The translations under genes were made by a program, and so were the position numbers. The notes under the pieces were generated by a model. That model was not told the DNA's origin, did no database searches, and saw nothing but the letters and a program-made list of their open reading frames with translations. Positions 1 to 59,204 of a stretch of DNA of 59,204 nt are shown here, piece by piece (the first letter of the stretch is position 1; the number at the start of each line of letters is the position of its first letter). Source of the DNA: Patescibacteria group bacterium (GTDB lineage Bacteria; Patescibacteriota; Saccharimonadia; Saccharimonadales; Saccharimonadaceae); assembly GCA_004322265.1 (NCBI GenBank), contig SCSZ01000002.1:1-59204 (forward strand), in the 5' to 3' direction.

Positions 1-40
1 AAAACAAAAACACCATGACTTTCATCATAGTGCTTATGCT

Positions 41-115
41 TGGCTCCGACGGCTGGACTCGAACCAGCAACCTCGAAGTTAACAGCTTCTTGCTCCACCA
101 TTGAGCTACGTCGGA
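41..115 (-). tRNA. tRNA-Asn (anticodon GTT), CCA encoded
   Basis: Read on the minus strand this folds as a complete cloverleaf. The 7-bp acceptor stem TCCGACG/CGTCGGA lies at 109-115 and 45-51, the D stem is GCTC/GAGC, the anticodon loop is CTGTTAA, and the T stem is GCTGG/CCAGC around TTCGAGT. Anticodon GTT reads Asn codons. The discriminator is G and the CCA tail is present in the DNA at 41-43. The top pair of the anticodon stem looks mismatched (A-G). The inverted-repeat-bracketed surface locus begins about 50 bp away. Confidence 0.93.
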
Positions 116-168
116 ATACAGACCGTATTATACCCTTACCCCGGTAGATCAGTCAACGTTTAAGAATT

Positions 169-204
169 CTGAGAATTAGCTGAGCAAAGGTCCGTCCTCT
201 GCAG
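169..204 (-). repeat. 36-bp hairpin repeat, copy 1 (left inverted copy)
   Basis: Read on the minus strand this begins CTGCAGAGG and ends CTAATTCTCAG. It contains the 19-nt hairpin GCAGAGGACGGACCTTTGC (184-202): a 7-bp stem with one G-U pair and the loop ACGGA. It matches 5743-5778 in the opposite orientation at 35 of 36 positions, and its first 25 nt match 46836-46860. It lies downstream of the first sortase and before tRNA-Asn. Function unknown. Confidence 0.85.
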
Positions 205-271
205 AACATAATCGCAGTGTTTTGCAAAATTACGTTAGCAATACTGAGCTGGCGGCTCTAAGAATGTAACG

Positions 272-1333
272 CTAGATTTGTTCGGTGTAGACAAGTACGC
301 GCTTACTCAGGGTATTCTGTGATGGAATCCAATCACCAGCACAGGTAATGATATTAAGAGCTCGTACAACCTTGCCATATGGCAGCAATAACGCGTGCAT
401 GTTGATCTTATCCTTATCAACAATTTCGGTGTGCACCACTTTGTACGTGAGACGCGTGCCGTCGCCTTTAGCGAGTTGGATTTGATCGCCAACGACTAGT
501 TTATCAAGCTTGCCAAACAACGCCTGATGGTCAGCCGAGGAGTGGCCATCGATAAGGACTGCACCGATCTGACCTGGCTTGACGCTTCCCTTGTACCAAC
601 CAGCATCAAAGATATTAATTGGCGCCTGAATAGTGTTGTCTTTGTTAAGTCCCATCTGGAGTACACGCGCAGTAACCTTGAGTTTGCTAATATATAAGGT
701 CTTTGGTAGATCTGGCGATGGAGGTTGGTAATTCGCAATTGCATTCTTAGGTAGCGGTGTCTTGTCGGTGCCCTCAACTGACTTGGTGTCCGTATTTGAT
801 GTATCGGCACCACTTGCGACGCTAGCAAGCGCTGCACTTTCTGTTACAGATTGCGCCTTTACTTGGTTATTGGTGAGCCAGGTGTTAATACCGACATAAC
901 CTGTTGAAAGAAGTAGTACGATCGCAGTTAGCGACAAGCTGAGACGCTTTAGAAATGATTTCTTACGCTGTTCGCGGTCTAGCTCTCTTCGAACTTTTTC
1001 GAGGGCTGCAGACATCGCATGGACTTTTTGTTCCGCTGATAGTTCGCGCATCATCGCTGCCTGTATCTCTGATGGCGTTGGCATAACCACTGACTGTTGC
1101 AACTCGACTGGCGCTACCTGCTCAACCTCTACCGGCGTTTCAACGGTGATACTCACCTGCTCTGTTACCACAGTTGGGTAGACTGACTGAGGCGTTTGAA
1201 TATTAATAATACGTGAACGCTCGATATACGTCGTACGGTAGTCCCTATCAGAATGAAGGTGAATGGGTTGTTGTCGATCAACCGGCTTGATTTGCCCGCG
1301 TGAACGACGATTGATTGGAGTTATATCTTGCAT
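272..1333 (-). CDS. Sortase family transpeptidase, membrane anchored
   Basis: This is a type II membrane protein of about 353 residues. It has a basic cytoplasmic N-terminus, a likely coiled coil near 100-128, one membrane span near 132-152, a linker, and a C-terminal sortase domain. The catalytic triad is visible: His in DGHSS (about 264), Cys in ITCAG (about 331) and Arg in SKRVLVY (about 345). Sortases cut a C-terminal sorting motif and join the Thr to a cell-wall amino group outside the membrane. An upstream in-frame ATG at 1375 would add 14 residues, but it lies in the loop of a 13-bp hairpin, so the ATG at 1333 is preferred; no clear ribosome site precedes either. The sortase class is uncertain (class D/E/F-like). 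Likely substrates are the neighbouring surface proteins. Confidence 0.85.
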   Translation of the reverse strand: MQDITPINRRSRGQIKPVDRQQPIHLHSDRDYRTTYIERSRIINIQTPQSVYPTVVTEQVSITVETPVEVEQVAPVELQQSVVMPTPSEIQAAMMRELSAEQKVHAMSAALEKVRRELDREQRKKSFLKRLSLSLTAIVLLLSTGYVGINTWLTNNQVKAQSVTESAALASVASGADTSNTDTKSVEGTDKTPLPKNAIANYQPPSPDLPKTLYISKLKVTARVLQMGLNKDNTIQAPINIFDAGWYKGSVKPGQIGAVLIDGHSSADHQALFGKLDKLVVGDQIQLAKGDGTRLTYKVVHTEIVDKDKINMHALLLPYGKVVRALNIITCAGDWIPSQNTLSKRVLVYTEQI

Positions 1334-1357
1334 CTTTTTGTTTGTTTTTTGATTTGT

Positions 1358-1388
1358 AACGAGCGAAGCTGTCATAGCTTCGCTCGTT
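1358..1388. terminator. 13-bp perfect hairpin between adhesin and sortase genes
   Basis: Stem AACGAGCGAAGCT (1358-1370) pairs perfectly with 1376-1388 around the loop GTCAT. On the plus strand it is followed by five T, a classic intrinsic terminator shape. On the minus strand, the direction of the flanking genes, it follows an A-run but is followed by only two T, so termination there may be partial. It sits just after the adhesin stop and before the sortase start. Confidence 0.6.
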
Positions 1389-1414
1389 TTTATCCAATTG
1401 TTAATGTTTATATC

Positions 1415-3274
1415 TTATCGGTTAAAGCGACGGCGATTAGCAACGAGGCCAAAGAATCCAGCTGTTACGATACCGAGTACGAGGATAGTTGCAGGATTAG
1501 CCGCAATTGTCTCGGCAACACTTGTGTTAGGACCCTTTGGATCTGTACCAGCACTAAGGGCTGTAACAACGACGTCGTTACCATCACCACCAACATAGGT
1601 AATGTTGAATGTAATACCGCTAACGACGAATTGTGTTCCTTCAGCTAGGCCAGCAAATGTACCACTGACTGTTGTTGCGCTCTTGTTATCAATGATCTTG
1701 AACGAGTCGCCCTTCTTGATTGAGTAGCCAGAGTATAGAACGAGGTTAAGTGTAGGAAGGTTAGTACCACTACCCAGAGTTACTGCGTGTCCTGATCCAG
1801 TATATTGTGCACCAACTGCAAGTTGGTCATAGCTGCTTGCATTCAGTAGTTCTGCTTGGTAAATTGCTCCTGGGTTAAGGCTAAGAGTCTGAAGTGTGGT
1901 TAGTGTACCAGGACTGTTTCCAGGACTGACGGTACCACCATAGTCTACAAATAGATCATTAGTAAGTGTTCCAGTACCTTTTAGGATTCCGCCCGTATCA
2001 ACGCTCGCGTTTTGACGGGTACCACTTAGAGTAGCTGTTTCACTTTCGGCAACCTCGAAGTTCGTCTGAGGTAGGTTACCTGTGTAGGAAGTGGTTACGG
2101 GTGCATTCTTGATTTCTGTACCACCAATCAGCAACTTTCCTGTCGATCCGAGGTACTTAGAAATAGTAAAGCCATTATACGTAACTGCGCCTGCAAAGTT
2201 AACTGATCCAGATGTTGCATCACCATTCGTACGAACACTTAGGTTATTGAGTAACGTGATTGGACTATTAATTGCTAAGTTTTCGTATACCGTTTTTTGT
2301 GCTTGTGAATCCCAAGTACCAGTATTCCATACAACCGATGGGTATGCTGCACTCGCACCGCTACCAAACGTGATTGGGTATGACGGCGTGCCGGACAATG
2401 TCGCGCTTGCCCCGTTATCAACCACAAGACCACCAAGCGTTATCGTTGAGCCTGCCACTTGACCGAAAGATCCCTTAACAACTGTCAGAACTCCTGTTAT
2501 TGCACTGCCTGTTGAAAGGTAGAGATTTCCGTAATTGTTTACATCACCAACCGTTACGGTTCCTGCTACTGTATATACTTCGTAGTTATATAGTCCGGCT
2601 GTAACTACTAGATTACCGTCGACCGTTACTGCGTTGTTAATATCTACATTCGAACCTGAGACAGTTAAGTTACCGGTAACATGGAGTGCGCCGTTGGCAT
2701 TGAAGTATATGTTGTTGCCATACGTACCCGTAATAACAGCGTTACCGCCAACCGTTACAGTGCCACCTAATGTGACGTTATTACCAGCACCAGAGCCAGC
2801 TTCAGTGAAATCACCTATTGTGTTGATTGCACCTGAAAAGGTCATAGCTGCAGCTGCACCTGTAATACTCAGGGTGCCAGCTGAGGCAACAGCACCGCTA
2901 ACCGTAAGAGTCGTATCTGTTCCACTGGTAGTAATAGTCGCACCAGTTGCAAAATTCAACGTGTTAATCGTATAAGCTGTTGTAGTTGAAGAGCCACCAC
3001 CTGCAATAATAACCCCGCCAAGATTCACACCAACAAGGTCGTTGGTAAGTGCCGTCGTTGCGACACCTGCAGGAAATGTTACGACGTCCCCTGAGACAGG
3101 AACAGCGTTCCCAGACCAGTTTGCGGCTGTATTAAGATTGCCGCTGGAACTACCGTCCCATGTTAAAGTAGCCGCGTGAGCGAGCTGCACGCCACTAAAT
3201 TGCGACGCAATGACTGCTGCGATAAATACAAAGGTCCCTGCAACTCGGCGTAACGTATGAGCCTTCTTGATCAT
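1415..3274 (-). CDS. Secreted beta-helix adhesin-like surface protein with C-terminal anchor
   Basis: This 619-residue protein starts with a signal peptide (basic start, hydrophobic core 12-33, likely cut after AHA at about 34). The body, about 40-540, is rich in Gly, Thr, Asn and Val with short repeats of the type VTVxGNxxV, as in right-handed parallel beta-helices. Near residues 440-480 lies a passenger-type repeat with GGTVSPGNSPG, known from autotransporter passengers. The C-terminus has PNTSVAET, a hydrophobic stretch (about 593-612) and the tail RRRFNR, the layout of a sortase sorting signal, though no canonical LPxTG is present. The start has a good ribosome site (AAAGGAAA) and a promoter at 3320-3349. 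It lies between two sortase genes and is a likely substrate. Binding target unknown. Confidence 0.75.
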   Translation of the reverse strand: MIKKAHTLRRVAGTFVFIAAVIASQFSGVQLAHAATLTWDGSSSGNLNTAANWSGNAVPVSGDVVTFPAGVATTALTNDLVGVNLGGVIIAGGGSSTTTAYTINTLNFATGATITTSGTDTTLTVSGAVASAGTLSITGAAAAMTFSGAINTIGDFTEAGSGAGNNVTLGGTVTVGGNAVITGTYGNNIYFNANGALHVTGNLTVSGSNVDINNAVTVDGNLVVTAGLYNYEVYTVAGTVTVGDVNNYGNLYLSTGSAITGVLTVVKGSFGQVAGSTITLGGLVVDNGASATLSGTPSYPITFGSGASAAYPSVVWNTGTWDSQAQKTVYENLAINSPITLLNNLSVRTNGDATSGSVNFAGAVTYNGFTISKYLGSTGKLLIGGTEIKNAPVTTSYTGNLPQTNFEVAESETATLSGTRQNASVDTGGILKGTGTLTNDLFVDYGGTVSPGNSPGTLTTLQTLSLNPGAIYQAELLNASSYDQLAVGAQYTGSGHAVTLGSGTNLPTLNLVLYSGYSIKKGDSFKIIDNKSATTVSGTFAGLAEGTQFVVSGITFNITYVGGDGNDVVVTALSAGTDPKGPNTSVAETIAANPATILVLGIVTAGFFGLVANRRRFNR

Positions 3275-3319
3275 TTTTTTATTTCCTTTAGTTGTTTGTT
3301 TTTAAGATGTTATGGTTGT

Positions 3320-3349
3320 ATCGTACTGCTTATGCTCAGCTATTGTCAA
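3320..3349 (-). promoter_or_regulatory. Predicted promoter of the adhesin gene
   Basis: On the minus strand a perfect -35 TTGACA (3349-3344) is followed by an 18-bp spacer and -10 TACGAT (3325-3320). Transcription would start near 3313 and leave a leader of about 40 nt before the ATG at 3274, unlike the near-leaderless starts elsewhere in the window. Confidence 0.55.
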
Positions 3350-3360
3350 GCCTTTTTATT

Positions 3361-4305
3361 CTATATCTGTACAGCATATACCAATACCCTATTTTCTAGT
3401 GTTTCTTCTGATGGTAGCCACTTGCCCTGACACGACAAAATATTCAATCCGTTCCTACTAGTTCCGTATGGCTTTAGCATAGATGACATGTCAACATTAC
3501 TACGATTCACGACATTGATGGCCATAACCTTATAGTTGATAACGATGTTGTCAGCTCTCATAACATTTATAATATCTCCCTTGGCTAATGTATTGAGCTT
3601 GCCAAAGAGTGCGCCGTCGGTGCTACTTGAGTGGCCGTCGATAAAAACCGCGCCGGCCTGGCCTGGTTTGGCACTTTTGTTATACCACGCCGCGTTCCAT
3701 ATATTGCCTGGTACACCCATTGCTCCATTCGCTGTTGTCGCAACAGATTCTATGGATGCGTTAATCCCAAGTTTAGTTATGGTAAGCGTTTTAGGGATGT
3801 AGTTAGTGGTGTCGACCACGTTATTACTTGCTGGTGGTGTCTGGGCCGCAACGGCATGCGCCTCACGCGATGACACGGCTGTACTATCGTATACCCACAG
3901 ACCAATAGCGCTCACGATCAGTAAAACAATCAACCCTCTAACAATATGTCGTGGCCGTATAGTTATATGACGTCGAGATTTATGCAGCCGATGTTGTTTT
4001 TGCGCAACGTTTGACTGCTGCTGAAAGTATTGCTCGATGAAATTAGTAGTTGGTTCTTGGATTCCAACGGCTAGATCAAGATCGATCATGTCGAGGTTCG
4101 CCTCGACAAAGTCTATTTTGTCCTTGGCGTTGTCATGTATTGGTCGTTTTGTGGTACCTTTTTGGTCTTTTACAAATTCTATGCCCATTCGACGTGTTGA
4201 TTGAGTTGGCTTAGGATTGGTGATTTTAGTAGGTGCGTATATAGGTGTCAGTTTTGAAAACCGCTGGCGTGGCATTGTGGCTGGGTTTTCGAATGTTCCT
4301 TCCAT
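3361..4305 (-). CDS. Sortase family transpeptidase with N-terminal cytoplasmic module
   Basis: The 314-residue protein has a cytoplasmic region 1-118, one membrane span about 120-139 and an extracellular sortase domain from about 165. Catalytic residues are His225 (DGHSS), Cys292 (LSCQG) and Arg306 (ENRVLVY). Residues 16-25 (FSKLTPIYAP), 40-45 (MGIEFV) and 70-81 (NLDMIDLDLAVG) closely resemble segments of the next protein upstream, encoded at 4326-5504, which suggests a shared cytoplasmic module. The gene starts 20 bp after that one, with a purine-rich AGAAAGAG stretch upstream, so the two are probably co-transcribed. It is a paralogue of the sortase at 272-1333; the two catalytic domains align throughout. 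Confidence 0.87.
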   Translation of the reverse strand: MEGTFENPATMPRQRFSKLTPIYAPTKITNPKPTQSTRRMGIEFVKDQKGTTKRPIHDNAKDKIDFVEANLDMIDLDLAVGIQEPTTNFIEQYFQQQSNVAQKQHRLHKSRRHITIRPRHIVRGLIVLLIVSAIGLWVYDSTAVSSREAHAVAAQTPPASNNVVDTTNYIPKTLTITKLGINASIESVATTANGAMGVPGNIWNAAWYNKSAKPGQAGAVFIDGHSSSTDGALFGKLNTLAKGDIINVMRADNIVINYKVMAINVVNRSNVDMSSMLKPYGTSRNGLNILSCQGKWLPSEETLENRVLVYAVQI

Positions 4306-4325
4306 ATCCGTTTTCTCTTTCTATT

Positions 4326-5504
4326 TTATTGAATGCCCGTGTTGGCAACTGACGGTACGGTGTCGGTTGGAGTTGAGGTTGGCGTAGTAGCTGGTGTCGT
4401 TGTAGTTGCAGGCGTATCAGTCGTTGTCGAGGCTGGAGTTGTTGTCGCTGCAGCACTACTACTCGCTGTTGATGCGTCAGTTGTTGTTGTGTCTGTGGTT
4501 GTTCCAGTCGTAGAACTACCGGTAGCGCTGGATGGGCTCGAGCTAGAATCCGTGCTGCTCGTCGACGAGCTTTGCGGCGTGGTGCTCGTTGGCTGTGTTG
4601 TCGTTGTTTGTTTCTTACCGAGAATTGCGTTAACACCAAAGTAGCCACCAATTCCTAACACGATAACGATGCCGACGATAATTGCTATGCGGCGAATGAG
4701 TGGCAGGTTAAGGTTTTTAAGATTAAACTTCGAGGTCGAGACAGGTGCCGCAGCCACTGTCTGATAGACACTATCAAAGTAACTTTTCCCAGGATCTTGC
4801 TTTGGGGGTGCAGTTGGCTCAACCGCTGCAGTCGGGTTATTGACCGGGGGCACGGGTGCGATTGCTGGGGTAGGTTCTGTCGACGGTACGTAGACGGCAT
4901 CAGTTGCAGTTGGAACAGTTGTCGGCGGCACCGCACCAACAACTTGATCAAGATCGAGATCCTCTAATTGATTTTCAATTGCTGAATAGTTGGCCGCGCC
5001 TGACATTGACGCAATATTTTGTCCCTCGAGCGCTGAATTTTCTGGTGCCAGCGTACCAGCACTAGGTGGTGGAGGTATGATCTGTGGTGCTGCAGATGGA
5101 GGTAAAATCGGTTGAATTAATTGCGTTTGAGGTGGTGATACGATCGGCGCAGGTTCTGTAACCACTGGCTCGGATGCGACAGGCGTAGCAACGGGGCTAG
5201 GTGGAGGAGCGACAACAGTCGGTGTTTGAACAAATTCAATACCTTTAACAGCTGGCTGAGGAATGTCGGCTACGGTGTTTGTTGGTCCAGGTACATAGAC
5301 AGGCGTCAATTGAGAAAATTGCGGAGCGGGTGGTTGAACAGATACCGGTGGCATAGGCGGAAGTACGGGCATAGGATTTACAGCCGGCTGCGGCAAAGGC
5401 GCAGGCGCAGCATGATCAACATTCAGCATCATGCCGTTTGAGGGAGTTGGGGGTTGTGGCGCTGGTGGAGTTATTCCCAGGCTTCCAGCCGTTGTACCAT
5501 CCAT
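4326..5504 (-). CDS. Proline/threonine-rich single-span surface protein ending in VANTG-like motif
   Basis: The 392-residue protein has a long Pro-rich cytoplasmic N-terminus (1-265), one membrane span about 273-295, and an outer segment almost entirely Thr/Ser/Pro/Ala (about 298-384). It ends SVANTGIQ, with VANTG resembling the LAxTG-type sortase motif and no hydrophobic tail after it. The N-terminal segments FSQLTPVYVP (63-72), KGIEFV (87-92) and NQLEDLDLDQVVG (178-190) match the sortase encoded just downstream. It may be a membrane-held sortase substrate, giving a tether fixed at both ends; that role is inferred. No enzymatic domain is recognised. The gene has a long 5' leader. Confidence 0.7.
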   Translation of the reverse strand: MDGTTAGSLGITPPAPQPPTPSNGMMLNVDHAAPAPLPQPAVNPMPVLPPMPPVSVQPPAPQFSQLTPVYVPGPTNTVADIPQPAVKGIEFVQTPTVVAPPPSPVATPVASEPVVTEPAPIVSPPQTQLIQPILPPSAAPQIIPPPPSAGTLAPENSALEGQNIASMSGAANYSAIENQLEDLDLDQVVGAVPPTTVPTATDAVYVPSTEPTPAIAPVPPVNNPTAAVEPTAPPKQDPGKSYFDSVYQTVAAAPVSTSKFNLKNLNLPLIRRIAIIVGIVIVLGIGGYFGVNAILGKKQTTTTQPTSTTPQSSSTSSTDSSSSPSSATGSSTTGTTTDTTTTDASTASSSAAATTTPASTTTDTPATTTTPATTPTSTPTDTVPSVANTGIQ

Positions 5505-5679
5505 AAGGTTTATTTCTTTCTGTTTGTTTTTACCGAAAAGCTAGGAGGATATTACAATCTTCGATTCGATAAGTTTTATTACATTAAGCGGTGGTGGATG
5601 GTACAAAATACACGTAGGTGCGTTGTGTTTGAACTTTTATTTTTTAAATTCTGTGTGTTTTTGCTTACGCTCTATACAT

Positions 5680-5709
5680 AGAGTACTACTCCCATATCGC
5701 TTAAGTCAA
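5680..5709 (-). promoter_or_regulatory. Predicted promoter of the proline-rich surface protein gene
   Basis: The minus strand reads -35 TTGACT (5709-5704), an 18-bp spacer, then -10 TACTCT (5685-5680). The architecture, including the 18-bp spacer and a downstream leader, matches the adhesin promoter at 3320-3349. Confidence 0.45.
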
Positions 5710-5742
5710 CAAAATTCTGATGTAATATTCGCCTATCCAACT

Positions 5743-5778
5743 CTGCAGAGGACGGACCTTTGCTTAGCTAATTCTCAG
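5743..5778 (+). repeat. 36-bp hairpin repeat, copy 2 (right inverted copy)
   Basis: Plus-strand copy differing from copy 1 at one position (CTTAG for CTCAG). The hairpin GCAGAGGACGGACCTTTGC is at 5745-5763. With copy 1 it forms an inverted pair bracketing the four-gene surface locus. Confidence 0.85.
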
Positions 5779-5831
5779 TTTCGTAGTAACAACCTACTCC
5801 TTGTTAACAAAGATAGGTACTATGTTTGATA

Positions 5832-6266
5832 TTATCTGTTCAAATAATTCGAAAGTCGTGCTTTCATAGCGACATGTGCATCGTCGAGTCCAAGAATCTT
5901 AAGAGCACCGATCAATACATATAATTCATCCAAAACTGAGTCATTGTGCTGCTTTTCTAAACTATCAAATCTGTCCGTAATTGCATTGATAATCCACTTC
6001 TCTTGTGAGGCGGTTACCGTTTTGTTAATCGGTGCATCATCGAGATGAGTTGTGATAACTTCAAGTGATCTGGCCGAATTATCACGTTTTCTGACATAGC
6101 CCTTAGTAATCAGACCGTCGATGTGAATCGCGACCGTTGAGACGGACTTATATCCAAGTGCGCGCATAATTTCACGATAGCTCGGACCATAGCCATGTCC
6201 CTGGATAAATCCATCGACAAAGTTTAGTAATTCGCGCTGCTTTTTTGTTGATCGCAGATCACCCAT
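5832..6266 (-). CDS. LexA-type winged-helix protein lacking the S24 protease domain
   Basis: The 144-residue protein begins with a LexA DNA-binding fold (about 1-68): LRSTKKQRELLNFV, then GYGPSYREI, then VSTVAIHI and the wing segment ending SLEV. Full LexA is about 200 residues, with a Ser-Lys self-cleavage domain after the winged helix. Here residues 70-144 form a different, probably helical, segment with no Ser/Lys peptidase motifs. It may be a repressor that is not released by RecA-driven cleavage; targets are unknown. The ATG at 6266 overlaps the end of the preceding ligase-like gene by 8 nt, implying co-expression; a GTG at 6275 is an alternative start. Confidence 0.72.
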   Translation of the reverse strand: MGDLRSTKKQRELLNFVDGFIQGHGYGPSYREIMRALGYKSVSTVAIHIDGLITKGYVRKRDNSARSLEVITTHLDDAPINKTVTASQEKWIINAITDRFDSLEKQHNDSVLDELYVLIGALKILGLDDAHVAMKARLSNYLNR

Positions 6267-7557
6267 GTCGACCACCTATCGCTACTGCGGCTAGTCCCCA
6301 CCAGACAATCGCCACCGTATCGTCAACCCAAACAGGTAGAAGCAGCCCAATGATGGCGAGACCAACTCCACTGGCAAAGACCCCGAGTGCCAGCCAGCCT
6401 GATCGACGCTGCCACAAACGGCTCATAACACCGATAAAAATCATCAGAAAGAACGCGAGGCCTAGCCAGCCAGACTCGTGTGCAACGAACAAATATTGAT
6501 TCTCAATAATCAGCGGTGTGTCAGTGTGTAACGATGCCGATCCCGTGCTGCCAACCCCCGCGCCAAACGGTTGCACAACGAAACGCAGGATGCCATCTTG
6601 CAAGGAACTAATATGTCCTTGGTTGGAGTTTGTACTGCTGCCACCTGACGGATTTTCGTGCAGCAATACATTAGATACAAAGGTCGGGTTAGTAACGGCA
6701 AACAATCCGCCGACAGTTGCAAAAACGATAACGGCTCCAATAATCCATCCCTGTCGACTAATTTTTCGAGACAATGTAACGGCTAGAACAATGAATACCG
6801 CGATTGCCGCACCGATTAATGCGCTCCTAGAATAGCTTACCCAGACAGCGACCAAACTGCCGACAAAGATAACTACAGTCGGCAGAACTGGTAGCTTGAA
6901 CATGGCGTACTTTGCCCGAAACCAAAACGCCAGAACTAATGCGAGCACAATTCCTGCGTATGCACCAAGCGGATTGGGACCACGCAGCGTACTGTTAATG
7001 CGAATAAAGGCGTGATTTTGATCGACCGTCAGATACGGCGCAATTGTGTTAGTGTTATAGCCGATATATTTTAGTACGTCTGCAGGTAAGATGAAAACTT
7101 GCAGCAAGGCAAAAATCATCACCACAAGCGCGCCGGCGATACCGACCTTTATAAATAAGACTCTATAATCTGGGTGCAGACGTAGTGCAATATATACCAG
7201 TACAAAGAATAAGATATACCGCAAATCAATTGCGAGTCCTGCCGCAACGGATGATATTTCACCACCGAATAGTAATAGCGATAAAGCGTAGAAACCTGCA
7301 TAGATGGCAACACCAACCATGAGTGGCTCTTTCAAAATAGCCATCCGGCGTTCACGTCTGAGAATAATAATACCCAGGACTGTAGCAACCAACATCAGAA
7401 TCTCAGCCCAAGATTTAATAAGCAGGTCGAAATGCGGCAGTAATGCACCGAGTCCGACACTGATAGGCGCCTGCAACACAATCCCGCCAAAGATAGTAAG
7501 CAAGATAACTACATACGCTTTTTCAAGCTTTGTGCGTGTTTGACTCAAACCTGCCAT
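6259..7557 (-). CDS. O-antigen ligase/polymerase (WaaL/Wzy-like) membrane protein
   Basis: The 432-residue protein has about 10-12 membrane spans. The segments GPNPLGAYAG and VSYSRSALIG and a large outer loop before HESGWLGLAFF match the O-antigen ligase superfamily. Members transfer or polymerise lipid-linked glycans on the outer face of the membrane. In a single-membrane cell the acceptor would be wall glycan, a lipid or a protein rather than lipid A. The ATG at 7557 (MAGLSQ) is chosen because an upstream ATG at 7620 would overlap the divergent gene and its promoter; GGGGGT precedes the chosen start. It is followed by the LexA-like gene. Confidence 0.8.
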   Translation of the reverse strand: MAGLSQTRTKLEKAYVVILLTIFGGIVLQAPISVGLGALLPHFDLLIKSWAEILMLVATVLGIIILRRERRMAILKEPLMVGVAIYAGFYALSLLLFGGEISSVAAGLAIDLRYILFFVLVYIALRLHPDYRVLFIKVGIAGALVVMIFALLQVFILPADVLKYIGYNTNTIAPYLTVDQNHAFIRINSTLRGPNPLGAYAGIVLALVLAFWFRAKYAMFKLPVLPTVVIFVGSLVAVWVSYSRSALIGAAIAVFIVLAVTLSRKISRQGWIIGAVIVFATVGGLFAVTNPTFVSNVLLHENPSGGSSTNSNQGHISSLQDGILRFVVQPFGAGVGSTGSASLHTDTPLIIENQYLFVAHESGWLGLAFFLMIFIGVMSRLWQRRSGWLALGVFASGVGLAIIGLLLPVWVDDTVAIVWWGLAAVAIGGRHG

Positions 7558-7584
7558 ATACCCCCATTGTACCTCAGAAAATGA

Positions 7585-7590
7585 TATAAT
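7585..7590 (+). promoter_or_regulatory. -10 element (TATAAT) of the phosphoglycosyltransferase gene
   Basis: A perfect TATAAT ends 10 nt before the ATG at 7601. The expected start point leaves only about 4-5 nt of leader, with GGAAG in between. It is one of several near-leaderless promoters in the window. Confidence 0.6.
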
Positions 7591-7600
7591 AACGGAAGTT

Positions 7601-9049
7601 ATGCGAAGCCGAAACAGCAAATTTTATAGCCTGATACTGATTATCATAGACACCTTCGTCCTGCTCGCTGCATTTAGTCTCGCCTATATTTTACGTGTAC
7701 GCTACGACCCTCGACCGCTTCTTGCAAATGTTCACGCGTACGATTATCTCTACGCATTCCTGTTGATCATCCCATTTTGGATTTTAATTTTTGCCGTCCT
7801 TGGTCTCTACAAGCCAAGCACCTACAATCGTCGACTCATTGAGTGGGCTAAGATTGGCGTTGGATCGTTCATTGGCATCTTACTCGTTATTGGCTGGCAG
7901 TATGTCAGCGGTCAAGATATCTTTCCAGCGCGCCTTGTTGCGGTGTATTCACTCGTTGCATCATTTATTCTGATAATGCTCGAGCGTGAGCTCCTTCGCT
8001 ATGTGCGAAGCCTAATGTTTCGTTATGGTAAGGGCGTCAAACGTGTACTGATTATTGGTGCATCAAGTGCGACGATTGATATCGCGCTTAATCTTGCCGA
8101 TACGACGAAGAGCGGTTATGAGATTGTCGCTATTGCTGGACCGAAAAAGTTAATGCCCGAAGGTCTGCATGTTCACCACTACTCACTTGTCGAGGCAGCA
8201 CTTCGAGATATCGAAATGAATGGCATCAACACAATTATTCAGACGGACCTTTACGACGCAGCTGATCGTAACCAAAAAATCCTTAGTGCCGCCCAGACGC
8301 ATCACATCGAATATAGTTTCATTCCTGGCGAAGCTGAATTTTATTCTGGCAAAAATACGGTCGACGTTTTCCTCGGATATCCAATGATTACTATCTACCA
8401 AACGCCTCTTGTTGGCTGGGGCGCAATCCTAAAACGCATTTTCGACTTTATCGTGAGTCTTATTTTAGTTATTATTTTATCGCCTCTTTTTATCGTCATT
8501 ATTATCCTGCAAAAAATACTTAATCCAGGAACTATACTCTACAAAAACGAACGTCTATCCCGCTTTTCAAAACAAATTTACTTATATAAGTTTCGTTCGA
8601 TGACACACCTACCGGGTTGGGACTCAAACAACGTTGATGACGCGGCAGAATATCGTGCGATGGACCGTGAAGATTTAGCCATAGAATACGAAAAGAATCA
8701 CAAGGTTACAAATGATCCACGCGTTAACAAGTTCGGCCATTTCCTCCGCGCCACATCGATTGATGAATTACCGCAGATTTTTAATGTGCTAAAAGGTGAT
8801 CTCAGCCTAGTTGGCCCTCGACCCATCTTGCCGCAAGAGGCTGGACTTGCGAAAGGCCGAACAGCGCTTCTCCATAGCGTTAAATCTGGTGTAACCGGCC
8901 TGTGGCAAGTATCAGGCAGGAACGAACTATCATTTGAAGAACGTATCGAACTTGAATTATTCTACGCACAGAACTGGACATTTTGGTTAGATATCAAAAT
9001 TTTGTTCAAGACAATCCTTGTCGTACTAAAGCGTAGCGGGGCTAAATAA
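7601..9049 (+). CDS. Polyprenyl-phosphate sugar phosphotransferase (WbaP/WcaJ-like)
   Basis: The 482-residue protein follows the polyisoprenyl-phosphate hexose-1-phosphate transferase layout: N-terminal membrane spans (about 10-125), a nucleotide-binding-like middle domain (about 135-265), a re-entrant hydrophobic helix (about 275-300) and a bacterial sugar transferase domain. Motifs include YKFRSM, TSIDELPQ, LVGPRP and GLWQVSGR. It transfers sugar-1-phosphate from a nucleotide sugar to undecaprenyl phosphate, starting glycan assembly; the sugar cannot be read from sequence. The next gene's ATG overlaps the stop codon by one base, so translation is probably coupled. Confidence 0.9.
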   Translation: MRSRNSKFYSLILIIIDTFVLLAAFSLAYILRVRYDPRPLLANVHAYDYLYAFLLIIPFWILIFAVLGLYKPSTYNRRLIEWAKIGVGSFIGILLVIGWQYVSGQDIFPARLVAVYSLVASFILIMLERELLRYVRSLMFRYGKGVKRVLIIGASSATIDIALNLADTTKSGYEIVAIAGPKKLMPEGLHVHHYSLVEAALRDIEMNGINTIIQTDLYDAADRNQKILSAAQTHHIEYSFIPGEAEFYSGKNTVDVFLGYPMITIYQTPLVGWGAILKRIFDFIVSLILVIILSPLFIVIIILQKILNPGTILYKNERLSRFSKQIYLYKFRSMTHLPGWDSNNVDDAAEYRAMDREDLAIEYEKNHKVTNDPRVNKFGHFLRATSIDELPQIFNVLKGDLSLVGPRPILPQEAGLAKGRTALLHSVKSGVTGLWQVSGRNELSFEERIELELFYAQNWTFWLDIKILFKTILVVLKRSGAK

Positions 9050-10161
9050 TGCCCGCTCCTAAGGTTGCAATCGTCGCTGACTGGCTGACTAATATGGCGG
9101 GCGCAGAACGCGTCGTACTTGCCATGCACGAAGCCTTCCCCGACGCACCAATTTATACGTCCGTGTACATCCCCGAAAATTTGCCAGACTTTAAAGGCCT
9201 CGATGTTCGCACCACTTGGATTCAAAAGTTACCAGGTAGTCTGAAGCGTCTATACAAATGGTTCCCTGTACTACGCGTCTGGGCATTTCGATCGCTGGAT
9301 CTTAGCGCGTACGACATTATTCTCGCCAGTACTATTGCTGAATCAAAACAAGTTCGTAAAACTCGACCGGATCAAATATTAATATCCTACTGTCATACGC
9401 CCGTTCGCTACTACTATAGTCATTACGACGAATATCGACGCGATCCAGGCTTTGGTAGAATGAACTGGCTAGTTCGGCTGCTGATACCAATTTTTGTCCC
9501 TCACCAAAAAAAGCTTGATTACGCTGCTGCCCAAAACGTCGATGTGTTTATCGCCAATAGTACAGAAGTTCAACGTCGCATTAAGAAATACTACGGTCGT
9601 TCTTCAACCGTGATTCATCCGCCCGTCGATGTCAGTCGTTTTGAGCCTAGCCGTGAGCGCGCGGACTACTACGTCGCGCTGGGACGACAAGTCCCCTATA
9701 AACGCATAGATTTACCTGTCGCAGCTGCGACGACACTTAATCTTCCGTTGCACGTTTTTGGAAATGGTAGCGAGCACGAGCGACTAACAAAGATAGCTGG
9801 CCCAACCGTTACATTTTACACAGATCGATCCGGTAACGCATCTGATGCAGCTGTAGCCAATGCGCTTAATCACGCCAAGGGCTACATTTTTCCGTCCGAA
9901 GAAGATTTTGGTATTGTTGCTGTTGAAGCACTCGCAGCCGGTAGTCCTGTGATTGCCTACGCCAAGGGTGGGGCCGAAGATATTGTTGATAGTGAAAGTG
10001 GCGTTACCTTCAAAACGCAAACAGTTGAATCACTCATTGAGGCGATTAAGATTGCCGAGACTCAAACTTTCCTACCTGGTACACTTCGTCGTAAGGCAAG
10101 ACGTTTTGATAAAAGTCTGTTCATTACAAAAATTCGTAACGTTGTTTACAACCAGCGTTAA
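9049..10161 (+). CDS. Glycosyltransferase family 4
   Basis: The 370-residue protein is a GT-B fold enzyme. The N-terminal domain starts KVAIVADWLTNMAGAERV with the Gly-Ala-Glu donor-loop pattern, and the C-terminal domain carries FPSEEDFGIVAVEALAAG, the GT4 E-x7-E motif. It probably adds a hexose from a nucleotide sugar to a lipid-linked intermediate made by the upstream phosphoglycosyltransferase, with which it shares a TAATG stop/start overlap. Donor and acceptor are not predictable. It ends directly against the convergent gene at 10162. Confidence 0.85.
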   Translation: MPAPKVAIVADWLTNMAGAERVVLAMHEAFPDAPIYTSVYIPENLPDFKGLDVRTTWIQKLPGSLKRLYKWFPVLRVWAFRSLDLSAYDIILASTIAESKQVRKTRPDQILISYCHTPVRYYYSHYDEYRRDPGFGRMNWLVRLLIPIFVPHQKKLDYAAAQNVDVFIANSTEVQRRIKKYYGRSSTVIHPPVDVSRFEPSRERADYYVALGRQVPYKRIDLPVAAATTLNLPLHVFGNGSEHERLTKIAGPTVTFYTDRSGNASDAAVANALNHAKGYIFPSEEDFGIVAVEALAAGSPVIAYAKGGAEDIVDSESGVTFKTQTVESLIEAIKIAETQTFLPGTLRRKARRFDKSLFITKIRNVVYNQR

Positions 10162-12819
10162 CTATTGCTTATATTGTCTATGGAGGTACGCGTTATAGGT
10201 TAGCGTATTGTTACAAACCTCCACTGACTGACAGACACCCCCATCGAAGGTCGCGTATGCTAGAAACGCATTGGTTTTACGGTTTAGATCGTCGCCAAAT
10301 ACATTCTCATCATATCCGCGTATAGGATAACCAATGTAGTGATTAAGGCTAACATTTGCTTGGTCTTGATATAGATCATACGATTTATTAACGAATTGGC
10401 CCACAGTAACATGATCGCTGTGATCACTAAACTGTCCTCCCAAATTAACTGCTGCCTGTGTGTTTATGATTGTAGGAGTATATATCGTCATAAGATCAGT
10501 TAGGGCTTTGACTAAATCACTTGCTGAATAATACGACTGGCCGTCAACAGCTAATAACCTTGGTATTTTGCCTGATGCTAGTTCAGCCAGACTTTGGAAC
10601 CCTGAACTATTAAAGCCATGGCCGGTCAGGTTGCCGTCGGGTAATCGCATAAAAATGAGTGATACTTGCATATTGCCTTTTGGGTTTACGACTGTTACAA
10701 ATTCATGAGCTCCTATCGTTACTGTTCGTTGGGTCCAAATAACGGACGTACCTAGCCCAAACATATACGCATATGCGCTTTCGGATGCTCGTTCCCGAGA
10801 AAGCCAATATTGGCTACTTTGTCCTGCATCGCCAGACGTAACGTAGACTGTACGAACGCAATATTTCATGTCAATTTGATGCTGCAAATCTGGATTCATG
10901 AACAGTAGGTCGTCGTCTTGATGTGCCACAATATTCATAACAGTTTTGTTATTAGTACAGAAGCTAGCGGTCTTCGTTTGTTCAATCGTATTCGGTAAAA
11001 TCGTTGTCGTCTTTGACGAACTCGACACATCGCGACTGGCGTTCACTCCCTTGTCGTAGTACAGCAGAAGTTCGATCGGTTTAGCATTTGTACCAGCAAT
11101 GAGCGTGCTAGCATTAGGACTACCGTACGCTTTTATAATCTGGTCAACTGAACATGCTGGGTAACCTGTCGAGCCGTTTTCAAGTGTTAAGAGATAGGCA
11201 AAACTTTTGTGCTCAAAATCCTGTCCCCAGGCTGCGCTCGTCAGTCCTGTTCGAGGAGTCGTACAGTTCGCCATTGATACTACTCGTTCAACAGTTTGTT
11301 TATTCATTTGGCCAATAGGAACGACTCGCCAATAATCACCCACTAGAGCCTGAGTTTTGTGTCCCTGCAGAGCATCAACAATCTTCATATTACGCGTGTT
11401 AATAGGATTCGCCGAAGCAGACTGGCCGGCAAATGTACTCAACGACCAGACAAGTCCAATAACAATACCAGCTATCAGTACTAGGATAGTTCGACTCCGA
11501 ACGGTGATATTAGGAATAGGCAGGTTACGTCGATAGGTTACAATTGCAATACTTAGAGCAAATAGGCTGATAGTTAAGTAGCGTGAATCGACTGGATAAT
11601 AGTGATCCGTAAAAATAAAAATGCCGATCGCTGCAACTGATGACATGATGAGGGTAGTAGACAGCGCTCCAGCAAGACTAAAATCTGGTACTTTTTTACG
11701 ACGTTTCGGTTGGACTGGTGGATATAAACTTACTTTTAGTAATCGAACGGAGGCAATGAGGCCAATAATAAATAGACTAACATTGGTAATAAAAGGTATG
11801 AGAATCGGCGAGATCAGCCGTCTGCCAAGGGTTAGCGGTAGGTCCTTTGCTACTCCAATATCATAGACCGGATTAGCACCAGCGTTGGTGAGTAGTCCCA
11901 TAATTGCAAAAACACAGCCGAGCCCAAAATCTTTCAAGCTGGTAATAAAGCCATACGTAGCTTGGTCGCCGACAATATGGGTAAGTTTTGTAACGTTTAT
12001 TAACCACAGCAAGACAGTCATCAGGCCAGCCGCAACAATCGTTACAAATAGCCAACGAGCTGCGACGTTCACGAGTGGTCTACGACGTACCAACACATAT
12101 AAAGCCAGCATGATGATGGCGCCTCCGAGGGATAGCCAGACGAATAACTTATCGCTCGCAAATAGTAGCGTCAGTAGTGCAAGACTAACAATAGACTGCC
12201 AACTTTTTATTTTTTGTGTGCGAATAATCAATACAAGACTTAAAATATATACTAAATATTCGATATTCCTGGTGGTGAGCATCGCAAAGTTAATTGGCAG
12301 TAGTGCACCGGCGTACGGCTGGGCTGGAATAAAAAGAAGCACAACAGATAGCGCCAATAGTACGGTACCAAACACTTGGGGACGCCGATCGATACGATAC
12401 AAAATGTAGGCTAGCCCTATAACGGTAATGAGACTAACTAAAACGGTAAGACCAATGAGTCCGATTTCACTATGGCCCATCAGCCGTTCGACGATGAATA
12501 ACGGCCACTTCAGGAGAAAACTATGTGCAACTGGAAAGGCAGCTGCCTGGAAAGTATGAGGATCCTGGAACAAATAACTATTAATAATTTGGTCAGCATT
12601 TTTACTTTGTAAAATAGCCCCGAGCGTCGACCACCACATACTCGTCAGTAGCAGTACAACCGACGAAAAGATAACGTACGGATACTTGAACCCGCTGAAA
12701 TGTTGCGCTATTCGCTCGACTCGCGTCAGTGGCTTCTTGGGCTGCTTCCTAGAACTTTTTTTACGCTGCGTGGCCACTAATTTATCCAATTCGCTTTGAG
12801 TGCAAGTAGTCAATAACAT
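10162..12819 (-). CDS. Polytopic membrane protein fused to extracytoplasmic PIG-L deacetylase domain
   Basis: This 885-residue protein has about 11 membrane spans (48 to 465), a linker, then a PIG-L/LmbE-type domain from about 625. The metal-binding motif AHQDDD is at 632-637, and a later HSDH supplies a further His. PIG-L enzymes remove N-acetyl groups from GlcNAc-containing substrates using zinc. The membrane half resembles GT-C proteins in topology but I see no decisive motif. By span count the deacetylase domain is probably outside. The ATG at 12819 overlaps the upstream GT2 gene by 38 bp; a GTG at 12777, just after that gene's stop, is an alternative. Confidence 0.72.
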   Translation of the reverse strand: MLLTTCTQSELDKLVATQRKKSSRKQPKKPLTRVERIAQHFSGFKYPYVIFSSVVLLLTSMWWSTLGAILQSKNADQIINSYLFQDPHTFQAAAFPVAHSFLLKWPLFIVERLMGHSEIGLIGLTVLVSLITVIGLAYILYRIDRRPQVFGTVLLALSVVLLFIPAQPYAGALLPINFAMLTTRNIEYLVYILSLVLIIRTQKIKSWQSIVSLALLTLLFASDKLFVWLSLGGAIIMLALYVLVRRRPLVNVAARWLFVTIVAAGLMTVLLWLINVTKLTHIVGDQATYGFITSLKDFGLGCVFAIMGLLTNAGANPVYDIGVAKDLPLTLGRRLISPILIPFITNVSLFIIGLIASVRLLKVSLYPPVQPKRRKKVPDFSLAGALSTTLIMSSVAAIGIFIFTDHYYPVDSRYLTISLFALSIAIVTYRRNLPIPNITVRSRTILVLIAGIVIGLVWSLSTFAGQSASANPINTRNMKIVDALQGHKTQALVGDYWRVVPIGQMNKQTVERVVSMANCTTPRTGLTSAAWGQDFEHKSFAYLLTLENGSTGYPACSVDQIIKAYGSPNASTLIAGTNAKPIELLLYYDKGVNASRDVSSSSKTTTILPNTIEQTKTASFCTNNKTVMNIVAHQDDDLLFMNPDLQHQIDMKYCVRTVYVTSGDAGQSSQYWLSRERASESAYAYMFGLGTSVIWTQRTVTIGAHEFVTVVNPKGNMQVSLIFMRLPDGNLTGHGFNSSGFQSLAELASGKIPRLLAVDGQSYYSASDLVKALTDLMTIYTPTIINTQAAVNLGGQFSDHSDHVTVGQFVNKSYDLYQDQANVSLNHYIGYPIRGYDENVFGDDLNRKTNAFLAYATFDGGVCQSVEVCNNTLTYNAYLHRQYKQ

Positions 12820-13807
12820 ACAGTGGACGATGTTTGCTCTCGGTGTGAATATGAGAGATATAAATCGCGAGTACGCCCTGAGATATTAGTAAAATACCGA
12901 CAAAGAATAACAGTAGAATGCCAAGCATAGCTGTACCGGTTATACGCAGATGCATGGGATCACCAAGGATTATTTGTTCAACTATGACGGTTAGGCCGAG
13001 CAGCAGCGCGATAGTTGTTACAATCATACCAAGGTACCCTAATATGTAGAGTGGTCGCGGACTGAGCGACACAATACTGTTCATGGCAAGCTGTAATAAT
13101 TTACGCTGACTATAGCCAGGTTTTCCTTGCATGCGCTTATTGAGTTCAAATTTGATGTAGGTTGACTCAAAACCTAGCCAGTCGATTAGTGCTCGCGTCA
13201 TTCGGTTAGACTCACCGAGTTCCAAAAAGGCGGACTGGACTGACTGATCGATGAGCCTAAAGTCAGTTGAGCCGGGTATTAATTTCTGACTCGATAACTT
13301 GTTAAAGACACTATAAAATAGTTTTGATTCTAGCTTCTTTAACATATTGCCGTTGGTGCTTTTTCGTATACCTACAACTACTCTTGCGCCCGATTTCCAG
13401 GCATCAACAAACTTAGGAATTAGTTCGACTGGGTGCTGACCATCTGCGTCAATCGTGATAATTGCCTCACCTTTTGCTTGGATAATACCAGCCGACAGTG
13501 CACTTTCTTTACCAAAATTACGAGAGAAGACAATCGTCTTAACCGCATTATCATTAGCGGCGATAGTCGCCAGAACATCTTTTGACCCATCGGTGCTACC
13601 GTCATCACAATAAATAACTTCATAAGGCATCGATAGCTTCTCGAGAACCTCGGCAAGCGAGCTATGAAAAGCCTGCAGGCCAGCATGTTCGTTATAAACT
13701 GGGATAACCAAAGATAGCATTGGTTTTTGCTGAGATGTCATACCTTGAAGAATAGCAAATAAACCCTTTTCGGTCGAGAGTCGTGTGCTGCTGGGCGCAC
13801 GAGTCAT
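12782..13807 (-). CDS. GT2 polyprenol-phosphate glycosyltransferase (GtrB/DPM-like)
   Basis: The 341-residue protein has a GT-A domain with LVIPVYNE, DDGSTDGS, the SRNFGKESA segment and DADGQHP, followed by two membrane spans (about 260-325), as in GtrB/ArnC/DPM1-like enzymes. These make polyprenyl-phosphate-sugars that serve as donors on the outer face. An in-frame ATG at 13741 (MTSQQKP) is a plausible alternative and would remove a 22-residue non-conserved extension. It heads a two-gene operon with the PIG-L fusion, which suggests the pair modifies an external glycan. Confidence 0.85.
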   Translation of the reverse strand: MTRAPSSTRLSTEKGLFAILQGMTSQQKPMLSLVIPVYNEHAGLQAFHSSLAEVLEKLSMPYEVIYCDDGSTDGSKDVLATIAANDNAVKTIVFSRNFGKESALSAGIIQAKGEAIITIDADGQHPVELIPKFVDAWKSGARVVVGIRKSTNGNMLKKLESKLFYSVFNKLSSQKLIPGSTDFRLIDQSVQSAFLELGESNRMTRALIDWLGFESTYIKFELNKRMQGKPGYSQRKLLQLAMNSIVSLSPRPLYILGYLGMIVTTIALLLGLTVIVEQIILGDPMHLRITGTAMLGILLLFFVGILLISQGVLAIYISHIHTESKHRPLYVIDYLHSKRIG

Positions 13808-13920
13808 CTATCTAATTCGACAAGTCTATCCTCTGACGGCTATAATAAAATACGATTAGTTTATTATAGTATGATAGTCAGTTGAATTTCAGCGTATACG
13901 ACCATACTTCGTGGAGTATT

Positions 13921-15432
13921 ATGACCCAAAACCTCGCCCAAACAATTTATAAAATCCTGTCTTCGAGGAAATTATTTTACGCCATCGTTGCATTATTAAT
14001 TGTGCAGGCAGTTTGGTTGGCGCTGACTGTTCAATATCCGCAAGCCTTCGACGAAAGCTATCACTTTGGTATCATTCAGGTCTACTCGCACCAGTGGCTA
14101 CCATTTATCCCAACAGAGCCTGCTAGTGCATCAGGCTTTGGTGATATTACCAGGTACGATTCATACATGTATCACTATTTGATGAGCTTCCCGTATCGTC
14201 TATTTGCTTTCTTTGTTCAGGACTCAAATGCGCAAATTATTTTCATGCGCTTTCTAAATATCGGGTTGTTTGTTGGTGGTGTTATACTCTTTCGACGTTT
14301 ACTCGCACGATTTAATATTTCGGCTGCGCTCATCCATGTCGCGTTGTTATTGTTTGTAATCGTGCCAGTTGTACCAAGCCTAGCTGCAACGATTAACTAC
14401 GACAATATGATCTTCTTACTCGTACCAGTTCTTGCAGGTTTTGGACTCACCTGCGCAACGTCAATTATCAAAAATAAGACACTGCCCGCATCAAGTCTTA
14501 TATGGTTTCTCTCAGTTGGATTTGTCGGCAGTCTGACAAAGTACGCATTTGCACCTGTCTTTATTGGCGCGATTCTTTACCTCATAGGACTTTGGTTATT
14601 TAGTCATAAGAAGTTGCTAATCATTAGAAGCATTGCGTCATCATTTAAGGCAATCAAACGATCGACCAAAATTCTACTTATTATTGCGCTTATCATCTCT
14701 GGTGGACTATTCGCTGAGAGATACGGAGGTAATTTGGTCACCTACCACAGTTTTGCACCTGATTGCGATGACTTAAAACCCTTATCAGAGTGTTTGACCT
14801 ATGGACCCTGGGCTAGAAATTACAACTTAGATTTACAGGTTCACTCGACAAACCCACCCTATAATCCTGTGATTGGTTTCTATCCATTTTTATGGATTAA
14901 AGACATGATCTATCGGCTTTATTTCACTATTAATTACGACTTTGCTGAGTACTCACCGCTGCCATTACCATACTTCACGGCCTGGATTGTTGGCGGAGTC
15001 GGAATCATCCTTGGTTTTATCTTCTGGCGATCTATACTTCGCATCGATAAGCGCCTATTGTTACTCATATCAATGATGGCGATATATATTGGTGGTTTGT
15101 TCTACGTCAACTTCACTGAATTCCTCCATTATCGTACGATCGTGGCGGTTAATGGTAGATATTCAATTGTTATTCTTCCCATCCTGTTTATTATTATTGG
15201 CCTTGCTTATCAGCGACTATTTCAAATGCTCTTTAAGAAGCGTGCGACTCAGTTCCTGAGTGCTTTTGCCGTCATCGTCCTGCTGTTGGCTCTTCAAGGT
15301 GGAGGAGCAGCCACCTACTTGATACGCAGTCAACCGATTTGGTATTGGCAGTACAGGCCACTCGACGACTTTAATACTACCGTTAAAGATGTTGTTAAGC
15401 CGCTAGTTGTCGGTAGCGATGTACAGCTGTAA
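13921..15432 (+). CDS. GT-C-like integral membrane glycosyltransferase
   Basis: A protein of about 503 residues with roughly 11 membrane spans. The first outer loop has FDESYHF, an acidic pair in the position of the GT-C catalytic motif. Long outer loops (about 245-300) carry Cys residues. GT-C enzymes use polyprenol-phosphate sugars as donors, such as those made by the neighbouring GT2 enzymes. The ATG at 13921 is preceded by GTGGAG at good distance; an upstream TTG at 13882 is less likely. Substrate unknown. Confidence 0.65.
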   Translation: MTQNLAQTIYKILSSRKLFYAIVALLIVQAVWLALTVQYPQAFDESYHFGIIQVYSHQWLPFIPTEPASASGFGDITRYDSYMYHYLMSFPYRLFAFFVQDSNAQIIFMRFLNIGLFVGGVILFRRLLARFNISAALIHVALLLFVIVPVVPSLAATINYDNMIFLLVPVLAGFGLTCATSIIKNKTLPASSLIWFLSVGFVGSLTKYAFAPVFIGAILYLIGLWLFSHKKLLIIRSIASSFKAIKRSTKILLIIALIISGGLFAERYGGNLVTYHSFAPDCDDLKPLSECLTYGPWARNYNLDLQVHSTNPPYNPVIGFYPFLWIKDMIYRLYFTINYDFAEYSPLPLPYFTAWIVGGVGIILGFIFWRSILRIDKRLLLLISMMAIYIGGLFYVNFTEFLHYRTIVAVNGRYSIVILPILFIIIGLAYQRLFQMLFKKRATQFLSAFAVIVLLLALQGGGAATYLIRSQPIWYWQYRPLDDFNTTVKDVVKPLVVGSDVQL

Positions 15433-15471
15433 GTCCCCAGGGATTTTTGTTATGACGCGCTTGATCTTTAT

Positions 15472-15500
15472 TTCATCTAAATGCCTTGGTGCTTTATAAT
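15472..15500 (+). promoter_or_regulatory. Promoter of ugd operon, near-leaderless
   Basis: -35 TTCATC (15472-15477), 17-bp spacer, -10 TATAAT (15495-15500). The ATG follows after 8 nt, so the transcript would start at or within about 2 nt of the start codon. Confidence 0.6.
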
Positions 15501-15508
15501 AAATCAGT

Positions 15509-16870
15509 ATGGTTATCACTATAATAGGTGCGGGGTATGTGGGGCTCACGCAAGCAACAATCTTCGCAAATGCGGGTTTCAAAGTATATGCTCTTGAGGT
15601 AGATCAAGCACGTATCGATGTCATACGTTCAGGCCGTTCATTCTTTTATGAGGCAAATCTTGATCCACTGGTTGAGAACGCAATTAAATCTGGTATGCTG
15701 ATTCCAACTACTTCGTACGAGGAAGCCTTAGGCGAAACGGACGTCATTTTCTCGTGTGTTGGCACGCCTGATAATCCTGATGGTAGCTCGAACCTTACCT
15801 ACGTCTTTGATGTGGTTGATAAAATTATTAGTACTATCGGTGACAATTCAAAAATTCTCGTCCAGAAAAGTACTGTGCCGGTTGGAACAGGCGAAAAGAT
15901 CATCAAGTTGCTGTCTGATGCTGGTTCAAATGTCAGCTACGTGTCTAATCCAGAGTTTCTTCGTGAAGGCAGTGCGCTTATTGATAGTTTATGGTTCGAT
16001 CGCATCGTTGTTGGCAGTACCGATAAAACAGCCTCAAATGCAGTTATTGATTTATACAAGCATGTAACCGAACAAAGAAATGATATAGCTAAACATGCCG
16101 GCATTGATATAGATGGACGAGATAACAAGGACGGCGAATACATCACAACGAGCGTTAATAGCGCCGAGCTTATCAAGGTTACGGCGAACGCCTTTCTTGC
16201 TACCAAGATTACCTTTGCAAATAGTATCGCTAAATTAGCTGATGCAACCCACGCCGATATTAATGAAGTTATGCATGCCGTTGGTGCTGATCCGCGTATT
16301 GGCAGGTCATTTTTAAATGCTGGGCGAGGCTTTGGTGGTGGGTGTTTTCCCAAGGACGTCAGCGGCCTCATTAGCTCTGGTATCGAATATGGTGTTGAGA
16401 TCGATATCCTTCATGCCGTTACCCAAGAGAACGACTCCATGCCAGGCTACATTGTTGAGAAGGTCATTGGTCTAGATAACGGTTCACTTGTTGGTAAAAA
16501 CGTTACAGTTCTCGGTCTTTCATACAAGGCTGGTACGAGCGATGTCAGGCGTTCACCTTCTGTAAAAATTGCTAACCTGCTCATTGAACGCGCAGGTGCA
16601 ATAGTAAAAGTTCACGATCCAGTCGCCATGCAGGATACACAGACTCTTGATGTCCTCACTGACGGTATCACTGTCATTGACGACCTGACGGAAGCAGTCC
16701 AAAATGCTGATGCAGTTTTTGTCGCAACCGACTGGCCAGAATTTACCTCGCTCTCAGCCTCACGTTATGCGCAGCTAATGAACGGCAAGTTATTTGTTGA
16801 CTGTATGAATAGCTTCTCACCAGATAGCATTCGCGCAGCAGGCCTCACATACATCGGTGTAGGTAGGTAA
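15509..16870 (+). CDS. ugd: UDP-glucose 6-dehydrogenase family (UDP-sugar dehydrogenase)
   Basis: The 453-residue protein has an N-terminal Rossmann motif (GAGYVGL), CVGTPDNPDG, STVPVGT, NPEFLREGSA and the catalytic Cys279 in FGGGCFPKD, then a C-terminal UDP-binding domain (GLSYKAGTSDVRRSP). It oxidises UDP-glucose to UDP-glucuronate with two NAD+. Other members act on UDP-ManNAc or GDP-mannose, so substrate is likely but not certain. A short extra loop (about 195-212, charged) precedes the central helix. It leads an operon with a GT2 and a flippase-like protein; stop and next start overlap (TAATG). Confidence 0.9.
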   Translation: MVITIIGAGYVGLTQATIFANAGFKVYALEVDQARIDVIRSGRSFFYEANLDPLVENAIKSGMLIPTTSYEEALGETDVIFSCVGTPDNPDGSSNLTYVFDVVDKIISTIGDNSKILVQKSTVPVGTGEKIIKLLSDAGSNVSYVSNPEFLREGSALIDSLWFDRIVVGSTDKTASNAVIDLYKHVTEQRNDIAKHAGIDIDGRDNKDGEYITTSVNSAELIKVTANAFLATKITFANSIAKLADATHADINEVMHAVGADPRIGRSFLNAGRGFGGGCFPKDVSGLISSGIEYGVEIDILHAVTQENDSMPGYIVEKVIGLDNGSLVGKNVTVLGLSYKAGTSDVRRSPSVKIANLLIERAGAIVKVHDPVAMQDTQTLDVLTDGITVIDDLTEAVQNADAVFVATDWPEFTSLSASRYAQLMNGKLFVDCMNSFSPDSIRAAGLTYIGVGR

Positions 16871-17814
16871 TGAAAGTCTTTGTCCAAATACCATGCCTCG
16901 ACGAAGAGACCACCTTACCATTGGTATTAAAATCGATACCTAAGACAATTAAGAACGTTGATGAAATCGAAATTCTTGTTATCGACGACGGCTCATCCGA
17001 TAAAACCATCGAAGTTGCGAAATCACTTGGTGTCAAACACTTCGTCATTCATAGTCGCAATATGGGTCTTGCCAGATCATTTCGTGATGGCGTTGACTAT
17101 GCGTTGAAGCACGGCGCAGATATTGTCGTCAATACTGATGGTGATAACCAGTATCCTCAAAATCGTATCGGTGACTTAGTGCAGCCAATTATTGCAGGGA
17201 GTGCCGAAATTGTGATCGGTGATCGTCAAACTGCAACAGTTGCACATTTCTCGCCGTTCAAAAAACTCATGCAACGATTTGGAAGTTGGATTGTTAATAA
17301 GGCTGCAGGCACCAATGTGCCTGATGCCGCCAGTGGCTTTCGCGCATACTCACGATACGCACTGATGCGCATCAATATCATTACCTCGTTTAGCTACTGT
17401 ATGGAAACTATTATTCAGGCTGGTAACAAACGCCTCGCAATTGCCAGCATCCAAATCGAAACAAACCCCAAAACTCGTGAGTCTCGTTTATTCAAAAACA
17501 TTTGGCAACACATGCTCAAGTCAAGTGAAGCAATTATTCGCAGTTACTTGATGTTCAAACCTTATATTTTGTTCAATATACTTGGAGTCGTTTTTTTGAT
17601 TGCTGCGCTTGTTCCGTTTATTTTCTACTTTATTCATGTCATCCAGGGTGACTCCCGTGGACATATTCAGTCCCTTATTTTTGGGTCTTCAATGCTTGTC
17701 GGTGCGTTACTATCATTTGCACTGCTTGGTATTTCTGACCTCCAGCGTATCAACCGTACACTGACCGAAGATGAACTTGAACGTATTAAAGAAATTCAAT
17801 ATAAACAAAAATAA
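16870..17814 (+). CDS. GT2 polyprenol-phosphate glycosyltransferase, DPM1-like
   Basis: The 314-residue protein has a GT-A domain (IPCLDEETTLP, IDDGSSDKT, NTDGDNQYP) and C-terminal membrane spans (about 232-300). The family transfers hexose to polyprenol phosphate at the inner face. The glycan region encodes at least three enzymes of this type (also at 12782 and 45323), so several lipid-linked sugars are likely. It is translationally coupled to ugd and followed after 4 bp by a flippase-like gene. Confidence 0.85.
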   Translation: MKVFVQIPCLDEETTLPLVLKSIPKTIKNVDEIEILVIDDGSSDKTIEVAKSLGVKHFVIHSRNMGLARSFRDGVDYALKHGADIVVNTDGDNQYPQNRIGDLVQPIIAGSAEIVIGDRQTATVAHFSPFKKLMQRFGSWIVNKAAGTNVPDAASGFRAYSRYALMRINIITSFSYCMETIIQAGNKRLAIASIQIETNPKTRESRLFKNIWQHMLKSSEAIIRSYLMFKPYILFNILGVVFLIAALVPFIFYFIHVIQGDSRGHIQSLIFGSSMLVGALLSFALLGISDLQRINRTLTEDELERIKEIQYKQK

Positions 17815-17818
17815 TCCT

Positions 17819-18742
17819 ATGGATACAAAGCGATTTCAAAAGCAGCGTGAATATATACAATCACTAAAAAGCACATCTATCGTGCGTTTTTTTGTTGCAA
17901 ATAAACAAATTATTGGCGTGATCCTCATTCTCATTTTTCTGTTCCTGTTCGGCTATTACATTGCACTGCACCCATCAATCATATCCGAAGTCTTGAACAT
18001 CAATCCGTTAATTGGCATTGTTATTTTCGTTCTATACTTCGGCGTCATTCTGACAAACTTTGTGATTATGTACGCTGTTATTAAGCTACGAGGTAGGACC
18101 TTACCCGCAAAAAACGGACTACTGCTCACGATGTATTCAAGCGTTATCAACTTCTTTGGCCCGCTTCAAAGCGGACCAGGCATACGGGCAGTCTACTTAA
18201 AAACAAAGGTAGGCCTAAGGATTCGCGACTACGCCTACGCTATGCTCTTTTACTACGGCGCGTTTGCAGCAATTAATATTGCGCTACTATTCATCAATAC
18301 CATTTGGTGGTTAACACTTCTAGGTTTGGCTGGTGCGGCCATTTTGGCTATCATTGCTACCCGCCTACTAAAGCTCGCATCCTTTGGTAAATTTTTACTA
18401 TTAGTTTTTGTTGGTACGCTTATACAAATTATATTCATAATTATTATTTATGGCACTGAGCTTGCTACTATTGATCCGTCGTCGCACCTTAGCATCACGC
18501 AGATCATTTCCTATACAGCTAGTGCTAACTTGTCCTTATTCGTGTCGCTCACACCGGGTGGCATTGGCATCCGCGAAGCATTCCTCATTTTCTCACAGTC
18601 TCTTCACCACATTGGACTCAGTTCAATCGTTGCCGCTGGTGTACTCGACCGTGCGCTTTATATCATCTTTTTACTTGTTATTTTTGTCGTGTCAAGCAGT
18701 ATGCATTTACGCCAAACGTTTGCTCAGAAGAAGCAGTCGTAG
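17819..18742 (+). CDS. LPG-synthase transmembrane (UPF0104/AglD-like) protein
   Basis: The roughly 307-residue protein has about eight membrane spans. FFGPLQSGPGIRAV and the C-terminal SLTPGGIGIREA match the lysylphosphatidylglycerol-synthase transmembrane family, whose members are flippase-like and often sit beside DPM1-type GT2 genes. It may help move or use a polyprenol-linked sugar; that is inference. The ATG at 17819 is preferred over one at 17771 inside the upstream gene. Its 3' end overlaps the convergent gene by 36 bp. Confidence 0.8.
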   Translation: MDTKRFQKQREYIQSLKSTSIVRFFVANKQIIGVILILIFLFLFGYYIALHPSIISEVLNINPLIGIVIFVLYFGVILTNFVIMYAVIKLRGRTLPAKNGLLLTMYSSVINFFGPLQSGPGIRAVYLKTKVGLRIRDYAYAMLFYYGAFAAINIALLFINTIWWLTLLGLAGAAILAIIATRLLKLASFGKFLLLVFVGTLIQIIFIIIIYGTELATIDPSSHLSITQIISYTASANLSLFVSLTPGGIGIREAFLIFSQSLHHIGLSSIVAAGVLDRALYIIFLLVIFVVSSSMHLRQTFAQKKQS

Positions 18743-19798
18743 TTCACGAGCGAGTTCTTTATTCGAAAGTTTATGCTCGTATAACTGCTGGCCTTTTTGA
18801 CCAATAGTACGTAGTTCACTTGGGTGATTCTTGGCCCAAAGAATTGCGTCAGCCAGTTGCCGCGGATTAGCCTGATCAACAATCAGTGCATCTTTTTTAT
18901 CTGTCCAAATATGCGACTCTTCGTTACGCCCGATAATAGTAGGCCGGCCCATATGTAGGTATTGAAATGTCTTACCACCGATCACATATTGCGCTTGGAC
19001 CGTTCCACCAAATGGACCCGCCAGACATAGATCAGCTGACGCCATGTAGTCTGGCAATGATTCATAGGGAACATACTTCTTATACTCTATATTGGCACCA
19101 CTATCTTGTACTCGTGCAACCTTGTCGATGGTTGAATCTTTACCACCTATAAGTACCAATTTAATGTCTATGTCTTGGTCTTTTAAGAGTTTCATGGCAT
19201 TCAGAATTACATCAAGACCTTGAAGTGGCATCATAAAAAGTCCGTAGTAGAATATCGTAAACATGCCATCCTCAGTTTTTTTGGGTACGTTCGTCTTTTT
19301 AAAAACTACCTCGTCAGTGCTAACAATGAGCGGTACGTACTTATCAACTGGTAACTTCATAAGCTTGGCTGAATAGGCAGCGTGCGACGGTGTGTCCGTT
19401 ACAATCACGCTAACCGTCAGTAACCAGAACTTGTAGCCAAGTCGTGCAAGCCCAGCAACGATACCACCAGGTTTGATGTAGTGGTTCTCGTAAGCAACCT
19501 GCTCGATTGGATTAATAAATTCATCAAAGACAAACTTTTTACCAATGGTAATAAGCCGTAAAACTGGAAATGATTCATAGGCCCTAAAAGTCTGAAAATA
19601 AATATCAGGATGATACTTTATACGCACTACTAGGACCCGCCAGAATACTTCAATATACCGCAAAATGTTTGTATGTTTATTTTTTACAACAATTAAGTCA
19701 ACGTCATCCATTGACCTTAATGTCGCACGAAGTGTCCGCGCACGAATATAATCTGGCTGGTTATAGCACGTAATTAAGCAAATTTTCTTCACACTCAT
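18707..19798 (-). CDS. Glycosyltransferase family 4
   Basis: The 363-residue protein has a GT-B fold: N-terminal half beginning KKICLITCYNQPDYIRA and C-terminal half with LVLIGGKDSTIDKV and the donor-binding region PFGGTVQAQYVIGGKTFQYL. A hydrophobic segment near 118-138 suggests membrane association. It is the last gene of the manC-acl-glmS run, starting 3 bp after glmS ends. Donor unknown; GDP-mannose or UDP-GlcNAc would fit the operon. Confidence 0.78.
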   Translation of the reverse strand: MSVKKICLITCYNQPDYIRARTLRATLRSMDDVDLIVVKNKHTNILRYIEVFWRVLVVRIKYHPDIYFQTFRAYESFPVLRLITIGKKFVFDEFINPIEQVAYENHYIKPGGIVAGLARLGYKFWLLTVSVIVTDTPSHAAYSAKLMKLPVDKYVPLIVSTDEVVFKKTNVPKKTEDGMFTIFYYGLFMMPLQGLDVILNAMKLLKDQDIDIKLVLIGGKDSTIDKVARVQDSGANIEYKKYVPYESLPDYMASADLCLAGPFGGTVQAQYVIGGKTFQYLHMGRPTIIGRNEESHIWTDKKDALIVDQANPRQLADAILWAKNHPSELRTIGQKGQQLYEHKLSNKELARELRLLLLSKRLA

Positions 19799-19800
19799 AT

Positions 19801-21618
19801 CTATTCAACCGTAACACTCTTGGCCAGATTACGTGGCTGATCAACATCGTTACCACGTGCGACTGCTATGTAATATGCGAATAACTGCTGGGCAACATTC
19901 AGGACTAGTGGTGCTAGTAACTTTAGCTTCGTATCAATATGTAGCACCGTCTCGGCATCAATTGCCTTCTTGCTATTAGTAATTGCAAAGATATGCCCAC
20001 CACGCGCATTAACCTCGGATAGTGAACTGAGTGTTTTATCAAATAACCAGTTATCAAGTAGCAGCCCTACTTCGAAAAAACTGTCATCAACCAGGGCAAT
20101 TGGACCATGTTTCAACTCGCCTGCTGCATAACCCTCAGCTTGAATGTATGAGATTTCTTTTAGTTTTAGCGCACCCTCGAGCGCAACGGGATAGACAGTA
20201 TCACGACCGAAAAATAATGCATGGTTATATGAACCATAGCGTTTGGCAATTTCTGCAATCTCACTTTGATTATTTTTAATGACGTTTTCAATTTCAGTTG
20301 GCAACTCTGCTAGCTCTTCGATATATGGCAGTGTGTCCTTCACGTCCGCGCCTTTTGTCTGTGCGATAACCAGACCAAACATAATCATAGCGGCGGCTTG
20401 AGAGGTAAATGCCTTGGTCGATGCAACAGAAATCTCTGGACCGGCGTGAACGTAAATACCGCCATCAACTTCCCTAGCAATCGTTGAGCCTACGGCATTA
20501 ATAATACCGAGCGTCTTTACGCCACGTTTTTTAATCTCACGAAGGCATGCCAATGTATCAGCTGTCTCGCCCGATTGCGACACAACAAGCGCGACGGTAT
20601 TTTTCGGTAAGTGAAATGACCGGTAACGAAACTCCGACGCGACCGCAACATCAATCGTCAGCCCATCAACAATTTGCTCCAAATAGTACGAGGCAAGTAC
20701 GCCTGCATAGTAGGCTGTACCACAGCCAATAATGGTGATATGTTCAACTGCCTTAAGTTCATCATCGGTCATATTGAGACCACCAAGTTTGATACGTTTG
20801 TCGGCCACATTAACACGACCGTTAAGGGTCGAGCGCAGGGTCTGTGGCTGCTCGCTAATTTCCTTTAACAGGAAATGGTCATAGCCTTGTTTTTGGATAG
20901 CCTGCATATCAACTTCGATCGTCTCGACCTCCTTAGTAAGTGGCCGTGAAGCGAGATCAACCACATCAATGCCATCAGCACTACATACAGCGATTTCGCC
21001 ATCATTGAGATAGACTGCCTGATCAGTATAGCCAACAAGTGCTGAAGCGTCGCTGGCGATATACGTCTCACCTTCACCGACACCAATAATCAGTGGACTG
21101 CCTGAACGCGCAACGACAATGTGCTCTGGTTCGCGTGTTGAGACGACAGCAATGCCATACGTTCCAACGGCAAGCTGTAGTGCCTGGGCGACGGCATCAA
21201 CTAATTTAGTACCAGGATCGTAAAACGAGTCAATCAATGCAGCCAGGACTTCGGTGTCAGTCTCACTCGCAAATTTGTGGTCTTTGAGTTCGGCTTTTAG
21301 CTCCCGGTAATTTTCGATAATACCGTTATGCACCAAGTAGATATCACCTGATTGTTGTGGGTGGGCATTCGTAATTGACGGTTCACCATGCGTTGCCCAT
21401 CTAGTGTGGCCAATGCCAACTGTGCCACTTGAAGGATTTGCGGCTGTCAGTTGATCAAGTTCTTCAACCTTGCCTTTTGCCCGGTGGAGTGTCGCCTTGT
21501 GATCATCGATTGTTACAATACCGGCTGAATCGTAGCCTCGATATTCGAGGCGATGAAGACCCGTAACTAAATACTCCTGCGCTTTTTTACTGCCAACGTA
21601 CCCAACAATGCCGCACAT
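19801..21618 (-). CDS. glmS: Glutamine-fructose-6-phosphate aminotransferase
   Basis: Full-length at 605 residues. After the initiator Met, Cys2 begins the Ntn glutaminase domain (CGIVGYVG), with GHTRWATHG and HNGIIENY. Two SIS domains follow (GCGTAYYAG, SQSGETADTL, ARGGHIF), and the C-terminal tail ends LAKSVTVE. It makes glucosamine-6-phosphate from fructose-6-phosphate and glutamine, the committed step to UDP-GlcNAc for wall and surface glycans. It starts one base after the ATP-citrate lyase gene ends. No ribozyme or other leader element is possible at such a junction. Confidence 0.97.
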   Translation of the reverse strand: MCGIVGYVGSKKAQEYLVTGLHRLEYRGYDSAGIVTIDDHKATLHRAKGKVEELDQLTAANPSSGTVGIGHTRWATHGEPSITNAHPQQSGDIYLVHNGIIENYRELKAELKDHKFASETDTEVLAALIDSFYDPGTKLVDAVAQALQLAVGTYGIAVVSTREPEHIVVARSGSPLIIGVGEGETYIASDASALVGYTDQAVYLNDGEIAVCSADGIDVVDLASRPLTKEVETIEVDMQAIQKQGYDHFLLKEISEQPQTLRSTLNGRVNVADKRIKLGGLNMTDDELKAVEHITIIGCGTAYYAGVLASYYLEQIVDGLTIDVAVASEFRYRSFHLPKNTVALVVSQSGETADTLACLREIKKRGVKTLGIINAVGSTIAREVDGGIYVHAGPEISVASTKAFTSQAAAMIMFGLVIAQTKGADVKDTLPYIEELAELPTEIENVIKNNQSEIAEIAKRYGSYNHALFFGRDTVYPVALEGALKLKEISYIQAEGYAAGELKHGPIALVDDSFFEVGLLLDNWLFDKTLSSLSEVNARGGHIFAITNSKKAIDAETVLHIDTKLKLLAPLVLNVAQQLFAYYIAVARGNDVDQPRNLAKSVTVE

Positions 21619-21619
21619 A

Positions 21620-23389
21620 TTACTCTATATACCTAACGTCGTCTGGCGATAATCGTAGTAACCCCTCATCATGACGGCGTTGGTCGAGGTAGTGCGCCGT
21701 AAAACCAATTGAGCGACTGAGGACAAATAACGCATTGAAGAACTCGATCTCTGACAGCTCCAGCAGTTGTTGTTGGCTGTAGTTAAATTCCGATTCCAGA
21801 ATATCAAGCAAAATCGCTGCGATTGTTCCATCAACATTTAGAATAAGGTTACTTTTCTTGGTGGTTGTAATTGCCTCAACTCCTAGGGCAAAATTAAGAT
21901 ACTGATCGCCGTTGGTGTTTTTCGCAAATGCTTTCAGAGCCTTAACGCGCGGGTCAGGGTTATCAATTGTGTATTTTTTATGACCAATACCTGGGATAAT
22001 GCCACCGCGTTTTGCAAATGCCTCAACAAACTCTTGTGGAGTAACGTCGTCCTTAACGGCCTGCACCCACTCGGCTGCTGCACTATTAATCGCGCCGCCA
22101 AACCGTGGACCAATCGTCATCAAGCCCGCAGTGAGACTCGATATCAAATCTTTACCGGCACGCGCCGATACGATCGTATTCAGTGCGCCGGACACATAGG
22201 GACCGTGGTCAACGAGTAGCTTGAAAACAAAATCAACAAAGGCAACCGCTTTCTTAGAATCAACCTGCTCACCGAGTAGCATAGACAAAACCAGCGAAGC
22301 GATTGAATTATTCTCAACCGCTTCCATCAAATCTTTACCCAGTAGCACAACATTCTCATCTATTTCCCCCGAGATATGGCTGACGATCATGCTGCGTTTA
22401 CGCGTGCCAATCTTTGGCTCGGTTACGACACGTTTTTCAACAACGCGTTTTGTGAGTTCATTATGGACATCCGAAAAAGTATTGGCTACGATTGCACCAG
22501 CTTTTCTAAGAGCCTCTTTTTTGGCGGATGCCGACTCGTCTTTGGTCTGCGCTAACGCTTTAGCATGACCAAATTGTGGTGGTTCTTCAAAAAGTTCGGC
22601 GACTGTGCCGGCAATATAAACAATTAGTTCCTTGGTAATTTTGCCCCCAGTGATCAGCTGGGCGATTTCATATTCGTCAGATCCACCAAGTTCGCCAAAG
22701 TAGACAATACGTTTCGTGTGCTTGTCGGCTTCGGCAAGTTCTAGTGCTTGTGCTGGCGTCGTAATCGGAAAACGATCACCACCAAGTGCCATCGCAAACG
22801 AAATACCAAGACCAACCCCAGTAACTGTATGAATCAGTTCGTTCACCATACCACCAGATGTCGAGACGACGGCTGTATCGCCAATCTCTAGTATGTCTGC
22901 ATGCGAGATTTGTGGATGACGCGTACCACCAATGGCGCCAAGTTTCATAAATCCTGGAATTAACACACCAACTGACGCGGGACCAACAATCAGGACATTC
23001 TTGGCAGCTGCTAGTTTAATAAGATCGAGACTATGAGATTCGGGAGTTTGTTCCGCAAAGATATCGACAACTTGTAGATTCGGTAATAGTTCTACGGCCT
23101 GTGTGGTTGATGATAGAATTCGTCTAGCTGACTGCACATTCAGCGCTGCCGTAATACTTTCCCTGACGGCATCTGATAGTTGCTCAAGATTCGCAACAAC
23201 GGGTATTGTTACTTCGCTTTCCCCCCAGAAATATCGTTCTTGCTTGCGACCACTAGCGATAATTGCAACAATGCTAGGTTTTGATTTGCCAACCAGGTAG
23301 TCATAGTCGAGCATGGATTGAATGACATCAGCATGTGAACCGAGGATCACAATGTTGGCATTATCGCGTAATATTTTAATGTCTACCAT
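21620..23389 (-). CDS. aclA: ATP-citrate lyase, CoA-ligase/citryl-CoA lyase subunit
   Basis: The 589-residue protein aligns from memory with the C-terminal two-thirds of animal ATP-citrate lyase: a CoA-binding domain (about 1-130), a ligase domain with the phosphorylated His in QFGHAKA (His275), and a citrate-synthase-like lyase domain (about 340-589) with DHGPYVSG, ARAGKDL, RFGGA, GIGH (His470) and NLILNVD (Asp520), ending YLDQRR. It splits citrate with CoA and ATP to acetyl-CoA and oxaloacetate. A His usual in SGAHNT is Leu403 here. It overlaps the partner gene by 7 nt. Citryl-CoA synthetase is the main alternative, but the fused lyase domain argues against it. Subunit letters differ between organisms. 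Confidence 0.9.
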   Translation of the reverse strand: MVDIKILRDNANIVILGSHADVIQSMLDYDYLVGKSKPSIVAIIASGRKQERYFWGESEVTIPVVANLEQLSDAVRESITAALNVQSARRILSSTTQAVELLPNLQVVDIFAEQTPESHSLDLIKLAAAKNVLIVGPASVGVLIPGFMKLGAIGGTRHPQISHADILEIGDTAVVSTSGGMVNELIHTVTGVGLGISFAMALGGDRFPITTPAQALELAEADKHTKRIVYFGELGGSDEYEIAQLITGGKITKELIVYIAGTVAELFEEPPQFGHAKALAQTKDESASAKKEALRKAGAIVANTFSDVHNELTKRVVEKRVVTEPKIGTRKRSMIVSHISGEIDENVVLLGKDLMEAVENNSIASLVLSMLLGEQVDSKKAVAFVDFVFKLLVDHGPYVSGALNTIVSARAGKDLISSLTAGLMTIGPRFGGAINSAAAEWVQAVKDDVTPQEFVEAFAKRGGIIPGIGHKKYTIDNPDPRVKALKAFAKNTNGDQYLNFALGVEAITTTKKSNLILNVDGTIAAILLDILESEFNYSQQQLLELSEIEFFNALFVLSRSIGFTAHYLDQRRHDEGLLRLSPDDVRYIE

Positions 23390-24561
23390 TTCTCTTCGTC
23401 CTTCAGTTCTTTAAGTGCAAAACCAAGCGCATCACTAATTGACACATCGGGACCATAGACGCCACCAAGTATTCCATGGCCCTCAAGCGCTTGTTTAATC
23501 TTTGCGAGGCCAATTTCTTGATTTGGACCACCCCGACGAACAAACACTTTGAGATGCTGTTTCTTGAGTGCAGCTGCCTGATCATCAAGTGCTGCAATGA
23601 TACCCGCGAACGTTTTGGCGATGTCGGTAAAGTTAGCAACTGCTCCGCCGATGAACAAGACTTTTTTAGGAGCCTTGGAGTCAATAATTAGTTTAATCAA
23701 CTCCTTGGTGTAGATGTATGTTTCTTCGGTATTTGGATTGCCACTATACTCGCCGTAGTTTGCTAGCTCATCCCCTAAGCCTTGGTTATAAACTTCATCA
23801 GCAATCACGATGCTAGCCCCACCACCTGAGAGCAACAAGAAAATTGAGCCGTTAGGATTAAGGACACTCAGACTAAACGAGGCAGGTGAATTGTCATTCA
23901 GCACATGGATTTGCTCCTCGGATCCACTAAGCTTTCGTGGAGAACGAATATCCGTTTCGTTCCATGCTCTGGTGAAGTATTGGCCAGCGTCGTCGATTTC
24001 GACTGCAACATCAAGAACATTTAATGATCGTCGATCGGCAACATAGGGATTAATCTCAAGTGATGCAAAGTGATTGTCCTTGAACAATTTTACGAGTGCC
24101 TGCAGTTTATCTACTTCGATATTCGTAACGGTTGCAAGATTATCCCAGTCAAAATCATCACCGAGTCTAAAGTATTCAATTGAATGTGGGTTCTGCTCAA
24201 CGTTAACTCCGCCGTTACGGCTATAGGCGACCGTGAAGCCATCACGACCGTGATGAAGCGCTAAATACCGTTCAGACTGATCGACGTGTTCGACGTAAGG
24301 CTCCACTAATAATGAATTGTAGCCCTCATTCATTAATTGTTTTGCACTGGACTTGAGGTCCTTATGTTCAACATTTAGTAACACCAGTCCTTTTTTGAAT
24401 CGTCCCTTAACCGCTTGGTCAACTTTCACAACATAGCTATCGTAACCATCAACTTTTTTGAGATCATCAAGATCGAGAATAGACCATCCCACGTAATCTT
24501 CGCCAATCGCATGGTTAACTAGGTTCTTGGCGCGGTATTCTGATAATTTTCGACGCGGCAT
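23383..24561 (-). CDS. aclB: ATP-citrate lyase, ATP-grasp subunit
   Basis: The 392-residue protein corresponds to the N-terminal ATP-grasp and citrate-binding part of ATP-citrate lyase: RRKLSEYRAKNL at the start, VVKVDQAVKGRFKKGL, LEINPYV, LLSGGGASIV, GEYSGNPN (citrate-binding region) and FVRRGGPN near the end. Together with the larger subunit it forms the two-gene bacterial type of the enzyme. It lies 3 bp after manC. Succinyl-CoA synthetase beta is related, but the GEYSGNPN and RRGGPN segments fit citrate lyase better. Confidence 0.9.
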   Translation of the reverse strand: MPRRKLSEYRAKNLVNHAIGEDYVGWSILDLDDLKKVDGYDSYVVKVDQAVKGRFKKGLVLLNVEHKDLKSSAKQLMNEGYNSLLVEPYVEHVDQSERYLALHHGRDGFTVAYSRNGGVNVEQNPHSIEYFRLGDDFDWDNLATVTNIEVDKLQALVKLFKDNHFASLEINPYVADRRSLNVLDVAVEIDDAGQYFTRAWNETDIRSPRKLSGSEEQIHVLNDNSPASFSLSVLNPNGSIFLLLSGGGASIVIADEVYNQGLGDELANYGEYSGNPNTEETYIYTKELIKLIIDSKAPKKVLFIGGAVANFTDIAKTFAGIIAALDDQAAALKKQHLKVFVRRGGPNQEIGLAKIKQALEGHGILGGVYGPDVSISDALGFALKELKDEEKW

Positions 24562-24564
24562 AAC

Positions 24565-25611
24565 TTACCTATTCCTACTTAGTGATTTCGCAACCTCACC
24601 GGTACGTTGGCTGACGTCCTTACGTGCAACCAAAATACCGTCTGGAGTATTTACGACGACGACGTTATCGAGGCCAATAACGGCAATTGGCTTGGCCTCC
24701 TCATTACGAATGTAGACGTTCTCGTTATCGAGTGAGTGGATGTTCTCGCCTCTCTGGTAGTTGCCGCGTTCGTCTTTATCGACAATGTCGTGGAGATCCT
24801 TGAACGATCCAATGTCCATCCAGTCAAAAGTTGCTGCGACTACAGCCAAGTTATTTGATCTCTCACTGAGCGCGTAATCAATAATCTGCGTATCAAGTGC
24901 TAAATACGCATTGTTGTAGTCATCTGATGGATAGTCTGTAACAGATCGTAGTTTTTCAACACTTGCTTGTAGTTCTGGTGCACTGGCATTGATCTCATTC
25001 CAGAACGTATTAACTGACCCTACAAAATAGCCGCAATTCCATAGGTAGTTACCTGATGCCAAGAAAGTCTGGGCTGTTTCAAGATCCGGTTTTTCTTTAA
25101 AGCTTGCGACGCGGAATGCACCACTTCCTTCATCGATCACGCCATCACGTTCGATGTAGCCAAAGCCAGTTGCGGGAAAAGTTGGTTCGATACCGACGAG
25201 GGTAATTTCGTTTTTATCGCTCGAGACTCTACCCGCTGCATGGACTGAGCGCGCAAAACCTTCCACATCGCGCACAAAATGATCAGAGTGAATAAATGCG
25301 ATTGGTTCGTCCTTGTTTCCCGTTCGAGCAATCACATCCAGTGCCATCACAATACAGTGGGCCGTTCCGCGCCTGCCTGGTTCAATGAGAACGGCATCCT
25401 GTGGTAGATCTGGCAGTTGAGACTTCACGTGATCGGAATGACTTTGCTCGGTAACAATATAGATCGTATCGCCAACACTTCGGGAGCGATCGTATGCCAT
25501 TTGTAGAAGTGTGCGATCACCCGTTAAGTTAAGAAGATGCTTCGGATAGTCCGATGTCGACAAGGGCCATAATCTGGTTCCGGACCCACCGGCAATAATG
25601 ACAGTAATCAT
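24565..25611 (-). CDS. manC: Mannose-1-phosphate guanylyltransferase
   Basis: The 348-residue nucleotidyltransferase has the signature GGSGTRLWPLS, YPKHLL, EPGRRGTA, GFGYIE and FKEKPD, with the pyrophosphorylase left-handed helix beginning near 285. It makes GDP-mannose from mannose-1-phosphate and GTP. The C-terminal phosphomannose-isomerase cupin found in long ManC proteins is absent; a separate cupin at 44703-45251 resembles it. It is the first gene of a five-gene minus-strand run (manC, two acl genes, glmS, GT4), divergent from the Nudix gene with 47 bp between. Confidence 0.92.
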   Translation of the reverse strand: MITVIIAGGSGTRLWPLSTSDYPKHLLNLTGDRTLLQMAYDRSRSVGDTIYIVTEQSHSDHVKSQLPDLPQDAVLIEPGRRGTAHCIVMALDVIARTGNKDEPIAFIHSDHFVRDVEGFARSVHAAGRVSSDKNEITLVGIEPTFPATGFGYIERDGVIDEGSGAFRVASFKEKPDLETAQTFLASGNYLWNCGYFVGSVNTFWNEINASAPELQASVEKLRSVTDYPSDDYNNAYLALDTQIIDYALSERSNNLAVVAATFDWMDIGSFKDLHDIVDKDERGNYQRGENIHSLDNENVYIRNEEAKPIAVIGLDNVVVVNTPDGILVARKDVSQRTGEVAKSLSRNR

Positions 25612-25646
25612 ATGTATCAGTTTATCATCTAGAGCACCCTGCTTGC

Positions 25647-25652
25647 TATACT
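25647..25652 (+). promoter_or_regulatory. -10 element (TATACT), leaderless start of Nudix gene
   Basis: TATACT ends 6 nt before the ATG at 25659, so the transcript probably begins at the start codon. Confidence 0.55.
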
Positions 25653-25658
25653 GGAACT

Positions 25659-27180
<1,522 letters not shown>

Positions 27181-27181
<1 letters not shown>

Positions 27182-27729
27182 TGGCTGACTTTAGCGCAAC
27201 AGAAACAGAGATCAAGGGCCTCTATACGGTCCAGTTCAAAGTTATTGAAGACCCACGCGGTTCCGTTATGGAATTCTACCGTCAATCAGATTTTGAAGCC
27301 TCAGGCCTACCGACACTCGGTGATCGCCCTCAGGTCAACGCGCCTCTTACCGTCAAGGGAGCCCTACGTGGTATTCACGCTGAATCTGCACACAAGCTGG
27401 TTTCAGTCGCTGCAGGTAAGGTTTACGCGGTTGTCGTTGATCTTCGTAATGATTCCCAAACTGTTGGCAAATGGCTTGGTTTTGAGCTTGAACGGGGACA
27501 GGGTCTATTCGTTAGTAAGGGCCTCGGCAATTCGTTCCAGTCTGTTAGTGATGAGCCTTCGACCTATCTCTATTACTTTGAAACAGAATGGGTTCCCGGC
27601 ATGCCTGGACTTGCGTGTAATCCTCTCGACCCAGACCTTGCGATTCATTGGCCAATTGCCGAAAACGCGGGCATGATTATTTCAGATAAAGACCGCGCTA
27701 ATCCATCTCTGAAAGAAATCCTAGGATAA
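27181..27729 (+). CDS. rmlC: dTDP-4-dehydrorhamnose 3,5-epimerase
   Basis: The 182-residue cupin-type protein has RGIHAE with the catalytic-base His, KLVSVAAGKVY, VVVDLR, and the end pattern DPDLAIHWP. The common AHGF segment is replaced by GNSFQ, a variant I associate with some actinobacterial RmlC-like proteins (from memory). It epimerises dTDP-4-keto-6-deoxyglucose at C3 and C5. Position between rmlB and rmlD supports the call; a 3-epimerase-only activity is possible. Confidence 0.88.
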
Positions 27730-28592
27730 TGAACGACTCCGAAATCTTTATTGTTGGTGCAAATGGACAACTAGGTACTGCCCTTCGTGCACTCTACCCT
27801 AATGCCAAATCCGCAGATATCGACGAACTAGATATTACCAGTAGCGAGTCAGTTGCGAGCTTTGACTGGAGCACTATAAAATTCATCATCAATGCCGCTG
27901 CCTACACCAATGTTGATGGCGCAGAGACCGCAGAAGGACGCATCGCAGCATGGAAAGTCAACGCGACTGCAGTCGGCCATTTAGTCCAGGCTGCAATCAC
28001 ACACGACATCACTATCGTCCATGTTTCAAGTGATTATGTGTTTGATGGTACCGTCAACCCACACTTAGAGACCGAGGATCTGTCGCCACTTGGTGTCTAT
28101 GCACAAAGTAAAGCTGCAGGAGACTTGGTCGTTGGCCTCGCACCCAAGAATTATTTGCTACGTACCTCATGGGTGATCGGTGAAGGCAAGAATTTTGTCT
28201 TAACTATGAAGTCCTTGGCCGAGCAAGGCATCAAACCAAGTGTGGTGAATGACCAAATCGGTCGCCTTACCTTTACAACTGACCTGGCCAGTGCGATCGC
28301 ACACCTACTATTTAATAATGCGCCCTACGGCACGTATAACTTCACAAACGACGGTGACAGCGTTAGTTGGGCCGACATTGCCTCAATCGTCTATGACACG
28401 ACAGGCTACTCCTCTAGCGATGTTACAGGTGTTACGACTGCAGAATATTACAATGGCAAGCAAGGCATTGCGCCTCGCCCCTTACAAAGTACGCTCAGTC
28501 TTGATAAAATAAAAGCCACGGGCTTCGTACCACGCGACTGGCGCGAGGCATTATCAGAATATCTTACTAAAAAAACTGCGGAGGAATCATGA
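27729..28592 (+). CDS. rmlD: dTDP-4-dehydrorhamnose reductase
   Basis: The 287-residue SDR has VGANGQLG (dinucleotide binding), [27 protein letters not shown] with the catalytic Tyr-x3-Lys, and LLRTSWV. It reduces dTDP-4-keto-rhamnose to dTDP-rhamnose. It overlaps rmlC by one base and rmlA by four (ATGA). Confidence 0.94.
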
Positions 28593-29449
28593 AAGGTATC
28601 ATTTTAGCTGGTGGATCAGGAACACGTTTATATCCAATAACTATGGGGATTAGTAAGCAAATCATGCCGATCTATGACAAGCCAATGATCTACTATCCTA
28701 TTAGTACACTGATGCTTGCCGGGATCAAGGATATCCTTATCATCACAACACCTCAGGATAACGAAGGCTTTGTCCGCTTACTCGGTGATGGCTCACAGTT
28801 TGGTTGTAACTTTGAATACGCAATACAGAATGATCCAAACGGACTCGCCGAAGCCTTCCTTATTGGTGAGGAGTTCATCGGTAATGACAAAGTTGCGTTA
28901 ATCCTCGGAGATAATCTTTTCCACGGACCAGACTTTGGTGTTGAATTAAAAAAGCACACAAACCCAGAGGGTGGCGTCGTCTTTGCATACCAGGTCTCAG
29001 ACCCAGAACGTTACGGTGTTGTTGAGTTTGATGACAAAATGCACGCCATATCAGTCGAGGAAAAACCCAAGGATCCTAAATCAGACTACGCAGTTGTCGG
29101 TCTCTATTTCTATGATAATGATGTCATAGAAATCGCCAAGAACGTTAAACCAAGCGATCGTGGTGAACTTGAAATTACCGACATTAACGCTGAATACCTC
29201 AAACGTGGCAAGCTAAAAGTTAGTGTCATGGACCGTGGTTCAGCATGGCTCGATACAGGTACAATCGACTCAATGGTTGATGCTGCGGATTACATTAGGG
29301 TTGTTCAGAAGCGTACAGGTCTTAGCATTGGGGCAATCGAAGAAGTCGCATGGCGTGAAGGATTTATCGACGATAAACAGCTAAAAACACTCGCTCAACC
29401 ACTTGAAAAATCTGGATATGGCAAATATCTTCTACGATTACTGTCTTAG
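28589..29449 (+). CDS. rmlA: Glucose-1-phosphate thymidylyltransferase
   Basis: The 286-residue nucleotidyltransferase has [43 protein letters not shown] and WLDTGT. It makes dTDP-glucose, first step of dTDP-rhamnose synthesis, though encoded last in the operon. A strong ribosome site (GGAGG) lies before the ATG, inside rmlD. Confidence 0.95.
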
Positions 29450-29515
29450 CACTAGTAATTTTCCATACAAGATGTTATAGTATCTCTCAAAAGAGAGTTT
29501 ACTGGCTATACTACA

Positions 29516-30298
29516 ATGAGAATACCTAAAGAACCTATCAATCGCCCAGATGGCGAAAGGCTCGTCACTGTCAACTGGCTGAAGACCAAGCGAGAAAGAG
29601 TTGCTGAGCTGCGTCGTACCCGGGCAGAGTCCCAGCTTGCCGATACGTCGCTGATTATCCCAGCTGCGCAGCATCCCCTTGTTGGTGGTATACTACCAAA
29701 TCCAGAGTTTGAAGTAAGACTTGCTGCTGCACTAGAAGAATACAAGAAGACAATTACAGCCGGTGGTAAAGCAGAGTTCTTCTTAACTGGTAACCGTCAT
29801 CACGACTCGGCGTCAGGTGAAACTGATAATGTTGCCCTTTACGACGCTGCAGGTTTATGGCTGATGCAACATAAAGTTCCTGCCGAGGCGCTACACGGCA
29901 AAGATTGGTTGGATCTATATAACGCACGGCAGTACAACGGTGCAGCGGAAATAAAAGTAGCCGCCAAGGGCTTCATAGATAATCCTCGATTTTCTGACGT
30001 TACGTATGTCAGCTCTCCAGGACAACGCGAGCGCGCAACTATGTACGGCCTCGCCTATGAGATACCCCTCGATGTAATGGTACCACCGGATCTCTCCGCT
30101 AATCAACAAGAGCTGTTCCATAGCCAAGGTACTCTGGGGCTAGCACTCAACGGATTCACTCGAGTGCTTGACCCTTACGGTACGAGTCGACTCCTAACAA
30201 AAATGACTGCAGATCGTATTCCGCCTGATGGCAATGTCGGTACAGTACCTGAGCAGCTATCAAATTACGCAGATCTTCCTTGGTATGCAACTACCTAA
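29516..30298 (+). CDS. Uncharacterised protein, possibly DUF218/YdcF-like
   Basis: The 260-residue soluble protein has no clear family signature. The order FFLTGNRHHDSASGETDN, then a helix, then the TYVSSPGQRERATMYGL segment, then ALNGFTRVLDPYGTSRLL near the end, recalls the YdcF/DUF218 fold, which is also suspected for the next gene. TATACT at 29507-29512 is only 3 nt from the ATG, too close to give a leader containing it; TATAGT near 29477 could serve instead. It follows rmlA by 66 bp. Confidence 0.6.
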   Translation: MRIPKEPINRPDGERLVTVNWLKTKRERVAELRRTRAESQLADTSLIIPAAQHPLVGGILPNPEFEVRLAAALEEYKKTITAGGKAEFFLTGNRHHDSASGETDNVALYDAAGLWLMQHKVPAEALHGKDWLDLYNARQYNGAAEIKVAAKGFIDNPRFSDVTYVSSPGQRERATMYGLAYEIPLDVMVPPDLSANQQELFHSQGTLGLALNGFTRVLDPYGTSRLLTKMTADRIPPDGNVGTVPEQLSNYADLPWYATT

Positions 30299-30318
30299 CC
30301 TACAACAGATCATCGAAG

Positions 30319-30324
30319 TATAAT
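30319..30324 (+). promoter_or_regulatory. -10 element (TATAAT) of second YdcF-like gene
   Basis: A perfect TATAAT ends 9 nt before the ATG at 30334 and no ribosome site fits in between. This supports a leaderless start there rather than the earlier frame opening at 30280. Confidence 0.5.
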
Positions 30325-30333
30325 AAAGTCACA

Positions 30334-30975
30334 ATGTCTCATAATACTGCCACTCAACTTATCGTCTTTGGTCGTGGACTCGAGATTCGTGGATCCAGTA
30401 TAAAGCTAAGCTCTGCATCTATAGGTCGCGTTGATGCATTGTTGGCGTATATTACATTGCATATCGATATTTTCAAAGTGACACCAGGCTTAGTTGTTCT
30501 CAGTGGTGGATATGCAGGTGCGTCAGAAGGTATCGAAGCCCTACCATACAAGTTCCGCGAAGCGAGTCTTATGCTAGAACGAATCAAATGTGTAACAATT
30601 GAGGGACGTCCAATTAGCGACTACGTTAGTATTTACGCCGAAGTTGAATCGGTTAGCACGCTCGAAAGTGTTCTTAACATTTATGAAAAACGCTATTTTA
30701 AAGATACTGTTTTTAGTGCACGAAATCCTTTAGGTCTCGTCGCTCATACTACTCACTTGCCACGAATAGAATACTTTGTCTGTAAAATACTTGGTCTATC
30801 AAGTCGCTACACTCAAAGAATTGAAGCAGTTAATCAAGATCGTACTAAAAGCGGTATGCCGGAGTTTATTATGTACTATATTACTCGTGTAGTTTTGCTT
30901 GGCGTGCGTAGACATACTACACTTCGTAGCCGTGAGCATCTCATGACTCGCATTGCCTCCTTACTGCGAGGGTAA
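30334..30975 (+). CDS. YdcF/DUF218-like protein
   Basis: The roughly 213-residue protein begins with a hydrophobic strand and IVFGRGLEIRG, followed by GRVDALLAYI and LVVLSGGYAG, the order seen in DUF218/YdcF proteins (nucleotide-binding Rossmann-like fold; some relatives are linked to envelope processes). The usual Glu after the Gly-rich turn may be supplied by SEGIEALP. Function is not established for the family. Its stop lies 5 bp from the convergent flavoprotein gene. Confidence 0.6.
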   Translation: MSHNTATQLIVFGRGLEIRGSSIKLSSASIGRVDALLAYITLHIDIFKVTPGLVVLSGGYAGASEGIEALPYKFREASLMLERIKCVTIEGRPISDYVSIYAEVESVSTLESVLNIYEKRYFKDTVFSARNPLGLVAHTTHLPRIEYFVCKILGLSSRYTQRIEAVNQDRTKSGMPEFIMYYITRVVLLGVRRHTTLRSREHLMTRIASLLRG

Positions 30976-30980
30976 TGTAT

Positions 30981-32435
30981 CTAACTTTCGGGCGTGGTTT
31001 CTTTTATCACCAGGCCAGTTGCAGTAATCTTTGATGACTCTTGGTATTCATCATCACTGTTGACGTTCCATAAGTCATGCTTGCCGTTATCTAGTAGATT
31101 CTCGACAGCGAGCATAGCCATCAGAATACTATGATCTTGGTTGTTATATTTAAACGACCCATAACGACCAATAAACTGCAGATGTTTGTATTCTCTCAAA
31201 TAATTCTCCACTACTTTCAGTGGTTTGCGATAGCCATGTGAATATACAGGGTAACATTTAGGAACTTTCATAACTTTACCGTCTAAGATTTGCGATGCTT
31301 CAACAAGCCCCGTACTTACGAGTTCTCTCTTCGCAAGCTCGATATATTTTTTGTCACTCCAGTGCCAAAAATCGTCTTCATCAAAACACCAATACTCAAG
31401 GGCAAGAATTGTCTCCTTTTTACCGTGAAGAATCTCTGGAACCCAGTTACGGAAATTTGTAATACGACCCATTTTTAGTTCTGGACTGTGAAGATAAATC
31501 CAGTTATCAGGAAACACTTCGCCGCCTTTGAGCTGTAGATAAACGATCAGAGTATTACGAAAGCGTAGTGTGCTGGCTGCTTTTTCGACTTTTGTTGGTA
31601 AGTCCTTTAGGCGACTAACGAGTTGTGTTATTGGCATCGATGAGATAACTTCATCGTACTTACGGACTTCACCAGACTCTAGCTCAACACCGATAATTAC
31701 TTTGCCACGAGCCACAACTGCTTGTACTGGGGTTTTTAAAAAAACTCTCCCGCCGTTTTTCTCAATCGATGTCTTCATACGTTCGTAAATCTCTCCGGTA
31801 CCCTGAACTGGATAGGCAAACTGGTCAACAAGAGTTTTGTGCTTATCACCACCGCCACCAAAAAGCGCGCCTTTAACGGCTTCCCATAATGATAGCTTCT
31901 TAATACGCTGGGCTGCAAATTCCGCATCAAGTTCTGAAGTTGGAATACCCCATAACTTCTCGGCATATGTCTTAAAGAAGTGCCGAGCTAAGCGCTTACC
32001 AAAGCGTGCCTCGACCCATGACTCAAATGTCGTACCTAGATCGCGACCACCTGGTTTTACGCGTTGCCAAATATAGCTACTGACTGAAAAGATGGACTCT
32101 TTTAAGCCAAGGTTTTCAAGCACATTGGTAACTTTAATTGGATAATTATAGAACTTATTTTGATACATAATGCGGCTCAAACGATTAACCATTTTGTAAT
32201 CTTTACCGACAACTTCAAGCCATAATTTATTAACCCGAGGATCACTACTAAAGAAACGATGCGCACCAATATCGACGGTTTGTCCCCACAATTCTATAGA
32301 TCGCGACATACCACCTACGTATGGCGCTGCCTCGTATAAGTCTACTTTAACTCCGCGTTTTGCAAGCATATATGCCGCTGTTGCACCCGCTGGACCTGCA
32401 CCAATAACAGCAACGCTTAGGTTAGTTTTAGCCAT
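30981..32435 (-). CDS. FAD-dependent amine-oxidase/UDP-galactopyranose-mutase-like protein
   Basis: The 484-residue flavoprotein starts with the dinucleotide motif GAGPAGATAAYMLAKRG and has GGMSRSIELWG and DIGAHRFFSSDPRV, then a substrate domain with WGIPTSELDAEFAAQRI and a C-terminal FAD segment (QFIGRYGSFKYNNQDHS). These fit a family annotated as NAD(P)/FAD-dependent oxidoreductase or UDP-galactopyranose mutase-like and common in glycan clusters. Whether it isomerises a sugar nucleotide or oxidises an isoprenoid is unclear. GGAG precedes the ATG by 8 nt. Confidence 0.78.
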   Translation of the reverse strand: MAKTNLSVAVIGAGPAGATAAYMLAKRGVKVDLYEAAPYVGGMSRSIELWGQTVDIGAHRFFSSDPRVNKLWLEVVGKDYKMVNRLSRIMYQNKFYNYPIKVTNVLENLGLKESIFSVSSYIWQRVKPGGRDLGTTFESWVEARFGKRLARHFFKTYAEKLWGIPTSELDAEFAAQRIKKLSLWEAVKGALFGGGGDKHKTLVDQFAYPVQGTGEIYERMKTSIEKNGGRVFLKTPVQAVVARGKVIIGVELESGEVRKYDEVISSMPITQLVSRLKDLPTKVEKAASTLRFRNTLIVYLQLKGGEVFPDNWIYLHSPELKMGRITNFRNWVPEILHGKKETILALEYWCFDEDDFWHWSDKKYIELAKRELVSTGLVEASQILDGKVMKVPKCYPVYSHGYRKPLKVVENYLREYKHLQFIGRYGSFKYNNQDHSILMAMLAVENLLDNGKHDLWNVNSDDEYQESSKITATGLVIKETTPES

Positions 32436-32467
32436 GAACCACTACTCCTCAAATTAATACTTCACGT

Positions 32468-32487
32468 AAAAAACACTATTGTTTTTT
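32468..32487. terminator. Weak AT-rich hairpin, possible bidirectional terminator
   Basis: AAAAAACA pairs with TGTTTTTT around CTAT, in the 82-bp gap between GtrA-like and flavoprotein genes. It is an A/T-only stem except for one pair, so the call is tentative. Confidence 0.3.
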
Positions 32488-32517
32488 TGCTCAGTAGACA
32501 ATGTTATTTAACGTTAA

Positions 32518-33000
32518 TTATATACTACTTGAGTGACTCTTTTCAATGTTATTGCTCGATCTATCGTTAAGCTTCATCAAAAGAATTCTACGAAGGCTAA
32601 AACTGTAAAAAACAATTAGCGCTACTGCAACGAGTTTTGCAATTAAGTAATACAAATGAAAAAACTCGACCGATATCCATATAATTAGTTCGTTAAGGAC
32701 CAGTCCTCCTAGTCCTATGATCGTAAAAAACAAGAGCTCTTTTTTGACCTGGCCACTACTTTTAAATACCCAAGCGATACTCAAGAAATAATTAACAATA
32801 TTGCCTACAATGAATGCAAGCGCTGCAGCCAACAGGTAGTATATATGAAGAACGGAAGCACAGAAAAAGAGCGTAAGTATATCAGCGAGCGCCGAGAATC
32901 CCCCTACAAACAAATAACGAAAAAATTGCACGAATCCACTATCGGATTTTTCTTTGAATAGCATTACAAATAGATTTTTGATCGACAGTCTATCGGACAT
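32518..33000 (-). CDS. GtrA-family membrane protein
   Basis: The roughly 160-residue protein has four membrane spans, with FFRYLFVGGFSALADI and a later GNIVNYFLSIAWVF segment typical of GtrA. GtrA proteins are thought to flip or help flip polyprenol-phosphate sugars made by GtrB-type GT2 enzymes. The ATG at 33000 lies just after the upstream epimerase stop; one at 33015 would overlap it by 13 bp. A second GtrA is at 46268. Confidence 0.87.
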   Translation of the reverse strand: MSDRLSIKNLFVMLFKEKSDSGFVQFFRYLFVGGFSALADILTLFFCASVLHIYYLLAAALAFIVGNIVNYFLSIAWVFKSSGQVKKELLFFTIIGLGGLVLNELIIWISVEFFHLYYLIAKLVAVALIVFYSFSLRRILLMKLNDRSSNNIEKSHSSSI

Positions 33001-33002
33001 CA

Positions 33003-34046
33003 CTAAGATAGCCATTTCAGTAAGCGAATCACACCCATTCTCGCAGCCTGCTTGTGGGCTGAAGCATTATGACGGCCTTCTATATCCTTACGGTGTTGGT
33101 GGTAATACTCATACGCTTTATATAGCATATCTTGATTGGTCAATTTTGGTTTCCAGTCCAGTTCCTTTTTGATTTTTGTCGTATCAAATACAAAATTTTC
33201 TGCAATCATTTTGTATTGATAAGGTCCAAGTGGAGAGAGCCTGAGGACATGAGCAAGCTTCATAAGCGGAAGAGCAATTTTGCGAGAAAAGCTCGTTACC
33301 CTCGCCTTAGTATGAGCCTTATCGATAACAAATTCGTATGCTTCTTTAAACGTCGGAACATTATCTGCACCAATATTAAATATATTGGATTTACTGTAGT
33401 CAAGTGATTTAATACAAGCATCAACTAAGTCTTGCGCATAAATAAATTGATAGCGATTATCACCCCCGCCAACTACCCATACCTTTCTACCTTCATCAAT
33501 AAATTCAAACAAAATAGCAAGCAAGCCCAGACGACCTGCATCAATAATTGTTGGGCATCGGAAGATTACGACGTTAAAATCATTTTTATATTCGAGAAGA
33601 ATCTGCTCTCCCTCAAGTTTAGAGCGTCCATAAATTTCTACTGGAAATGGTGCATCTTCTTCAGTAATTGCATGGTCAAGGCCTTTTCCCCATAGACAAT
33701 TTGATGATGTGAAGATTACTTTTTTGATACCATATTTTTTCGCCACCTCCGCAACATTGCGCGTTCCCGTCACATTACTTTCCCACAAAAAGTCTTTATT
33801 TTTGACGGCATGCGCCAACATTGCAGCTGTATGAAAAACGGCATAGAAGTTATGTTTTTTAGCAATTTTGTCTAAAAGTTTTTTATCCCTTATATCACCC
33901 TTATACGAGACGAGATTTTTATGTCTGTACTCATCATCTTCAAGATCAATCGAAACACAGTGGTACCCTTTATTAAGTAATTCTCTCTTCAGAATGTCAC
34001 CAAAGAAACCCGCACCACCTGTTATAAGTATATTTCTTGTCCCCAT
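33003..34046 (-). CDS. NAD-dependent epimerase/dehydratase (extended SDR)
   Basis: The 347-residue protein has TGGAGFFGDIL, YKGDIRD, FHTAAML, SSNCLWG and the catalytic YGRSKLEGE. The C-terminal region (NIGADNVPTF) resembles UDP-hexose epimerases. The product sugar is unknown. It is transcribed with the GtrA gene. TAGTAT (34061-34056 on the minus strand) gives a possible leaderless start. Confidence 0.82.
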   Translation of the reverse strand: MGTRNILITGGAGFFGDILKRELLNKGYHCVSIDLEDDEYRHKNLVSYKGDIRDKKLLDKIAKKHNFYAVFHTAAMLAHAVKNKDFLWESNVTGTRNVAEVAKKYGIKKVIFTSSNCLWGKGLDHAITEEDAPFPVEIYGRSKLEGEQILLEYKNDFNVVIFRCPTIIDAGRLGLLAILFEFIDEGRKVWVVGGGDNRYQFIYAQDLVDACIKSLDYSKSNIFNIGADNVPTFKEAYEFVIDKAHTKARVTSFSRKIALPLMKLAHVLRLSPLGPYQYKMIAENFVFDTTKIKKELDWKPKLTNQDMLYKAYEYYHQHRKDIEGRHNASAHKQAARMGVIRLLKWLS

Positions 34047-34175
34047 TGTTTACCTATACTAACATATTTTGAGCGAGGTTTGTGTGGACATATTCAATCA
34101 AATTGCAGCAAAGAGTGTTCCCTGTTATTATGAGATTTGTATTTAGTAATAGGCTCGCTGAGATGGATGGTAAGT

Positions 34176-36095
34176 ATGTTAAAGAAACTAATTCGCAATC
34201 CCTTTTTGTATATTTTACTTGTTAGTTACTACTGTATTTGGCTTATTTGGGATGGTATTAAGCTTCCTTTTCACAATCCAGCAGACATCATTAGCTCACT
34301 GCCTCTTATGGGGTATAACCCTGCAAATAACATTTTGCGATTCGTACTAGCGGTACTAGTTCCACCAGTTGCCTGTCTCCTGGTGTGGTTAGTTCTTAAT
34401 AGAAGGCCTAAAAGATTCTGGAAATTCTACGGTCGCGTTCGGTACCCTCGCATTATCCTTGGCACTATTATTGTTATGGTATGTGTACTGCTAACAGTAG
34501 CGATGGGCATAGAGCAAAATAGTACAAACCCAGCTAATAACCAAACGGGCGTATATGGCGGTCCTTATTCCCACGCACTTGTTGATACTTTCCATGAAGG
34601 AGAGACGCTCGGTCCAGCTCTTGCGTATGAACAGCCCAACCTAGCTCCATATCGTGACTTCGTAATGATCCATGGTGTTTTCCAAGACGCCCTTCGATCA
34701 GTGATAGCTTTTAAGCTATTCGGCACTAGTATCGCCGCAACTCGAGCTTTCACTGTCATTTTAGGTATCATTGCCTTTTTGTCTTACTACATTCTTTTGT
34801 TGGTTCTGTTCAAAGGTAATTTATTCAAATCTGCAACTGGATTATGGGTTCTAGCTTTATTAATGCTTCCAGCTACAACACTGCCTTTCATTGGATCGTC
34901 AATCTTTGGCGTCCAATTCCCGTTTAGAGACATCGCTACTATACTGTTTTTGATTACGGCCGTTACTGGTCTGCGACTTATACCGACCGATAAAAAGAAA
35001 AAATTAATGATTGCTAGTCTCGTCATTGGCTTTATAGCAACTGCTGGGTTTGCAAACTCGCTAGACAGAGCACTCTACGTAGGTGCGCTGTCAGTAGTTT
35101 GGCTTGTCCTCGGTTATATTATGTTTAATGCGCCAAAAAGGTTCCTGAAAAACGTATTCTTACCTTACTGCGTCGGCTTTTTACTAGGTATCCCTATCCT
35201 TGGTATGGCGCTTAAATGGGATTATGCAGATTTTCTTAACTACGCATTTAATATGTCCAGGTACAAAGAGTACTTGGATGGCATAGTTTTGACACGACCT
35301 AATTTTGCTATAGGCCTTACACTGGTAGTTGTCGCTGCGTTGATTACGGCCGTAGGTGCGACCCTTATTAGTGTCCTCAAAAAGCCGCTTAAGTCAAAGA
35401 GGGGAATAAAAAGTAAAATCTATGCTATTCAGTTGACTATTACTCCTCTGGTTCGTAAATATTCTATACCCATACTATTACTAGCAACAGGCGCATTTTT
35501 CCTTCGAAGTGCAATTGGTCGAACGCTACCCGACCACTGGGTATATAGTGTTCAGTGGCTCTACTTATCTCTACTGTACGTTGGTGTTAATTATGCCTAT
35601 AATAAATTCAAAGATAGACAAAAAATCTTTAATTTTGTTACCGTGATGATTCTCGGATTTGTGTTTATATTCTTTGGCATCGCTGTGAAACATATCGACA
35701 TACGTAATGACACCTTTCCGATCAACGTTCCCGATAGTGTCTTGATGAGAGCTGACTACATCCAGACAGCTAATTACCTCAAGCAACACTTGACGGGTGA
35801 CGAAACATTTGTCACCCTCACATCCGAATGGTCGTGGTACTACTTTGTTGGTAAACCTTCTCCGATTCGATATGCGGTTATTTGGTATGCCTTTACTAAG
35901 GACCAGCGTTTAGAGATTGCTAACGAAGTCGATAAGGGAACGAACATAAAATACATTATTACAAACAACAATTGGACAACCGATTTTGACTATGTTCCTA
36001 ATAAAACTCGCTTCCCGGAGCTATACTCTGTTCTCAAGAAGGACTACGTGCAGTATGTTGGATTTGGCCAACAAACAATCTGGATTAGAAAATAA
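34176..36095 (+). CDS. GT-C-like integral membrane protein
   Basis: The roughly 639-residue protein has about 12 membrane spans. After the second span a loop holds FHEGETLGP and later YRDFVMIHG, acidic motifs in the position of GT-C catalytic residues. A soluble outer domain follows the last span (about 530-639). Probably transfers a sugar from a polyprenol-phosphate donor outside the membrane. The ATG at 34176 (MLKKLIRN) is chosen; ATG 34167 and TTG 34137 are in frame. Divergent from the epimerase gene. Confidence 0.62.
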   Translation: MLKKLIRNPFLYILLVSYYCIWLIWDGIKLPFHNPADIISSLPLMGYNPANNILRFVLAVLVPPVACLLVWLVLNRRPKRFWKFYGRVRYPRIILGTIIVMVCVLLTVAMGIEQNSTNPANNQTGVYGGPYSHALVDTFHEGETLGPALAYEQPNLAPYRDFVMIHGVFQDALRSVIAFKLFGTSIAATRAFTVILGIIAFLSYYILLLVLFKGNLFKSATGLWVLALLMLPATTLPFIGSSIFGVQFPFRDIATILFLITAVTGLRLIPTDKKKKLMIASLVIGFIATAGFANSLDRALYVGALSVVWLVLGYIMFNAPKRFLKNVFLPYCVGFLLGIPILGMALKWDYADFLNYAFNMSRYKEYLDGIVLTRPNFAIGLTLVVVAALITAVGATLISVLKKPLKSKRGIKSKIYAIQLTITPLVRKYSIPILLLATGAFFLRSAIGRTLPDHWVYSVQWLYLSLLYVGVNYAYNKFKDRQKIFNFVTVMILGFVFIFFGIAVKHIDIRNDTFPINVPDSVLMRADYIQTANYLKQHLTGDETFVTLTSEWSWYYFVGKPSPIRYAVIWYAFTKDQRLEIANEVDKGTNIKYIITNNNWTTDFDYVPNKTRFPELYSVLKKDYVQYVGFGQQTIWIRK

Positions 36096-36174
36096 GCTGC
36101 CTCGTTTGACACCTTGATTTGTCTTATTGTTTGACGTACAATTGTTTGTAGGATAAAGAAAAAGTAACACAAAC

Positions 36175-36759
36175 ATGAGAATCGATAAGAAGGTTAATAA
36201 AAAACCAGTCAAAAAAATTCTACTCATTGTGGTGGTTATATTAGTTTTTGCTGCGGCATACCTCATTACTGCGCATGCTGCAACACTCTGGCCTTTTAGG
36301 GCGAATCCAGTTGCAAGTACTGTAAAATCTACCCCTTCTTCTACTGCTTCAGGGAGTCAATCGGCAACCGTTGGCGCAAAGGCAACTGACACCGCAAATT
36401 CATCGAGTACTGGTACAACGACAAAAAACAGTTCAACGGATGGCTCCAGTTCATCACCTATTTCATCTGATGTAAGTATAATCTCAAGTGGCCAAAACGG
36501 CGACACCCTCTCCGTTAGAACGCTAATTGCAGATATTGAAAGTTCTGGAACCTGTACACTTACCTTGTCTAAAGGCTCAACGAGGGTTACTAACATTCCT
36601 TCAGTTGGCATACAAGCAGGCCCAAGCAGTTCAACCTGTCAAGGATTTGATGTGTCAATTTCACAATATGGTATAACCTCAGGTACTTGGACTATTGTGA
36701 TAGACGTTACTTCTGGCTCGACAACAAACTCCACTACAGGAACGGTCGTAATTCAATGA
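36175..36759 (+). CDS. Small secreted/membrane-anchored Ser/Thr-rich protein
   Basis: The 194-residue protein has a Lys-rich start, one hydrophobic segment (16-35) ending near AHA, a Ser/Thr-rich linker (about 45-95) and a C-terminal beta-rich domain (about 100-194) of Ig-like character with two Cys (SGTCTLTL, SSTCQGF) that could form a disulphide. No family recognised. Its stop overlaps the next gene's ATG (ATGA), so the two are co-translated. Confidence 0.65.
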   Translation: MRIDKKVNKKPVKKILLIVVVILVFAAAYLITAHAATLWPFRANPVASTVKSTPSSTASGSQSATVGAKATDTANSSSTGTTTKNSSTDGSSSSPISSDVSIISSGQNGDTLSVRTLIADIESSGTCTLTLSKGSTRVTNIPSVGIQAGPSSSTCQGFDVSISQYGITSGTWTIVIDVTSGSTTNSTTGTVVIQ

Positions 36760-38117
36760 TACTTCCTATACCTAAGCAAAAACTATGGGGAATTGGCCTA
36801 GGTATTATCCCTGTCATCATCTTATTAGTATTGGGTCTTGTAGTTAGTCACGCCATCTTCGTGAACACCAAAGCAAGTGCCAGCACTGCTGGATGGGATC
36901 CGGGTAATATTCTTACCGACTCGGTCATGACTGCAAGTGGCACAATGTCAGCAAGTCAAATTCAAGCCTTCCTTATAGGTAAGGTTACTATTTGCGACAC
37001 CGCTGGACTCCTCCCCGCTTCAGACTTTGGTAGACCCGATCTAACACACGCACAATACGCGGCAACCCGAGGATGGGCTGCACCACCTTACCCCTGCCTG
37101 AAAGACTATAGCGAAAATGGCCTTAGCGCCGCACAAATCATTTATAACGTGGCTCAGCAGTACCAAATCAATCCTGAAGTACTTATTGTTCTATTACAAA
37201 AAGAGCAAGGCCTCGTCACGGATACTTGGCCACTTCCAGGCGAGTATCGCTCAGCGACGGGCTATGGCTGTCCAGATAATGCTGCGTGTGACAGCCAGTA
37301 CTACGGATTCACCAATCAAGTAACTTGGGCCGCTAAAATGTACCATGCGATCGAGACTAACAGTACAACCTGGTACTCGCCGTATGTGCTTGGCAACAAC
37401 ACAATCTACTACAACCCAGGTCCTTTCAACAGCACGACTCAAACATACTACGGAAGGTTCGGCACCAGTCGAGACATTCAATACTGTGGTGCAACTACGG
37501 TTAATATCCAAAATAAGGCTACGCAGGCCCTCTATGATTACACGCCATATCAACCAAACGCAGCTGCGTTTGGTAGCGGTGATATATGCTCCTCATACGG
37601 TAACTTAAACTTCTATTCTTACTTTACTGACTGGTTTAGCAGCACTCAAGTAGCTGGCGCTTGTTCAGGCACAGAATCACCAAATACCTTTGTGCGAAGT
37701 TTTTATAACACCCGAACCTTTGAACATTTTTACTCAGCCTACGATTGCGACATAACCTTTCTGAAGAATCTTGGATACGTCAATGAAGGTGCGGTTTTCA
37801 ATACAACGCCTTCTACGGCACCATGGGCAGTACCTATATATAGATATTACAATCCCTCTACTGGATTGCACTTGTGGAGTGCTACCCTTAGTACCCCTGA
37901 TCAACTAGTAGCTAGCAATACTGGCTACCAACAAGAAGCCGGCATTGTATTTTACGTTGCACGTTCTGACATGCCAAACGTCACTCCAATTATGTCGTAT
38001 TATAATCCCAAGACTTATCAACATGTCCTAGGCCTATCCCTTACGCCACAAGCAGCCGCCTCATTGTTTAGTGGTGCCGGCTATAGCTTAGAAGGACCGG
38101 CATTCTCGACCCAATAG
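36756..38117 (+). CDS. Secreted lysozyme-like protein with DUF5648-type repeats
   Basis: The 453-residue protein has a membrane anchor or signal (about 8-33), then a domain (about 85-200) with GLSAAQIIYNVAQQYQINPE, VLLQKEQGLVTDTWP and YRSATGYGCPD, shared with actinobacterial secreted proteins once labelled haemagglutinin. The Glu in KEQG fits a transglycosylase-like active site. The C-terminal third carries three repeats of the type YNPxTxxH (near 315, 355 and 405), as in DUF5648. It probably binds or cuts wall glycan; activity is inferred. Six or more Cys suggest disulphides. Confidence 0.7.
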   Translation: MILPIPKQKLWGIGLGIIPVIILLVLGLVVSHAIFVNTKASASTAGWDPGNILTDSVMTASGTMSASQIQAFLIGKVTICDTAGLLPASDFGRPDLTHAQYAATRGWAAPPYPCLKDYSENGLSAAQIIYNVAQQYQINPEVLIVLLQKEQGLVTDTWPLPGEYRSATGYGCPDNAACDSQYYGFTNQVTWAAKMYHAIETNSTTWYSPYVLGNNTIYYNPGPFNSTTQTYYGRFGTSRDIQYCGATTVNIQNKATQALYDYTPYQPNAAAFGSGDICSSYGNLNFYSYFTDWFSSTQVAGACSGTESPNTFVRSFYNTRTFEHFYSAYDCDITFLKNLGYVNEGAVFNTTPSTAPWAVPIYRYYNPSTGLHLWSATLSTPDQLVASNTGYQQEAGIVFYVARSDMPNVTPIMSYYNPKTYQHVLGLSLTPQAAASLFSGAGYSLEGPAFSTQ

Positions 38118-38119
38118 AT

Positions 38120-39034
38120 TTACTGTACGGTCTTTTTCAAACCTTCTGAAAGAGTAGTGGTGTTTAATGTACCGAATTCTTCGTTAAACCTTTTTATACT
38201 TACTCGGGCATTTTGTAAGAAAGTCTTTGGCGCCTCAGCATGAGCAACTTTCGCTGTAAGGCCAGTAGCCTCCTCAATAGATTCAATAATTTCATTCAAG
38301 TTTGTTTGGTAACCACTCCCGATATTGTAGGTATGGTGCTCAGCATTAGCAAAAGACTTAACAATCATTTTTGTTGCATCACGAATATATATATAATCGC
38401 GAGAACCCGTACCGTCACCATAGACAGTTAATTCTTCGCCCTTCTTAATCTTGCCAATAAAAATCGGTATAACACCTTGGTTACTATTTGAAGGTTGCCT
38501 AGGACCATAAGGGTTAGTTAGACGGTATGATATAGACTTCATTCCATATTTACGATTAAAGTACGCCAAGTAGTACTCAGTGCCTAACTTGCCGATACCG
38601 TATGGCGAAACAGGAATCGGGGCATCCATCTCACTTGCTTCTTTATGTTCAGAAAGCGACCCGTAGACTGCACCACCTGATGACATAAACATAACCTTCT
38701 TAACATTGGCTGCCACACACTGTTCAAATATTTGAACATTGCGAAGTATATTAAGGGTTATATCGCCATATGGATCACTATCAGAGGCGAAAGGTGTCGT
38801 CGCAGAAAAGGAATGAAAAACATAATCAACCCCTTCTAGTGCTTTATATACTGCTTGGTCATCAAAGATGTCACCCACAAAAACTTCAACTTGCTTATTC
38901 TTCACAAACCTCACTGGACTACCAAATCGATCAAACGCACGTACTGAATAGCCTGCTTCAACTAGCTCATCAACAAGATGACTTCCCACGAAGCCATTTG
39001 CACCTATAACAAGACATTTTCCTAAACCTACCAT
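38120..39034 (-). CDS. NAD-dependent epimerase/dehydratase (UDP-glucose 4-epimerase-like)
   Basis: The 304-residue extended SDR has IGANGFVGSHLVDEL, MSSGGAVYG, the catalytic YGIGKLGTE, and TNPYGPRQ with YGDGTGSRDYIY. The pattern fits GalE-type or related nucleotide-sugar epimerases. It is the last gene of the wzm-wzt-GT operon, starting 3 bp after the tandem GT gene, so its product is probably a sugar of the exported chain. Confidence 0.85.
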   Translation of the reverse strand: MVGLGKCLVIGANGFVGSHLVDELVEAGYSVRAFDRFGSPVRFVKNKQVEVFVGDIFDDQAVYKALEGVDYVFHSFSATTPFASDSDPYGDITLNILRNVQIFEQCVAANVKKVMFMSSGGAVYGSLSEHKEASEMDAPIPVSPYGIGKLGTEYYLAYFNRKYGMKSISYRLTNPYGPRQPSNSNQGVIPIFIGKIKKGEELTVYGDGTGSRDYIYIRDATKMIVKSFANAEHHTYNIGSGYQTNLNEIIESIEEATGLTAKVAHAEAPKTFLQNARVSIKRFNEEFGTLNTTTLSEGLKKTVQ

Positions 39035-39037
39035 TAC

Positions 39038-41548
39038 CTACTGTAATTCCTTTATTATCTTATTATACGTGTTTCTTGTTGCTTTGAGAGCGATAGTCTT
39101 TGAAACTTCGGACATACCTGCAAGTTGCTTATTAGAAACTTTTTCTTTATTAAGTATTTTTTCGATAGTATCTACGAGTCCGTCATAGTCATCAGAGGAT
39201 ACAGCAAATCCATTTTTTCCATCGATGAGTTGTTCTTCCATACCTGAACTCTCGTTACGTATTATCGGGTGCCCCATAGCCATGCCTTCGTAAATATAAA
39301 GTGGTAACGCCTCTTGAAGCGAATAACAGAGTGTAATATTGGCTTCTTCTGTAATATCAAAGTTTCTCTCGCGGTCAACCTTAGGGAAATACTTGAAGTG
39401 GGCGCCAAGACTACCCTCCCCACTTCTTATTATCTGTTCGGAAATAAAGTCATTCTCGATGCCGACAAATGTCAAAAGAAAATCACGATACTTACTTGGG
39501 TCTTTCTTGTAGAAATTATTGTAGAAATCTATGAAGGCATACAAAACTGGAGTCTGTCCTTTCCTACCATCTCCGACAGTACCCGGCAGGACAAATCGCA
39601 GGTTATCGAATTCTTTTTCTTTAAGCGTCCTAAATCTCTTTAGGTCGAGGTCAAACCTGTACGGCATCATTTCAATGCCTCTATCAGTCTTGAAAAACTT
39701 TCTATAGTGACGCATGCAGTCTTCGGCTGTTCCGTAAAGAACTAACGAGCCCTTTGCTAGTAACTTGCTAATCCTATGACCTTCTAGAGCAGTCAGAAAC
39801 TTTTCTGGAGTTGCCTCATGGGCGTACCATAAGACCTTGCTCAAAGTTTTGTTCTCTAATGCACTAAGAACAGAGTCAATAAATACAGACGAGTGAGATA
39901 GTGTGTTTATTATAACTATGTCACCTTTTACAAATTTAAAGCCTATGTTCTTATCAAGATACACTTTTGGCTTGATACTCATGTGGTTTAATAGCGAAAT
40001 ATTATATTTACTAATCGGAGTAAACGTCCTGAATTCAAGTTTCTTAGCTAGTTCGGGGATCTTAAGTATTTGCGAAACAATGTCCATCAATACATATGGG
40101 GCACCCGACAAATCTAGTTGGTGGGACACTACTATAATTTTTGGGGCACGCTTTTCAGTGGCGCCTACGTAGCTTTTTGCTTTATCAATTAATTTAGTTT
40201 TAATTGTTAGGTAGGTTGCACGTGCGCCGTGCTTTTTATAGAATCTCGGAATCTTTCTTAATTTTGTTTTGATTGTACTCAGTCGATTTAAATTAGGTTG
40301 AGGAATAGTAAACTCAGCAGCAAACGATCTGTCTTTTGATTTAACTGAAGACCTAATTGCATCCACGACTGGTTGTGCAACAATATCCCAGAAAAGACTA
40401 CCTCGTAAGAGCTGGACGTTCTTCTTAAGATCCATCGCTTTTGTCTTGTCTTTGCCTAGTTGTTGTATTGAGTGAGCAATCGATTCTGTTGATAAGCCAT
40501 TGAGTCGTATTGCTGCGTTTGCGTTGAGCAACATCTCACCTAACGGATCTCCTCCATTGGTCAATATAGGTAAGTCCGCCCACACAAAGTCAACTAGTCT
40601 TGTGCGCCATGCAAGTTTATTTTCTGGACCTTCCTCGTTAACAACGAGCACGATATCGCTATCTAAATACCAGTCAGCTCTGTCTTTAAAGTCTACCCAA
40701 TCAACCATATGTATAATATTGCCGTAACTACCCCTGTCGATAAAGCTAACCAGATTTTCATACTTTTTAATGAAGTCCGGGTGAGTATTGAAGGGATTTT
40801 TCGCACCCACGACCGTTAACTCACATGGTGTAGTTTTAGATACCAAACCGATCGCAGCGATTAGTTTTTCAAGATCAAACCAAGGATAAATACCCCCGAA
40901 CCAAAGCACTTTCAGTGCTTTCTTATTATGTAGTAACTCGTCGACAGGTTTTGTTTTGGCTACAGGCTTCTCTCTATAAATACCATACGGCACCACTTTG
41001 ATGAGTTCATCACCATACGTAACGGGATTTATTTTCCCAACAGCTGAGAGTACACCTTCGTAGAAATCCTTTTGAGCATTGTTTGCACATAGGAAAAGAT
41101 CACCCCTGCGCAATACGTGATCCCAACGTCTGAGTTCAAATTGAAACGCTTCGTATTCACCGCGCAGATCGCTGCTCTTACGCGCAGACATTTCAATATA
41201 TATCGGTACGTAGCAATCAAGAATAAGCTGTTGGTCTGGTACGAGAGCTTCGACAACGATCATTGACAGGTCGCCCATACAGTAGCTAACAATAATGCTG
41301 TCATAGTCTTTAACCAACTCCTGTATTGAATCCTTGTTCCATGTAGCGATCGATATTCCTTCAAATCTCTCTGTATGAGGCTGTTGGATATGTACCTCGT
41401 TGTATGCAACTGTTACCTCAATATCCTCTTGATTTGCAGCAATACCCTTTGCTAATCCCCAGCAGCGAAGACCACCTCCTTCAACCTTTTGGTGTTCTGG
41501 TGTTGGGACTGGCCCGTCTGAAATTATTAGACATTTCTTTATCATCAA
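39038..41548 (-). CDS. Tandem two-domain glycosyltransferase (GT4-GT4 fusion)
   Basis: The 836-residue protein contains two GT-B units. The first (about 1-395) has VEGGGLRCWGLAKG, LKVLWFGGIYPWFD and WRTRLVDFVWADLP. The second (about 465-836) begins PKIIVVSHQLDLSGAPYV and has ANITLCYSLQEALPLYIYEG followed by AMGHP, the GT4 donor-binding pattern. It likely adds two sugars in turn to the chain exported by Wzm/Wzt. It overlaps wzt by 4 nt (ATGA). Confidence 0.82.
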   Translation of the reverse strand: MMIKKCLIISDGPVPTPEHQKVEGGGLRCWGLAKGIAANQEDIEVTVAYNEVHIQQPHTERFEGISIATWNKDSIQELVKDYDSIIVSYCMGDLSMIVVEALVPDQQLILDCYVPIYIEMSARKSSDLRGEYEAFQFELRRWDHVLRRGDLFLCANNAQKDFYEGVLSAVGKINPVTYGDELIKVVPYGIYREKPVAKTKPVDELLHNKKALKVLWFGGIYPWFDLEKLIAAIGLVSKTTPCELTVVGAKNPFNTHPDFIKKYENLVSFIDRGSYGNIIHMVDWVDFKDRADWYLDSDIVLVVNEEGPENKLAWRTRLVDFVWADLPILTNGGDPLGEMLLNANAAIRLNGLSTESIAHSIQQLGKDKTKAMDLKKNVQLLRGSLFWDIVAQPVVDAIRSSVKSKDRSFAAEFTIPQPNLNRLSTIKTKLRKIPRFYKKHGARATYLTIKTKLIDKAKSYVGATEKRAPKIIVVSHQLDLSGAPYVLMDIVSQILKIPELAKKLEFRTFTPISKYNISLLNHMSIKPKVYLDKNIGFKFVKGDIVIINTLSHSSVFIDSVLSALENKTLSKVLWYAHEATPEKFLTALEGHRISKLLAKGSLVLYGTAEDCMRHYRKFFKTDRGIEMMPYRFDLDLKRFRTLKEKEFDNLRFVLPGTVGDGRKGQTPVLYAFIDFYNNFYKKDPSKYRDFLLTFVGIENDFISEQIIRSGEGSLGAHFKYFPKVDRERNFDITEEANITLCYSLQEALPLYIYEGMAMGHPIIRNESSGMEEQLIDGKNGFAVSSDDYDGLVDTIEKILNKEKVSNKQLAGMSEVSKTIALKATRNTYNKIIKELQ

Positions 41549-42810
41549 TGATTTTCCTTACTTTTTGCGTCAACTTTTCCTGTTGTCACTTCCCACTTTG
41601 TATTTGGTAGACTAACCTTTCCGTAACGTATCTTCTTATCAATAACGTCAAATGACTGTGCGTCAATTATGTGGTCATAGGTCTTATCAGAGTTTTCGTC
41701 GAAGACAGCCGCCGTTATATCGTACTTACCCTCATTAAAAATCATATCTTTGATAATAAAGCTAACGACGGCTTCAGATTTTCCGTCTGGCAAAACAATG
41801 TGCTGATCGGAGCTATTTGGTCCTGCCATGTTAACGTCATCCTGATCGAAAAACCCTAAACCTGCCGTAATCGGAAGGTTACCCGATGGCTCCTTCCTCT
41901 TTAGGTGCATTTCTATACGAACACCGTCACCAAAGTTAACTTGTGAACTGTCTAATTCAGGTGAATTTTCTGATTTTACAATAATCTTCTTAATTCGAAC
42001 TCTTCCATTGCCCCAACGTTTTTTGAAAGTTGAGCTTACGACAGGGTCACTATCATTGTCGTCAATATTAAGTCGCTGGTAAATTGCAATAGCCTCGCCT
42101 GGGTCCATCACACCGAGACTACGACCTTTGTCAACAACAAGAACTCTATCACAGAACTTTTCTATATCGCCTGTACTGTGCGAAACGAGGATAATGGTTT
42201 TTCCTTGTTTTTTGAGCTTCCTAAATACATCTAAGCACTTCTGTTGAAAATTTGAATCGCCAACAGCTAACACTTCATCAAAGATGAGTATATCTGTATC
42301 TGCGTGTGTTGCGATCGAAAAAGCTAGTCGTACTTGCATACCAGACGAGTAGTTCTTGAGTTTTTGGTCCATAAAACGCTCTAGTTCCGCAAACTCAACA
42401 ATGTCGTGGTACATATGCTCCATCTCATCTTTACTAAACCCAAGTAGCGCCCCGTTCAAGAATACATTTTCACGGCCTGTAAGTTCTGGATTAAAACCTA
42501 CCCCAAGCTCAATGAAGGGAGTTAATGTGCCATTGAGTATAACTGAGCCTTTGTCTGGGGTATAAATACCTGCCAACATCTTTAAAAGAGTACTCTTGCC
42601 ACTGCCGTTTCTTCCGACGATACCAAAAAACTCTCCTTTTTTTATTTCGAAAGACACATCATTAAGTACGTGCTGAACCTCGTAGCCTTTTTTTGATCTT
42701 AATCTATTGATAATTAACTGCTTAATTCCGCTCGCTTGTTCGTTCGGGAGCTTAAAGCTTTTATACAAATCCTTAGCTATAACCGCTGGTATATTATCAT
42801 TCCCCATCAT
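41545..42810 (-). CDS. wzt: Polysaccharide ABC exporter ATPase with C-terminal glycan-binding-like domain
   Basis: The 421-residue protein has Walker A GRNGSGKS (66-73), signature YSSGMQVRL, Walker B DILIFDEVLAVGD and switch SHS in the N-terminal ATPase. A C-terminal beta-sandwich domain (about 255-400) is like that of Wzt, which in known systems recognises the end-modified glycan before export. It pairs with the permease gene ending directly before it. Confidence 0.9.
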   Translation of the reverse strand: MMGNDNIPAVIAKDLYKSFKLPNEQASGIKQLIINRLRSKKGYEVQHVLNDVSFEIKKGEFFGIVGRNGSGKSTLLKMLAGIYTPDKGSVILNGTLTPFIELGVGFNPELTGRENVFLNGALLGFSKDEMEHMYHDIVEFAELERFMDQKLKNYSSGMQVRLAFSIATHADTDILIFDEVLAVGDSNFQQKCLDVFRKLKKQGKTIILVSHSTGDIEKFCDRVLVVDKGRSLGVMDPGEAIAIYQRLNIDDNDSDPVVSSTFKKRWGNGRVRIKKIIVKSENSPELDSSQVNFGDGVRIEMHLKRKEPSGNLPITAGLGFFDQDDVNMAGPNSSDQHIVLPDGKSEAVVSFIIKDMIFNEGKYDITAAVFDENSDKTYDHIIDAQSFDVIDKKIRYGKVSLPNTKWEVTTGKVDAKSKENH

Positions 42811-43620
42811 CTATATGTTCTCCGCAAAATACTTAGAGTTATGTCTGAAGTATAGGATTCCTACGACAAAAACAATAATTACAATTGCATATGGTATTAG
42901 TGTATATATTTGATTACCAAACAGCTTAGCAGCTGTGATCGTCTCGTGAGTTATAAGGCTATATCTCGCATCTTGAATTGCTTGTCCAATAGGATTCATT
43001 AACAATATTTTGGCAGCAATTGTGCTTTTCGCTACAACAATTGATAGTGGGTATATGATAGGGGTTGCGTAAAATGCAGCCTGCATAACAATTTCTAGAA
43101 TGTGTCCTGTGTCTCGATATTTTACATTTAACGCAGATAACAAGAACGCAAGGCCCAAAGCAAGCACGTACAATTCGAGTATGTACACAGGTATCATGAG
43201 CGCCGTTATATGTAGATCGACACCATTGACTGCCATTAGCACGGCGACAATAATAAGGTTAAGCGTTAAGTTGATTAGAGCAGAGATCGTAGTTGAAAGC
43301 ACAATAATATACTTGGGAAAGTTAATCTTGCGAAGTAAATCACCCCGACTAACTATTGATGCCATACCTTGATTAGTCGCTTCCGAAAAAAAATTCCAAA
43401 GCACAATACCAAACAATAGGTAGACAGCGTAATGTTCAACCGAACCGAGTTTAACAAGTAGTCCAAACACGACATACATAATCGCAAATAAGAACAAAGG
43501 TTTCAGTAGCGACCAGGCGTACCCGAGCACTGATCCTTGATAGCGAAGCTTGAAGTCAGTAATTACCAACTCGCGCAGAAGTATCCGGTTTCGCCTGCTA
43601 AATACATTAGAAATTTTCAT
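42811..43620 (-). CDS. wzm: Polysaccharide ABC exporter permease (Wzm/TagG-like)
   Basis: The roughly 269-residue protein has six membrane spans. The N-terminal cytoplasmic helix VITDFKLRYQGSVLGYAWSL is typical of ABC-2 type polysaccharide permeases. It starts the wzm-wzt-GT-epimerase operon. The ATG at 43620 is chosen because the frame's earlier ATG (43749) would run into the divergent GT2 gene, and TATAAT (43639-43634, minus) fits a short leader. Confidence 0.9.
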   Translation of the reverse strand: MKISNVFSRRNRILLRELVITDFKLRYQGSVLGYAWSLLKPLFLFAIMYVVFGLLVKLGSVEHYAVYLLFGIVLWNFFSEATNQGMASIVSRGDLLRKINFPKYIIVLSTTISALINLTLNLIIVAVLMAVNGVDLHITALMIPVYILELYVLALGLAFLLSALNVKYRDTGHILEIVMQAAFYATPIIYPLSIVVAKSTIAAKILLMNPIGQAIQDARYSLITHETITAAKLFGNQIYTLIPYAIVIIVFVVGILYFRHNSKYFAENI

Positions 43621-43699
43621 AAGTCTAGGGTTAATTATATCAGATTGGTGCAACAATGAGACGCTTGGAATAAAGATGTTATAAGATAGATCATAGATC

Positions 43700-44701
43700 A
43701 TGAATAACGCGCTCATCGTAGTACTTAATTGGAATGGAATTAGCGACACGCTAGCGTGTCTTGATTCGCTTTTGAGTCAATCCTATAAGCACGCCCATAC
43801 CCTGGTCGTTGATAACGGATCTATTGATAACTCCAAACTACTGCTTGATGAATATCAATCGCAGCACAAGGATATGCTAGATGTCGTTTATAATCCGGCA
43901 AACTTTGGCTTTGCAGGTGGTGTTAACACTGGTATTGAATGGGCGCTTAACGAAGAATACGAATATGTTGCACTATTTAATAACGACGCACGTGCAGATA
44001 AGAAATGGCTAGAAAGTCTGGTTGATGCCATTAGGCCCAAGGAAATTGGTATTGCAACGGGGTTATTACTCCATTCTGACGGCAAAACAATTGATAGTAC
44101 CGGCGATTGGTTATCAAAGTGGGGATTGGCCTTTCCCAGAAACCGCGGTGATAAAGCAAGCAAGGCGCCCGAAGCCGGATTGGTTTTTGGCGCAAGTGGC
44201 GGTGCGAGCCTGTATAAAACTGAGCTACTGAGAGATATTGGATTATTTGACGAAGACTTCTTTGCCTACTACGAGGACGCGGATATTAGTTTTCGGGCGC
44301 AACTGGCTGGCTGGAAAGTAGCCTACAACCCAAAGGCAATTGCCTATCATGAACAGGGTGGAACGACCAAAAAGATTCCTGGTTTTGCCGTTTATCAGAC
44401 ATTCAAGAACCTACCGATGTTATTTCTTAAGGACGTACCAGCTGGTCTGCTACTCCCGATTGGTGTTCGTTTTTACCCATCGTACTGGCTAATTCTAGGT
44501 AATGCTATCGTCCACGGTAACGGGCTACCGGCCATAAAAGGTGCTGTCATGAGCTGGATTTTGGGATTCAAGAAACTAGGTGAACGTCGACATATCCAGG
44601 CAGCCAAGCGTGTCTCAACTGGTTACATCAAAAGTATCCTATGGAACGATCTACCCCCTGATCAAACCGGTCTACGTAAGTTATTTCGCAAACAGAAATA
44701 A
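43700..44701 (+). CDS. GT2 glycosyltransferase, rhamnosyltransferase-like
   Basis: The 333-residue GT-A enzyme has VVLNWNGISDTLACL, VDNGSIDNS, NFGFAGGVN, LFNNDA and FFAYYEDADISFRA, a set common in rhamnosyl- and related transferases of O-antigen clusters. With dTDP-rhamnose genes at 26183-29449, L-rhamnose is a reasonable donor, though not proven. Ends 1 bp from the convergent cupin gene. Confidence 0.83.
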   Translation: MNNALIVVLNWNGISDTLACLDSLLSQSYKHAHTLVVDNGSIDNSKLLLDEYQSQHKDMLDVVYNPANFGFAGGVNTGIEWALNEEYEYVALFNNDARADKKWLESLVDAIRPKEIGIATGLLLHSDGKTIDSTGDWLSKWGLAFPRNRGDKASKAPEAGLVFGASGGASLYKTELLRDIGLFDEDFFAYYEDADISFRAQLAGWKVAYNPKAIAYHEQGGTTKKIPGFAVYQTFKNLPMLFLKDVPAGLLLPIGVRFYPSYWLILGNAIVHGNGLPAIKGAVMSWILGFKKLGERRHIQAAKRVSTGYIKSILWNDLPPDQTGLRKLFRKQK

Positions 44702-44702
44702 A

Positions 44703-45251
44703 TTATCTCTTGTAGTCATCTTGGAGCCGAACAATATCCGCTTCATCAGACATTTGCTGAGCGTCTGTGTGCTGCCATATTTCGGCAACAAGCGTGTAGT
44801 GATTTGGGGCACCAACCAGGCGATGGCGCTCGGCTGTTTGAAATTGAACGATATCACCAGGCCCACTATTTATAAGATCACCTTGCTCGTCAGTCAGGCT
44901 ACGGTGATACCCCCCGGTACTAATAAACTTCCATAGTTCCGCACGATGATGGTGATATTGCCAACTAAGGCGCTGTCCAGGTGAAACAAGTAGTATTTTC
45001 GGGCTAAGTTCTGCGTCCCGATTCCCGAGACGGGCTTGTTCCAAACTAAGGTCAGTAAAAAAGTCTTCAACAAACCTCTCGGCGTTTTTATTGTCGAGTC
45101 GGAAAAAGGCACCCCATGGCCTACTCGTGTCCTCTTCTACGACAGTAAAGCCAACTTCCTTAATACGCATTCGTATATCGTTGCCGACATCTTCTTTTGT
45201 CCTGTCTGGTGATAGATCCAATGCCTCTAGTTTGTTTTTTAAGTCCGTCAT
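44703..45251 (-). CDS. Cupin, type II phosphomannose isomerase-like
   Basis: The 182-residue protein matches the C-terminal cupin of bifunctional ManC/AlgA proteins: SRPWGAF, VSPGQRLSWQYHHHRAELW with metal-binding His residues, HRLVGAP, and EADIVRLQDDYKR at the end. Those domains convert fructose-6-phosphate to mannose-6-phosphate. An N-terminal extension (1-40) and acidic insert (about 60-80) are unusual. A clear GAGG ribosome site precedes the ATG. Together with the short ManC it could supply GDP-mannose. Confidence 0.8.
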   Translation of the reverse strand: MTDLKNKLEALDLSPDRTKEDVGNDIRMRIKEVGFTVVEEDTSRPWGAFFRLDNKNAERFVEDFFTDLSLEQARLGNRDAELSPKILLVSPGQRLSWQYHHHRAELWKFISTGGYHRSLTDEQGDLINSGPGDIVQFQTAERHRLVGAPNHYTLVAEIWQHTDAQQMSDEADIVRLQDDYKR

Positions 45252-45308
45252 TATATTCCTCTTTCATATTCCATTGTACGCGAGTTTAGACGGAATCAAC
45301 CTTAGTGA

Positions 45309-45314
45309 TATACT
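45309..45314 (+). promoter_or_regulatory. -10 element (TATACT) of GtrB-like gene
   Basis: TATACT ends 8 nt before the ATG at 45323, a near-leaderless start. Confidence 0.55.
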
Positions 45315-45322
45315 AATAGCAC

Positions 45323-46267
45323 ATGAAAAAGATTAGTATTCTGATCCCTGCCTATAACGAACAAGAGGTATTAGAGCCACTGTATCAGCGACTTGGCAAG
45401 CTAGCCAACGACAACAAATCCTATGACTTTGAGTTTCTGTTCGTTAACGACGGCAGCCGCGATAAAACGATTAATATTATTAAGGATTTTGCCCAGCAAG
45501 ATGAACGGGTGTCATACGTTGATCTATCGCGTAACTTCGGCAAGGAAATTGCTATGATCGCTGGCCTAGATCACGTTACCGGTGATGCAACGGTTATTAT
45601 CGATGCTGACTTGCAGGACCCGCCAGAGCTCATCCCTAAGATGATCAAATACTGGGAAGATGGCTACGAAGACGTCTATGCCAAACGTAATAGCCGTGCC
45701 GGTGAATCGTGGCTCAAGAGGTCAACGTCCAAACTATATTACCGACTACTCCAACGAGCGACTAATATCCCTATTCAACAGGATACGGGGGATTTTCGCT
45801 TGCTCGATCGTGTTTGTGTTGATGCACTCAAGCAAATTCGCGAATCACAGCGCTACACCAAGGGCATGTTTAGTTGGATCGGTTACAAAAAGAAAGAAAT
45901 TACCTACGACCGCGATCCGCGCGCCGCGGGCCAAACAGGCTGGAGCTATCCCAAGCTGATTAACTTCGCGATTGATGGCCTGACGTCATTTACGACCGCG
46001 CCGCTACGAATATCTTCAATCTTTGGCATTATCGTATCTGTCGTCGCGTTTATTTACATTATTTATTTGGTATTTCGTACGGTCTTCTTTGGAACGGATC
46101 TGGCTGGTTACCCATCAATGATGGCAGTAATTCTATTCCTCGGTGGCCTGCAGCTGTTATCACTCGGTGTTATTGGTGAATATATTGGTCGAATCTTTAA
46201 CGAGACCAAGCAACGCCCCCTGTATTTCGTTCAGGAGTATCACTCAAAATCTAAAAAATCGCATTAA
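45323..46267 (+). CDS. GT2 polyprenol-phosphate glycosyltransferase (GtrB-like)
   Basis: The 314-residue protein has ILIPAYNEQEVLEPLY, NDGSRDKT, SRNFGKEIA, DADLQDPPE and GDFRLLDR, with two C-terminal membrane spans (about 230-290). This is the GtrB/YkoT-like pattern that charges undecaprenyl phosphate with a sugar. The convergent neighbour encodes GtrA, its usual partner, with stops directly abutting. Confidence 0.9.
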   Translation: MKKISILIPAYNEQEVLEPLYQRLGKLANDNKSYDFEFLFVNDGSRDKTINIIKDFAQQDERVSYVDLSRNFGKEIAMIAGLDHVTGDATVIIDADLQDPPELIPKMIKYWEDGYEDVYAKRNSRAGESWLKRSTSKLYYRLLQRATNIPIQQDTGDFRLLDRVCVDALKQIRESQRYTKGMFSWIGYKKKEITYDRDPRAAGQTGWSYPKLINFAIDGLTSFTTAPLRISSIFGIIVSVVAFIYIIYLVFRTVFFGTDLAGYPSMMAVILFLGGLQLLSLGVIGEYIGRIFNETKQRPLYFVQEYHSKSKKSH

Positions 46268-46741
46268 TTATTCAAGTGAGGCGATAACTTGATCGGCGGT
46301 TGAATCTTTTTTAAAGATCACTTTGTTGTACCATATAAAGTTCCAGGCAAACGTTACGACAACCGAGAGAACCTTTGGAACGATCACCTTAGCGGTATCC
46401 TCGAATGGCCCCGTAATGTGCCACAAGAACTCTGGAACGGCGTTCATAAGTGGCGTTACGAGGTAAATAAAGCCAGTTTGTAGGAACCACAAGCCAAAAA
46501 TCGTTACAGACACAAATAGCACGAAACTTTTTAGGTTCCACTTCTTTGACTTGAATGTCAGACGAGAGTTCAGAAAATAACTGCCCGTCAGTGCTGCAGA
46601 TGTGGCGATGATATTGGCAATCAGGATCGAATGGGTAAGGTTCTGGAAAATAACATACAGCACCAAATCAAATAACGTATTAAAGATACCGATTAGGCTG
46701 AAAATAACAATCTTGAGATCACGTTTTTTAGGCTCTGCCAC
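46268..46741 (-). CDS. GtrA-family membrane protein
   Basis: The 157-residue protein has four membrane spans and the GtrA pattern (GIFNTLFDLVLYVIF, SYFLNSRLTF). It starts with GTG at 46741. A proposed flippase or partner for the polyprenol-phosphate sugar made by the adjacent GtrB-like enzyme. Confidence 0.87.
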   Translation of the reverse strand: MAEPKKRDLKIVIFSLIGIFNTLFDLVLYVIFQNLTHSILIANIIATSAALTGSYFLNSRLTFKSKKWNLKSFVLFVSVTIFGLWFLQTGFIYLVTPLMNAVPEFLWHITGPFEDTAKVIVPKVLSVVVTFAWNFIWYNKVIFKKDSTADQVIASLE

Positions 46742-46835
46742 CCTTATATCTTACTAGGTTACGGCCGGTTTACAAATACTCAACCCACAATCATCATTCA
46801 ACCCTCCGCTGCTTTACAATCCTTGAAAATATTAT

Positions 46836-46860
46836 CTGCAGAGGACGGACCTCTGCTCAG
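46836..46860 (+). repeat. Hairpin repeat, copy 3 (25 nt)
   Basis: CTGCAGAGGACGGACCTCTG continues into CTCAG. The stem GCAGAGG (46838-46844) and CCTCTGC (46850-46856) is fully paired here, whereas copies 1 and 2 have a G-U pair at the variable position. It lies in the divergent region before the GT4 gene at 46933. The 11 nt after it differ from the other copies, but GTTTCGT further on recalls copy 2. Confidence 0.8.
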
Positions 46861-46919
46861 TTTATTTTAAGGTTTCGTCATAACGTAGTAGGAAATAACA
46901 GATTGCAACGGGGTGATGA

Positions 46920-46925
46920 TATACT
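46920..46925 (+). promoter_or_regulatory. -10 element (TATACT) of GT4 gene
   Basis: TATACT ends 7 nt before the ATG at 46933, a near-leaderless start. Confidence 0.55.
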
Positions 46926-46932
46926 TAGGGTA

Positions 46933-48030
46933 ATGAGCCACATTGTAATTGATGCGCGAATTATCAACTCTTCGACCGGACGATATGTCGAGCGGCTCCT
47001 CCACTACTTGCAGACAATTGACACCGTAAATAAATACACCGTTCTGGTGCTCGAGAAAGATAAAAACTACTGGATGCCGACAGCCGACAACTTTAGTACG
47101 ATTGTCGCCGATTTTGATCAATACTCTATCGCCGAACAAACTGGTTTTAAGCGCTTTATTGACGACCTAGCCCCGGATTTGGTGCACTTTACCATGCCAC
47201 AACAACCGATACGATACAAAGGCAACAAAGTTACCACCATCCACGATCTGACCCTACTTAAGGTCTATAACTCGGACAAAAACTGGTTAGTCTATCACTT
47301 CAAACAACTGGTTGGCCACTTCGTATTTAAACGCGTTATTGCAACTAGTTCGCAGATCCTGACACCGTCAGACTATAGTAAAGATGAGATTATCGAGTTC
47401 GACCGCAGAGCCGAGGGCAAGATAACGACGACATATCTGGCAGCAGACCTATCAAAAGACGAACCAGAGCCATATGAACTGCCCTTTAAGCGCTTTTTGT
47501 TATATGTTGGGCAACAGAGTGACTACAAGAACATCCCACGCTTAGCTAGCGCTCACCAACGCCTGATCAAGAAATACCCCGACCTCGGACTAGTCCTGGT
47601 TGGATCGAAAAATGCGAGTGTCGAAATGAATGAAGAACTATTCACAGACAGGAACTACAAGAATATCGTATTCACTGGATACCTGCCGGACCCGCAGCTT
47701 AATTGGCTATATAAAGAGGCCGACGCCTATGTCTTCCCGTCGTTGATGGAGGGGTTTGGCCTGCCAGGGTTAGAGGCGATGGGGCATGGTACGCCCGTTG
47801 TCAGCAGTAGCGCGACTTGCCTACCCGAGATATATGGTGATGCCGCACATTACTTTAACCCTAACGACACAACAGATATGGCGCGCGCAATCGATGAAGT
47901 TCTCGATAACCACATACTAAGAACAGAGTTAGTAAAAGTTGGTCATGCACAGTTTAAAAAGTATTCGTGGCACGACACTGCCAAACAAACCCATCAAATC
48001 TATTTGGATGCACTAGAAAAAGAAGCTTAA
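46933..48030 (+). CDS. Glycosyltransferase family 4
   Basis: The 365-residue GT-B enzyme has DARIINSSTGRYVERLL, DYKNIPRLASAH and FPSLMEGFGLPGLEAMGHG, the GT4 E-x7-E motif. The pattern recalls mannosyl- or rhamnosyltransferases of the WbdA/WsaF type broadly; no donor can be fixed. The ATG at 46933 is preferred over a TTG at 46903. Its end overlaps the convergent jag gene by 4 bp. Confidence 0.87.
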   Translation: MSHIVIDARIINSSTGRYVERLLHYLQTIDTVNKYTVLVLEKDKNYWMPTADNFSTIVADFDQYSIAEQTGFKRFIDDLAPDLVHFTMPQQPIRYKGNKVTTIHDLTLLKVYNSDKNWLVYHFKQLVGHFVFKRVIATSSQILTPSDYSKDEIIEFDRRAEGKITTTYLAADLSKDEPEPYELPFKRFLLYVGQQSDYKNIPRLASAHQRLIKKYPDLGLVLVGSKNASVEMNEELFTDRNYKNIVFTGYLPDPQLNWLYKEADAYVFPSLMEGFGLPGLEAMGHGTPVVSSSATCLPEIYGDAAHYFNPNDTTDMARAIDEVLDNHILRTELVKVGHAQFKKYSWHDTAKQTHQIYLDALEKEA

Positions 48031-48488
48031 CTGCTACCTTGGGCGATCGTAATCTTGCGTTCACGACCTTCGCCATCCGAAAACGTACGAATATCACTGT
48101 ACTCGCTAGCCACGTGATGTACGATACGACGATCTGCCGCGTTGAGGGTCGCAACAAATGAATCACCAGTCTTACGCACCTGCTCGATCCATTCACGTGC
48201 CTGAACGGCAACGCGGTCAGCACGCTGCTTTTTATAGTCTGCGATATCGATATTAACGCGAGTTAAGGCCGCATCCTTGTTGCGCAGAACGGTACTGACA
48301 ATATATTGAAGACTTCGGAGTGTTTCGGCGTTACGACCAATCAGAATACTGTTAAATTCACTTGATGGCACAGATAGTTCAATGACATCATCATCGCAGC
48401 TTGATGAAACGGTCAGGTTCGCACTAAAGAATGACAGCAAATCCTCGAGGTACTTCTTGGCAAAACGGATTGATTCTTCTTGATCCAT
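48027..48488 (-). CDS. khpB: Jag/KhpB RNA-binding protein (KH-R3H)
   Basis: The 153-residue protein has a KH-like region (about 45-85, ILIGRNAETLRSLQYIV) and an R3H domain (about 88-150, NAADRRIVHHVASEY). The N-terminal Jag_N domain seen in Firmicutes is missing, replaced by a short helix. KhpB binds small RNAs and mRNAs in Gram-positive bacteria. Its start overlaps the yidC stop by one base, the usual rpmH-rnpA-yidC-jag order. Confidence 0.88.
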   Translation of the reverse strand: MDQEESIRFAKKYLEDLLSFFSANLTVSSSCDDDVIELSVPSSEFNSILIGRNAETLRSLQYIVSTVLRNKDAALTRVNIDIADYKKQRADRVAVQAREWIEQVRKTGDSFVATLNAADRRIVHHVASEYSDIRTFSDGEGRERKITIAQGSS

Positions 48489-49438
48489 TACGAGTTCTCC
48501 TTGCGTGGACGTGAATCTTTGGCGGTGATACGAATAATGTTTCCCTCGGTTGCCGCCTTTGCTCGGGCTTTAGCGGTTGCTTTCTTGCCGACAGCTTTTG
48601 GCGCTTCCTCGACCATTTCTTCCATTTCGTCTACGTCCTTCTTTAGTATATATCGTTGTTGGAGGACAGCGACAATATTTGAAACAGCGTAATAAAGGGC
48701 GAGTGCACCAGGTAAGTTCAACATAACAAATAACATCAGAAATGGTAGGAACTTGATCATCTTACCGGTTACAATCGCGTTCATCTCGGCTTGATCAGCT
48801 TTTTTACCGTCAGCCGCCTCGTTCATAATGTCGCGCAGACGTTTCTTGCCAGGGTTTTGTGGCATCGTCTGCTTTGACATAATGTATTGCATACCTGCGG
48901 CAATAAGTGCGATCGCGACTAGAAAGAGGTTAATTGCGCCATTCGTACCGATGGCGTGTTGTGTCAGATCAATAAAACCAAATAGTTTTTCGTGAAAGTT
49001 CTCTGGATGTGCAATTATTTCCTTGATAGGGCCGATGTTTTTCAAAAAACCATAGGTGTACTGGCTCACTTGATCGCGGTGCAATGTAAAGATCTGGATC
49101 ACCTGATAGAGGGCGATAAAGATAGGTAGCTGAATAAGCAAAATCCCGATCGAGCGGAACGGATTAACCCCGTTCTTTTTGTATAGATCCATCATTTGCA
49201 TACTCTCGAGCTGCTTATTGCCGCCAGAGTTCTTTTTGATCTTGGCCAGTTCTGGTTGGAGTTTGCGCATTGCGGTTACTTGGTGAAGTTGGCGCTTAAC
49301 AAGTGGCCAAAGCGCAAAGCGAACCAGCACTGTGAAGATAATGAGCGCAATTCCAAAATCACCACCAGGAATAAGACTATAAAGACCTACAAGCAGGTTA
49401 AAGATTGGCTGGACAATAAGCACGTCAAAAATGTTCAC
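48488..49438 (-). CDS. yidC: YidC/Oxa1 membrane protein insertase
   Basis: The 316-residue protein has the five-span YidC2 core without the large periplasmic domain. The Arg in VRFALWPLV (about 38) fits the hydrophilic groove, and FIALYQVIQ and LPFLMLFVMLNLPGALALYY are family segments. The C-terminus (about 270-316) is Lys/Arg/Ala-rich and probably touches ribosomes. No lipobox is seen at the N-terminus. TATAAT lies about 40 bp upstream, near the rnpA stop. Confidence 0.95.
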   Translation of the reverse strand: MNIFDVLIVQPIFNLLVGLYSLIPGGDFGIALIIFTVLVRFALWPLVKRQLHQVTAMRKLQPELAKIKKNSGGNKQLESMQMMDLYKKNGVNPFRSIGILLIQLPIFIALYQVIQIFTLHRDQVSQYTYGFLKNIGPIKEIIAHPENFHEKLFGFIDLTQHAIGTNGAINLFLVAIALIAAGMQYIMSKQTMPQNPGKKRLRDIMNEAADGKKADQAEMNAIVTGKMIKFLPFLMLFVMLNLPGALALYYAVSNIVAVLQQRYILKKDVDEMEEMVEEAPKAVGKKATAKARAKAATEGNIIRITAKDSRPRKENS

Positions 49439-49490
49439 AGGTTGTATCGAAGCTCCAAAATAATACTAAACTGTTTGTATTATATCAGTT

Positions 49491-49844
49491 TTATGGGGTT
49501 TTATATAGACCCGAGCGAACAAACAAGTCTTCAATTTGATTAGTTAAGTCCGCTGAGGGCATTGTCAAAAATTCGCTGCTTGAGACAATAATCACGATGT
49601 CAAAGTTCTGGCTAAAGCGCGGAATTTGCTGGCGGATATATTCGTAAATTCGACGGCGAATCCGGTTGCGACCGACCGCACTTTTTAAGATCTTTTTGCC
49701 GACGACCACTGCAATTCGAGGGTTTTTTCGGTGAGGGTTGGTCGTCGTTTTAAGGGTCGCAAAATGAGTACGTACCGCTTGTCCGTTCTTGTAGACATAT
49801 CTAAGACTGTTATGGCCATGGAACCTGTAAGAAAAAGGAATCAT
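49491..49844 (-). CDS. rnpA: Ribonuclease P protein component
   Basis: The 117-residue basic protein has the family RNR motif (VGRNRIRRRIYEYIR, about 66-80) and SLRYVYKNGQ at the N-terminus. It binds RNase P RNA for 5' processing of tRNA. It lies 39 bp after rpmH with a 10-bp hairpin in the gap. Confidence 0.93.
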   Translation of the reverse strand: MIPFSYRFHGHNSLRYVYKNGQAVRTHFATLKTTTNPHRKNPRIAVVVGKKILKSAVGRNRIRRRIYEYIRQQIPRFSQNFDIVIIVSSSEFLTMPSADLTNQIEDLFVRSGLYKTP

Positions 49845-49855
49845 GTAGATAGTAT

Positions 49856-49880
49856 AAACGACAACCAGTAGTTGTCGTTT
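49856..49880. other. 10-bp perfect hairpin between rpmH and rnpA
   Basis: AAACGACAAC (49856-49865) pairs with GTTGTCGTTT (49871-49880) around CAGTA. On the minus strand it follows the rpmH stop by 3 nt and ends 11 nt before the rnpA ATG. It could weaken read-through, or protect or process the rpmH mRNA; only one T-run (three bases) ends the stem. Confidence 0.55.
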
Positions 49881-49883
49881 AAA

Positions 49884-50021
49884 TTAAGCAGTTAAGAGTG
49901 CTCGACCCTTGATGCGGCGACGCTTGATCACAGCGCGTCCAGCTTTGGTCGCAATACGAGCACGAAAACCGTGCGTTCGAGCGCGGTGACGAGTGTGTGG
50001 TTGGAATGTTCTTTTTGGCAT
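49884..50021 (-). CDS. rpmH: 50S ribosomal protein L34
   Basis: The 45-residue protein starts [20 protein letters not shown], the conserved L34 beginning, and continues through a Lys/Arg-rich end with [12 protein letters not shown]. Length and position at the head of the rpmH-rnpA-yidC-jag run are standard. L34 is part of the large ribosomal subunit. Confidence 0.96.
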
Positions 50022-50279
50022 TGTCTGTCCAGTTTACCTAAATTAACCCTTTTTAGCAAGACATAATTTGAATTTTATGCATATCGATTATTTGATATTA
50101 AAAACTTATCCCCACAAAACCATACATTATCCACACATTAGCAGAGGTGTCTCGTGATTGTGTATAACTCGCACCCCTATGGTCCCCCACTCTCGTTCAA
50201 AGAGTTTGAGGTTGTGGAAAACAATTGCTACCTGATATAGTTGTAGGTACATTAGTGAAAGTTTTAAGGGAGTTAAAAT
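50022..50279 (+). other. Candidate oriC upstream of dnaA
   Basis: This AT-rich 258-bp divergent region holds DnaA-box matches: TTATCCACA (50127-50135, exact), TTATCCCCA (50106-50114, one mismatch) and TGTGTATAA (50159-50167, reverse of TTATACACA). The stretch 50065-50105 is very AT-rich and could unwind. Leading-strand gene orientation switches here (rpmH side minus, dnaA side plus), as at bacterial origins. Confidence 0.75.
50212..50241 (+). promoter_or_regulatory. dnaA promoter overlapping a DnaA-box-like site
   Basis: -35 TTGTGG (50212-50217), 18-bp spacer, -10 TATAGT (50236-50241). The -35 is part of TTGTGGAAA, close to a reversed DnaA box, which would allow self-repression. A leader of about 30 nt carries the ribosome site AAGGGAG. 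Confidence 0.5.
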
Positions 50280-51656
50280 ATGCATCACGCGTTGTGGCAA
50301 AGTGTGCTTGGAGAAATTGAACTATCAGTTTCGCATGCAACGTTTACAACGTGGTTCAAAAACACCGAGCTGGTCGATCAAAACGAGTCTGGTGTCGTGA
50401 TTGCTGTCCCTAATATCTTTGCCAAGAAACAGTTTGAAATAAAATTCAACGACCAGATCAAGGGTGTGCTTGCTAAAAACGGCATTACACCAAAGCAGAT
50501 TACCTACACGATCATTACAAACGGCAAAAAAACTCGCGTCAACCGTGAAACAACACCAACAGGTGAACAACAGACGGCCGACGAGCTTTTAGGCACACCT
50601 ACAAAAAACATGTACACCCAAAACGCGCCCCTCACTCAGGCTGGCGGACTTAACCCTCGTTATACATTCGATAATTTTATCGTTGGATCAAGTAATGATC
50701 TTGCCTACACCGCTAGTCAGGCTGTTGCAGCCAATCCGGGTGTAAAATATAACCCGCTATATCTTTATGGTGGTGTCGGTCTTGGTAAAACTCACCTTAT
50801 GCAAGCTATTGGGAATGAAATTACTAAAACCCAGCCAGGTGCACGAGTTGTATATATAAGCAGTGAAACGTTCGTTAATGAGTTCCTCGATCATATTAGA
50901 TTCAAAAAGAAGGGCTTTTCCGATAAATACCGCAACGTGGATGTTCTTATCGTCGATGATATGCAGTTTATTGCCGGTAAAGAAAAAACACAGGAAGAGT
51001 TCTTCCACACTTTTAATCACCTTCATCAGAATAATAAACAAATTATTATTAGTAGCGACAAGCCACCAAAAAGCATCCCAACATTAACCGAGCGTCTTCG
51101 TAGTCGGTTTGAAATGGGAATGACGATTGATGTTCAGATGCCAGATTTTGAGACTCGATGCGCAATCCTTAAAGCCAAAGCATCATTATCCGGTATTGAA
51201 CTTGGTCAAGAAACAGTTGAATACTTGGCAAATAACATTAAAACAAATGTTCGTGAACTTGAAGGTGCACTTAATCAACTACTTGCTTATGCCGAAATGC
51301 GAGGGATTAGCCCAGATATTTCAACAGCTGAGGGATTATTAGGTAATGTCCGCCATTCTCGCCCACAACATATCACCAGTAAACAAATTATTGAGCGTAC
51401 TGCAAAACACTTCCAGTTACAGGTTGATGAGGTATGTGGGTCTAAACGAGATAAATATATTGTTGTTCCGCGCCAGATTGCTATGTACTTACTACGTAGT
51501 GAGCTTCATCTTAGTTTCCCAAAGATTGCCGGTGAACTTGGTCGCAAAGACCACACAACCGCAATTCATTCTGTTGAAAAAATAGAAAAAGCGATCAAGT
51601 TAGATTTTCTTATCCGCGAACAAGTGGCATCAATTCGGGAGAAATTATATGCCTAA
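50280..51656 (+). CDS. dnaA: Chromosomal replication initiator DnaA
   Basis: The 458-residue protein has domain I (1-75), a short linker, and the AAA+ domain (about 125-335) with Walker A GGVGLGKT (164-171) and Walker B VLIVDDMQF. The DNA-binding domain IV (about 365-458) has the signature GRKDHTTAIHSV. It binds DnaA boxes and opens the origin. A clear AAGGGAG ribosome site precedes the ATG. Confidence 0.98.
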   Translation: MHHALWQSVLGEIELSVSHATFTTWFKNTELVDQNESGVVIAVPNIFAKKQFEIKFNDQIKGVLAKNGITPKQITYTIITNGKKTRVNRETTPTGEQQTADELLGTPTKNMYTQNAPLTQAGGLNPRYTFDNFIVGSSNDLAYTASQAVAANPGVKYNPLYLYGGVGLGKTHLMQAIGNEITKTQPGARVVYISSETFVNEFLDHIRFKKKGFSDKYRNVDVLIVDDMQFIAGKEKTQEEFFHTFNHLHQNNKQIIISSDKPPKSIPTLTERLRSRFEMGMTIDVQMPDFETRCAILKAKASLSGIELGQETVEYLANNIKTNVRELEGALNQLLAYAEMRGISPDISTAEGLLGNVRHSRPQHITSKQIIERTAKHFQLQVDEVCGSKRDKYIVVPRQIAMYLLRSELHLSFPKIAGELGRKDHTTAIHSVEKIEKAIKLDFLIREQVASIREKLYA

Positions 51657-51935
51657 GTTTATGTTATTTGCATGGGTAAAAAATGTGAACAAGCAGCGAA
51701 TAGGTGGTGGGGTTAAGGGTGTTTTACTATCCCCTGTTTATAAAAATAGTGTTCACTTAGTTGGTGGGGTTGTTGGAAAAGTCGCTTTTATCCCACTATC
51801 TTTCCCCTCACAACCAGCCTATTTTTCCACCTCCAAAAATCTTATTTTATATCTGTTAAATTTCGTTTATACCCACAATCCACAAGGCCTACTATTAAGT
51901 CTATTAAAGAGAATTTGAAAGAAAGGTAATAACAC
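51657..51935 (+). other. dnaA-dnaN spacer with further DnaA-box-like sites
   Basis: 279 bp without a credible gene. It is AT-rich and carries degenerate boxes TTATCCCAC (51788-51796) and TTATACCCA (51867-51875), plus ATCCACAA near 51880. It may be a second half of a bipartite origin. A GAAAGG ribosome site serves dnaN at the end. Confidence 0.5.
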
Positions 51936-53036
51936 ATGGAACTCACTGTAACCCAAGAAAACCTAGCTCGCGCGTTAACTGCTGTTGGTCGAGTCGCAAG
52001 TACAAAAACACAGTTACCAATTCTTAGTAACATACTTCTTCGAACTGATAAAAATAGGCTTTTAATCGCAGCAACAAATCTCGAAATTGCCACAACTCAA
52101 TATATTGGTGCGAAAGTTGTAAAACCTGGAGCAATTACAATCCCCGCCCGTCTCGTATCGGAGTTTATCTCTAACCTTCCAAACGGACAAGTTGATCTAA
52201 AAGTTACAAACGATAACCTACATATCAAAAGCGGAAACTACTCCTCGATTATTAACGGTGTTATAGCAGATGATTTCCCGGAACTTCCAACAATAAACGA
52301 ATCCTCATCAATTCGCTATAGTGTTAAAACCGAAGATTTTAAACAAGCAGTTTCTCAAACAATTATTACCGCCAGTAACGACTCAACACGACCCGTGCTC
52401 ACTGGTGTTTATTGGCATTCACACGAAGGTCAACTCGTACTTGCTGCAACCGACGGATATAGGTTATCAGAACGTCAACTTGTCGCAACAACAAGTGAAG
52501 TCTCAGCGATTATTCCAACCCAAACACTACAGGAAGTGATGCGAACGATTACTGATGACGGCGAAGAGGTTGATATTTTATTCGACGAAACTCAAGTACG
52601 GTTTAGAATTAACGAGGCCGAGATTATTAGTCGATTAATTGATGGTAATTTCCCAGACTATCGTCAACTTATACCAAAAAAATCAGATACGACTGTAACG
52701 ATCGCCAAACCGGAGTTTGTTCGAATCGTAAAAATTGCAGGCTTATTTGCCAGGGAATCAGGTGGAAGTATCAATTTAACTGCCGATGAGGATAATAAAA
52801 ATCTTTCTATCCACTCAATCGCCTCAGAGTTAGGCGAAAACACCTCAGAAGCAACCGTTAAAGTAAAAGGCAGCGGCCAAATTACCCTCAATTCTCGCTA
52901 TCTAACCGAGGCGTTATCGGTTATTGAAGGCGACGAAATAGAGTTTAGTTTTAGTGGTAAGATTTCACCATGTATTATTAAGTCAACCGATAAAAACACA
53001 AACTACTACCACATAATCATGCCACTAAGAAGCTAG
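51936..53036 (+). CDS. dnaN: DNA polymerase III beta subunit (sliding clamp)
   Basis: The 366-residue protein shows the three-domain clamp layout: LTVTQENLARALTAV at the start, LPILSNILL, FPELP, the middle domain RPVLTGVYWH and ATDGYRLS, and the C-terminal YYHIIMPLRS. It forms the ring holding polymerase on DNA. It lies 8 bp before recF. Confidence 0.97.
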   Translation: MELTVTQENLARALTAVGRVASTKTQLPILSNILLRTDKNRLLIAATNLEIATTQYIGAKVVKPGAITIPARLVSEFISNLPNGQVDLKVTNDNLHIKSGNYSSIINGVIADDFPELPTINESSSIRYSVKTEDFKQAVSQTIITASNDSTRPVLTGVYWHSHEGQLVLAATDGYRLSERQLVATTSEVSAIIPTQTLQEVMRTITDDGEEVDILFDETQVRFRINEAEIISRLIDGNFPDYRQLIPKKSDTTVTIAKPEFVRIVKIAGLFARESGGSINLTADEDNKNLSIHSIASELGENTSEATVKVKGSGQITLNSRYLTEALSVIEGDEIEFSFSGKISPCIIKSTDKNTNYYHIIMPLRS

Positions 53037-53044
53037 GTACGATC

Positions 53045-54088
53045 ATGGTGGCGATAAAAAAACTATCAATCCAAAATATTCGCTCACACCAAAGTTTTAC
53101 AACCGACCTATCAAACAAAGTAACGGTCATTACAGGGCAGAACGGCAGCGGTAAAACATCACTCATGGAGGCTATTTACATTGCTTTACAAGGTAGTTCG
53201 TTTCGCGGTAGCGACAATGACCTACTTCGGGCAGATTCGCCGTGGTGGCGTATCGATATCGTTCTCGACAATGACACAAAAAGAACCATTAGTTTTAACC
53301 CAGAGAAACAAACAAGCAAAAAACAATTTATTGTTGATGGAATTACAACATATAGACTACCGCAAAAGCACAAATATCCGATTGTACTGTTTGAACCGGA
53401 CGACCTACGGTTACTTAATGGGTCCCCAACCCGTAGACGTCAGTTTATCGATCGGTTTATTAGCCAGCTTAACCCTTTATACTTATCGATTATACGAAAA
53501 TACGAACGTGCACTTAAACAACGAAATAACCTTCTAAAGAAACAATATATTGATACTGATGAACTATTTGTTTGGGATGTAGCTCTGAGTGAGTACGGGG
53601 CCTATATTATTGAACAACGAATCGCCTTTATTGAGGAAATAAACAATAAGCTCAATAACGCCTACGACTCAATTGCCGGTACAAAAGACACTGTTTCAGT
53701 TCACTACTCACATACGTTTATCGGTGATATAAAACAAAAAGTACTAAATGAACTACACGCCAACAGTGCACGAGATAAAATCCTTGGCAGTACAAGTATT
53801 GGGCCACATCGACATGACATTATTTTTAAGTTCAACAACTCCCCCGCTGTCGCATCCGCGTCTCGGGGTGAAGTTCGAACAATCATACTCGCACTGAAAT
53901 TTTTAGAAGTGGATATTATCGAAAAAATGACAGGTAATCCACCGCTTATACTACTCGACGACGTATTCTCAGAACTTGACGCAACTCGTCAAAAAGCGTT
54001 AAGCGACACCATCCGCGCGCACCAGATTATTATCACTAGTACTGACGTTGTACCGGGTAAAAAAAACTACAAACACATCATCCTTTAA
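53045..54088 (+). CDS. recF: DNA replication and repair protein RecF
   Basis: The 347-residue SMC-like ATPase has Walker A GQNGSGKT (31-38), SPTRRRQFID, the signature region SASRGEVRT and Walker B PLILLDDVFSELD. RecF helps load RecA at gaps. Its end overlaps the convergent gene by 4 bp. Confidence 0.95.
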   Translation: MVAIKKLSIQNIRSHQSFTTDLSNKVTVITGQNGSGKTSLMEAIYIALQGSSFRGSDNDLLRADSPWWRIDIVLDNDTKRTISFNPEKQTSKKQFIVDGITTYRLPQKHKYPIVLFEPDDLRLLNGSPTRRRQFIDRFISQLNPLYLSIIRKYERALKQRNNLLKKQYIDTDELFVWDVALSEYGAYIIEQRIAFIEEINNKLNNAYDSIAGTKDTVSVHYSHTFIGDIKQKVLNELHANSARDKILGSTSIGPHRHDIIFKFNNSPAVASASRGEVRTIILALKFLEVDIIEKMTGNPPLILLDDVFSELDATRQKALSDTIRAHQIIITSTDVVPGKKNYKHIIL

Positions 54089-54708
54089 CAGGTTGGTTGG
54101 ATGTCGATGCTCTTTAGTACATCAACAGGAATGCCAGAGTACGTTGTCGCATCTAGTACGAGCTCGGGGTTTTTGATAACAGTCCATGTGTTGTTTGTTT
54201 TTTCTAGAACAACCCTATAAATAGTCGCATTGTCGCGTGGCGATGCGGTTTTTTGTACAACCGCTGTTCCATATATATCGCCTGTTGCGTATAGTTCACC
54301 GTTACATACCGTAAACCCAGAAAGTATATTTGAATATTTCGTCTTTATAATGTTCATAATAATATCCTGCTCGGGTACGAGTAGGTCCGCTAAATGTTTT
54401 GTTGAGTAGTTTGGGTTGAATACCACAGTGAGGTCTTTCTTGTACACCATAAAACAAATCGTGGCTGTGTCGTAATTACTATCGCTCGTCGATCCGCAAT
54501 AGTATCCGTCGTGAAGTTTTAACGTTACCTTGTTTGTAACGGTCGAAATCACAGTGTTTTTGTTTGTAGAAAGGTATATTTTATAAGACGGACCCTTTGT
54601 TTCTAATGTAACCGTACGAAGCAAACCCTTTTCGTATGATGAAAACCAATACCCAAACCCAACTAATATTAGGATGTAGATTAATATCTTTAGTTTACTA
54701 ACTTTCAT
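54085..54708 (-). CDS. Small single-span membrane protein, unknown
   Basis: The 207-residue protein has one membrane span near 7-25 and an outer domain of about 180 residues with predicted beta strands and four Cys (GYYCGST, ATICFMV, FTVCNGE and the C-terminal PTC). No family recognised. It overlaps the PEGA gene upstream by 4 nt and is the last gene of the envelope operon. Confidence 0.65.
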   Translation of the reverse strand: MKVSKLKILIYILILVGFGYWFSSYEKGLLRTVTLETKGPSYKIYLSTNKNTVISTVTNKVTLKLHDGYYCGSTSDSNYDTATICFMVYKKDLTVVFNPNYSTKHLADLLVPEQDIIMNIIKTKYSNILSGFTVCNGELYATGDIYGTAVVQKTASPRDNATIYRVVLEKTNNTWTVIKNPELVLDATTYSGIPVDVLKSIDIQPTC

Positions 54709-55286
54709 TTAAACGGATTCCCAAACTTAAAAGTGTACACATAGTTCTCTGGATCAAAGCCCATCGAACGAATTCGATCAATTGGTGCATTGTAATACCC
54801 CGGCAAACTATCTATCGTTATTCGAGGCGGGTTCTCGCTTGTCGCGCTGCTATCGGCAGAAATAGAATAAATAAGATTACTGTCAGGTAACTGGGCGAGG
54901 ATTGGTTGTTGGCCGGTGGTATAATCAAAATCTTCAGGATAGGCACTCGCGTTACCTTGAGCCCATTTTTTTGCAACATCGGATACAGGTGCCAAGTAGG
55001 AGCTTATTGTTAGATTATGGCTTAGGTCGACGGCTTGGGTATCGGTTGTAAACCCATCCCTAGTTACCGTAACACTATAAACCCCAGGGTATAAACTCGC
55101 TACGGAAGACGACCTTATTCCATTGATGGTAATAGTTGCATCGCTCGGAATTACTGTAACAGTTAGATTATATTTGCCGGAGGTTTCAGATATATTAAAT
55201 ATCGCATAAAAAACCAACAGTGTGAAGAATATAAATACACCAAAGATTACATTTTTTTGTAGTCGAGATAAGTGTAAGTTATCCAT
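54705..55286 (-). CDS. Membrane-anchored PEGA-domain protein
   Basis: The 193-residue protein has one span (about 12-31) and then a PEGA domain (about 37-95): TVTVIPSDATITINGI, YPGVYSVTVTRDGF. PEGA domains are surface beta-sandwiches often found in envelope proteins. The rest (100-193) is unassigned. It follows the M23 gene by 3 bp. Confidence 0.75.
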   Translation of the reverse strand: MDNLHLSRLQKNVIFGVFIFFTLLVFYAIFNISETSGKYNLTVTVIPSDATITINGIRSSSVASLYPGVYSVTVTRDGFTTDTQAVDLSHNLTISSYLAPVSDVAKKWAQGNASAYPEDFDYTTGQQPILAQLPDSNLIYSISADSSATSENPPRITIDSLPGYYNAPIDRIRSMGFDPENYVYTFKFGNPFK

Positions 55287-55289
55287 AAT

Positions 55290-56588
55290 TTACAACTCCG
55301 TCGTCGGGTTATCGCAACTTGTTCTTGGGCACAAAGTAACACCAAAAATTTTAAAGAATAGGTTTGGATTGACTGACTTTATGCCACAACTGTTTGCGTG
55401 TAATTGGGCTACCTGAGGGTTGGTATTGCCCGTAACATCGATTTCAACATGAAGGTGGGCCCCATATGCGCCGTTTCCGTCGCCAGACTCGCCGATTTGT
55501 TGCCCGGTGGTGATGGTATCGCCGACTTTGACGCTAATATGCCCCGTGTTCATGTGCATGTATCTAATTGTGAATCCTTGGGAGTTTTTTATAGAAACAG
55601 TATCTAATGCCGGGTGGGCGTAATCAATAGCCGTAACAGTCCCAGACATAGCGGATTTTACAGGTGTATACATTGAGGCCTGAAGGTCATAGCCGTTGTG
55701 CCATTTCATACCGCCGCAATATACACTACCAGGCCCCGGTCGTGGACCACCGTAACCCTCATTAACGCCATCCCCGTCTTTTATTGGATGTACTGCCGTC
55801 CCAGAAGCAACACACTTAGAAGCAGAGGGCCCGTTGTATGTGGTGAGGTAGTATTGAGCGCCCTGTGAACCATCAGGGTTTAGGCCATTAGCACTTGAGT
55901 CTCCACTCAACTGCTCGATAATTGCCGCCTTAGATGTACTATAGTCGGTACCTATCTTTTTTGCTTCGGCTTTGTGCTCTTCTGAGCTTGCTGGTTGATC
56001 GAAGTTTAGCAAATCACCTTCCATGAACTCGCCATAGAAAACAACAAGTGCATCATCAGCGCTTTTTTGCTGCGAGACAGCCGCCCATACACTCGGGTAG
56101 GACACATTTTCGGGTCTTGTTGGTTTGAGCGCATTGAGGTTGGTGTATAGGTAGTCGAGCTGAAATGCCAGGCTCGACGCATCTTTACTGTTACTAGTAG
56201 CTGATGTATTGAGGTTATCTAATGCAGTACCCGACCATCCTGCAATTCCATAACTGGTACTATCTATCGCATCCGTTGTAAGATTAGATTTTTGATTTAG
56301 GCTCGACATAACGGCTGCGGTTTGCTCCGGCGTAAGGCCTTTTTGAACGAGGTAGTTCCATACTTTCTCTTCGTTAGTGTCTCCAGTGAGCCCGTCAGCA
56401 GACGGCGTTGGACAGCCTGTGTCTGTCGGGTTGTAAAATAGGATGTCATTTTTTCCAAAAAACGCAGGGTCGTATTTGGCTACAGCGAATGTAGGTAGCG
56501 GGCTAAAAGATGACAAGATAAGTACTAAACTCGCAAAAATATATCGAGAACGAACGATCAAAACTCTCATTAATTTCAAAATATTCAT
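55290..56588 (-). CDS. Secreted M23 endopeptidase with degenerate phage-lysozyme-like domain
   Basis: The 432-residue protein has a signal peptide (about 10-36), then a phage-tail-lysozyme-like domain (about 70-150) with AVMSSLNQKSNL and SYGIAGWSG, and an M23 peptidase domain (about 290-390). The M23 zinc ligands are intact: HNGYD (His297, Asp301) and AHLHVEI (His378, His380). In the lysozyme part the Glu expected in an AESGL-like segment is Lys100, so glycan cleavage is doubtful. It probably cuts peptidoglycan cross-links. It overlaps the large upstream protein's gene by 4 nt. Confidence 0.85.
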   Translation of the reverse strand: MNILKLMRVLIVRSRYIFASLVLILSSFSPLPTFAVAKYDPAFFGKNDILFYNPTDTGCPTPSADGLTGDTNEEKVWNYLVQKGLTPEQTAAVMSSLNQKSNLTTDAIDSTSYGIAGWSGTALDNLNTSATSNSKDASSLAFQLDYLYTNLNALKPTRPENVSYPSVWAAVSQQKSADDALVVFYGEFMEGDLLNFDQPASSEEHKAEAKKIGTDYSTSKAAIIEQLSGDSSANGLNPDGSQGAQYYLTTYNGPSASKCVASGTAVHPIKDGDGVNEGYGGPRPGPGSVYCGGMKWHNGYDLQASMYTPVKSAMSGTVTAIDYAHPALDTVSIKNSQGFTIRYMHMNTGHISVKVGDTITTGQQIGESGDGNGAYGAHLHVEIDVTGNTNPQVAQLHANSCGIKSVNPNLFFKIFGVTLCPRTSCDNPTTEL

Positions 56589-59167
56589 ATTGTTGTACCT
56601 GCAAACTTTCTTGGCGGTAACGCGTATGCAAATAGATTACTAAGCTTTGGTATACTTGTCGAATTATAGCCAATCGGAGGATCTTTCACGATAACCTCAA
56701 GACTGCTGCCTGTCGTGGTCGTGTCGGTAGTCGCAGGTGCTGGTGTAGTAGTGGTGTCTGTCGTTGTGGGTGTTGTCGTGTCTGTTGCTGCTGGTGCGGG
56801 CGTTGTGGTGGTTGTGTCAGGGGTTGCTGTGGCACTGTTTATGTCCGGGTCAAGCGTCGCGTCCTCACCGTCCATCGTTGTTTGAACGCGGTGGTCGATT
56901 GTATACAGGGCGTACTCTGCGGTTGTTTTGTCTGTAATTTGACAATCGGCAGCGTGAGACGTCGTGCCGTCTGTACATAGTGTCATCCAACCACTTAGTC
57001 CTGATGATGTCGCAGCAGAGGTGTTTTTTGCGGGATCTGTAAGAGTACTAGGGTCAGGAAGAGTAATAACTGATTGGTTTGATTTATCAATTGGTTCGCC
57101 AGTTGTTGGGTCGACATCACCACTATTGACGAGGTCGTTTGCCACATCCTCTGGGTCTAGTCCCAGCCACTCCGGAGGAATACCATACTCAATATTGCAA
57201 AATGGTCCAGCGGCTATGTCTTTGCTCGAAATCGCTGGGTCTTCGCATAGTCTATATTCTGATCCGTCGTCAGCTACCGCGCCTGCACTGGCTTGTTTAA
57301 ATAAGGATCCGACTGACCCTGTTACGATGCTGCCGAGCGAGGTTACCATGCCGGTCAACGACCCTGCGTCTGAGTAGTAAGGTAATAATCCACCAACGAG
57401 ACTGCCCAGGAAGGTATTTGGATTGGTTGCGTCGAGCGGACTGTGGGTCGCGCGATCTTCCTCTGCGTAGGCGAGGTTAACTTGAGTTGTTGTGTTGTCG
57501 TACGCGAGTTTTTGCTTAACAGTGAGCGCCATGTTACCGCCTTTATTTGCGGTTTGACCGAGGAGGTGCACAATACCGCTTGATAGCGCATCACCAACTT
57601 GCACACCAACCAGTCCTTTTGTAAGATCACCGAGGAAGAACGAAAGTAAAGGCTGGAATATATCAGGAGGTAGAGCACCTATAATGCCACTAATAACAGG
57701 CTCAGCCAACTTGTCTATGGCCGTACCAACAATTGCTCCTCCTACGGCATTTATAATCGGCCCAATAATCGTCTCGCTTGTTGCAACATCGATAACCGCA
57801 CCTGTTACTGGGTTCGTAGCGACATTACAAATGTCAGTTTTCACCGTGCTACTCGTGAATTGATTGACCCCACCAAGCGTATTAATAACGGATGATCCAG
57901 GAGCGTAGTTCTTCCATATGGTGTCCGTCTTTGAACCTTTGTCGCCAAATAGTATATTTTTTATACCAAATGAATCCATTGCTGAGGATCCGGCGACGGT
58001 CGTCGTTAGTAACGCGCCAAGGGATGTAATCTCGGCCGGTTGTGCGTCCCCTGCTTTCCATGCACCAACGGTTGAAAGCACTGTTGAGGCATAGCTAATT
58101 AGCTGTAGCATCTGATATGCACGCACTGTGGCGATAATAAGCCCTGGTATGTCCGTGAGCGCACAGGTAACGCCTGCGATCAACCCAACCAGATTTCCTT
58201 TACCTGCTTTACCGACATTCTTGGCTTCTGTTGTCCCTGTGGCGGTGATTTCTTTCTTGATAAAGTTTTCTTCTTCACCCCCTGCTGTAGCGCCAGCACC
58301 TGTCTCGGGGCCTTTAGAGTTTTCATCAAGAGCCTTTTGTGTTTCCTCTGGCGTGGTGCTGGATTTTAGCTTATCAGTTGAAGTAATGCTAAAACGAGCT
58401 TTTATCGCCTGATATATCTTGTCTGCAAATCCAATAAAACGCGGAGTATAGGCGTTATGGAATGCAGCTCGAAATGCAGGGTCGTTAGCAAGTCTGTTAG
58501 AAAACTCCGAAGCTGGAATTGTGTGGCCTTTAAATGTGAAATGATCAGGTCTGGAGTTAGGAAATAGGCCCTTGCTTATTATTGTATTACCTGCCTTGTC
58601 TACCGCATGGATACCCTCTTTATCGAGCGCCCTGAGGAGTTTATTGGAGGGTCTTTCATATTTACACAGGAGCGGTTTTGACCCACAGTATCCTTTTGTG
58701 ACGTCTTTGACTATCTTTGTATTAATTATCTTGTCCGCGCGTATTGAAAAACTGGTATTTTGAGCATCTTCCTTATTTAGGAAATCCGAAACAAGATTTA
58801 TTGGTAGTAAACTGAATGCGCCGAATAGTCCCGCAAAACTAAATCCACCGCCAAAGATTATTATGAGAATCACCACTAGCGGACTTTTACTTGATGAGGT
58901 AGGTTTATTACCTGAGGCTGCAAGTGCGATATCACGTGCAGCCTTTAGTTTAGTTTCCCAGTCTCCTTCCGGGTTTTTTTCTCGGTTTAATGCGTTTGCG
59001 ATATTTGCATTTTCCTGAGAAGGGTCTGCTGATTTATCATAATTTTTCGCAATGTCGTCAAAGGTACCGGCTTCTTCTCTTTTGGCGAGCCCATTAAACT
59101 TACGATCGTAATCGGCCTGTCCAGGATTGAGTTTGTCATCTGCTTTATCAGGAGTTCTCAGAGCCAT
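56585..59167 (-). CDS. Large hydrophobic envelope protein, possible VirB6/TrbL-like component
   Basis: The 860-residue protein has a charged cytoplasmic start (1-92), a membrane span (about 95-120), an outer region with paired Cys (YCGSKPLLCKY), and several Gly/Ala-rich hydrophobic segments (325-365, 380-397, 462-545). A later Cys-containing domain (about 620-760) and a Thr/Pro repeat (about 775-825) follow. No family is recognised with confidence. Size and hydrophobic pattern beside a wall hydrolase recall polytopic type IV secretion proteins; that is a guess. First gene of a four-gene operon. GGGGTAATT precedes the ATG. Confidence 0.6.
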   Translation of the reverse strand: MALRTPDKADDKLNPGQADYDRKFNGLAKREEAGTFDDIAKNYDKSADPSQENANIANALNREKNPEGDWETKLKAARDIALAASGNKPTSSSKSPLVVILIIIFGGGFSFAGLFGAFSLLPINLVSDFLNKEDAQNTSFSIRADKIINTKIVKDVTKGYCGSKPLLCKYERPSNKLLRALDKEGIHAVDKAGNTIISKGLFPNSRPDHFTFKGHTIPASEFSNRLANDPAFRAAFHNAYTPRFIGFADKIYQAIKARFSITSTDKLKSSTTPEETQKALDENSKGPETGAGATAGGEEENFIKKEITATGTTEAKNVGKAGKGNLVGLIAGVTCALTDIPGLIIATVRAYQMLQLISYASTVLSTVGAWKAGDAQPAEITSLGALLTTTVAGSSAMDSFGIKNILFGDKGSKTDTIWKNYAPGSSVINTLGGVNQFTSSTVKTDICNVATNPVTGAVIDVATSETIIGPIINAVGGAIVGTAIDKLAEPVISGIIGALPPDIFQPLLSFFLGDLTKGLVGVQVGDALSSGIVHLLGQTANKGGNMALTVKQKLAYDNTTTQVNLAYAEEDRATHSPLDATNPNTFLGSLVGGLLPYYSDAGSLTGMVTSLGSIVTGSVGSLFKQASAGAVADDGSEYRLCEDPAISSKDIAAGPFCNIEYGIPPEWLGLDPEDVANDLVNSGDVDPTTGEPIDKSNQSVITLPDPSTLTDPAKNTSAATSSGLSGWMTLCTDGTTSHAADCQITDKTTAEYALYTIDHRVQTTMDGEDATLDPDINSATATPDTTTTTPAPAATDTTTPTTTDTTTTPAPATTDTTTTGSSLEVIVKDPPIGYNSTSIPKLSNLFAYALPPRKFAGTTI

Positions 59168-59204
59168 AATTACCCCACATTATACCCTAGGTTGCCGAAC
59201 CTGG

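Follow-up and report, generated by a model that had tools for sequence, protein, structure and literature searches.

The window, i.e., the whole stretch of 59,204 nucleotides that was analysed, corresponds to contig C3 in a genome of 0.89 Mb and carries a sortase gene cluster on its minus strand. Following that strand, one meets a membrane protein, which we take to be O-antigen-ligase-like, a LexA-type protein, the membrane protein TAGP (5504-4326), the sortase SRT1 (4305-3361), the surface protein SURF (3274-1415) and a second sortase, SRT2 (1375-272). The features discussed below are as follows, where G036 and G224 denote two further genomes of the same genus.

5832..6275, minus strand: LexA-type protein, DNA-binding, encoded upstream of the cluster (PF01726, E 1e-16)
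4326..5504, minus strand: TAGP, 392-residue single-span membrane protein (open reading frame, hydropathy, G036 orthologue, AlphaFold)
5226..5330, minus strand: TAGP island 1 (residues 59-93), PAPQFSQLTPVYVPGPTNTVADIPQPAVKGIEFVQ (pairwise tests; core conserved in G036 and G224)
4935..4988, minus strand: TAGP island 2 (residues 173-190), YSAIENQLEDLDLDQVVG (pairwise tests, G036 conservation)
4614..4715, minus strand: TAGP membrane span (hydropathy; predicted helix 267-297)
4329..4349, minus strand: conserved TAGP C-terminus VANTGIQ, resembling the PNTG motif, with no span or basic tail after it
3361..4305, minus strand: SRT1, 314-residue sortase with a predicted cytoplasmic tail (PF04203, E 2e-15; NF033748; sortase fold)
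4168..4272, minus strand: SRT1 island 1 (residues 12-46), PRQRFSKLTPIYAPTKITNPKPTQSTRRMGIEFVK (pairwise and profile tests)
4063..4116, minus strand: SRT1 island 2 (residues 64-81), IDFVEANLDMIDLDLAVG (pairwise tests)
3871..3954, minus strand: SRT1 membrane span, with a basic stretch (KSRRHITIRPRH) just before it (hydropathy, AlphaFold)
3364..3798, minus strand: SRT1 catalytic domain (all 16 sortases compared keep H225, C292 and R306; AlphaFold)
1415..3274, minus strand: SURF, secreted surface protein and likely sortase substrate (orthologues beside SRT2 in several genomes of the genus)
1418..1534, minus strand: SURF sorting signal, GPNTS, hydrophobic stretch and RRRFNR (C-terminal motif comparison)
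272..1375, minus strand: SRT2, the other sortase of the cluster, whose long basic tail lacks the shared module (NCBIfam scan, tail comparison)

TAGP and SRT1 lie 20 bp apart, which suggests that they are co-transcribed. A promoter-like match, TTGACA-18-TACGAT, is found between SRT1 and SURF, and such matches barely exceed the shuffled count. The LexA-type protein (147 residues, with the DNA-binding domain as the sole part matched) was found in 22 of the 28 genomes of the genus and may act as a regulator of the sortase cluster. In members of the genus without TAGP, the lexA-like gene is followed, immediately or at a short distance, by the gene of another Pro-rich protein, about 100-120 residues long (L143:817-1173, L144:832-1185, and L142 at 1343-1639 of the reverse complement); two of these proteins end in GFFGKLFGKK.

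Proteins of the sortase cluster

SRT1 is, by its sequence and predicted structure, a sortase, as its catalytic domain scores above the curated cut-off of PF04203 (57 versus 26.6 bits), retains the invariant His, Cys and Arg and is predicted to adopt the sortase fold. AlphaFold modelled this beta-barrel with pLDDT values mostly between 75 and 96 in the domain block, and the best 50 PDB matches listed in a structure search were all sortases. The best-matching class is class F (NF033748), whose catalytic residues SRT1 shares, yet the score of 86.8 bits does not reach the curated cut-off of 166 bits for membership, and SRT1 differs further in its extra module on the presumed cytoplasmic side. The tail that carries this module is predicted to be disordered.

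TAGP gave no family match above cut-off in Pfam and NCBIfam scans. Its N-terminal tail of about 262 residues (23% Pro, predicted disordered) is followed by one span and by a Thr/Ser-rich outer stalk (62% T+S), and the protein ends in VANTGIQ; AlphaFold predicted disorder throughout, the exceptions being the helix of the span and a further helix of 7 residues. The initial annotation had taken TAGP for a putative sortase substrate. We looked in TAGP for a sorting signal, i.e., a C-terminal PxTG-like motif with a span and a basic tail, and found nothing after VANTGIQ; for lack of this signal TAGP is, as judged from its sequence, not a recognisable standard substrate. It is quite improbable that SRT1 nevertheless cleaves TAGP at its outer end and joins it to the wall, thereby tethering membrane to wall. 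VANTGIQ does resemble PNTG/PNTS and is conserved relative to G036 (dN 0.039) beside a faster stalk (0.184), but it has alanine in place of proline and, unlike every sorting signal found in the clade, is followed by neither span nor basic tail.

SURF, whereas TAGP lacks them, has all the elements sought: GPNTS...GIVTAGFFGLVANRRRFNR with a span and basic tail, and an N-terminal hydrophobic stretch as well. Its relatives end in PNTG, again followed by a span and a basic tail. Because it carries this signal, SURF appears to be a likelier substrate than TAGP, for SRT1, SRT2 or both. The motif itself varies, being PNTG in most relatives of SURF and PNTS in the two genomes with TAGP and SRT1; a PNTA variant was seen on a sortase-linked protein in another genome (G162). 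In SRT2-type sortases the cytoplasmic tail is long, basic and RGxI-like at its start, and might be a localisation signal of its own.

Ordered islands shared by the TAGP and SRT1 tails

The initial annotation had pointed to three segments in the same order before the membrane span of both proteins, and the reading frames and motifs were confirmed: FSKLTPIYAP, GIEFV and DLDLAVG precede the only span of SRT1, and FSQLTPVYVP, GIEFV and DLDQVVG the only span of TAGP. The first two segments (FSxLTPxYxP and GIEFV) form one ungapped 35-residue match between TAGP 59-93 and SRT1 12-46 with a shuffle-fitted p of 4e-5, and the acidic motif lies in a match between TAGP 176-196 and SRT1 67-87 with a p of 3e-5; being extreme-value fits to shuffles, these p values are meaningful as orders of magnitude only. 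The second island, IENQLEDLDLDQVVG in TAGP and VEANLDMIDLDLAVG in SRT1, follows the pattern VExxL...DLDL and comes after the first in both tails. When ungapped segments were chained with free linkers, the pair scored 78, compared with a shuffled mean of 23.4 and a maximum of 43, so that 0 of 1000 shuffles reached the observed score. Both proteins also begin with M[DE]GT. A third candidate segment (DPGKSYFDSVYQ in one protein, EPTTNFIEQYFQ in the other) was not significant (p 0.34) and is not claimed.

A one-sided profile, built from three TAGP sequences alone and searched against 5,622 peptides, retrieved two SRT1 proteins as its top non-training matches (E 7.6e-4 and 3.9e-3). The margin is small, with RNase J next at E 0.0049 versus 0.0039 for the weaker SRT1, but SRT1 was matched over the entire island 1 and RNase J over 12 residues, with FSQLTPIYA alone in common. 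FSQLTPIYA or a near match, part of island 1, occurs in RNase J of another genus (L056, L058, L060); RNase J was rejected as a carrier of the module, the match being a chance one that covers part of island 1 only. The cross-profile search with island 2 alone gave no match, and support for island 2 comes from the pairwise test and its order.

The tail of SRT2 was rejected as a further carrier, with p 0.13 against SRT1 and a score against TAGP that 28 of 1000 shuffles reached. Across 20 loci, 177 pairs of a sortase tail and a neighbouring protein were tested and only two stood out, both of them TAGP with SRT1, so the idea that sortases generally share tails with their neighbours was discarded.

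Orthologues bear out the islands. In G036, TAGP and SRT1 lie side by side with both islands in place, at overall identities to the window proteins of 67% and 75%, respectively. Islands 1 and 2 of TAGP are 92% and 96% identical between the two genomes (dN 0.035 and 0.05), versus 50% for the linkers before the span (dN 0.39; dS about 1.2 overall), i.e., the islands change about ten times more slowly than the linkers at the protein level. For SRT1, dN is 0.21 and 0.12 in islands 1 and 2, 0.53 in the linkers and 0.07 in the catalytic domain. Judged by these differences between island and linker, the islands are under strong constraint in TAGP and moderate constraint in SRT1. In the G036 pair the second island is not significant by itself (p 0.08) and the VG is displaced in SRT1, which reads DLDLTIEVG; the DLDxxVG consensus proposed initially is thus incompletely conserved, and the DLDL core alone is safe. 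G224 contributes the N-terminal part of TAGP, in which DIPQPAVKGIEFVQTP is intact though the linkers differ; SRT1 was not found in this genome, where the contig stops inside TAGP. Absence from orthologues, the outcome that would have undone the initial proposal, was thus not what we saw.

Chance or low-complexity resemblance of two Pro-rich tails, for which one could cite the Pro content of TAGP and the 9-residue chance match in RNase J, is very improbable: the shuffles never reproduced the score, the islands are not Pro-driven and orthologues keep them. Low complexity as the source was rejected on the strength of the shuffles and of orthologue conservation. The shared, ordered islands in the two tails are real, and the initial proposal of a shared cytoplasmic module is to this extent upheld.

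Distribution and origin of the pair

The island 1 profile was searched in 394 genomes of the family, 393 of the order and 380 of the phylum, in samples that overlap. Confident matches in these genomes were confined to three genomes of one genus (the window genome, G036 and G224). Weak matches with E near 1e-3 came from short open reading frames in G120 and G486 and from RNase J in G308, the chance match in RNase J being the commonest among weak matches outside the genus. The notion of a Saccharibacteria-wide tag tied to sortases therefore had to be given up for the sampled family, order and phylum. In the window genome, neither island profile detected tagged proteins besides TAGP and SRT1.

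In several genomes of the genus the order is lexA-like gene, SURF and SRT2, with TAGP and SRT1 missing and, in some, an additional gene in between. As these relatives keep the cluster without the pair, TAGP and SRT1 are best read as a lineage-specific pair that was inserted into, or newly formed in, an older cluster; the alternative is that the pair was lost elsewhere rather than gained in one lineage. The sortases nearest to SRT1 (43% identity) are those of the SRT2 type, which are operon-linked and long-tailed, and in the tree SRT1 sits on a long branch (1.27) inside a supported clade with SRT2-type sortases (98/96), although its exact sister is not resolved. SRT1 resembles a paralogue of SRT2 that evolves fast and has a tail like that of TAGP. 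It probably arose from a copied SRT2-type sortase to which an N-terminal half of the TAGP kind was added; transfer of the tail between the two proteins in the reverse direction is the alternative. Between TAGP and SRT1, island 1 shows only 43% agreement at third codon positions in the window and 29% in G036, from which it follows that the copying is old and that the protein match has been retained.

A possible common partner for the two tails

How the tails might work depends on which side of the membrane they occupy. Sortase catalytic domains work outside, so the SRT1 tail would lie inside, and the TAGP tail would then be on the same side if the module is functional. The reading that we favour, at somewhat less than even odds, is that tails of common descent dock on one cytoplasmic partner and thereby co-localise the enzyme and its neighbour. 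The two tails would either derive one from the other or share an ancestral tail, and each would act as a disordered cable presenting an identical set of short motifs, in unchanged order and with linkers of different length, to a common partner in the manner of short-linear-motif docking. Docking would set the sortase domain beside the Thr/Ser-rich stalk of TAGP outside the membrane, where SRT1 would act on the neighbouring PNTS-type surface protein, such that enzyme, stalk and surface protein would meet at one site. We propose docking because motif order is the same, the linkers differ and the islands evolve slowly in both tails; adjacency and synteny of the genes and the intact sortase residues are likewise observed. 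Against it stand the occurrence of both genes in two genomes only (with part of TAGP in one more) and the weak second island in G036.

Similar tails would also be expected from common origin alone, and inert shared ancestry is the main rival to docking. SRT1 could have borrowed the N-terminal half of TAGP as a ready-made unit for membrane insertion and expression, with each tail serving its own protein and no co-localisation. Old gene copying would account for the M[DE]GT start, the order and the islands, and SRT2-type sortases have long tails without the module as well; a generic insertion unit, however, needs no residue-level constraint in two islands far from the span. We hold this for possible but doubtful, and the present data do not separate it from docking. 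Instead of docking on a third protein, the tails might interact directly, making TAGP a regulatory or scaffold subunit of SRT1. Such a complex would fit the strict pairing of the two adjacent genes in both of the complete cases, but identical rather than complementary motifs fit a shared partner or self-association better, and AlphaFold gave neither tail a confident structure; we consider direct binding unlikely.

Docking of both tails on a common partner has partial parallels in known systems. For the pilin-specific sortase C of Enterococcus faecalis, the cytoplasmic tail is reported to matter for localisation. Sortases, substrates and SecA of E. faecalis coincide at membrane sites (PMC3297441 and PMC10107303, both of which cite the localisation study of Kline in 2009); sortase C is akin to SRT1 as proposed here in being gathered at such sites with substrates and SecA (PMC3297441), but no motif module common to an adjacent second membrane protein is described for it, and the SRT1 tail differs in being long and having specific motifs. 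The GYPSY motif of pilin-specific sortases, needed for function in vivo, is likewise a conserved N-terminal motif outside the catalytic domain, but its place is the signal/anchor sequence, its consensus is a different one and no partner protein is reported to carry it (PMC4829219). YSIRK/GXXS signal peptides direct staphylococcal surface proteins to the septum (PMC5962339, PMC11898559) and so resemble the module in sending several proteins to one envelope site by a common N-terminal motif; they differ in being on sortase substrates, within cleavable signal peptides, and not on the sortase. In the open-access literature we found no cytoplasmic module common to a sortase and an adjacent membrane protein, and the few Saccharibacteria papers with a mention of sortases that we found touch on them in passing only.

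Altogether, the shared tail is real, lineage-restricted and located in a sortase locus, and a role in co-targeting is plausible from these comparisons. It is tempting to speculate, though we would think it rather unlikely, that matched short-motif tails, by reading a common scaffold, bring a sortase and a stalked membrane protein together in one anchoring site. If true, such matched-tail assembly would be a means of directing a sortase from within the cell that has not been described so far. Little is understood of sortase placement in the envelope, and the motif pair on enzyme and neighbour offers a concrete bait for the partner inside. SRT1, as a sortase with a new tail after duplication, would also illustrate how surface-anchoring sites might diversify in bacteria with tiny genomes and a presumed life on other cells.
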